Origin: Patescibacteria group bacterium
GTDB lineage: Bacteria > Patescibacteriota > Minisyncoccia > Phycocordibacterales > Phycocordibacteraceae
Direction of reading: 5' to 3'
DNA length: 38,682 nucleotides
Assembly: GCA_018971265.1 (NCBI GenBank)
Contig: JAGXBE010000003.1
Location: 1 to 38,682, forward strand
Made by a program: the position numbers and the translations under genes. Positions within the stretch are counted from its first letter, which is position 1, and each line of letters opens with the position of its first letter. Of this stretch, positions 1 to 38,682 are shown in pieces. The notes under the pieces are model-generated. The model was not told the DNA's origin and searched no databases. It saw nothing but the letters and a program-made list of their open reading frames with translations.

Positions 1-1010
1 CTCGTCATCGCCACCATGATGCCCGGTATCTCCGGATGTTTGCCGAGGGCGTTTGATATGGAAGAGCCGCCTTTGACGTCCACGGCAACCTCGCCAAGCA
101 CGCTCGCGTACACGGCATTGTCGACAACAGATGCGGAAATATCGAGTGCTTGGACGACCGAAACACCTGATATGAGCATGGTGGAAAAGTTGTCCGCGAT
201 GCGCGCGAGATATAGCTTTTTATAAAGGTCGCCGACGTACGGTACCGAGAGCTTCAAGTCGTCAAGGATGAGCTTGCCGCGGGCGGTCTTTCCAAGCTGC
301 CATACATAAAAGCCAAGGGCGATGAGTCCGATGAGCAGAAAGATTCCGTAGTTGACAAGAAAGTTTGAGAAACCGATCACTATGCTCGTATAGAGCGGTA
401 TTGCCTGACCGGAATCAAGCAAGATGGCGCTTATTTTCGGGATGACCAGCGTAAGCATGAGCGCCATCACTCCGAAAAAGATCCCGATGACGAAAATCGG
501 GTAGATGAGGGCGTTTTCCGCCTTACTGACTATGTCGTACGAGCGGTCGAGGTAGTCGGCAAGATACGTGAATGTTTCGGAAAGTTTTCCAGACTCCTCG
601 CCTGCGCTGACCATGTTCACATAGAATGCTGCGAAAACCTTCGGATGGCGGGCAAGCGCTTTACTTATGGGGTTCCCGCCTTGAATGTCGTCCCCTACCT
701 CGGAAAGAACCTTTGCAAGCGGCTTATTGTCGACCTCAGCCGCAAGGAGGCGAAATACGCGTAGCGCGGACACCTGCGCTTCAAACAGGGTCGCTATCTG
801 GCGCGAAAGGATGACGATATCTTTATTGGAGATTCTGTTGAAAAACGGAATCTCGATTTCGAGCGGCGAACGTTTTTCCGTTGAATCGATTACCGAGACG
901 ATGAGGTTGCGCCGCTGGAGCGCAGAAACCGCGACTTCCTGTGAAGGCGCTTCGATGGTTCCCTCTCGCTCATGCCCGTCTTGATCAATCGCGTGGTATT
1001 TGAAAAGCAT
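1..1010 (-). CDS. pilC: Type IV pilus inner-membrane platform protein PilC (type II secretion F family), 3' end truncated by window edge
   Basis: Minus-strand reading from ATG at 1010: MLFKYHAIDQDGHEREGTIEAPSQEVAVSALQRRNLIVSV...FNRISNKDIVILSRQIATLFEAQVSALRVFRLLAAEVDNKPLAKVLSEVGDDIQGGNPISKALARHPKVFAAFYVNMVSAGEESGKL; typical GspF/PilC; next to pilT. Confidence 0.9.
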   Translation of the reverse strand, partial: MLFKYHAIDQDGHEREGTIEAPSQEVAVSALQRRNLIVSVIDSTEKRSPLEIEIPFFNRISNKDIVILSRQIATLFEAQVSALRVFRLLAAEVDNKPLAKVLSEVGDDIQGGNPISKALARHPKVFAAFYVNMVSAGEESGKLSETFTYLADYLDRSYDIVSKAENALIYPIFVIGIFFGVMALMLTLVIPKISAILLDSGQAIPLYTSIVIGFSNFLVNYGIFLLIGLIALGFYVWQLGKTARGKLILDDLKLSVPYVGDLYKKLYLARIADNFSTMLISGVSVVQALDISASVVDNAVYASVLGEVAVDVKGGSSISNALGKHPEIPGIMVAMT

Positions 1011-1012
1011 GG

Positions 1013-2074
1013 TCAGAGATACCGCTCGAAAGTTTTTGGATCCATCGCGTGCTCGTAGGCGTGCTCGACGGTCACCTCCCCTCGATGCACGAGGTCCGCG
1101 AGCATGCGGTCCATGTCGATCATACCTTCTTGCGAAGAGGTTTGGATGACCGCGCTTATTTCGTGAGTCTGCGCTTCGCGAATAAGGTTTGCCACTGCGT
1201 TGTTGTTGATGAGAAGCTCATACGCCGGGATAAGCCCGCCTGAAACGCGCGGTATAAGCCGCTGGGAGAAAATGCCCGCGAGCGAACCGGCGAGTTGCAC
1301 GCGCACCTGCCCCTGCTGTTCTGCGGGGAACATATCGATAATGCGGTCAATGGTCTGCGCGGCGTTATTCGTGTGCAACGTCGATAAGACGAGATGGCCG
1401 GTCTCAGCCGCGGTTACGGCGGCGGAGATGGTCTCGTAATCGCGCATTTCACCGACCATGATGACATCCACGTCCTCGCGGAAAGCGCTTTGGAGCGCAG
1501 CGTGGAAGTCGGGCGCGTCGATGTAAACCTCACGCTGGTGGATGAGGGATTTATTCGGCGTAAAAAGATACTCCACCGGATCTTCGATAGTGAGGATGTG
1601 CTCCGCACGCGAGTCGTTGATACGGTTTATCATCGCGGCAAGCGTCGTTGACTTCCCCTGCCCTACCGGCCCGACTGTAAGGAAAAATCCCTGGGTACGC
1701 TGCGTGAAAACCTCGAGTACGGAGGGCAGATTCAGTTCGGTAAAGGTGCGGATTGCGTGCGGTATGAGTCGGAAGGCGATGGCAGTCCCCCCTTGCACGC
1801 GGTAACCGTTAACTCGGAAACGCATGTCCTTTCCGTACGCGTAAGAAAGGTCTATCGTCTGATTTTCTCGAAACGAATCCCAGCGATCCGGAGGTACGAT
1901 GCTTTTCAGCATCGCTTCGGTTTCCTCGGCAGTAAGCGCGGGATATTTTGAGAGTGGGATGAGCGCACCCGAGACGCGCAGCATCGGCGAGCCGCCGACG
2001 AAGATGTGTAGGTCGGAACCGCTCTCGGCAATGACAAGATCAAGGAGCTCCTCAAGTCGTTTTTCAGCAGCCAT
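1013..2074 (-). CDS. pilT: Type IV pilus retraction ATPase PilT
   Basis: GPVGQGKST Walker A, EDPVEY, VGEMRDYETI, HLVLSTLHTNNAAQTIDRIID; likely start MAAEKRLEELLD at 2074 rather than ORF start 2137. Confidence 0.9.
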   Translation of the reverse strand: MAAEKRLEELLDLVIAESGSDLHIFVGGSPMLRVSGALIPLSKYPALTAEETEAMLKSIVPPDRWDSFRENQTIDLSYAYGKDMRFRVNGYRVQGGTAIAFRLIPHAIRTFTELNLPSVLEVFTQRTQGFFLTVGPVGQGKSTTLAAMINRINDSRAEHILTIEDPVEYLFTPNKSLIHQREVYIDAPDFHAALQSAFREDVDVIMVGEMRDYETISAAVTAAETGHLVLSTLHTNNAAQTIDRIIDMFPAEQQGQVRVQLAGSLAGIFSQRLIPRVSGGLIPAYELLINNNAVANLIREAQTHEISAVIQTSSQEGMIDMDRMLADLVHRGEVTVEHAYEHAMDPKTFERYL

Positions 2075-2081
2075 ATTTTTG

Positions 2082-2489
2082 TTAGGAATTTCCTCCCATG
2101 CCGGGAGCGTCTTTTTCGATAATACGCACGGTCTCAATAAGAACCTCGGAAGGGATTGCGGATGCCTTTACGATGTAACCGTTGGCGGCGAGCTGCTTCG
2201 CCTTCTCAAAATCGGAATCCTGGCCCTGATTCGAGAGGATGATTACTTTTGATCCTTTCGCGAGGTTTTCTTTTCGTATCGTTTCGAGCGTTTCAAAACC
2301 GCTCATACCCGGCATAATGATGTCGAGAAGGATGGCGTCCGGCACAACAGCGCCTTCCTTGCGGAGTGCGGCAAGAAGGTCCTTGCCGTCGCCGAACACG
2401 GTCACTTCGTGCCCGGCGTTTTTAAACTTGATTGCATAGAGATCAAGTAAGAATCTGTCGTCGTCAACGAGATATACGTGGTAAGCCAT
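2082..2489 (-). CDS. Stand-alone CheY-like response regulator receiver protein
   Basis: YLVDDDRFLLDLYAIKFKNAGHEV...AILLDIIMPGMSGFETLETIRK...VIILSNQGQ...GYIVKAS. Confidence 0.87.
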   Translation of the reverse strand: MAYHVYLVDDDRFLLDLYAIKFKNAGHEVTVFGDGKDLLAALRKEGAVVPDAILLDIIMPGMSGFETLETIRKENLAKGSKVIILSNQGQDSDFEKAKQLAANGYIVKASAIPSEVLIETVRIIEKDAPGMGGNS

Positions 2490-2515
2490 CGTCAGTCAGT
2501 ATAGTACATAAATAA

Positions 2516-4288
2516 TCAATCATTATCCCCCTCGGGGAAAAGCTCGCCGCCGAGCGTGTTGATTTCTTCAAAGGAAACCTCGCCGCCGAGGGCCTTCACG
2601 ATGGCATCCTCGCGCATGGTAAGCATGCCGCTCAAACGCGCCGCGCCGTAGATGCGCTCCTCAATCGGCTCCTTCAGCACGACCTGCTCAATCTTCTTAT
2701 CCATGCGCAATATTTCAAAGACGCCCATGCGGCCGTGCGTGCCGTTCGGGCATTCCGCTGTGGGGGCCGCATGATAGAACTCCTTGAAGGGCGGGAGTTT
2801 TTGGCGGTACTCTTCCGGCAAGTCGGCGAATTGCCGATCGAGGAAAAGTTTGATGCTGCCGGTAATCGGAAACGGTTTGCCGCCACCCTCGCAAAGCTTC
2901 TGGACAAGGCGCTGCCCGATAACGGCAATGAGTGTGGGGGCGATAAGAAACGGGTCGACACCCATGTCAATAAGTCGCGGGATCGCACCGGCGGCGGTGT
3001 TCGTGTGGATGGTCGAAAAGACGAGATGGCCCGTGAGGGCCGCTTGCACGGCAAGCGCCGCGGTTTCTTTGTCGCGGATTTCGCCAACCATGATGACATC
3101 GGGGTCTTGGCGCAAAATGGAACGGAGTCCGCTCGCAAAGGTGTACCCTATCTCGGGTCGTACCTGGCTTTGGGAAACGCCAGGAACCTCGTATTCAACG
3201 GGGTCCTCCAGCGATACAACGTTTGCCGTCTCCCTATCAAGTTCGGAAAGCATCGCGAAAAGCGTCGTTGACTTACCGGAACCGGTCGGTCCGGCGATGA
3301 GAATGATGCCGTATGGAACCTTCATCATGGCGCGAACCTTCACGAGCTGCTCTTCAGAAAGACCAACCGATTCCAGCGTTGCGGTAGCGGCTGATTGATC
3401 CAAGATACGCATCACGATCTTCTCACCGAACTCTGTCGGGAATGTGGATACGCGGAAATCGATGCGCCGCGTGTCCACGTTTGCCGAGAAACGTCCGTCC
3501 TGCGGTTTTCTCTTCTCATCAAGACGCAGTTTCGCGAGAATCTTAACGCGGGCAACTACCGCTTCGTGCATCTTCGCCGGAAGCTCGAGAGAGGTGTGTA
3601 GATCGCCGTCTTCGCGGAAACGGACTCGTGTCTTCCCCGGCGATGGTTCGATATGAATGTCGGACGCGCGGCCTTCAATGGCGTACCGCAGTATCGTGGA
3701 AACGATTTTCGTCACCGGGGCATCTTCTTTCAGCGCTTCGTGCGGGCCCGAAAGAGTAAGCGGTTTATCATCGAGCGCGGACTCCGCCACGGACGGGCTG
3801 TGCGGCGCGGATGGTTCCGGCTTGGCGGTTGTTTCGTATTCAGAAAGCGCTTTGCCGATCTCGCCTGAAAGGTTTTGGTATGCGTTTAGCACGCGGTCAA
3901 AGTCCTGTTTCGTAATGAGGAAGATCTTATAAGGAATTCCGGTTTGGCCCGAGATGAACTGCAGCGCATCAAGCGCCTCGATGTTGTCGGGATCGGTAAT
4001 CCCGACCTCAAGCGCACCATCCACCATCGTAAGCGGAACGAAACCGTAATGACGGGCGGAGTCAATGGGGATGTAGCCGAACACGTCTTCAGAAGCTGGA
4101 GGGTCGCCGAGTATGCGGGTGGGGAGTCCGTACTCTTTGCCTGCGACTTCGAGCGCGTCGCGAAGCGAAACGCCATGTTCGGTAAGCGCGTCCTCAAGGG
4201 GTCGGTTCTTGGCGATGTCCGCCTCAATCGCCACGCGGTCGCTTGGAGAAATGACGCCCTTGTCAAGAAGTAGTCCGAGAAGGTTCAT
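2516..4288 (-). CDS. pilB: Type IV pilus extension ATPase PilB/GspE family
   Basis: GPTGSGKSTTLFAML, LEDPVEYEVPGVSQSQV, RSILRQDPDVIMVGEIRDKETA, ALTGHLVFSTIHTNTA; N-terminal MshEN-like region. Confidence 0.92.
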   Translation of the reverse strand: MNLLGLLLDKGVISPSDRVAIEADIAKNRPLEDALTEHGVSLRDALEVAGKEYGLPTRILGDPPASEDVFGYIPIDSARHYGFVPLTMVDGALEVGITDPDNIEALDALQFISGQTGIPYKIFLITKQDFDRVLNAYQNLSGEIGKALSEYETTAKPEPSAPHSPSVAESALDDKPLTLSGPHEALKEDAPVTKIVSTILRYAIEGRASDIHIEPSPGKTRVRFREDGDLHTSLELPAKMHEAVVARVKILAKLRLDEKRKPQDGRFSANVDTRRIDFRVSTFPTEFGEKIVMRILDQSAATATLESVGLSEEQLVKVRAMMKVPYGIILIAGPTGSGKSTTLFAMLSELDRETANVVSLEDPVEYEVPGVSQSQVRPEIGYTFASGLRSILRQDPDVIMVGEIRDKETAALAVQAALTGHLVFSTIHTNTAAGAIPRLIDMGVDPFLIAPTLIAVIGQRLVQKLCEGGGKPFPITGSIKLFLDRQFADLPEEYRQKLPPFKEFYHAAPTAECPNGTHGRMGVFEILRMDKKIEQVVLKEPIEERIYGAARLSGMLTMREDAIVKALGGEVSFEEINTLGGELFPEGDND

Positions 4289-4366
4289 CCCGTTAGAAAT
4301 TAGTACCGTTCATAAAATCAGCCCTTGGGATTATACAATTTATTCGTCTGTGATTTCTAACGGGAT
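4287..4366. promoter_or_regulatory. 14-bp perfect inverted repeat enclosing a TATAAT box and mini-ORF upstream of pilB
   Basis: ATCCCGTTAGAAAT (4287-4300)/ATTTCTAACGGGAT (4353-4366); minus-strand TATAAT at 4335-4330; mini-ORF ATG AAC GGT ACT AAT TTC TAA at 4313-4293. Confidence 0.65.
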
Positions 4367-4373
4367 TCATTAC

Positions 4374-4676
4374 TCATTTTGCGCTCATACCGGAGATTGG
4401 GGCGAACGGGTCGAGACGTCCGCTCGGTTCCGGAGAAACCTGCGTGGTGAGATCGACGAGCGCATTGAAACGCGCATCTGAAAAAATGCTGGTATCAAAT
4501 GAGATTGGCTGAAGCTCGTTAACCAGGGTCTGAAAATGCATCTGCGACTCGTTGGTCGTTGCGCTCGTGGTAAGCGGGGGTTGGTTTCCTGTTCCGGTAA
4601 AGAAATACCAGTAAGCGCCGCCTGCTATGACGAGAGTAGCGAGAATGGTGAGGATGGTGTTTGAATTAAATTTCAT
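4374..4676 (-). CDS. Small single-TM protein in pilus operon (function unknown)
   Basis: MKFNSNTILTILATLVIAGGAYWYFF; co-directional between pilO-like and pilB. Confidence 0.6.
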   Translation of the reverse strand: MKFNSNTILTILATLVIAGGAYWYFFTGTGNQPPLTTSATTNESQMHFQTLVNELQPISFDTSIFSDARFNALVDLTTQVSPEPSGRLDPFAPISGMSAK

Positions 4677-4680
4677 ATCG

Positions 4681-5235
4681 TTAACGCAGCCAATAGAGGC
4701 GTATCGTCATTTGGTAGCTGTAGATGCCGGTGTCAGAGCCCTTCACGACCAAATCCTGAATATCAAGGAGACGCTGACTTTTTTCTACTCCCTGAAGAAA
4801 TGCCTTGAATGATGCATAGGTGCCGGCTGCAGAAACCGAAAGGTCGACCGAATCAACCGGATTTGCGCCCGCAGCAAGCGTAGATTGCGGAACTCCCGAG
4901 GAACCGAGAGCGTCCTTAGAAACGTCTATATTGGAGAGCGCAAACCCCGAACGGGCGGCGAGCGCATTTAGATCAAGAATAATCCCTACGTTATCGACGG
5001 AGTCGGGGAGAAAGTTTGTGAGCCGGGCGAGATCCGTCGGGTTTATCGCATCACGAGCGGCGATGAGTTGGCTCTGCTGGGCGGCATATGCACTTGCGGC
5101 GGAGAGCGCCTGATCGTCGTTCGCAATGGCATCCTTCGTAAGAGCTATTTCACCGGTCCAGACCGGCCGTATATAGGCAAAAAAGATGCCGACAGAGATA
5201 AAAAGTGCGAGGAGCGATAGGGCGCGGCTATTCAT
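4681..5235 (-). CDS. PilO-like type IV pilus assembly protein
   Basis: N-terminal TM then coiled-coil/periplasmic domain; position after PilM and PilN-like genes. Confidence 0.65.
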   Translation of the reverse strand: MNSRALSLLALFISVGIFFAYIRPVWTGEIALTKDAIANDDQALSAASAYAAQQSQLIAARDAINPTDLARLTNFLPDSVDNVGIILDLNALAARSGFALSNIDVSKDALGSSGVPQSTLAAGANPVDSVDLSVSAAGTYASFKAFLQGVEKSQRLLDIQDLVVKGSDTGIYSYQMTIRLYWLR

Positions 5236-5879
5236 GGCGAAGAGGTTCCTGTTGTTGTCGAAGCGGCAGAAACGGACGCGGACGGAGAAAATGCGGTGAG
5301 CTTCGGGTCGAGCGTCGCAACAAACGCGAAGGAAACCGAGTTGTCTTTTCTCACGACGATATTCGAAAAAATGGCGTTCTTAATCCGGCCGTCCGCCGCG
5401 AAAACAGTGGAGGTGACCGCCAAGGCATTGAAACTTTTTGCTACTCCGGACCCCTCGACATTCATCTTCCCGGACGTGTCAAACGAGAGATGCAATGAAG
5501 TAAAACTGACGGTGGCGGGGATAATCGCCTCAATCAGATTGAAGAAGCCCGAAAGCGCGATATGGTTCGCGAGCAGGGTCTGCCCTGAACTAAGGCGATT
5601 GTGCAGTCGTACAAAGCCGTCAACAACCGCCGGATCCACGGCTGCTTCCGCTTTTGCCAGCTCTGCATCTTTCGCAGATCGAGTTGCGGCAAGAACTCTG
5701 CCGTAGAGGAAAACACCGATTGCAAGCGCGAAAACAAAAAAAAGAACTGCGTATCCGAAAAAACCGAACGCGCCGGCGTAGTCGCCGCGAAACCGACGTG
5801 CCGAAGCGGATGCCGAGTAAGGAACGAATGAAGTCGGTATCGTTGGAGGAAGAGCCATTTCGTTTTCAGTATACGCCAT
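5232..5879 (-). CDS. PilN-like type IV pilus assembly protein
   Basis: One TM (GAFGFFGYAVLFFVFALAIGVFLYGRVL), position after pilM; 4-nt overlap with PilO-like gene. Confidence 0.65.
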   Translation of the reverse strand: MAYTENEMALPPTIPTSFVPYSASASARRFRGDYAGAFGFFGYAVLFFVFALAIGVFLYGRVLAATRSAKDAELAKAEAAVDPAVVDGFVRLHNRLSSGQTLLANHIALSGFFNLIEAIIPATVSFTSLHLSFDTSGKMNVEGSGVAKSFNALAVTSTVFAADGRIKNAIFSNIVVRKDNSVSFAFVATLDPKLTAFSPSASVSAASTTTGTSSP

Positions 5880-5930
5880 TCCGGCAGAACATACGCCATC
5901 GGGTGTGCAAAACTTCTTCTTCTCGCAAAT

Positions 5931-7013
5931 CTATACGCCTTCGAGCTTGCGCAACGCGAGACCGACGGCGACCGCAAATTCTGGCCCTATGCTCTCGAGA
6001 ACCGAACGCATGAATGCCGGTGCTTCGGTCTTCGCAAAAGGGTCTGCAACATGCACGTCGATCGAAAAAACTTTCTTCGCGTATTCGTCGAGTTCTTTCG
6101 TGATTCCGCCGCCTCCCGTGAGCACGATGGAAGTAATCGATTTCTTGTGCGCCATTTCGTACTGTATAAGCACGCGCCGAGCTTCCGAAAAAATGCGCGA
6201 AAAAACAAGCTCGGGCGAACCAAAATCACCTTCCCCAAGTCCTTTTTCCTTCTTCAGGATTTCCGCTTGGGCGATGGATACGTTGCCGGAAATCGAGATG
6301 GCGCGCGTGATATCCTGGCTTCCAACGCTTATGGCGTGCGAAAGCGCAACTATTCCGCGCTCGACAACGTAGGTTTTTGTCGAAGCCGCACCGATATCGA
6401 GCACCATGACCGGCTTTACCGGCTCTTCAACCGCCGCGCGAATGGTACTGAAGATCTCGATTTCGTAAAAACTAGCGGTAAGACCTGCCCCGGCGATGAC
6501 GTTTTGGAGAAACTTCAATTCGTCATTGTGGACGGCAACGATAAGCACCTCCACCTTCCCGCGCAAAGCAATATCTTCTGAAGGAGTTTCCGCTGGCACG
6601 ATAAACCAATCAAGCTGCACTTCGGAAACCGGTACCGGTACATACTTCCGCGCTTCAAGCTGAATGACCGTCTTCTGTTCATCCGGATTCTTGCGGTATG
6701 GCAATTCAACGAGGGTAAGCAGCGAACGCGCAAACGGTATCGAGACGCCGCAACTCTTTGTCGTCACCTTCGCTTCGCGCAAAAGATCTTTCAGCGTTTC
6801 GATAATCTGCTCGGCAGAAAGATTCATTGACTGCCCGACCTCGGCGCCCCCGTAGGGCCCGAGTGCAAGTTCGCCGTAGGTTTCAAGCACCACACGACCC
6901 TGTTTCTTGCGCAACTGGACGACCTTCAAAGACGATGACCCTATATCAACGCCAAGAACGCTTTCTTCTTTGTTCTTTGCAAAAAAATTAGCGAGAGATT
7001 TCAAGCTAAACAT
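5931..7013 (-). CDS. pilM: Type IV pilus assembly ATPase-fold protein PilM
   Basis: VLGVDIGSSSLKVVQL, VMVLDIGAASTKTYVVERG, IVLTGGGG; start MFSLKSLANFF at 7013. Confidence 0.87.
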   Translation of the reverse strand: MFSLKSLANFFAKNKEESVLGVDIGSSSLKVVQLRKKQGRVVLETYGELALGPYGGAEVGQSMNLSAEQIIETLKDLLREAKVTTKSCGVSIPFARSLLTLVELPYRKNPDEQKTVIQLEARKYVPVPVSEVQLDWFIVPAETPSEDIALRGKVEVLIVAVHNDELKFLQNVIAGAGLTASFYEIEIFSTIRAAVEEPVKPVMVLDIGAASTKTYVVERGIVALSHAISVGSQDITRAISISGNVSIAQAEILKKEKGLGEGDFGSPELVFSRIFSEARRVLIQYEMAHKKSITSIVLTGGGGITKELDEYAKKVFSIDVHVADPFAKTEAPAFMRSVLESIGPEFAVAVGLALRKLEGV

Positions 7014-7027
7014 GCGAGAATAATACC

Positions 7028-7648
7028 ATGGGGCGCTGGCTCGACATCCTCTTTCCTCCGCGCGCGGACGAAGTCGCGTTACGCGGCGTCTCAAACGATG
7101 CTTTCATCGCGCTTATCGCTCCGCGCATGACGCTCAAAACGCATCCGGGCACGGTCACGCTCCTTCCCTTTTCTGTCGTTCCGGTACGCGCCGTGCTCCA
7201 TGAGGCAAAATATCACGGCAGTGAAAAGGCATTTGCCCTTCTTTCTGCCGTGCTCGCCGAATACTTGCGTGATGCCGACGAAGCGGGACGTACGACACCC
7301 TCCGTCTCTCTTGTACCAATGCCGCTCGGTACGCAGCGGCGTAAAGAACGCGGCTACAATCAGGTCGAAGAAATTGCGAATCGTACCCTACGAGAGCTCG
7401 ACGGCATCACGATTGACACGACGCTTCTCGCGCGCACGCGCGAGACCGCTTCGCAGGTCTCACTTCCCAGGAAGAAACGCGAGGAAAATATGCGGGGAGC
7501 ATTTGGGACGACACGCCTTGCAGATTCCGCTTCCACGTACATACTTCTTGACGACGTCCTTACTACCGGAGCGACGCTGCAAGCTGCAATTGATACGCTC
7601 GCGGCCGCCGGCGCTGTCCACATCATCCCGCTCGCCCTTGCTCATTGA
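7028..7648 (+). CDS. ComF-family phosphoribosyltransferase
   Basis: KYHG, VPMPLGTQRRKERGYNQVEEIA, ILLDDVLTTGATLQAA PRPP motif. Confidence 0.85.
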   Translation: MGRWLDILFPPRADEVALRGVSNDAFIALIAPRMTLKTHPGTVTLLPFSVVPVRAVLHEAKYHGSEKAFALLSAVLAEYLRDADEAGRTTPSVSLVPMPLGTQRRKERGYNQVEEIANRTLRELDGITIDTTLLARTRETASQVSLPRKKREENMRGAFGTTRLADSASTYILLDDVLTTGATLQAAIDTLAAAGAVHIIPLALAH

Positions 7649-7774
7649 GAACTCCTTGGTCGTAAGAGGGCCATCATTCATACGTCTTCAGGTGAGGCAT
7701 GTATGCGCTATACTTGACGACAGAAGCGTGGACTTGTACGCCATTATTCTTTTAAATCACAGCATTATTTCCCT

Positions 7775-8263
7775 ATGAAAAACTCATCTACTTGGACCTG
7801 GGTCGCGGTCGCGGCCATTGTTGTGTTCGGCGTATGGCTCCTCATGAGAGGTCCCGCAGCAACCACGCAAGCTCCCGGCACTTACAATGCTGCGGGTTCC
7901 GCTACCCCGGCTCCCGACTCGATGAGTGCCACAAACAGTGGCACCCATACCTCGACTACCGGCGCAAAGCCAGTCGTCACTACCGCGGGATTCGCTTCGG
8001 TCTCAAGCACCACAGCCGTCGTTGTCGGTACGGTTATTCCAAATGGTGCTCGCACGACCTACTGGTTTGAGTATGGTCCTACGATGTCCTACGGATCCTT
8101 TGCCGACACGATGTCGGCAAATGCCGGATATAAAGAAGTGGGCGCTGCTGCATACATCACTGGTCTTAAGCCGAATACAGAGTACTATTTCCGCATCGGC
8201 GCTGAAAATGCTTATGGGCGCACGTATGGCACACAGTATAAATTCATCACTGCGAGCAAGTAG
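7775..8263 (+). CDS. Secreted/membrane-anchored FN3-like domain protein
   Basis: N-terminal TM (WVAVAAIVVFGVWLLM), Thr/Ser/Ala-rich linker, ITGLKPNTEYYFRIGAENAYGRTYGTQYKF (FN3-type). Confidence 0.7.
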   Translation: MKNSSTWTWVAVAAIVVFGVWLLMRGPAATTQAPGTYNAAGSATPAPDSMSATNSGTHTSTTGAKPVVTTAGFASVSSTTAVVVGTVIPNGARTTYWFEYGPTMSYGSFADTMSANAGYKEVGAAAYITGLKPNTEYYFRIGAENAYGRTYGTQYKFITASK

Positions 8264-8282
8264 ATGGATTGCTTGCCCGAGA

Positions 8283-8312
8283 CCGCTGCCTCCCGAGGGA
8301 GGCAGCGGTTTT
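8283..8312 (+). terminator. Rho-independent terminator
   Basis: CCGCTGCCTCC-CGAG-GGAGGCAGCGG-TTTT. Confidence 0.9.
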
Positions 8313-8368
8313 CGTGTATAGAGAGCCGTCTAGTCCTTGGCGGATAAATTTGATATTCTGTTTCAAAC

Positions 8369-8455
8369 GGAGACGTGGCTGAGTGGTCGAAAGCACCTCG
8401 CTGCTAATGAGGCAGGGGAGAAATCCTCTCGTGGGTTCAAATCCCACCGTCTCCG
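8369..8455 (+). tRNA. tRNA-Ser (anticodon GCU), no encoded CCA
   Basis: Acceptor GGAGACG/CGTCTCC, anticodon loop CTGCTAA, variable arm, T-arm GTGGGTTCAAATCCCAC; 87 nt. Confidence 0.95.
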
Positions 8456-8467
8456 CATATAGAAACT

Positions 8468-8556
8468 TCAGGATTTTTCAGAGCCGCGCCGCTTCGCGGC
8501 GCAGCAATGTTTTGCCAGCAGGCAAAACCGCGAGCCAGGGTCGTAAAAATTCTTGA
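8468..8556. repeat. Folded intergenic element: outer stem plus two internal hairpins
   Basis: Outer TCAGGATTTTT (8468-8478)/AAAAATTCTTGA (8545-8556, one bulge, one G-T); GCGCCGC-TTC-GCGGCGC (8486-8502); GTTTTGCC-AGCA-GGCAAAAC (8509-8528). Confidence 0.6.
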
Positions 8557-8581
8557 GCGACGGCGAGAGAATTATTCCTGA

Positions 8582-8601
8582 TCAAGTCCGCCGTCTCCAC
8601 A
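8582..8601 (+). repeat. Imperfect duplicate of tRNA-Ser 3' end
   Basis: TCAAGTCCGCCGTCTCCACA versus tRNA TCAAATCCCACCGTCTCCGCA (8437-8457); CCGTCTCC identical. Confidence 0.5.
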
Positions 8602-8616
8602 CTTAGGTGCTCGTGT

Positions 8617-8790
8617 TTAGAGCGCTCCCGTCGCCTTGGCGAGTTTGAAGCCGAGATAGATGCCAATGAAACCCCCGATGGTGCCCCAGAGCGTGTAGGC
8701 GAAAAAATCGCCGTTCCAAAGGTACGGCAACAGACTGCCGATGGTCGAACCGACGATCATGCCGCCCCAGATGAGTGATTTGCCGCTCAT
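8617..8790 (-). CDS. Small two-TM membrane protein (57 aa)
   Basis: MSGKSLIWGGMIVGSTIGSLLPYLWNGDFFAYTLWGTIGGFIGIYLGFKLAKATGAL; hydrophobic, intact reading frame, below the ORF-track size cut. Confidence 0.6.
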   Translation of the reverse strand: MSGKSLIWGGMIVGSTIGSLLPYLWNGDFFAYTLWGTIGGFIGIYLGFKLAKATGAL

Positions 8791-8848
8791 GCGTTAAAAA
8801 ACAAGAGTCGCGTTCTGTTAATGCTAGCACATCGGCTATACTGGATGC

Positions 8849-9586
8849 ATGCTGTCGTCGTCAATTATTCTCACCGCACTCGACCCTTTTTTTATTCCGC
8901 TATTCCTGGGCGCCTTTGCCATTCCCGTTATGTTATCCATGCGGCCACGGCGCTTCTATTTCGTACGGCATGGTGAGACGATCCTGAATGCCAAGCACGT
9001 TCATCAAGACCAGAGCGGTGGACTCTCTGAAAACGGCGTGCGCCAGGCAGAACGGGTGGGGAAATATCTTACGCGTTTTCATATCAAACGAATAATAGCC
9101 AGTCCTTATGATCGGGCGAGAGAAACTGCGGACATTATCAACCGATATCTCGGGGTGCCAATGGCCTACTCAAAACTTCTTGCGGAGCGGAGGAATCCGA
9201 GCGAAATTGTCGGCAAAAGCGACGATGATCCGGTGGTCGCGCACATCGTCGACCAGATGGATCGGTCGTATCACGAGGACACCTATCGCTACTCGGATGA
9301 GGAAAATTTCGAAGACCTCAAGAAACGAGCGCGTCGAGCACTCAGGTTCCTTTCCCATCAAGGCACTCGCGAAACTTGCGTCGTGACCCACAGCATCTTT
9401 CTCAAGATGCTGGTTGCCTACCTCCTCTACCGGCGGCGCCTCCATGCCTCCGATTATGCGAAGCTCTCATTCTTCAATTACTCAGATAATGCAAACATAA
9501 CCGTTTGTGAATTTCATCCCTGGAAGGTGCTCTCGAAAACGCACGGTTGGGAGGTCGTAAGTTTTAACGAGACGCCTGAGGAATAG
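8849..9586 (+). CDS. Membrane-anchored histidine phosphatase (phosphoglycerate mutase-like)
   Basis: FVRHGETILNAKHVHQDQSGGLSENGVRQAERVG...SPYDRARETADII...VVTHSIFLKMLVAY. Confidence 0.87.
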   Translation: MLSSSIILTALDPFFIPLFLGAFAIPVMLSMRPRRFYFVRHGETILNAKHVHQDQSGGLSENGVRQAERVGKYLTRFHIKRIIASPYDRARETADIINRYLGVPMAYSKLLAERRNPSEIVGKSDDDPVVAHIVDQMDRSYHEDTYRYSDEENFEDLKKRARRALRFLSHQGTRETCVVTHSIFLKMLVAYLLYRRRLHASDYAKLSFFNYSDNANITVCEFHPWKVLSKTHGWEVVSFNETPEE

Positions 9587-9589
9587 AAA

Positions 9590-9619
9590 TACCGCACCAC
9601 GCAAAGAGCGGGTGCGGTA
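9590..9619 (-). terminator. Hairpin terminator between convergent genes (groEL side)
   Basis: TACCGCACC/GGTGCGGTA stem; minus strand followed by TTTCTATT. Confidence 0.7.
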
Positions 9620-9636
9620 CGTTCTTCCGAGTTCCC

Positions 9637-11292
<1,656 letters not shown>

Positions 11293-11310
11293 TTAATAAC
11301 TAATAATCAG

Positions 11311-11625
11311 CTATTTTAGGATGCCCAAGACGCCGGATTCGGGCAGGATGTAGTATTCTTCGCCTTCAATTTTCACTTCATCGTAGCCGTATTTCGAGAA
11401 AATCACCACGTCACCCTCCTTTACCTGTACCGGTACGCGTTTGCCGTCTTCGTATTTACCCGGGCCGACGGCGACCACGACGCCCTTTGCAGGCTTCTCC
11501 TTGTCTACCGTCTCAGGAATGATGATGCCCGATGCGAGCACTTTCTCGCCTTCTTTTAGGGACGGCTTTACCACGATGCGCTCGCCGAGCGGCATGAATG
11601 GAAATTTCTTTGTTGTTTTTACCAT
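11311..11625 (-). CDS. groES: Co-chaperonin GroES
   Basis: MPLGERIVVKPSLKEGEKVLASGIIIPETVDKEKPAKGVVVAVGPGKYEDGKRVPVQVKEGDVVIFSKYG; start at 11625. Confidence 0.96.
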   Translation of the reverse strand: MVKTTKKFPFMPLGERIVVKPSLKEGEKVLASGIIIPETVDKEKPAKGVVVAVGPGKYEDGKRVPVQVKEGDVVIFSKYGYDEVKIEGEEYYILPESGVLGILK

Positions 11626-11737
11626 GTCCTTATAATGTAGATGAATAATCTTGCCCGTGCATTGCGAGTATAGAGAAACCGACGACCTCACGCAAGTTGC
11701 ATCTTTCCGGCCTGCCGTGCTATCCTTGCTCTCACAA

Positions 11738-11977
11738 ATGGAGGCATTCGTACCGGCATTGCCGTACGCAGAAATCATCCTCTCAATACTCCTCATTGTC
11801 GGCATTGTGCTGCAGCAACGCGGCGCGACCTTGGGAGGAGCATTCGGGGGCGACAATTTCGCGTCGACCTTTTACAAGCGCAGAGGCGCGGAGAAGTTCC
11901 TGTTCAATGCGACCATCGCCATCGCGGTTATTCTCGTACTCACAGCGATAGCGAACTTCCTTTTGTCAGGGTTATGA
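11738..11977 (+). CDS. secG: Preprotein translocase subunit SecG
   Basis: ILLIVGIVLQQRGATLGGAFGGDNFASTFYKRRGAEKFLFNATIAIAVILVLTAIANFLL. Confidence 0.9.
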   Translation: MEAFVPALPYAEIILSILLIVGIVLQQRGATLGGAFGGDNFASTFYKRRGAEKFLFNATIAIAVILVLTAIANFLLSGL

Positions 11978-13728
11978 CCCGCCCGGACGGTTTTCACCCC
12001 ATCGGATACGGAGCGCTTTGGCGGGAACGGTTTTTGCGAGTACGCAATATTCGCGCGCTTGAATATTTCAGGACGCGTATCAACGCCCTCTCTTCGGGCG
12101 ACCGCGCCTTGTTCTATCTGCTTATGGCCGTTGTCGGCATTGCCTCCGTCTCGAGCATTTACGGGCTCGAGCAGTCGCTCCTCATACAGGTACCGAGCTA
12201 TAGAGGGACTCTTGTCGAGGGCGGGGTCGGGAGTCCTCGGTTTATAAACCCGCTTCTCGGCATTACGGACGCGGATCGCGATCTTTCCGCGCTTACGTAT
12301 GCCGGGCTTATGGGGCTCTCGGGCACGGGAACGCTCGTACCCGTGCTCGCGGAAAGTTATACCGTCTCCCCCGACGGTAAAACCTACACCTTCGTCTTGC
12401 GTGAAGACGCGAAGTTCTCCGACGGTTCTCCCGTCACAGCGAGCGATGTCGTCTTCACGGTACAGAAGGCGCAGGACGCCGCACTGAAGAGCCCGGAGTA
12501 CGCGGACTGGGCGGGGGTAAACGCACTCGCGGTCGACCAACGCACCGTACGCTTCACCCTCTCGAAACCCTACGCACCCTTTCTCGGGTTGACGACCTTG
12601 GGCGTCCTTCCTTCGCGCCTCTGGCAGAACATATCGAATGAGGAATTTCCCTTTTCAACCCTCGAGACCGTTCCCGTAGGTGCAGGACCGTTCCGGGTTA
12701 CGAATGTTTCGCGCGATGCTTCCGGACTCATAGAGAGCGTGTCTCTCGCTGAGAATCCGTATTATGTGCTCGGCAGGCCCTATCTGAACGGCATTCGCTT
12801 CAACTTCTATGCCCGCAGCGAAGATGTCGCGAGCGCACTTGCAAGCGGAGCCATCGAGAGCGCGTATGGCGTGAGCACGGCGGGAGCGCTGACCGCCCCT
12901 TACGCCCGTATTTTCGGCGTGTTCTGGAATCCGAGCGAAAAGCCGGTCTACGCACGGGAAGAAGTACGAAAGGCGCTCTCGACGGCACTTGATCGGCAGA
13001 CTATTATCGATACGGTGCTCGGCGGTTACGCGACCGCGATTATGGGGCCGGTACCGCCGGGAGGATTGGTGAGACAAGTACCGGTTCCCCAATCGAAAAA
13101 CCCGACGGAGGACGCCGCGCAAATACTGCGGGCGGGGGGATGGGTATATGACGGTACTGCGCGCCTCTGGAAAAATGCGGCGGCGAAACAAACACTCGAT
13201 GCCATTACCATTCGCACGTCGAATGTGCCCGAGCTGAAAAATGTGGCGAGCGCGGTGAAAGCAGACTGGGAGAAACTCGGCATTCCCGTTACCATTGAAC
13301 TCTACGAGCCGGGCGATCTTTCTCAGAACGTCATACGCCCCCGCAAGTACGAGGCGCTCCTCTACGGCATGGTCGTCGGTCGTGAGCAGGACCTCTATGC
13401 TTTCTGGGACTCCCAGGAGCGCAACGATCCCGGTCTCAACATCGCACTGTACGCGAACAAGACGGTCGATGCACTGCTTGAGGAAGCGCGCGGTTCTCCG
13501 GATCAGGCGTTGCGAGCGGCCGATCTTCAGAAGATTGAGGATACTGTCGCCGCGGATTACCCTGCTGCTTTCATTTACGCGCCTGATTTCACCTACACGG
13601 TCCCGAACGATCTTAGGGGCGTCATGCTTCCGCAGATCATAACCCCCGCGGATCGTTTCGCGACTGTCGCTTCCTGGTATCGATCGGTTGACGCCGTGTG
13701 GCCTTTCTTTGTGCACCAGAATCGCTAG
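11974..13728 (+). CDS. ABC-type peptide/substrate-binding protein family 5 (OppA/DppA-like) with N-terminal TM anchor
   Basis: LVPVLAESYTVSPDGKTYTFVLREDAKFSDGSPVTASDVVFTV; REEVRKALSTALDRQTIIDTVLGGYA; no adjacent permease/ATPase genes. Confidence 0.85.
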   Translation: MTRPDGFHPIGYGALWRERFLRVRNIRALEYFRTRINALSSGDRALFYLLMAVVGIASVSSIYGLEQSLLIQVPSYRGTLVEGGVGSPRFINPLLGITDADRDLSALTYAGLMGLSGTGTLVPVLAESYTVSPDGKTYTFVLREDAKFSDGSPVTASDVVFTVQKAQDAALKSPEYADWAGVNALAVDQRTVRFTLSKPYAPFLGLTTLGVLPSRLWQNISNEEFPFSTLETVPVGAGPFRVTNVSRDASGLIESVSLAENPYYVLGRPYLNGIRFNFYARSEDVASALASGAIESAYGVSTAGALTAPYARIFGVFWNPSEKPVYAREEVRKALSTALDRQTIIDTVLGGYATAIMGPVPPGGLVRQVPVPQSKNPTEDAAQILRAGGWVYDGTARLWKNAAAKQTLDAITIRTSNVPELKNVASAVKADWEKLGIPVTIELYEPGDLSQNVIRPRKYEALLYGMVVGREQDLYAFWDSQERNDPGLNIALYANKTVDALLEEARGSPDQALRAADLQKIEDTVAADYPAAFIYAPDFTYTVPNDLRGVMLPQIITPADRFATVASWYRSVDAVWPFFVHQNR

Positions 13729-13816
13729 ATATTTTCGTACGGGTTTTCTTTGCTATCAAAGGAGAAAACTTAGTCAGTAACGTTTATCAATTTCACAGTC
13801 AATAACTACCATCATT

Positions 13817-15712
13817 ATGAACCAAGCACCGGCACCGGCACCCGCGTCAAGTCCGGAACGTGAGACACGACCGAGCCGCGGTCCGCGACGTTTTGAACGC
13901 GGTAATCGTCCGCAAGGCCGCGCCACACCGCACCCCGGCGGTGCCGCGCGCCGCATTCAAAGAATCCTGAGACGCCCTTCGGCAACAAGCGTGCGCACGA
14001 ACCGCGCGGCCGATTATTTCCCGGAACCCGCAGGACCGTCTACCGTCCGCATCATTCCGCTCGGGGGCGTCGAGGAGGTCGGCCGCAACATGACCGCAGT
14101 GGAGGTGGGCGCAACGGGCGACATACTCGTCTTTGACGCCGGTTTCCAGTTCGTCTCCGAAGACGCTTCCCCGGGCGTTGACTACATTCTCCCCAACACC
14201 CGTTATCTGGAAAAGAACGCCTCTCGCGTAAAGGGCGTCATCATCACGCACGGCCATCTCGACCACATCGGCGGTATCCCGTTCATCCTCCCGCGTTTCG
14301 GGACGCCGCCAATCTACACCCAGAATCTGACTTCGATCATGATTCAGCGCCGACAGGAGGAGTATCCGGATGTGCCAAAATCAGAAATGGTTACCGTCGA
14401 GATCGGTCAGTCCATGGTCATCGGTTCGACCCGCGTAAAATTTTTTCCCGTTACGCACTCCATCCCCGATTCAATGGGCGTCTCCATCGAAACACCGCAC
14501 GGCAATGTCGTCATCACCGGCGACCTGAAACTTGACCACGAGGACGGGATTCCTTCCGAGCGCGAGGTGAAGACCTGGGGAGCTATCGGTAAAGATAGAA
14601 ATATCTTTTTCATTGCCGATTCAACCAACGCCGAAAAAGATGGTTTCTCCATTCCGGAATCAAAGGTGATTCAGACGCTTGAGGACATCATACGGACGGT
14701 CTCCGGCCGACTCATTATCGGCACCTTCGCTTCGCAATTCGAACGCATGATCCATATCATGGAGGCCGCGGAGAAACTCGGGAAAAAAATCGTTACCGAA
14801 GGCCGCTCTATCAAGAACAATCTCGAGATTGCGGAAAAGACAGGGCTCCTCAAGATCAGCAAAGGGGTTATCATCCCCGCGCAAGACATCGGCAACTATC
14901 CGCCCGACAAAATCGTCATCCTTTCGACGGGCGCACAGGGCGAGGAGTTTGCGGCCTTGATGCGTATCGCGACCAAGCAACACAAATACATTACGCTCTC
15001 CGAGCGCGATACGATCGTCCTCTCATCTTCGGTTATCCCCGGCAATGAAATTGCGGTCCAGAAGCTGAAAGACAACCTTTATCGCCACGGCGTCTCGCTC
15101 ATCCACTACCGATCAAGCGACGTCCACTCGACCGGCCACGGCAATACCGGCGAACTGGTCTGGATAAATAAACAGGTGCATCCGAAATTCTTCATGCCCG
15201 CGTATGGCTATCACTCGATGCTTCGCTGCCACGCGAAAGCGGTCGAGCAGTCGGGCTTCCCGAGGGAAAACATTGTCATTCCGGATAACGGTACGGTAAT
15301 TGACATCGAGGAGGGCGAGCGGATGAACGTGCACAAACAGAAAGTGCCCTCTTCACCGATGGTCGTTGACGGCTTCACCATCGGCGATATGCAAGAAGTG
15401 GTCATTCGCGACCGTCAGTCGCTCGCCAAGGACGGCATGTTCGTCATCATCGTGAACGTAAACCTTAAAACCGGCAAGCTGCGTAAATCTCCCGATATCA
15501 TCAGCCGTGGCTTCATCTATCTGCGCGAGTCCCAGAACCTTCTGAACGAGGCGCGTATACTCATCAAGAAAACCATCGAAGATTCCACGCGCAATATGAA
15601 CCCTATCGACCTCGACTACGTAAAAAATACTCTCACCGACGTTATGGCCGGATTCCTCTTTACCCGCACCAACAAGGCGCCGATGGTGATACCGGTGTTG
15701 ATCGGGATGTGA
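13817..15712 (+). CDS. Ribonuclease J (beta-CASP MBL ribonuclease) with Arg/Pro-rich N-terminal extension
   Basis: IIPLGGVEEVGRNMTAVEVG, ITHGHLDHIGGIPF, IIGTFASQFERM, STGAQGEEFAALMRIA, HSTGHGNTGELVW. Confidence 0.94.
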   Translation: MNQAPAPAPASSPERETRPSRGPRRFERGNRPQGRATPHPGGAARRIQRILRRPSATSVRTNRAADYFPEPAGPSTVRIIPLGGVEEVGRNMTAVEVGATGDILVFDAGFQFVSEDASPGVDYILPNTRYLEKNASRVKGVIITHGHLDHIGGIPFILPRFGTPPIYTQNLTSIMIQRRQEEYPDVPKSEMVTVEIGQSMVIGSTRVKFFPVTHSIPDSMGVSIETPHGNVVITGDLKLDHEDGIPSEREVKTWGAIGKDRNIFFIADSTNAEKDGFSIPESKVIQTLEDIIRTVSGRLIIGTFASQFERMIHIMEAAEKLGKKIVTEGRSIKNNLEIAEKTGLLKISKGVIIPAQDIGNYPPDKIVILSTGAQGEEFAALMRIATKQHKYITLSERDTIVLSSSVIPGNEIAVQKLKDNLYRHGVSLIHYRSSDVHSTGHGNTGELVWINKQVHPKFFMPAYGYHSMLRCHAKAVEQSGFPRENIVIPDNGTVIDIEEGERMNVHKQKVPSSPMVVDGFTIGDMQEVVIRDRQSLAKDGMFVIIVNVNLKTGKLRKSPDIISRGFIYLRESQNLLNEARILIKKTIEDSTRNMNPIDLDYVKNTLTDVMAGFLFTRTNKAPMVIPVLIGM

Positions 15713-15737
15713 AAGAGGGAGTAGTTAAAAACAAATC

Positions 15738-15766
15738 CGCGGCTCGCCAGAAGCGAGCCGCGTTTC
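15738..15766 (+). terminator. Rho-independent terminator downstream of RNase J
   Basis: CGCGGCTCGC-CAGAA-GCGAGCCGCG-TTTC. Confidence 0.8.
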
Positions 15767-15787
15767 CTGTATGTTATCCTCGAACCT

Positions 15788-16942
15788 ATGCACCCGCGCG
15801 TGGTCCTTTCGGTTGGAAATTTCTTTTTTTCACTGTTCGCAACCGTTACCGTCTACATACTTCTTCCCTATCTTTCTTCCTTCATGGGGGAAGCGTACAC
15901 CGGCCTGGTGGTCGCGGGGGGCGCTTTCGTCGCGGTCATTTTCTTCCCCTATCTTCCGCGGCTTGTTGCGCGGTACGGAGCGCAGCAACTCGCGCTCTTT
16001 TTTGCGCTTGCGGAGATGGTGGCGCTCTTCGCGCTAGCCGCCGTACCCGGGCCTATTGCGGGCGCCTTCCTTATAGCCGTTACGGTGGCGCTTCAGCCGT
16101 TCCTCTCCTACGAGCTCGATCTGCTCCTCGAAGCGACTGTCGCCGAGGAAGGCACGACCGGCCGTGTCCGTACGCTCTTTCTCACCGCGTGGAACGTCGC
16201 GGCGCTTGCGGCTCCGCTTCTCATGGGTGCGCTTTTGGCAAATTCCAATTCTTACGGCCGCGTCTTTCTCGCCGCCGCAGCCGCCCTCGTACCATTCGTC
16301 GTCCTCTTCGCTGCGCGTAAACTCCCCAAAGGCGAAACGCCCGAGCTTTCGCGCATGCGCGACACGTTCCTCTGCATCGTGCGTGACCGCGACCTCGCCG
16401 CAGTCACGTTCGCGCACTTTCTTCTCTATCTCTTCTATGTCTGGGTGGCGCTCTACGTACCGATTTACCTTCATGGCGTACTCGGCATACCATGGGCGGT
16501 TCTTGGCTGGGTGTTTTCGATAATGCTTGTGCCCTATTTGCTTATCGAGTATCCGGCGGGATGGATTGCCGACCGATTCATCGGCGATAAGGAGCTCATG
16601 CTCGCAGGATTTCTCATCGCCGGCGGCGCACTTATTTTTATCGGCATTCTCTCTGCGGCATCCTCGCTCATTTTAATCTTGAGTGTCCTCGTTGTTTCGC
16701 GCATCGGTGCGGCGCTCATCGAAAGCATGACCGAGGTTCATTTCTTCCGCCGCGTCTCCGAGCGGGACATAAACTCCGTGAGCGTGTTCCGCGGCATTTG
16801 GCCGCTCGCGGATCTCGTGGCGCCCGTCGCGGGCAGTTTGATCCTCTTCTTCGGCAGTTACGAAATGCTCTTCGTGCTCACGGGCGGATTCGTCACGCTC
16901 GCCGGCGTCGCGTCAACGCTGCTCATAAAAGATTTTCGTTAG
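15788..16942 (+). CDS. Major facilitator superfamily transporter
   Basis: 384 aa, about 11-12 hydrophobic segments, YPAGWIADRFIGDKELMLAGFLIAG loop. Confidence 0.75.
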   Translation: MHPRVVLSVGNFFFSLFATVTVYILLPYLSSFMGEAYTGLVVAGGAFVAVIFFPYLPRLVARYGAQQLALFFALAEMVALFALAAVPGPIAGAFLIAVTVALQPFLSYELDLLLEATVAEEGTTGRVRTLFLTAWNVAALAAPLLMGALLANSNSYGRVFLAAAAALVPFVVLFAARKLPKGETPELSRMRDTFLCIVRDRDLAAVTFAHFLLYLFYVWVALYVPIYLHGVLGIPWAVLGWVFSIMLVPYLLIEYPAGWIADRFIGDKELMLAGFLIAGGALIFIGILSAASSLILILSVLVVSRIGAALIESMTEVHFFRRVSERDINSVSVFRGIWPLADLVAPVAGSLILFFGSYEMLFVLTGGFVTLAGVASTLLIKDFR

Positions 16943-17736
16943 TCCGCGAGCGCGTAGCGACTGCGGCGTACCCGCACCAGCCCCTCCGCACAAAGGGCAT
17001 CCAGAGCAAGCGCGACCTGTTTGCGGCGCGTAGTGCCGAGCAGCATTACGAGGCACGCGCGCGACACGGTTCCTTGCGTGAGCTCGCGCACGATGGCACC
17101 GCGCGCCTCTCGCAGAGACCCGCTAAATTTCGACTGTCTCGCGTAATGCTCGCTCCGCGCGTTATGCGAAACGCCCGAACGCTTCAAATAGGCGCCGTAG
17201 TCCATGAGCGCGCTATACCATTCTCTCGCACGACCTCTGGGAAGCGTTTTTTCTAGGACGCGTTCTATTTCTGCATCTGAAACCTTCCTCCTTTTCGGGA
17301 AGAAATGGTGCACAATAGCCGTGCGAATGTTCGTCTCCACCACGATGGCGTCTTTATTGAACGCAAACGCCGCTATGGCGCGCGCGGTGTAGCGCCCCAC
17401 ACCGGGCAACTTCTCCAGCTCCGTTATCGAATCGAGTTTTGTAACGGCAAGTTTCTTCGCTGCTGCGTGAAGCATTTTGGCGCGCCGATTGTAACCGAGC
17501 CCCTGCCATACCTTGAGCACCTCCGATAGCGGCGCGAGAGAGAGCGTTTTTGCATGCGGGAAACGCTTCATAAACCTGGCATAAAACGGCAGCACACGCT
17601 CTACCTGAGTTTGCTGAAGCATTATTTCAGAAACAAGAATTCGGTACGGCTGTTCGGTTTTCCGCCAGGGCAGATCATGCCGTCCGTGAATTCGGTAATA
17701 CCGCCACACGAGCGCTCTAAATTTCGTAGATGACAT
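16939..17736 (-). CDS. A/G-specific adenine glycosylase-like HhH-GPD protein (MutY-like), without Fe-S cluster ligands
   Basis: WRKTEQPYRILVSEIMLQQTQVERV, LPGVGRYTARAIAAFAF; no C-x6-C-x2-C-x5-C motif. Confidence 0.82.
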   Translation of the reverse strand: MSSTKFRALVWRYYRIHGRHDLPWRKTEQPYRILVSEIMLQQTQVERVLPFYARFMKRFPHAKTLSLAPLSEVLKVWQGLGYNRRAKMLHAAAKKLAVTKLDSITELEKLPGVGRYTARAIAAFAFNKDAIVVETNIRTAIVHHFFPKRRKVSDAEIERVLEKTLPRGRAREWYSALMDYGAYLKRSGVSHNARSEHYARQSKFSGSLREARGAIVRELTQGTVSRACLVMLLGTTRRKQVALALDALCAEGLVRVRRSRYALAD

Positions 17737-18403
17737 CTTTGCGCTCGACGACTATCTTCCATCCGCGCCGTTTTGCGTGCGCATAGAGCGTGCTGTTTGG
17801 GTTAAAAGCGATGGCAGTCTCGACGGACTCAAGAAGCGGTATATCGCTTTCCGTATCTCCCACGCCGATCGAGCTCTCGAACGTGAGTCCTTCTTTGCGT
17901 ACCGCTCGCTGTAATATCGCTGATTTGTTTTTCATAATATCTTCGTCCTCGACTCCGCCGGTGAAGTTGCCGGAAGGGCCGGTCGCAAAGAAGAATCCGT
18001 ACACTTTATCAAATCCCGCCTCGTAACCGAACCCGTCAACGATGAATTTCGGCGAATGAGAGATTGCGAGAAGATAGTAATTCTTTTGTCGCAAGTTCTT
18101 GATGAGGTCGCGCGTATACCGATACACACGGTCTTTCTTTTCCTCGATGACTTCTCCGGCCGCGTCCGCCACCGCTGCAAACGACACTCCTTTTATCTGT
18201 TTCTGGAAAACCTCCACAACTTTGTCGACATATGCTTGGTAATCACCCTTGCGGTCAAGCCAGCGCGTGCGTTCGTTTTCGTAAAGCATGAGTGATTCCT
18301 GAGGAAATATGCCTTTTTCGATGAGGCGCTCCACGAGCTCGAGCGTCAAGGACGAACGGAAAACGGTCCCGTCAATGTCGAATGCGGCCACGGGGCGTTT
18401 CAT
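17717..18403 (-). CDS. HAD-superfamily IB hydrolase (SerB-like phosphatase)
   Basis: FDIDGTVFRSSLTLELVERLI, LAISHSPKFIVDGFG, GVGDTESDIPLLESVETAIAFNPNSTL. Confidence 0.85.
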   Translation of the reverse strand: MKRPVAAFDIDGTVFRSSLTLELVERLIEKGIFPQESLMLYENERTRWLDRKGDYQAYVDKVVEVFQKQIKGVSFAAVADAAGEVIEEKKDRVYRYTRDLIKNLRQKNYYLLAISHSPKFIVDGFGYEAGFDKVYGFFFATGPSGNFTGGVEDEDIMKNKSAILQRAVRKEGLTFESSIGVGDTESDIPLLESVETAIAFNPNSTLYAHAKRRGWKIVVERKDVIYEI

Positions 18404-18417
18404 TCTTCTATCCTACC

Positions 18418-19089
18418 TTATTTCGCCTTGGGCCAGCGTGCGGCAGCTGGTGGCCAGAGCACCGTTAAGGGATGTGTTGTGCAGTCATGCTGGCGCGCGG
18501 GACACACATACCTACCATAGAGGACAAGGCCATTATTTATATATTTCCAGTCCTTTTTCGGGATGAGTGCTTCGAGATCTTTTGAAATTTTCGTAAGATC
18601 GTCGGCATCCGTGAGGTCGAAACGCTTCGCGAAACGTCGCACATGCGTATCAGTCGCAATGCCTTCCCACGAGTCATACAGCTGGCCAAGTATGACGTGC
18701 GCCGTTTTATAGCCAACGCCGGGCAGCTCGATAAGCTCGGCGGCGGTCTGCGGGACGGTGTCGCCGTGTCGCTCGTGAACCATGTTCGCAGCGGAGATAA
18801 TCGCCTTGGTTTTATTTCGAAAGAACGGGACGGTGGAAATCTCTTTCGTAAACGTTGCGGTTTTCGCGCGTGCGAAATCGAGCGGTGTCCTGTATTTCTT
18901 GAAAAGCGTTTTCGTAAGTCTGTTGACCGCTTTGTCGGTGCACTGCGCGGAAAGGACGACCGCGACGAGGAACTGGAACGGCGTTTCGTACGAGAGCTCG
19001 CTTTTGGGCTCCGGGTATGTTCTCTTCAGATAGGCAACGATTTTCCCGGCGCGTTCCTTCCGTTCCGCAATCCTCGCCGAAGCGCTCAT
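18418..19089 (-). CDS. nth: Endonuclease III (Nth family), degenerate Fe-S ligands
   Basis: VVLSAQCTDKAVNRLT, LPGVGYKTAHVIL (catalytic Lys), TDTHVRRFAKR (catalytic Asp), CPARQHDCTTHPLTVLW. Confidence 0.9.
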   Translation of the reverse strand: MSASARIAERKERAGKIVAYLKRTYPEPKSELSYETPFQFLVAVVLSAQCTDKAVNRLTKTLFKKYRTPLDFARAKTATFTKEISTVPFFRNKTKAIISAANMVHERHGDTVPQTAAELIELPGVGYKTAHVILGQLYDSWEGIATDTHVRRFAKRFDLTDADDLTKISKDLEALIPKKDWKYINNGLVLYGRYVCPARQHDCTTHPLTVLWPPAAARWPKAK

Positions 19090-19559
19090 GCCGCAAGCGC
19101 TTTCAGGTCCGCTATGGCCTCTCGAGCGTGGTGTTCGGGCTTCACCTTCTCGTATATTTTGGCGATCCTTCCGGAAGGATCTATGAGAAACGAGGTGCGG
19201 CTCGTGCCCATGTAGGTCTTTCCCATGAATTTCTTTTCCCCGAACACGCCGTATCTTCCCACGACCTCTTTATGCGCATCGGACAGAAGCGTAAAAGGAA
19301 GTTGGTACGTTGCGGCAAACTTTGAGTGACTCTCTACGCTGTCGGTTGAGACGCCGAGCACGACAGCTCCGATGTTTTGGAAATCTTTGAACTGGTCACG
19401 GATGCCGCATGCCTCGATGGTACAGCCCGGCGTATCATCTTTCGGATAAAAATACAGAAGTATCCACTGCCCCGCGTAGTCGGCAAGCGAGTGCTCCTTC
19501 CCTTTTTGGTCGGGAAGCGTGAAGTCCGGTGCCTGCGCGCTGATCCTTGGCATCTCCAT
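19086..19559 (-). CDS. bcp: Peroxiredoxin, Bcp/PrxQ family
   Basis: APDFTLPDQKGKEHSLADYAGQWILLYFYPKDDTPGCTIEACGIRD. Confidence 0.94.
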   Translation of the reverse strand: MEMPRISAQAPDFTLPDQKGKEHSLADYAGQWILLYFYPKDDTPGCTIEACGIRDQFKDFQNIGAVVLGVSTDSVESHSKFAATYQLPFTLLSDAHKEVVGRYGVFGEKKFMGKTYMGTSRTSFLIDPSGRIAKIYEKVKPEHHAREAIADLKALAA

Positions 19560-19564
19560 CGGTC

Positions 19565-20743
19565 TTATTGTATCACTGTGGGTATTTCAGGCGGATGTCC
19601 TTCGCGTGAAGAAACGAATTGAAAGAAGATAAGGAGGAGTGCACCGGTGGCGAATGTCGCAAAAAAGAACACGATGACCAGCCCGAGAACTGGTACCAAA
19701 GCAATGAGCGAAAGTGCGAGCATGCCAAGCACGCCGTCTCGCCAAAATACCGTCTTGCGTCCCCAAAGACGGCGGGCAATCACGCTGCCGAGAAGGATGC
19801 CTGCGTACATAAGCGCTAGAAACACAAGGAGGGCGTAGGAGAAAAACAGCAGGAGGGCGAGGCCGAGGCCGACAAACGTGAGCGCGAGCATGAGAAAAAG
19901 AACCGGCGTGGCGACGATAGTTGCAAAACCAATCAGTATTGTAAGCAGGATGCTCCACGGGCGCTGCGTATAGCAACGCTCCGTAATCATCTCTGCGAGC
20001 TTCGGGAAAAAACCGGCTAAAAGGCCCGCGAGAATAAGCGCACCGAGGATGCGCACAAGGAGAAAGATGCCGATGCTCGCAAAAGCGAGCGCACGCGAGG
20101 TGTTCGCGTTTGGTAGGTAGGAAGCACTGGTATATTTCACGCCACCAACTATCGTCGCAGATGTGGGAATTGTCGCCGTTTCCGGCGCTTCGTACGAAAG
20201 AGTACCATGAATGATGGTGCCAGGTGCGAGTGTGAGGCGACCGCCGGCAACAACCGTAACGTTATTCGCAAATTCACCGGCGAGGGACACGTCATTCCCG
20301 TACACGGTGACCGGGCCCGAGGCGCCATTTCCGATGACGGCGTTTACGCTAACTATAAAAACGCTTCCCCCTGCGCGACCCTTGTCGTATACAGAGAAAC
20401 CGGACGCGATGAGATCGCCCGTTACCGGTTCCTCAACCGCGATGGTTCCGCCGACAGCCCGAAGATCGCCGGCGACCTCGGCACGCGAGCTTATCGAGCC
20501 GGCAAGAAGAAGAGCATCGCCTGCGATGGGCGCCGCGGTAATGAGCGATCCGCCGAAAGCCGAGAAGTCGCCCGCCACAGGTGCGGTGAGCACGACTGAG
20601 ACTCCTGCCGCATATGCGTTCCCCGGCGAAGAGCTCGCCGCGAGCAAGGAGCGCGCGGCGGAAAAAGATGCGGGTGCACCCGCGGCAAGAACGCTCGTCG
20701 GCAAGAGGAGCGAAACGAGGAGGGTGAGGAGAGCGCGTTGCAT
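19565..20743 (-). CDS. Membrane protein with bactofilin-like beta-helical ectodomain plus C-terminal polytopic TM region
   Basis: Signal peptide; repeated VAGDFSAFGGSL / IAGDALLLAGSI / VAGDLRAVGGTI / VTGDLIASGFSV; then several TM helices. Confidence 0.7.
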   Translation of the reverse strand: MQRALLTLLVSLLLPTSVLAAGAPASFSAARSLLAASSSPGNAYAAGVSVVLTAPVAGDFSAFGGSLITAAPIAGDALLLAGSISSRAEVAGDLRAVGGTIAVEEPVTGDLIASGFSVYDKGRAGGSVFIVSVNAVIGNGASGPVTVYGNDVSLAGEFANNVTVVAGGRLTLAPGTIIHGTLSYEAPETATIPTSATIVGGVKYTSASYLPNANTSRALAFASIGIFLLVRILGALILAGLLAGFFPKLAEMITERCYTQRPWSILLTILIGFATIVATPVLFLMLALTFVGLGLALLLFFSYALLVFLALMYAGILLGSVIARRLWGRKTVFWRDGVLGMLALSLIALVPVLGLVIVFFFATFATGALLLIFFQFVSSREGHPPEIPTVIQ

Positions 20744-20754
20744 GTTGTCGCTCG

Positions 20755-21246
20755 CTAGGCCGTAGGCGGCATCGAAAAATGCGGCACTACAGGAGACGGA
20801 GGATCGGAAGGTGTCTGTTTTTTATTTGTGCGTACGGGCTCGATAAGACCGGCAAAAACAAGCATAAGAAATACAATGAGTGCGGAAAGGAGGCAGTAAA
20901 CGCAGAGCGCTCCTATTAAAAACACCTGGACGAGGGTGAAGTACAGCGAAGCTACGACACCGACAAGCGAGATCGATTGGAGCATGCGCCGCAAAAGCCG
21001 ATCAAAGACGACCAGTTCGAGAGCGGCAAGGACAAAGACAATCCCATAAAAAAGAATGCCGTACTCGGCGAGCGGTATGCCGAAGAGGTGCGAGTATGGG
21101 CTTGCCGCGACGACATTGCAGCCGGAGAGGTTGTTGATATTGCACAGAAGCGGCGCACCTGCCGCTTCGTGCTGGGCGAGATATGAGGAGTCCGCAAGTC
21201 CAATGAAAGCGAGAATTATGATGAGAACGACGCCGGTACGTTTCAT
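20755..21246 (-). CDS. Vitamin K epoxide reductase (VKOR) family protein
   Basis: CNINNLSGCNVVAASPYSHLFGIPLAEYGILFYG, CVYC active-site motif; likely start MKRTG at 21246. Confidence 0.87.
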   Translation of the reverse strand: MKRTGVVLIIILAFIGLADSSYLAQHEAAGAPLLCNINNLSGCNVVAASPYSHLFGIPLAEYGILFYGIVFVLAALELVVFDRLLRRMLQSISLVGVVASLYFTLVQVFLIGALCVYCLLSALIVFLMLVFAGLIEPVRTNKKQTPSDPPSPVVPHFSMPPTA

Positions 21247-21485
21247 ACCCTGGTACAATACGCCCCTTCCGGCGGGGGTGCAAATGCAAAACGCTAGGAT
21301 TACGGAGATGAAAAAATCATCGGCGGAAGTTTACCGAGTCGGTAAACATTATCGCATCAACTCAGTCTGTCTTGATTTTGAAAGGAAGGGTGGAGCGAGA
21401 TGCGGCAAACCGCTTGTCCAGGAAACACCGTGCGATGAGCGGCGCCTCCTCGGACTTTCTCATACCGGATACCCTACCAATAAAA

Positions 21486-21510
21486 CGGCGCGCGCCAAAG
21501 GCGCGCGCCG
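21486..21510 (-). terminator. Intrinsic terminator for the sigma/membrane-protein operon
   Basis: CGGCGCGCGCC-TTT-GGCGCGCGCCG-TTTTATT on minus strand. Confidence 0.75.
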
Positions 21511-21576
21511 AATAGCAGCCCGCCAAAACACCTTTGAAAAACGGAGGCCACGCTCGCTAGTGGCATCCGCAGACGG

Positions 21577-22452
21577 CTATAAGCCGGTTTCATCGATGTG
21601 ACGGAGTTGCTGGTAGGGACGGATGCCCCTACACACTTCACTACGCGGCATCGCGGCACTTCTTTCACTTGTCGATGCCGTTATCACCTTGGCCGGTGGC
21701 ACCGCCGGCTCGCCAAAGAACCCGCCACGGGGCTCCCAGGAAAACACAAAGCAGGCGTGGAACGACGAGCTCGTCGCCGTCGTCGGCACGCCAATAACGC
21801 GCACGACACCGCCGCGCGCGACAGCCGCAAGGCTCGTGTTGTCCAGATCATTCTCCTCGACGCTCCAGATGTGGTCGTCGAAGTCGCGAAGCACAAAAGA
21901 GGCGGAGTCCGGCGCGGACGAAACCACCCGCCCACCGAGCAGCCCTTTTTCCGGCGCAAGCCACCACGAGCGCTCCTCGATAACAATCGGGCGGTAAAAG
22001 GGCGGGTGATCGCCAATCGACTCCTCTATCTCACGCCCCAAGCCGGTCGCATAGAGACCGGTCCCGAGAGCGAGAGAGATGCATATCGCACCGAGCGTTA
22101 TAGCCAGGAGCGGATAACGATAACCATGTTTCGTTCGGCGAATATTCACATACCCGACAACGATAAACAATGCGAGTGCGCCTACCCAAAGAAAGGGCAT
22201 GACTGCAAAAAAGAATGCCCAGAAGTCGGTATGCGTCACTGATGAAAAACGCCAGTCAACGCTCTGGACCTCAAAGAGAGCTGCGGAAAATGCGAGCGCG
22301 CCGAGCGCCGTTGCGAGCGCGCCGAGCGCCCAAAAGAAGTAATTTTTGAAAATGAACTTCCAGCGCGGTATGATGCGTTCGCCTCGAATGCGTTCAAGTA
22401 TTCTCCGCGCGAGATGGTCATCTTTCTTTTCGTAATCTGGTTCTATGTTCAT
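21577..22452 (-). CDS. Polytopic membrane protein coupled to a sigma factor; candidate anti-sigma factor
   Basis: 4-nt overlap (ATGA) with sigma gene; cytoplasmic N-terminus MNIEPDYEKKDDHLARRILERIRGERIIPRWKF then about 3 TMs and an extracytoplasmic domain. Confidence 0.6.
   Translation of the reverse strand: MNIEPDYEKKDDHLARRILERIRGERIIPRWKFIFKNYFFWALGALATALGALAFSAALFEVQSVDWRFSSVTHTDFWAFFFAVMPFLWVGALALFIVVGYVNIRRTKHGYRYPLLAITLGAICISLALGTGLYATGLGREIEESIGDHPPFYRPIVIEERSWWLAPEKGLLGGRVVSSAPDSASFVLRDFDDHIWSVEENDLDNTSLAAVARGGVVRVIGVPTTATSSSFHACFVFSWEPRGGFFGEPAVPPAKVITASTSERSAAMPRSEVCRGIRPYQQLRHIDETGL
22292..22330. repeat. 21-nt tandem duplication within coding sequence
   Basis: GCGAGCGCGCCGAGCGCC repeated perfectly at 22292-22309 and 22313-22330; encodes ALGALAT/ALGALAF. 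Confidence 0.8.
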
Positions 22453-23018
22453 GATGAGAATGATTCTGGCAGGGCCTCGCGAAGAGCGCGCTTCGCCCGA
22501 TGAAGGAGTGTTGAGACCGTTCCGGCGGGCACTTCGAGAATGTCGGACATTTCGGCATAGGAACGGTCTTCAAAAAAACGGAGCGCGAGCACGTCACGTT
22601 GTCGCGGCGCTAGCGCCGCGAACGCCTTCGCGATCTCCTCTCGCGAAAGCCGGAGTTCCGCGACGCGCGAGGTGTCCGAATTTTCATCCCGCAGTTCCGT
22701 AATAAGCATCTCACTCTCTCCTCCAAGCGTAATGTGCGGTCGGGCACGCCGAGATCGGAAGAAACTCATCGCCTCATTATGCGTAATGCGATACATCCAT
22801 GAGGAAAATGTGAGTGTCTGGTCGAAACTGTTGAGATTTTTGTATGCTTTGATAAACGCATTTTGCAGGATGTCCTCACGGTCTTCCCGTATGCCGACGC
22901 CGAGACGCTCGAGGTAGCGGGCGAGCTTCTGTTCGTACCGCTCGAGGAGAAGCGCAAACTTCTCTTTGTCGAGCAGCGTCCGACGGACTATGTCTTCATC
23001 GGTCACTTCGGACGGCAT
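22449..23018 (-). CDS. RNA polymerase sigma factor, sigma-70 family (ECF type)
   Basis: REDILQNAFIKAYKNLNSFDQTLTFSSWMYRITHNEAMSFFR (region 2); LAPRQRDVLALRFFEDRSYAEMSDILEVPAGTVSTLLHRAKRALRE (region 4). Confidence 0.92.
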   Translation of the reverse strand: MPSEVTDEDIVRRTLLDKEKFALLLERYEQKLARYLERLGVGIREDREDILQNAFIKAYKNLNSFDQTLTFSSWMYRITHNEAMSFFRSRRARPHITLGGESEMLITELRDENSDTSRVAELRLSREEIAKAFAALAPRQRDVLALRFFEDRSYAEMSDILEVPAGTVSTLLHRAKRALREALPESFSS

Positions 23019-23087
23019 GGCTCCTTATTCTAATACGCTTTCAGTCCTCCGACCATTCATCCTCTAACTCTAAAAACTGGTACACTG

Positions 23088-23714
23088 GTGGCAATTCTCA
23101 TGTTTTCTTTCACCTTTCTTTCGCATTTTATCGGCGGCGCGGCCGGCAGCACGATAACCTTATCGCTTGCGATTATCCTCGGCACCTTCATACTCGAAGA
23201 CCCCACGACTGTGCTTGTCGGCGTGCTCGCGGCCGACGGCATTATCAGCGTGCCAGTCGCGCTTTTTTCTCTTTATGCCGGCATCGTTCTTGGTGATACC
23301 GGCCTCTACTGCCTCGGTTGGCTCGCAAGTACTCACCCGCGATTGGCGCGGTATGTCGACCATGAATTCTTGGTGCCGTTTCGTACGTGGCTTGAGAGCA
23401 GGTACGTGCTCACTGTTTTCTCAGCCCGTTTCATTCCGGGTTCGCGGCTTCCCACCTATACTGCAAGCGGCTTCTTCCGTTCACCGCTCTCCACCTTCGT
23501 GCTCACGGCAATCGTCGCAACGTCGATTTGGACAACGCTTCTTTTTTACGCTTCGTACTGGTTCGGTAACTTTACCTCATCGTGGCTTGGCCCGATACGT
23601 TGGGGAGTCGCGATTCTGTTTCTCATCGTGCTTTTTCTTATCGGGCGACGAAACCTTCTTGCGTATCGCGCGAAAAAGAATGGAGATACCGTTGACGATA
23701 TTCGTGGAGGGTGA
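23088..23714 (+). CDS. DedA/VTT-domain (SNARE-associated) membrane protein
   Basis: FSARFIPGSRLPTYTASGFF motif; GTG start at 23088 or ATG at 23100. Confidence 0.82.
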   Translation: MAILMFSFTFLSHFIGGAAGSTITLSLAIILGTFILEDPTTVLVGVLAADGIISVPVALFSLYAGIVLGDTGLYCLGWLASTHPRLARYVDHEFLVPFRTWLESRYVLTVFSARFIPGSRLPTYTASGFFRSPLSTFVLTAIVATSIWTTLLFYASYWFGNFTSSWLGPIRWGVAILFLIVLFLIGRRNLLAYRAKKNGDTVDDIRGG

Positions 23715-24168
23715 GCACCAAAAGCGAAAAATCAAACGCTGCGAGCAGCTGAAGAAGCAGCTCATGACGAGTGAGTCCGCGATACGCTTCATATGCCCCG
23801 AAAAGTGCTAGCGCGAGCATGAAGAGCGGGTATGCTATGCGCTTCTTGGCGAAAATGCCGATAACAAGCAGTATCTTTATCGCCCCGTGGAATACGATGT
23901 AGAGCGTGATGAGCAAATGATTGTTGACCGAAAACGCCTGCGCGGCGTCATGTATGGCGCTCGCCACGGGGTCATGCGGGTCCTGCGTGAGTTCACCCGC
24001 CATCACAAAATCAATAATCCTCACGAAAAGTGCCGGGGGTACGAAGAGCACCAGGAGCGCACCGAGCACTTCGACCGCTCCGCCAACGGCTTTCAAAACG
24101 AGCGCGAGGTCGAAAATCCAGAGAATGTCTCTTTCGCGTCCACTTTCGTTCGTTTGTCGCCACATCAA
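23638..24168 (-). CDS. DUF2127-type membrane protein
   Basis: DLALVLKAVGGAVEVLGALLVLFVPP...LLITLYIVFHGAIKILLVIGIFAKKRIAYPLFMLALALFGAYEAYRG. Confidence 0.75.
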   Translation of the reverse strand: MMWRQTNESGRERDILWIFDLALVLKAVGGAVEVLGALLVLFVPPALFVRIIDFVMAGELTQDPHDPVASAIHDAAQAFSVNNHLLITLYIVFHGAIKILLVIGIFAKKRIAYPLFMLALALFGAYEAYRGLTRHELLLQLLAAFDFSLLVLTLHEYRQRYLHSFSRDTQEGFVAR

Positions 24169-24189
24169 AGCAGCGTACCATGCGCGGCG

Positions 24190-24723
24190 TTACGCTACAC
24201 GTGCGGCAAGCGCGCCAAGCCCTTTCGTAAGCAGCTCTTTCGTCGAGTCGTTTGTGAGGTTCCCCGTTGTATCAAAAAATTCTTTCGCGGGTCCGAGATA
24301 AATCTCGGGCTGGCCGATGATATCAGCATCAAGGTACAGCATAATTTGTCGCAGGTGGCTCTGTGCAACAGCGGTACCGATCTTTCCGCTTGAGACGCCC
24401 GCGACGAGGACCGGCTTGCCCGCAAACACGTTATCAGGATATGGCCGCGTGACCCAGTCGATGGCATTTTTGAGCACGCCGGGAATCGAGCGATTGTACT
24501 CCGGCGTCGCGATGATTATTCCGTCGGCGCTGTTCATGCTGTTTTTCAATATCTGTGCTGCTTCCGGATACGCCGCCTCCAGATCCCCATTATAGAGCGG
24601 CAGGCCGCCAATACCCGTCAGTTCAATTTCCATATCCGCTGGCGCAAGCGACTGCAGAGCGCGCACGAGCATCGTGTTATAAGAATCCTTCCTCAAACTT
24701 CCCGATAAAGCGACGATTTTCAT
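24190..24723 (-). CDS. NAD(P)H-dependent FMN reductase
   Basis: MKIVALSGSLRKDSYNTMLVRAL, IIIATPEYNRSIPGVLKNAIDWVTRP; start at 24723. Confidence 0.9.
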   Translation of the reverse strand: MKIVALSGSLRKDSYNTMLVRALQSLAPADMEIELTGIGGLPLYNGDLEAAYPEAAQILKNSMNSADGIIIATPEYNRSIPGVLKNAIDWVTRPYPDNVFAGKPVLVAGVSSGKIGTAVAQSHLRQIMLYLDADIIGQPEIYLGPAKEFFDTTGNLTNDSTKELLTKGLGALAARVA

Positions 24724-24736
24724 AGAGGTATCCTGG

Positions 24737-25089
24737 TTATGGCTTGCAGAGCAAGCGTACCCTACTGCGCGACGGGCAGGGTGGGGATAACCAACGAAAA
24801 GTCTCTCGCCAACGGTCGTAGAGCACCGCGGTAGCGCAAAGGTCGCCGGCATTGTAGCGCGCAATGTCGAGGTATTTCTTTTATTATAGAGTCGCCATAT
24901 CGTCGCCCGTGGTGCCACCCACTTTTGGGCTCTCGATACCGAACGCACGACAGAAAAGGTGCGGGCTCTTGCGAAACGCGCAGCGCTATAAAACGTAAGG
25001 TCCATGAGGTCAATATGGGCGGAGCCCCTTTGCATCGAAAAGTAACGATTGGGGAGTAGGTTTTTCGTCGGCTTCACGCAGTGCGCCAT
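24737..25089 (-). pseudogene. Decayed RNase H-like/DEDD 3'-5' exonuclease (PolB-exonuclease-like), C-terminal half
   Basis: Two frames carry consecutive family-like motifs: MAHCVKPTKNLLPNRYF..AHIDLMDLTFYSAARF, then frame-shifted FCRAFGIESPKVGGTTGDDMATL, TAATAA stops, KKYLDIARYNAGDLCATAVLYDRWRE. Confidence 0.7.
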
Positions 25090-25110
25090 CGAGGGGAGTA
25101 TACTTGAGGC

Positions 25111-26034
25111 ATGAACCAGAGACTTATCCGTGCGGGGATGGCGCTGGTGCTTGCGCTCGCAACGGGCGGCGCCGGGTACTCAATAGGCATCGGAAATGCG
25201 ACAGGACAGACTGCGAGTGTGACTATTCCCGCGCAGATCGTGGCGGCGCCGCCCGCGGGCTCCGTTCGCGTCATCTATTCGCTCGACAAGAAACAGAACG
25301 ATAGAGAAATAATTGCGCTTATTGACGCGGCAAAGAGTCACGTCTTCTTCGCGATGTACGAGTTCACGCTCAAAGACATCGCCGATGCTCTCGTCGCGGC
25401 GTCGAGACGCGGCGTCGAGGTGCGGGGCCTCGTCGACGCCGGCGAGAGTGCCAACAGTTATGACCGGCCCATCATCAAAGAGCTCATGGATGCCGGCATC
25501 CCAATCGTGACCGAGAAACATGCAAGCGGCAACGACGGCATCATGCACATCAAGGCGATCGTCACCGACCAGGCGTACGCGCTCGGCAGCTACAACTGGA
25601 CAAACTCCGCGACAACGCTCAACGATGAAATCCTGGAGATTGGGACCGACGAAGCGCTACGACAGACGTATGAAAATATTTTGAAACGGCTACTCGATGC
25701 CTACCGGGGCAACAGCGCGGCCGCGGGAGCGGCCGCGCCTGTTTCTATTGGCACCATTGCCTACACCGATGCTTCCGCGCACGTCGGCTCGCTCGCCTCC
25801 GTACGCGGCACGCTCGTGAACACATATACTTCTAAGACCGGTACTACCTTCCTCGACTTCTGCGCAAACTACAAGAACTGCCCCTTCTCGGGTGTCATCT
25901 TCGCCGATGATGCGAAAAAATTTGGCGACTTCTCACGCTACACAGGGCGAGTCGTCTCCATCACCGGCAAAATTTCCTCCTACCAAGGCAAGGCCGAAAT
26001 CATTCTCTCCGACCCGAGTCAGATTTCAGAATAA
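25111..26034 (+). CDS. Secreted phospholipase D-like nuclease with C-terminal OB-fold-like domain
   Basis: Signal/TM; HIKAIVTDQAYALGSYNWTNSATTLNDE (HKD motif); C-term ASVRGTLVNTYTSKTGTTFLDFCANYKNCPFSGVIF...GRVVSITGKISSYQGKAEIIL. Confidence 0.85.
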   Translation: MNQRLIRAGMALVLALATGGAGYSIGIGNATGQTASVTIPAQIVAAPPAGSVRVIYSLDKKQNDREIIALIDAAKSHVFFAMYEFTLKDIADALVAASRRGVEVRGLVDAGESANSYDRPIIKELMDAGIPIVTEKHASGNDGIMHIKAIVTDQAYALGSYNWTNSATTLNDEILEIGTDEALRQTYENILKRLLDAYRGNSAAAGAAAPVSIGTIAYTDASAHVGSLASVRGTLVNTYTSKTGTTFLDFCANYKNCPFSGVIFADDAKKFGDFSRYTGRVVSITGKISSYQGKAEIILSDPSQISE

Positions 26035-26078
26035 GTTGCGTATTCCGCGTTTTTCGTGCTATATTCTAGCTACTTCCA

Positions 26079-26639
26079 GTGGCTACCGACCGACTTCGCA
26101 TAAATAATGAGATCCGAGCGCGCGAACTGCGCGTCATTGGTGCTGGGGGAGAAAATCTTGGCGTTCTTGCGCTCGACGCTGCACTCGCAGCGGCAAAGCA
26201 AGCCGGCCTCGATTTGATAGAGATCTCTCCTTCGGCGGTCCCGCCCGTTGCGAAGATTACGGATTATGGTAAATTTGAGTACGAGCGCAGCAAAAAGGAG
26301 AAGGTTGCCAAGGCAAAAGTAAAGATATCGGAGACCAAAGAGGTCCAGATAAAAGTGGGCACCGGCGATAACGACATGCTCCTCAAGGCCAAAAAGGCCG
26401 CCGAATGGCTTTCCGAGGGACACCGCGTACGCGCCGAACTCTTCCTCAAAGGACGCTATAAAGGCATGGGCGAGGAATTCCTCAAAGACCGTCTCGAGAA
26501 ATTCCTCCTGCGCATTCCCTACGCGTATAAGCTCGCTGAGCCGATTACGAGAAGTCCTAAGGGTTTCGCCGGCGTCATTGAGAGGGACCTTCTAGCCCAA
26601 GCAAAACGCGAGAAAGAAAAGCAACAACTCACTCAATGA
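26079..26639 (+). CDS. infC: Translation initiation factor IF-3 (GTG start)
   Basis: RINNEIRARELRVIGAGGENLGVL, DLIEISPSAVPPVAKITDYGKFEYE. Confidence 0.96.
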   Translation: MATDRLRINNEIRARELRVIGAGGENLGVLALDAALAAAKQAGLDLIEISPSAVPPVAKITDYGKFEYERSKKEKVAKAKVKISETKEVQIKVGTGDNDMLLKAKKAAEWLSEGHRVRAELFLKGRYKGMGEEFLKDRLEKFLLRIPYAYKLAEPITRSPKGFAGVIERDLLAQAKREKEKQQLTQ

Positions 26640-26827
26640 AAACCAACAAATCATATTCTAAGCGAATTCGCGTGACGCGCACGGGCAAGCTCATTGCACG
26701 TGCGAAAGGCCAAGACCATTTCAACGCAAAGCAAAGCGGCGGACAGCGCCGCGCCAAGCGCCGCACGGTCTCGCTCACCCTGACCGCAAAGGTTCGCCGA
26801 CGCTTCCTTCCGGGCACTTATAATTAG
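26636..26827 (+). CDS. rpmI: 50S ribosomal protein L35
   Basis: MKTNKSYSKRIRVTRTGKLIARAKGQDHFNAKQSGGQRRAKRR. Confidence 0.93.
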   Translation: MKTNKSYSKRIRVTRTGKLIARAKGQDHFNAKQSGGQRRAKRRTVSLTLTAKVRRRFLPGTYN

Positions 26828-26850
26828 TCTAATTTTGTAATTACTTTCGT

Positions 26851-27198
26851 ATGGCACGAGTCAAAGGAGGCATGTTGGCGCAAAAACGCCGTAAGAACGT
26901 TCTCGAGAGGGCCAAGGGCTATCGAGGCGTACGGTCAAAGAAGGAACGCTATGCGCACGAGGCGCTTCTCCACGCGGGTAAATATGCCTTTGCGCATCGA
27001 CGCGACAAGAAGACCGATTACCGGCAGCTTTGGATTGTCCGGCTCAACGCCGCTATTCGCGAAAGCGGCCATGCCTCCTACAGCACCTTTATCGCGAAGC
27101 TGAAAAAGCAGAACATAGCGCTCGACCGCAAGGTTCTCGCGACTTTCGCCACCGAGCACCCAGAAATCTTCACCCGTATCAGCAAGCAAGTCGTGTAA
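26851..27198 (+). CDS. rplT: 50S ribosomal protein L20
   Basis: MARVKGGMLAQKRRKNVLERAKGYRGVRSKKERYAHEALLHAGKYAFAHRRDKKTDYRQLWIVRLNAAIR. Confidence 0.97.
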   Translation: MARVKGGMLAQKRRKNVLERAKGYRGVRSKKERYAHEALLHAGKYAFAHRRDKKTDYRQLWIVRLNAAIRESGHASYSTFIAKLKKQNIALDRKVLATFATEHPEIFTRISKQVV

Positions 27199-27230
27199 AC
27201 CGAACCATTGATGTGTGGTACTAAAGTGCT

Positions 27231-27421
27231 ATCAGGATCGTTGCTGTTCCCGGTCTGAATAGTCTGGTAAGACGCGGGCGGTCCAGTAGAGAACAGCAAC
27301 GGTCCTGAGAAGGATGTTCCTCGGTCACTCAGGAGCAGACAGGGGTCTCGGACACCGAACGATACTCCGGTTTAAGGGAACAAATGGATATCCCCCGAGC
27401 TAGCTCAAAAGCTGCTCGGGG
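27231..27421 (+). ncRNA. Putative structured RNA downstream of rplT (independent sRNA or 3'-UTR element)
   Basis: 18-bp stem TCAGGATCGTTGCTGTTC (27232-27249)/GAACAGCAACGGTCCTGA (27291-27308, one G-T pair); competing TCCTGAG/CTCAGGA stem; ends in intrinsic terminator. Confidence 0.55.
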
Positions 27422-27432
27422 CTTTTATCTTT
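27393..27432 (+). terminator. Strong intrinsic terminator
   Basis: CCCCGAGC-T-AGCT-CAAA-AGCT-GCTCGGGG then CTTTTATCTTTTT. Confidence 0.9.
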
Positions 27433-28841
27433 TTCACCAAATCCTTGGTAATCTCCCAGGTCTGGCCCATCTCGGGGACGATGGCGCGGGCGTCGGCTCC
27501 CCTTCTGGAGTCCTGATGCAGGAGGTAATCGTGAATACGCTGCGCAAGGAAACGCTCGGCGGCGGGCTCGCCAATCGCGGTGAAAATGGCTTTCGTGCGC
27601 TTTCCGGAAAGCGCCGCCTCGGCAAATTCTAAAAGACCGTCGCGGTCGGCGTGCGCCGACCACCCTTCGAGGATTTCTACTTTCGCACGCAAGCGAACTT
27701 CAAGACCACCAAGGCGCACGGAGCGCGCGCCTTCTGCCATGCGCCGTCCCGGGCTTCCAGGCGCCTGGTAGCCGACAATAACGAGGGTCGTCGCGGGATC
27801 GGGAAGATACTTCTGCTCCCAGAGGCCGATGCGGCCGCCGTGACTCATCCCGGCGCCGGCGATGATGATTTTTGGATTCGGCGTTTTCTCTATCTCCTCT
27901 GACTCCCTGCGCGAAAGCGTCTTGTGCAGGAACGGGAATTCAAATATGCTCTTTTCCCGTCTCATCTCCTCTTCCGCCTCGTTCTTGAAGTAGGTCGACC
28001 CCCACTTCTCATACACTTCAGTCACGTGGATGGCGAGCGGCGAGTCAAGAAAAACCGGCACCCTTGGAAGCTCTCCTGCGGCGAAGAAATTCGAGAGTTC
28101 ATAAAGCATGAGCTGAGTGCGTTCGAGCGAAAAGGCGGGGATGAGCACCGCTCCGCCTTTTTTTATCGCCTTTGCTAGCGTGTCTCGAAGGAGCTCGACA
28201 CGGCGCCGCTGCGCCGGGTGGAGCCGGTCGCCGTAGACGCTCTCCATGACGAGGGCGTCCGCATCCGGTACCGGCTCCCAGTCGGGCAAGAGCGGCGAAG
28301 GCGAATTACCGATGTCGCCCGTAAGTGCCACAGCAACGCCGTCTTCGTCTTTTATCCGCACGCTCGCCGAGCCGAGGATATGGCCGGTGTTCCGCAGGTA
28401 AACGGAGAGACCGGGCGCAATTTCTTTTTCGGTGTGGTACGCAAGCGTCTCTATAAGCGAAAAGGTTGTGTCGACATCTTTTTCCTCGTAAAGAGGCGCT
28501 ACGCCGCGCCGCTCGGCGTCTTGATCGATGATGCCGACCGAGTCGCGCAGGATGAGTTCGGCGATATCTTTTGTGGGCGGCGTCATGAAAATTTTCCCGC
28601 GGAAACCACTTCGAACGAGTTTCGGGATGCGGCCGACATGATCAAGATGCGCATGCGTGAGGACGAGCGCGTCGACCGCTGTCACGTCGTAGGGAAATAG
28701 TCCATAGACGCACTCTTCGCAGAAATCGGCGCCCTGTTCGATGCCGCAGTCAACGAGGATTTTCCCGCGCGCACCTTCAATAAGGAAATTTGAGCCGGTT
28801 ACCTTCCCCGCTCCGCCATAAAAACTCACGCGTAATGCCAT
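27405..28841 (-). CDS. MBL-fold beta-CASP/RMMBL exonuclease (CPSF73/Ysh1-like)
   Basis: LVLTHAHLDHVGRIPKLV, GHILGSASVRI, LTGDIGNSPSPLL, VLIPAFSLERTQLMLYEL, GAGMSHGGRIGLWE, WSAHADRDGLLEF. Confidence 0.92.
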   Translation of the reverse strand: MALRVSFYGGAGKVTGSNFLIEGARGKILVDCGIEQGADFCEECVYGLFPYDVTAVDALVLTHAHLDHVGRIPKLVRSGFRGKIFMTPPTKDIAELILRDSVGIIDQDAERRGVAPLYEEKDVDTTFSLIETLAYHTEKEIAPGLSVYLRNTGHILGSASVRIKDEDGVAVALTGDIGNSPSPLLPDWEPVPDADALVMESVYGDRLHPAQRRRVELLRDTLAKAIKKGGAVLIPAFSLERTQLMLYELSNFFAAGELPRVPVFLDSPLAIHVTEVYEKWGSTYFKNEAEEEMRREKSIFEFPFLHKTLSRRESEEIEKTPNPKIIIAGAGMSHGGRIGLWEQKYLPDPATTLVIVGYQAPGSPGRRMAEGARSVRLGGLEVRLRAKVEILEGWSAHADRDGLLEFAEAALSGKRTKAIFTAIGEPAAERFLAQRIHDYLLHQDSRRGADARAIVPEMGQTWEITKDLVKKIKAPSSF

Positions 28842-28869
28842 ACGCGCACTCTAGCATAACGCTTCCACA

Positions 28870-28900
28870 AAATATCCCGTCTCATTGAGACGGGATTTTT
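28870..28900 (-). terminator. Intrinsic terminator (largely symmetric)
   Basis: ATCCCGTCTC-AAT-GAGACGGGAT then ATTTTG on minus strand. Confidence 0.8.
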
Positions 28901-28902
28901 CG

Positions 28903-29044
28903 TGGAGCCATTCCCTGATGCAACTTCATTTTGCCAGGTGGGGTCCCCGCGCGGTAGCGCAGGAACGAGTTACGCTCGCATTGCTACCGACGACTTCGAA
29001 ACCCCGAGAATACGGCAAGTTGCGTTTAAAAAGAGTGGCTCCAT
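28903..29044 (-). ncRNA. Putative novel rod-like structured RNA with own promoter and terminator
   Basis: Nested helices TGGAGCCA/TGGCTCCA (28903-28910/29036-29043), GCAACTT/AAGTTGC (28920-28926/29017-29023), GGGGT/ACCCC, GGTAGC/GCTACC, CGAG/CTCG; extended -10 TGGTATACT at 29058-29050 (minus) 6 nt upstream of helix 1; terminator 28870-28900. Confidence 0.55.
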
Positions 29045-29049
29045 CTGAA

Positions 29050-29058
29050 AGTATACCA
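29050..29058 (-). promoter_or_regulatory. Extended -10 promoter element for putative ncRNA
   Basis: TGG-TATACT on minus strand, TTCAGA spacer, then helix-1 strand TGGAGCCA. Confidence 0.5.
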
Positions 29059-29115
29059 GTGCTGTCAAGCGACGGTTGTGGAGAATTATGTGCACATCCT
29101 GTGCATTACGGTGTA

Positions 29116-29700
29116 TTACTCACCGTGCCGTTTGTAGGAATAGGTTTTCCCTATACCAAACCAGTGCTCAATTTCGTGTACGGCTTCTTCGGGCGTCTCG
29201 GACGCGTGGATGATGTTCGCCACCGCACGCTTCTCGGCGTTCGCGAGCGCAGGAGAATCGTTTGAAAAATCTCCGCGAATGGTACCCATGTCGGCCTGGT
29301 ACGGCATAGTCGGCCCGCAGATTTTACGCACCATGTCGACCGCGTGCGTACCTTCGATCACCATTTTCACAAGAGGAGCGGAGAGCATGTAGTCGACGAG
29401 CCATTTGCGAATTTCGGGACCTATTTCCTCCGGTGCGGTCGTACCGAAATCTTCCATCGCGTCGAACTGATATTTTTCATAAGTGGCGAGTGTCTTCTCG
29501 CCGAGTCGCTTCACCCATACGGCATCTTTCGGGTAGTGGGCGTCGATTTCTTCAAAGGTCGGCTGAAACATCTCGAGCGCGACGATTTTCAGGTCGCGCT
29601 GCTCGAAGCGTTTGATAATCTCGCCAACAAGGCCCTTTTTCACCCCGTCGGGCTTCACCATCACATACGTTCTCTCTTCTTTCGGATTCTTATTCGCCAT
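29116..29700 (-). CDS. ndk: Nucleoside diphosphate kinase (enlarged form, about 194 aa)
   Basis: TYVMVKPDGVKKGLVGEIIKRFEQRDLKIVALEM, EGTHAVDMVRKICGPTMP, GTIRGDFSNDSPALANAEKRAVANIIHASETPEEAVHEI. Confidence 0.93.
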   Translation of the reverse strand: MANKNPKEERTYVMVKPDGVKKGLVGEIIKRFEQRDLKIVALEMFQPTFEEIDAHYPKDAVWVKRLGEKTLATYEKYQFDAMEDFGTTAPEEIGPEIRKWLVDYMLSAPLVKMVIEGTHAVDMVRKICGPTMPYQADMGTIRGDFSNDSPALANAEKRAVANIIHASETPEEAVHEIEHWFGIGKTYSYKRHGE

Positions 29701-29730
29701 AATTTCAGAAATAAAATAGCCGCAGGGCGG

Positions 29731-30495
29731 TCATCTGGTAATGATACGTGCTCCACCCCTTTCAATCAAGATCGTGTGTTCGAAGTGAGCGGAGCGGGAA
29801 CCGTCTTTAGTCCTGTACGTATAACCATCCGGCGCGAGGGCGACCGCCCCTTTGCCGGTGCTTGAAATCGGTTCGAGTGCAAGCACCATGCCCTCAGTGA
29901 GCGGCTGGCCGGCGCCCGAACGACCATAGTTCGGGATAAATGGCTCTTCGTGTACCCGGTCGCCAACGCCGTGTCCGCCGAGCGCTTTTACCACTGAAAA
30001 ACCGGCTTGGTCGATTTCTTCGCCAATAGCGTGCGAAATATCGCCGACGTGATTCCCGGGGATTGCCGCACTTATACCGGAGGCAAGCGCCCCTTCAGTC
30101 GCGGACAACAGTCTTTTCGAGAGTTCGTCTATCAGACCAACCGGCACCGTAATCGCAGCGTCAACGATGATTCCTTCGTGGATGAGGCCGAGATCAAGCC
30201 CGACGATATCCCCTTCTTTCAGGGTCTTTTTTGACTCATTCGGAATACCGTGTACGACCTCGTCGTTTATGGAAACACACAGCGTCGCCGGATACGGGCG
30301 CCGGGCGCCCTCGGGCGTATAGCCAAGAAATGCCGGAGTGTCGCCACGGGCGCGGATGAGTCCTTCCGCCATGTCATCGAGTTCTTCAGCCGTCACCCCG
30401 GGAACGACTTTTGCGCGAAGTGTCGCCAGTACGGATGCAAGACGTTTCCCCGCCTCGATTAAATTATCACGCTCCGTGTCGTTTTTAATCGTCAT
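29731..30495 (-). CDS. map: Methionine aminopeptidase type I
   Basis: ATLCVSINDEVVHGIPNESKKTLKEGDIVGLDLGLIHEGIIVDAAITVPVG; GHGVGDRVHEEPFIPNYG. Confidence 0.95.
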   Translation of the reverse strand: MTIKNDTERDNLIEAGKRLASVLATLRAKVVPGVTAEELDDMAEGLIRARGDTPAFLGYTPEGARRPYPATLCVSINDEVVHGIPNESKKTLKEGDIVGLDLGLIHEGIIVDAAITVPVGLIDELSKRLLSATEGALASGISAAIPGNHVGDISHAIGEEIDQAGFSVVKALGGHGVGDRVHEEPFIPNYGRSGAGQPLTEGMVLALEPISSTGKGAVALAPDGYTYRTKDGSRSAHFEHTILIERGGARIITR

Positions 30496-31103
30496 GCGAT
30501 GGAAAGTACGGTGCGAATATGTTCGGCGATCTGCTCCGGCGGCTGTTCACCCTGTATCTCTAAGAGCACTCCCGCTTCGCGAAAAATTCGAATCGCCGGC
30601 TCAGTGTATGCGTAATATTCCTTCAAACGCTCGCTTACGGCCGTGTCGTCCCGCCGGCCCTCGGCCTCCCTTCGGCCAGAGAGACGCCGATGCACTTCTT
30701 CATCGGAAATGCTTATGTATAAAATTGAAAACGGGCGGGCGAGCCAGGTCAGGGAGTCGATGATAAGTTCCGCTTCAGCAACCTTTCGATTGAAGCCGTC
30801 GAATATGACGCTTGTGTCGTCGGGGAGCGAGAAAAGCGCTTTTTGGTAGAGGTACATCGCGAACCAGTGCGGCGCCAGAAACCCCATATCTATTTCTGAT
30901 TTTATTTTTCTGCCAACGGCGTTTTCGAGAGCGGCTATCGTCCGAAACTGCTGGCCTGCGGAAATGACCGGCCAGTCGGTTTTTTCGGAGAGGAGCTTCG
31001 CCTGTGTGCCCTTCCCGCACCCGGGCTTCCCGATGAAGAATATCGTATGCGCCCCTTCGCGGTCTTCCGCGTTGGAAGTACTTTTGGGGTGTGTATCCAT
31101 CAT
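30492..31103 (-). CDS. adk: Adenylate kinase family nucleotide kinase (divergent)
   Basis: IFFIGKPGCGKGTQAKLLSEKTDWPVISAGQQFR; IFDGFNRKVAEAELI; RRLSGRREAEGRRDDTAVSERLKEYY; secY-adk-map order. Confidence 0.87.
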   Translation of the reverse strand: MMDTHPKSTSNAEDREGAHTIFFIGKPGCGKGTQAKLLSEKTDWPVISAGQQFRTIAALENAVGRKIKSEIDMGFLAPHWFAMYLYQKALFSLPDDTSVIFDGFNRKVAEAELIIDSLTWLARPFSILYISISDEEVHRRLSGRREAEGRRDDTAVSERLKEYYAYTEPAIRIFREAGVLLEIQGEQPPEQIAEHIRTVLSIA

Positions 31104-31122
31104 TTCACTCTAGCACTTTTAT

Positions 31123-32397
31123 TTAATATTCCCGAAGCGAAACTTGCGCGTCGATCTTATGCGCCAAATCAAGTGCCACTTGCACCGCGATAAGAAGCGC
31201 CGTTCCTCCCAAAACGAGCGTAGTGATTCCGGTGAGCCCCTGGATTATAGACGGCGCCACTGCAAGAAGACCGAGAAATGCGGCGCCCGGGAAGGTGACG
31301 CGGTGTACGACTCTGCCGATGTATTCTTCAGTCTCGCGGCCGGGGCGCACGCCCGGAACGAATGCGCCGGTTTTCTGGAGGTCTTCCGCAACACGGTGAG
31401 GTTCAAAGGTCACTGCGGTGTAGAAATAAGTGAAGAGAACGACGAACAGGAAGTACACGGCGCCATACTTCCATGGATTGGAAAGAAAGGCGGTATACCA
31501 GAGCGCTGCGGCGGCAGCGAAAGAAACGTGCGTTGCGGCAAGCATCGAGAGGACCATTTGCGGCAACAAGAGGAGTGAGAGGGCGAAAATAATCGGGATA
31601 ACGCCCGCCTGCAAAAGCCGTATCGGTAGATACGTCGCGGCCCCCTGCGAAAGCGCCGCTCCTCTCACTTGTCGCGCATATGCAATCGGTATCGAACGTT
31701 CTGCGTCGGAGACGACAACGACCGCGTAAATCATGATGAGCGCGAGTATGAAGAACGCAAGGTAACTGGGAATGTTTGCGGCAGAAGCCGCAAAAATTGT
31801 TTGTGAAATGCTTGAGGGAACGCGCGAGAGGATCCCGGCAAGGATGATAAGAGAAACTCCGTTGCCGATGCCAAACTCGGTCACAAGCTCGCCTATCCAA
31901 GTGAGGAGCAACGACCCCGCGGCAACGAGTGCAATATTCGCAATGAACGCTACGGGACCCAAGTGCGTTATGACGCCCTGGCTTTCAAGAAGAAAGAGGA
32001 ACCCGATTGCCTGTAGAGCGGCTATCGGTACTGTCAGAATACGGCTCCATTCGATGAATTTCGCGCGTCCTGCCTCGCCCTCTTCGAAGTACGCTCTCTT
32101 TACCTGCGGGAATATGATGGTTCCGAGCTGCATGATTATTGAGGCGGTAATGTAGGGACCGACGCCGAGCATCACAATTGAAAGCTGTGAAAGCCCGCCG
32201 CCTGAAAAGATATTCAGGAGGCCGAAGAATTGATTGTTCGCAAAGAAAGCGGCAAGTGCGGTTTTATCGACGCCGGGAATCGGGATGGAAGCAAGCAGAC
32301 GGAAAATGACGAGAGCGGCAGCAAGAAAGAGAACCCGGCGCCGTATTTCTAAATCGCCGAAAGCAAGTTTGAGTTTGTAAATGAAAGAATTAAACAT
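31123..32397 (-). CDS. secY: Preprotein translocase subunit SecY
   Basis: IPIPGVDKTALAAFFANNQFFGLLNIFSGGGLSQLSIVMLGVGPYITASIIMQL; start MFNSFIYKL at 32397. Confidence 0.96.
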   Translation of the reverse strand: MFNSFIYKLKLAFGDLEIRRRVLFLAAALVIFRLLASIPIPGVDKTALAAFFANNQFFGLLNIFSGGGLSQLSIVMLGVGPYITASIIMQLGTIIFPQVKRAYFEEGEAGRAKFIEWSRILTVPIAALQAIGFLFLLESQGVITHLGPVAFIANIALVAAGSLLLTWIGELVTEFGIGNGVSLIILAGILSRVPSSISQTIFAASAANIPSYLAFFILALIMIYAVVVVSDAERSIPIAYARQVRGAALSQGAATYLPIRLLQAGVIPIIFALSLLLLPQMVLSMLAATHVSFAAAAALWYTAFLSNPWKYGAVYFLFVVLFTYFYTAVTFEPHRVAEDLQKTGAFVPGVRPGRETEEYIGRVVHRVTFPGAAFLGLLAVAPSIIQGLTGITTLVLGGTALLIAVQVALDLAHKIDAQVSLREY

Positions 32398-32842
32398 TGA
32401 TAGTGCCGCCGTGCTGAAGTATAACGGCGCGGGCAGTGTCGGAGAGCGCACAGTTCTTTATGACGAACGCTTTCGTGAGCGAGCCCGCACCCAATATCTT
32501 CACCGCAGGCGCGCGCCCTTTTGTGCGCCGCACAAGACCTCTCGCAAGCAGTGAAGACGGTGAGACTGTCTCACCGGTAGTATACGCCGCTTCTAGTGCC
32601 GCGATATTTACCGCCGAGACGGCCGTACGGTTCGTTCGAACCGTACGCGAACGATTTTTACCGTGACCTCGACGCTTTGGGAGCTTTTTGATAAGGTCGC
32701 GGACTTCGGGACGGATCTTGTGCCCCGCGCGCGCCGTCTGCCCTTTGCCGCCCCGGCCGCTTGTTTTTCCACGCTTGCCGCCCCGACCGACCGGCTCGGG
32801 CGTGCGGCGTTTCGTACGAGGAATGAGAGAGTGGAGTTGCAT
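32390..32842 (-). CDS. rplO: 50S ribosomal protein L15
   Basis: MQLHSLIPRTKRRTPEPVGRGGKRGKTSGRGGKGQTARAG. Confidence 0.93.
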   Translation of the reverse strand: MQLHSLIPRTKRRTPEPVGRGGKRGKTSGRGGKGQTARAGHKIRPEVRDLIKKLPKRRGHGKNRSRTVRTNRTAVSAVNIAALEAAYTTGETVSPSSLLARGLVRRTKGRAPAVKILGAGSLTKAFVIKNCALSDTARAVILQHGGTINV

Positions 32843-32852
32843 AAAAGAAAAG

Positions 32853-33473
32853 TTATTCGGCGCTGAGCATCCTGAGCGCCGCGACCGTCGCGCGTGCGAT
32901 GGTGAGTTTATTTTTCGAGCGCGTGTGGATTTTCGCCACGACGTCAGTGACGCCGCCGAGATCGAGTACGGTACGCATCGCCGAGCCCGCGACGAGCCCG
33001 CGCCCCTTCGACGGAATTACTTCGACAATTGAAGAGCCGTACTTTGCCCTTACTTGGTGCGGGACTGAGCCCGTCGCCGTGCGGACAATCGTAAGAAGAT
33101 TTTTCTTTGCGTCACGTGTCGCTTTATCTATGGCGAGCGCCGTGTCGACCCCCTTCCCGAGACCGACGCCGACGCGGCCTTTCTTGTCTCCGATAACAAC
33201 AACGAGACTAAAGCTGAAACGGCGGCCTCCTGCCATGACGCGGGCGACGCGACGCGCATCTATGGTGACCTGTTCGAACTCTCCTCGTTCGCGTGGCGGA
33301 CGTGCGCGGGCACCCCCGCGCGGCGTCCGTGCCCGACCCCGCAACGACCCGCGACCGTGCGCGGCCGCAGTCTGCTCGGCGGCGGCAGGTGCCGCTTCCT
33401 CCGGCGAAGCAGACACCGGTGCATCCGTTGCGGCTTCCTGCGTGTCTCTCGGTTCCAATATCGTAGTATCCAT
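32853..33473 (-). CDS. rpsE: 30S ribosomal protein S5 with long acidic/RG-rich N-terminal extension
   Basis: RVARVMAGGRRFSFSLVVVIGDKKGRVGVGLGKG...IPSKGRGLVAGSAMRTVLDLGGVTDVVAKIHTRS. Confidence 0.95.
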   Translation of the reverse strand: MDTTILEPRDTQEAATDAPVSASPEEAAPAAAEQTAAAHGRGSLRGRARTPRGGARARPPRERGEFEQVTIDARRVARVMAGGRRFSFSLVVVIGDKKGRVGVGLGKGVDTALAIDKATRDAKKNLLTIVRTATGSVPHQVRAKYGSSIVEVIPSKGRGLVAGSAMRTVLDLGGVTDVVAKIHTRSKNKLTIARATVAALRMLSAE

Positions 33474-33487
33474 GAGAATTTCTAAAA

Positions 33488-33838
33488 TTAAAAAACGAGG
33501 CCCCCTTCGCGCGCCGCATCGGCGAGTGTTTTAACCTGTCCACCGTAACGATACCCGCCACGATCAAAAACAATCGCGGTGATCCCTGCCGCCTTGGCTT
33601 TTTTTGCGATTGTCTCGCCGACCGCCCTTGCTTGGACAGACTGCGCCCCCTTGAATTCGCGACCATGTGCGGCAGCTATCGTTTTCCCCGCGGTGTCGTC
33701 GATAAGCTGCGCCGAGACAAACCGGTTGCTTTTGTACACTGCAAGGCGCGGACGCTCCGGCGTGCCTTTGACGATTGAACGAACGCGCGCATGGCGGCGT
33801 TTGCGCAGTTCGCTGTTTGTTTTTGATGCGCTGTTCAT
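33488..33838 (-). CDS. rplR: 50S ribosomal protein L18
   Basis: [43 protein letters not shown]...[28 protein letters not shown]. Confidence 0.95.
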
Positions 33839-33844
33839 AAATTA

Positions 33845-34375
33845 TTATGCGGCCTTTTTCCCTTGCTTACGCAGGATTACCTCCCCTTCGTAGCGAATGC
33901 CTTTGCCAAGATACGGCTCTGGAGGTTTTATGCGCCTGATATTCGCCGCAAATTGTCCGACCGATTCCTTGTTCGCGCTTTCGATCTTAATCACGTTCTT
34001 CTCAACCGTCACCGAAACGTCTTCCGGTATCCTAAGCGCGACCGGGTGTGAGAAGCCGACGGCAAGAATAACATCCTTGCCTTTCACTTCAACACGATAG
34101 CCCACGCCCTCAAGAATGAGTTTCTTTACATACGTTGTTTCGACCCCGGCAACCATGTTCCTTACATGCGAGGCAAAGGTTCCCGTAAGCGCTTTGGCGA
34201 GACGCGAACTGTCTTTCGGGACAATAGTGACACCCTCTTCGCCAACTGTTATGGCGACGGAGGGGTGCACGCGCTTAGTAAGCACGCCCTTGGTGCCTTT
34301 CACGGAAAGAACCCCTCCCTCTACGGAGACAGCAGTCTTCCCTATTGCTATCGGTTTTTTTGCAAGGCGACTCAT
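33845..34375 (-). CDS. rplF: 50S ribosomal protein L6
   Basis: MSRLAKKPIAIGKTAVSVEGGVLSVKGTKG...EGVGYRVEVKGKDVILAVGFSHPV...PEPYLGKGIRYEGE. Confidence 0.96.
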   Translation of the reverse strand: MSRLAKKPIAIGKTAVSVEGGVLSVKGTKGVLTKRVHPSVAITVGEEGVTIVPKDSSRLAKALTGTFASHVRNMVAGVETTYVKKLILEGVGYRVEVKGKDVILAVGFSHPVALRIPEDVSVTVEKNVIKIESANKESVGQFAANIRRIKPPEPYLGKGIRYEGEVILRKQGKKAA

Positions 34376-34381
34376 AGAAGA

Positions 34382-34786
34382 TTACCAGATCTCGAAAAGT
34401 TCTTCGCCGCCGACGCGGTTTTTACGCGCCTCTTTATCTGAAATGATGCCGGCTGAAGACGAGAGGATGCGCGCGCCAATACCGCCTTTCACCCTATGTG
34501 CGGCGGTATGCGGGGCGTAGAGTCTGCGACCGGGTTTGCTGACGCGTCGTACACCGCGCACTTTCGGAAGTCCGTGTTCATCGTATGCAAGCGTCGCCAC
34601 GATGGTTTTCTTTACGTTGCCATCATCCTTTGTATCTATCTTGACGGCGGTAACGAAACCCAGCTCTCTCAGTTTTTCCGCAATGGCGGCAAGATGCGCC
34701 GAGTATGGTGTCGCGACCTCGCGCTTGCCGATGCGCGCGGCATTTTGCAGACGAATAATGAAGTCGCCGACGCGGTCGCTTACCAT
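34382..34786 (-). CDS. rpsH: 30S ribosomal protein S8
   Basis: [36 protein letters not shown]...[11 protein letters not shown]...[22 protein letters not shown]. Confidence 0.94.
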
Positions 34787-35049
34787 GATGCTTTCTTAAC
34801 GCCCGGAATCTTCCCCTCGCGCGCAAGCTGGCGGAACTGAATGCGCGAAAGGCCGAAGGCGCGCATATATCCGCGCGAACGACCCGTAACTGCACAACGG
34901 TTTTTGAGCCGCACCGGTGAAGAATTTCTCGGGAGCTTTTGGAGACCCTCGGAGTCGCCAGCCAATTTTAAAGCTGCACGCTTCATAGCGTACTTCTTCA
35001 CTAGTCTTTCCTTCTTGGCATACCGTGCCAGCTGGGACTTTTTGGCCAT
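34780..35049 (-). CDS. rpsN: 30S ribosomal protein S14 (89 aa, zinc-independent type)
   Basis: [51 protein letters not shown]; no CxxC pair. Confidence 0.95.
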
Positions 35050-35058
35050 AAATAAGGG

Positions 35059-35144
35059 TTTACTAGCTGCGCTCGCTCAAAAAAAGTAAGTTGCTTTCCT
35101 TTTTCATTGCTCGCTTGCTAGTAAAAAATAAAGCTCCGAGGAGC
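35059..35144 (-). promoter_or_regulatory. Attenuator-like element between rplE and rpsN
   Basis: Minus strand: GCTCC-TC-GGAGC followed by TTTATTTTTT, then long-range pair TTTACTAGC/GCTAGTAAA (35117-35125/35059-35067). Confidence 0.4.
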
Positions 35145-35158
35145 GTATCTCCACACTA

Positions 35159-35710
35159 TCAGCGTTTTATGCCCGAGTCAACGATAAGCGGGACACCAAC
35201 GTGACGGAAGAAGCTCTCTGCCTCGGCCTTAGTCGAAGCTGTGGTAACAATAGTGACCGCAAAACCAAAGACGTCCTTAAGATCCTCGTCCGGAGTTTCT
35301 GGGAAAATGGTGTGTTCCTTGATGCCGATAGTGAGGTTGCCCATGTCATCAACCGCTGAAGCGGCAATGCCGTGGAAATCTCGAGTGCGCGGCAAGGCAA
35401 TGTGAATCAGCTTATCAAGGAAATCATACATTCGTGAGCCGCGCAGCGTTATTTGAAGACCGACCGTGTCGCCTTCCCGTACTTTAAAAGAAGCGATGGA
35501 GAGACGCGCCGCACGCAATGCGGGCTTTTGGCCTGTAATTTTCGCGAGCCGATCCTCGATAAGTTCGATTTGTTTTTTGTCGCGTTTCTTGCCCACGCCG
35601 GAAGAAACAACGACTTTGCTTATGCGCGGGCTCTGCATCGCGCTCGTATAGCCGAAGGTTTCCGCGAGTGCGGAATATGCGGTCTGCTGCTTTTGTTTTG
35701 TGATAGACAT
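35159..35710 (-). CDS. rplE: 50S ribosomal protein L5
   Basis: SPRISKVVVSSGVGKKRDKKQIELIEDRLAKITGQKPALRAARLSIASFKVREGDTVGLQITLRG...GIKEHTIFPE. Confidence 0.95.
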   Translation of the reverse strand: MSITKQKQQTAYSALAETFGYTSAMQSPRISKVVVSSGVGKKRDKKQIELIEDRLAKITGQKPALRAARLSIASFKVREGDTVGLQITLRGSRMYDFLDKLIHIALPRTRDFHGIAASAVDDMGNLTIGIKEHTIFPETPDEDLKDVFGFAVTIVTTASTKAEAESFFRHVGVPLIVDSGIKR

Positions 35711-35712
35711 AA

Positions 35713-35931
35713 TTATTCTTCGACGCGCGCCACGTTTGAAACGTGGATGGGGCGGGGCCGCTCGGAAATACGGCCGACCTCTCCCGTGCGGCCCTTATGA
35801 TGTCTTTTCGCGATGGCAACACCCTCGACGACGACTTTATCCAGGCGGGGCAGGGCGCGCAGAACGACACCGGCCGTACCCCTGTCTTTGCCTGAAATGA
35901 TTCTTACTTTGTCTCCTTTTTTGACGTGCAT
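35713..35931 (-). CDS. rplX: 50S ribosomal protein L24
   Basis: [47 protein letters not shown] (KOW). Confidence 0.93.
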
Positions 35932-35941
35932 ACTGAAAAAA

Positions 35942-36319
35942 TTAAACGACCTCGGGCGCGAGCGATACGATGGAATGCCACCCCCGCTCGGAGAGCTCGC
36001 GCGGGACAGGACCGAAAATGCGGTTCCCTTTCGGCGCTATTTCCTTGCCCTGTTTTTCGACAATCACGACCGCGTTTTCGTCAAACCGTATATAAGAACC
36101 GTCTTTTCTGGCGAAAGAATTTTTCTGTCGTACGATGACCGCACGGCAAACGTCCTTCTTCTTTACCGCCTTGCGCGGCTCAGCGGTCTGTATGGAAATA
36201 ACCACCGTATCACCGATGCGCGCATAGCGGCGCTTAGAACCTCCGAGTACTTTGAATATCCGGGCGACCTTGCCTCCGGAATTGTCTGCAACCATAACGA
36301 TGGATTGGGGTTGTAACAT
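35942..36319 (-). CDS. rplN: 50S ribosomal protein L14
   Basis: [48 protein letters not shown]. Confidence 0.96.
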
Positions 36320-36320
36320 A

Positions 36321-36599
36321 TCAGTTCTTCTCGCCGGAAGTCGGTGTCGCGTTTTCAGCTGAAGCTATGGCGAAATGCTTCCGTCGAGAAATCGGTCGCG
36401 TTGCCACAATGGTGACCTTGTCGCCAACTTGCACCGTGTTGCCCGGATTGTGCACGAGGTATTTCTTCGATCGTACGAAATATTTTTTATACTTCGTATT
36501 CTTCACGAAACGATCGACGCGGACCGTCGCGGTATCTTTCATCGCCGTCTTGACGACGACACCAGAGAACGATTGGGGGCGAAAGATGTGCTGCTCCAT
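36321..36599 (-). CDS. rpsQ: 30S ribosomal protein S17
   Basis: FSGVVVKTAMKDTATVRVDRFVKNTKYKKYFVRSKKYLVHNPGNTVQVGDKVTIVATRPISRRKHF. Confidence 0.95.
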   Translation of the reverse strand: MEQHIFRPQSFSGVVVKTAMKDTATVRVDRFVKNTKYKKYFVRSKKYLVHNPGNTVQVGDKVTIVATRPISRRKHFAIASAENATPTSGEKN

Positions 36600-36602
36600 A
36601 GT

Positions 36603-36803
36603 TTAACGTGCACGAAGTGCGCGTGCATGCTGCTCCGTGAGAACGCGCGCAATGCTTGTACGAAGCTTCCGAGGAGCGCTCGAGTCCTTTGGGCGGGAGC
36701 CCGCGGCCGCAAAACGCTCGCTGCGCAGCTGCGCGCGCGTATCAACAAGAATCTTCATAAGTTCCTGGTCTGTCACGGTCGTCATAGTATTCTTTTTTGT
36801 CAT
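36603..36803 (-). CDS. rpmC: 50S ribosomal protein L29
   Basis: LMKILVDTRAQLRSERFAAAGSRPKDSSAPRKLRTSIARVLTEQ; operon position. Confidence 0.87.
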   Translation of the reverse strand: MTKKNTMTTVTDQELMKILVDTRAQLRSERFAAAGSRPKDSSAPRKLRTSIARVLTEQHARALRAR

Positions 36804-36825
36804 ACAAATAAGGAAAAAGCAATGA

Positions 36826-37248
36826 TTAGTGGCGTGTGACGATCGAGGTCTTGACGGGCAATTTCATGCCGGCCTGTCGCAAATGCGCACGCGCGACATC
36901 CTCGGCGACACCGTCAATCTCGAAAAGCACCCGCCCCGGACGCACTTCAAAAACGTAGTGTTTCGGATCGCCTTTTCCGCTACCCATCCCTACTTCCGCA
37001 GGCTTGGCAGTTACCGGCCTATCAGGAAAGATGCGGATCCAGAGTTTGCCTGTTTTTGCAGTCGCACGCGTGAGCACCTTGCGTGCCGCCTCTATCTGGT
37101 TGCTCGTCATGCGGGCGTGCGAAAGCGCTTTAAGGCCCATGAGGCCGAAGGCGACCGTCGTGCCGCGCGTGTCGGGACGCGCGAGGCGCCTTTCGCTCAT
37201 GCGCTGCGTCTGCCACTTACGGTGTTTTACTTTCTTGGGAAACAACAT
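36826..37248 (-). CDS. rplP: 50S ribosomal protein L16
   Basis: [13 protein letters not shown]...[44 protein letters not shown]. Confidence 0.96.
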
Positions 37249-37257
37249 ATGGAAATA

Positions 37258-37962
37258 TTAGCCGCGAACCGGTTCTGCGCTCGGCTGGCGTACCAGGGCT
37301 TTCTTGTCCTGGTACACGTTGCCCCGATAAATCCAGACCTTGATGCCGATAACGCCGTAAGGCAGATGCGCCTCCTCGTGCGCAAAGTCTATGTCCGCAC
37401 GGAACGTCTGGAGCGGGATACGACCCTTTTTCAACTCTTCCTTGCGGCTCATTTCTGCACCACCAAGTCTTCCCGAAACTGTAATGCGCACGCCTTCGAC
37501 TTCGCGCGCTGCAATTACTTTCTCGATCGTCTGCTTCAGCACGCGGCGGAAAGGCATCCTTTTTTCAAGCCCTTCAGCGACCATGTACGCGACAACGGCG
37601 GCGTCCGTCTCCGGTTGGCGCACCTCGACGATATCGAATTTGAGTGTCCGCCGATCGGCAGGCGCCACCCGTCGTATCGCCTCGGACAATTCCTTGCGCA
37701 ACTTGGTCGCGTTCTCGCCGGAGCGGCCGATGACGAGTCCGGGACGCGCGGTCGCGAGTATAACGCGCAATTCGCTTTCGGAGCGCTCAATCTCGATACC
37801 GCTCGTATAAGTACCGCGCAGCCGCTTTGTAAGGAAACGACGAATCGTTTCATCGACGTTTATGTTCTCGCGGTAGCTTTTCTTGTCGCCCGCGAACCAT
37901 CGGCTTTTCCAGTCTCGGATAATACCGAGGCGGTGCGCGTAGGGATGTACGGTATGTGTCAT
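37258..37962 (-). CDS. rpsC: 30S ribosomal protein S3
   Basis: VHPYAHRLGIIRDWKSRWFA...GLVIGRSGENATKLRKEL...KTIEKVIAAREVEGVRITVSGRLGGAEMSRKEELKKGRIPLQTFRADIDFAHEEAHLPYGVIGIKVWIYRG. Confidence 0.96.
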   Translation of the reverse strand: MTHTVHPYAHRLGIIRDWKSRWFAGDKKSYRENINVDETIRRFLTKRLRGTYTSGIEIERSESELRVILATARPGLVIGRSGENATKLRKELSEAIRRVAPADRRTLKFDIVEVRQPETDAAVVAYMVAEGLEKRMPFRRVLKQTIEKVIAAREVEGVRITVSGRLGGAEMSRKEELKKGRIPLQTFRADIDFAHEEAHLPYGVIGIKVWIYRGNVYQDKKALVRQPSAEPVRG

Positions 37963-37974
37963 AAAGATTTACGT

Positions 37975-38295
37975 CTATGCGAGGGTCACTCTTACGCGGC
38001 TTTTCCGATGACGGATGAGCGACGCTCGGCCAAAAGCGCGCGGCATATAGCGCTTCAGTATCCCGGCATTCTCGACCGTTATAGATTGTACGGTCAGTTC
38101 CCCGGCGTTCTCGCCGAGATTCTTTGCATTGGCCGCGGCGCTCTTGATGAGTTTTGCAATCGGTTCCGCAGCGCGCTTAGGAAGAAACTGCAGCGCGACG
38201 AGCGCCACTGAGACTTTCTTCCCCTTCACCAGATCGGCGACGAGGCGCATTTTGCGCGGCGATTGATTGTGATTCTCGAGGATTGCGTGTGCCAT
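37975..38295 (-). CDS. rplV: 50S ribosomal protein L22
   Basis: NHNQSPRKMRLVADLVKGKKVSVALVALQFLPKRAAEPIAKLIKSAAANAKNL...PRAFGRASLIRHRKSRVRVTLA. Confidence 0.95.
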   Translation of the reverse strand: MAHAILENHNQSPRKMRLVADLVKGKKVSVALVALQFLPKRAAEPIAKLIKSAAANAKNLGENAGELTVQSITVENAGILKRYMPRAFGRASLIRHRKSRVRVTLA

Positions 38296-38298
38296 AGA

Positions 38299-38637
38299 TT
38301 ATTTACCTGCTGTACTCTCCTTTGATGCCTTGGCGGTAGCAATCTCGGCCTGCTGTTTCTTCTGCTCCATTTCCTTCTGCATCTTACCGCCGTGCCGGAC
38401 GAACTTCTTCGTGGGAGAGAATTCGCCGAGACGGTGCCCGACCATCTCCTCCGAGACGATGACTTCCACATGTTGCTTGCCATTGTGCACGCCGAACGTA
38501 AAGCCGATCATTTCAGGACTTATTTGGCTACGGCGCGCCCATGTCTTTACAACCCCGGCTGATGCCGGTTTTGTACCGATGACCTTCTTCAGGAGCTTGG
38601 CGTCCACGAAGGGTCCTTTCTTAAGTGACCGTGACAT
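38299..38637 (-). CDS. rpsS: 30S ribosomal protein S19
   Basis: [19 protein letters not shown]...[48 protein letters not shown]. Confidence 0.96.
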
Positions 38638-38682
38638 GTGAGCAATGAAAAGCCCGCGCGGCGTCTCTACAGACGTCCCGAT

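Follow-up and report, generated by a model that had tools for sequence, protein, structure and literature searches.

The window analyzed here, a stretch of 38,682 nucleotides from a patescibacterial contig, carries on its minus strand a gene that very probably encodes a highly diverged 6S RNA (ssrS); from sequence comparison, we put the probability of this reading at roughly 0.9. The proposed homology is based on matches to the Rfam 6S model RF00013 that lie below its cut-off, combined with a bridging covariance model (R2), and the copy in the window is joined to these through its orthologues. 6S RNA is a known kind of RNA, described in almost every bacterial genome (PMC8414754), and its presence in Patescibacteria is unsurprising in itself. 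Within the open-licence PMC literature, no paper on 6S RNA in Patescibacteria or CPR was found; relative to that literature, the new elements are the detection of 6S RNA in this phylum, the size of the gap left by Rfam, an altered bubble in the genus and a phased upstream element.

Gene organization, fold and covariation

The RNA gene is located between ndk and a beta-CASP nuclease gene, both identified by Pfam assignment. The features of the locus are as follows.

29116-29700: ndk, on one flank of the RNA gene
29077-29085, minus strand: DnaA-box-like element TTCTCCACA, phased about 30 nt ahead of the -10 region
29063-29068, minus strand: TTGACA, 7 nt before the -10 region, a non-standard spacing
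29050-29058, minus strand: -10 region TGG-TATACT of the putative 6S promoter, from sequence and conservation in homologues
28903-29043, minus strand: body of the probable 6S (ssrS-like) RNA, matched by covariance model R1 at 106.7 bits (model positions 1-143), the window copy being one of R1's own training rows
29030-29043, minus strand: outer closing stem, 5' strand, pairing with 28903-28916
29014-29023, minus strand: downstream (P2-like) helix, 5' strand GCAACUUGCC, predicted pRNA template
29006-29013, minus strand: 5' central bubble GUAUUCUC, where pRNA synthesis would start if the RNA works like 6S-1 (PMC8876501)
28940-29005, minus strand: apical (internal) stem GGGGU.../...ACCCC, from the minimum-energy fold and the alignment
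28933-28939, minus strand: 3' central bubble ACCU, then GGC, which pairs with GCC of the downstream helix
28920-28926, minus strand: downstream helix, 3' strand AAGUUGC, which can also pair with the upstream GGCAA once the template strand is occupied
28903-28916, minus strand: outer closing stem, 3' strand, pairing with 29030-29043
28868-28896, minus strand: intrinsic terminator, a 10-bp stem followed by ATTTT
27405-28841, minus strand: beta-CASP nuclease gene, directly downstream of the RNA

The body measures about 141 nt, or about 176 nt with the terminator hairpin, in line with the unit of about 140 nt plus terminator given in a preliminary description of this DNA. That description had suggested folding the region against shuffled sequence as a check. 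Folding of 28870-29044, terminator hairpin included, yielded -75.5 kcal/mol, compared with -50.8 ± 4.1 kcal/mol for shuffled sequences (z = -6.08), and none of the 200 shuffles was as good; fold energies of the homologues are likewise low. Helix 1 begins at 29043, 6 nt after the -10 region as had been claimed, and pairs TGGAGCCA (29043-29036) with TGGCTCCA (28910-28903). The nested GGGGT/ACCCC, GGTAGC/GCTACC and CGAG/CTCG helices listed earlier are all found in the minimum-energy fold, and GCAACTT (29023-29017) pairs with AAGTTGC (28926-28920). The 5' central bubble is largely unpaired in the ensemble; with GCC/GGC paired, the whole central bubble would measure only 8 + 4 nt. The RNA is thus predicted to form a rod with a closing stem, a single-stranded central bubble and an apical stem with internal loops, which is the architecture of 6S RNA.

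A blastn survey of 93 genomes of the same genus retrieved homologues that are conserved at both ends and variable in between, the window copy sharing 71-87% identity with those of other genus members. Covariance model R1 matches 79 of these 93 genomes, nearly always once each, and gives no match in the remaining 14. One genome (G067) has three R1 matches (C59:854-995, C55:11166-11307 and C21:1128-1326) and a contamination of 5%; these are either real paralogues or the product of a mixed-strain assembly. R1 also gives a 21-bit match on the plus strand at the same place, because the rod is symmetrical. Synteny is strong: ndk lies beside the homologue at 57 of 57 loci and the beta-CASP gene at 53 of 57, many of the 57 being the same places fetched twice.

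Covariation was evaluated on alignment A3, which comprises 27 genus homologues with a hand-set structure of 40 pairs and was derived from a first MAFFT alignment by cutting the ends and dropping one row. Owing to four misaligned rows, RNAalifold failed to recover the outer closing stem from that first alignment. In A3, 93.7% of paired cells are actually paired and 17 of the 40 pairs show changes on both sides. Cells with such changes number 84, compared with 25 in shuffled alignments and 4-28 when the partner strand is slid; the covariation score is 0.296, against 0.163 for shuffled and 0.05-0.10 for slid structures. Since the shuffles do not preserve relatedness, the slide control is the one that matters. 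Compensatory changes occur in most helices. The outer closing stem (13 model pairs, 94.6% paired) has them at 5 pairs, and the GCC/GGC part of the downstream helix (90% paired) at one, while GCAACUU/AAGUUGC is 100% paired and almost invariant in the 27 sequences. By these measures, covariation among homologues, which the preliminary description had proposed to look for, is present.

The 10-bp terminator stem (28896-28874, minus strand) and its ATTTT tail lie where an intrinsic terminator had been placed, 3' of the fold, and nearly all of the homologues examined have a terminator-like hairpin after the RNA. The hairpin at 28874-28896 could act as a terminator on either strand, being followed by TTTT in the plus-strand reading; the only plus-strand frame at this hairpin looks spurious. 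Scanned against Rfam at E ≤ 5, the region returned only BSnc119, mir-4524 and anti-hemB, chance-like matches on the terminator hairpin that we discarded. The sole overlapping open reading frame of at least 60 aa, a TTG-start frame of 126 aa on the opposite strand that runs on antisense into ndk, is treated as spurious, in keeping with the earlier remark that no reading frame explains the region. Orthology, synteny and covariation agree with the preliminary description in supporting a structured ncRNA that is encoded as a separate gene and has its own promoter, fold and terminator. As judged by these sequence signals, the gene has the independence expected of a 6S gene, with a promoter, a terminator and usually one copy per genome.

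Relationship to 6S RNA

At gathering thresholds, an Rfam search of the whole window returned only one tRNA and no 6S RNA. The gathering cut-off of RF00013, 46.4 bits, is a curator's threshold and no biological trait; it is reached neither in the genome under study nor in the same-genus genomes searched (39 relatives), and the window copy itself is matched by neither RF00013 nor R2. The four best sub-threshold RF00013 matches among the 39 relatives nevertheless coincide in strand and place with four R1 orthologues.

G069:C7:90364-90525, minus strand: RF00013 match of 35.1 bits (E = 4.9e-6, model positions 1-187); R1 match at 90374-90516
G022:C7:28277-28377, minus strand: sub-threshold RF00013 match; R1 match at 28256-28397
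G008:C12:8272-8380, plus strand: sub-threshold RF00013 match; R1 match at 8254-8396
G047:C12:5235-5390, plus strand: sub-threshold RF00013 match; R1 match at 5241-5383

In the RF00013 alignment, GGGAGC...GCACCCACCUGG of the orthologue is paired with the 6S consensus. At the apical stem the relatives read GGGAG.../...CACCC, matching the Rfam 6S consensus GGGagc/gcaCCCACCU, and the signature GGGAG...CACCCACCU(G/A)G around the central bubble is common to these RNAs and 6S RNA. The bubble-flanking 6S motif GGGAgc...gcaCCCACCUgg is found in the genus and in the order-level and phylum sets too; GGG, CCCAC and the T of CCCAC(C/T)T are invariant in the 27 genus homologues. Genus and order-level RNAs (L099 and others) have an apical motif in common, GG(U/C)GA...UCCGA, which by eye resembles GGUGAGC...GUCCGA of E. 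coli 6S RNA (L037:284-466).

Beyond the genus, R1 picks up 16 relatives from other families of the order; in three of them the R1 position also gives a sub-threshold RF00013 match. Over 385 genomes of the phylum, RF00013 gives a match in 32 at E ≤ 0.01, with 4 above the cut-off, and R1 matches six of the RF00013-located phylum loci on the same strand and at the same place (E from 0.004 to 0.25). The bridging model R2 was built from the central bubble and apical core of 13 RF00013-located phylum 6S candidates. All of its training rows lie below the Rfam cut-off and none is a genus member; the four above-cut-off 6S RNAs were left out. Two MAFFT alignments of the phylum set (A5 and A6) were out of register at GGGA and no model was built from them. 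R2 finds all four above-cut-off RNAs, unseen in training, at the same places. It also recovers 16 of 16 order-level R1 relatives (E from 4e-10 to 2e-3) as well as, at E < 0.02, 12 orthologues in the genus (best L014 at 5.9e-7, followed by L020 at 8e-6, then L013, L010, L019 and more), with a single off-target match (E = 0.16) in 161 kb. E-values of R1 and R2 are rough, and the strict filters of large searches drop weak matches. Neither R1 nor R2 matched E. coli 6S RNA. The window copy falls in a small subgroup (L002-L005 and L011) whose apical stem is altered; R1, blastn identity and synteny link the copy to the 6S set. No other 6S candidate was found in its genome.

The preliminary description had called the RNA undescribed and had recognized no 6S consensus. 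The Rfam check that it had proposed gave no 6S match at gathering thresholds, but the sub-threshold matches on orthologues indicate a known family; with R2 recovering the relatives and RF00013 aligning the 6S motif in the orthologues, neither statement is supported. Its hint that the rod recalls 6S RNA, on the other hand, was right.

An unrelated, lineage-specific class of structured ncRNA, as first proposed, would fit the lack of an Rfam match at gathering thresholds and the very strong conservation of GCAACUU...AAGUUGC across the genus; it is nonetheless highly improbable, as RF00013 and the R2 bridge, independently of each other, point in many genomes to the correct strand and position. The rod shape is also compatible with Ms1 of Actinobacteria, a structurally related RNA whose gene was found through synteny since sequence search fails (PMC9130861). 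An analogous RNA, 6S-like in shape but with core polymerase instead of the sigma-70 holoenzyme as its binding partner, would be an improbable reading here, given that the CACCCACCU/GGGAG signature and the RF00013 matches indicate 6S RNA and that 6S is the only Rfam family with a credible match at the locus. At nearly all loci the RNA lies directly upstream of the nuclease gene and on its strand, as a cis-regulatory leader with no free RNA would. We reject this reading, the most improbable that we considered, because terminator-like hairpins follow the RNA; the 6S matches of its distant relatives likewise speak against it.

As a probable 6S RNA, the molecule shares with the E. coli type (SsrS, RF00013) the closing stem, central bubble and apical stem, as well as CACCU(U/G)G in the 3' bubble. 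It differs in its shorter body, in scoring below the Rfam cut-off, in a bubble partly closed by GCC/GGC, and in its neighbours (ndk and beta-CASP here, zapA and fau there). With 6S-1 of Bacillus subtilis it has in common a P2-type downstream helix beside the 5' bubble and a pRNA template on the 5' strand (PMC8876501), the latter predicted here. Unlike 6S-1, the free genus RNA lacks a pre-formed 3' bubble hairpin, and its predicted pRNA would begin with A, not G.

Upstream elements and a predicted bubble switch

The -10 region TGG-TATACT is present where the preliminary description had placed it, and 37 of 38 homologues have a -10 box, TATA(C/A/G)T, at the same place. TTGACA lies only 7 nt from the -10, so it is not a normal -35, and a pattern scan for a standard promoter found none here. 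TTGAC recurs at the same 7-nt spacing in 15 of the 38 homologues, while TTGACA and TATAMT, in the other pairs listed for the genus, are mostly separated by about 16-18 nt. TTGACA is perhaps an operator that overlaps the promoter.

Further upstream, a match of at least 7/9 to TTATCCACA starts 28-31 nt ahead of the first -10 base in 24 of 38 homologues, in 18 of them at exactly 29 nt; in a shuffle control, about 4 of 38 had such a match anywhere in 120 nt. The element reads TTNTCC(A/C)CA in the genus, about 29 nt ahead of the -10 of the 6S gene. Across the 93 genus genomes, TTTTCCACA followed at 19-21 nt by TATAMT is found almost solely at 6S genes.

6S RNA imitates an open promoter with its closing stem, its central bubble and its apical stem: the apical arm holds a -35-like region and the 3' bubble a -10-like one. 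Synthesis of pRNA begins in the 5' bubble and unwinds the downstream helix (PMC8876501; PMC8414754). In E. coli, a hairpin of the 3' bubble then drives release (PMC8876501). By homology, we infer polymerase binding and pRNA synthesis for the RNA described here. It would mimic an open promoter and bind the housekeeping sigma-70 RNA polymerase holoenzyme, lowering transcription when growth stops; the genome encodes a protein with a sigma-70 region 3. On return of NTPs, the polymerase would start a short pRNA in GUAUUCUC and copy GCAACUUGCC, thereby opening the downstream helix, and the freed 3' strand (GGCAA...UUGC) could close into a hairpin, releasing the RNA.

In order-level relatives the 3' bubble contains a CCUAG...CUAGGG hairpin, and CCUAG/CUAGG is absent from the free genus RNA; a hairpin facing the 5' bubble is known from several 6S groups, though not from all. 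When the template strand was blocked in silico, GGCAA of the 3' strand paired with UUGC in all four sequences tried, run with no control; this prediction makes GGCAA/UUGC a plausible release hairpin, one that would be latent here yet correspond to the hairpin formed upon helix opening in E. coli (PMC8876501). A broader proposal, which we consider rather unlikely, is that the genus has both rewired the switch and placed the gene under DnaA control: the bubble hairpin would have been replaced by the near-palindromic GCAACUUGCC, whose two 3' partners could pair with each other on pRNA synthesis, and the phased DnaA-box-like site would control the gene. If true, this would couple the global control of transcription in ultra-small bacteria to the initiator of replication.

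Detection across the phylum

R2 matches 148 of 385 phylum genomes, against 4 of 385 that exceed the Rfam cut-off, and in the order it matches 92 of 147 genomes; the current Rfam model thus misses almost all phylum copies, and apparent absence of 6S RNA in divergent lineages may partly reflect a detection limit. Adding patescibacterial sequences to the model would enable annotators to find the gene, and transcription shut-down and recovery in tiny bacteria would become testable. Like R1, R2 nearly always matches once per genome. Two genomes have a pair of R2 matches close together on one strand (G509:C47:2428-2497 and 2884-2950; G528:C10:6936-7000 and 7129-7197), possibly tandem 6S genes.
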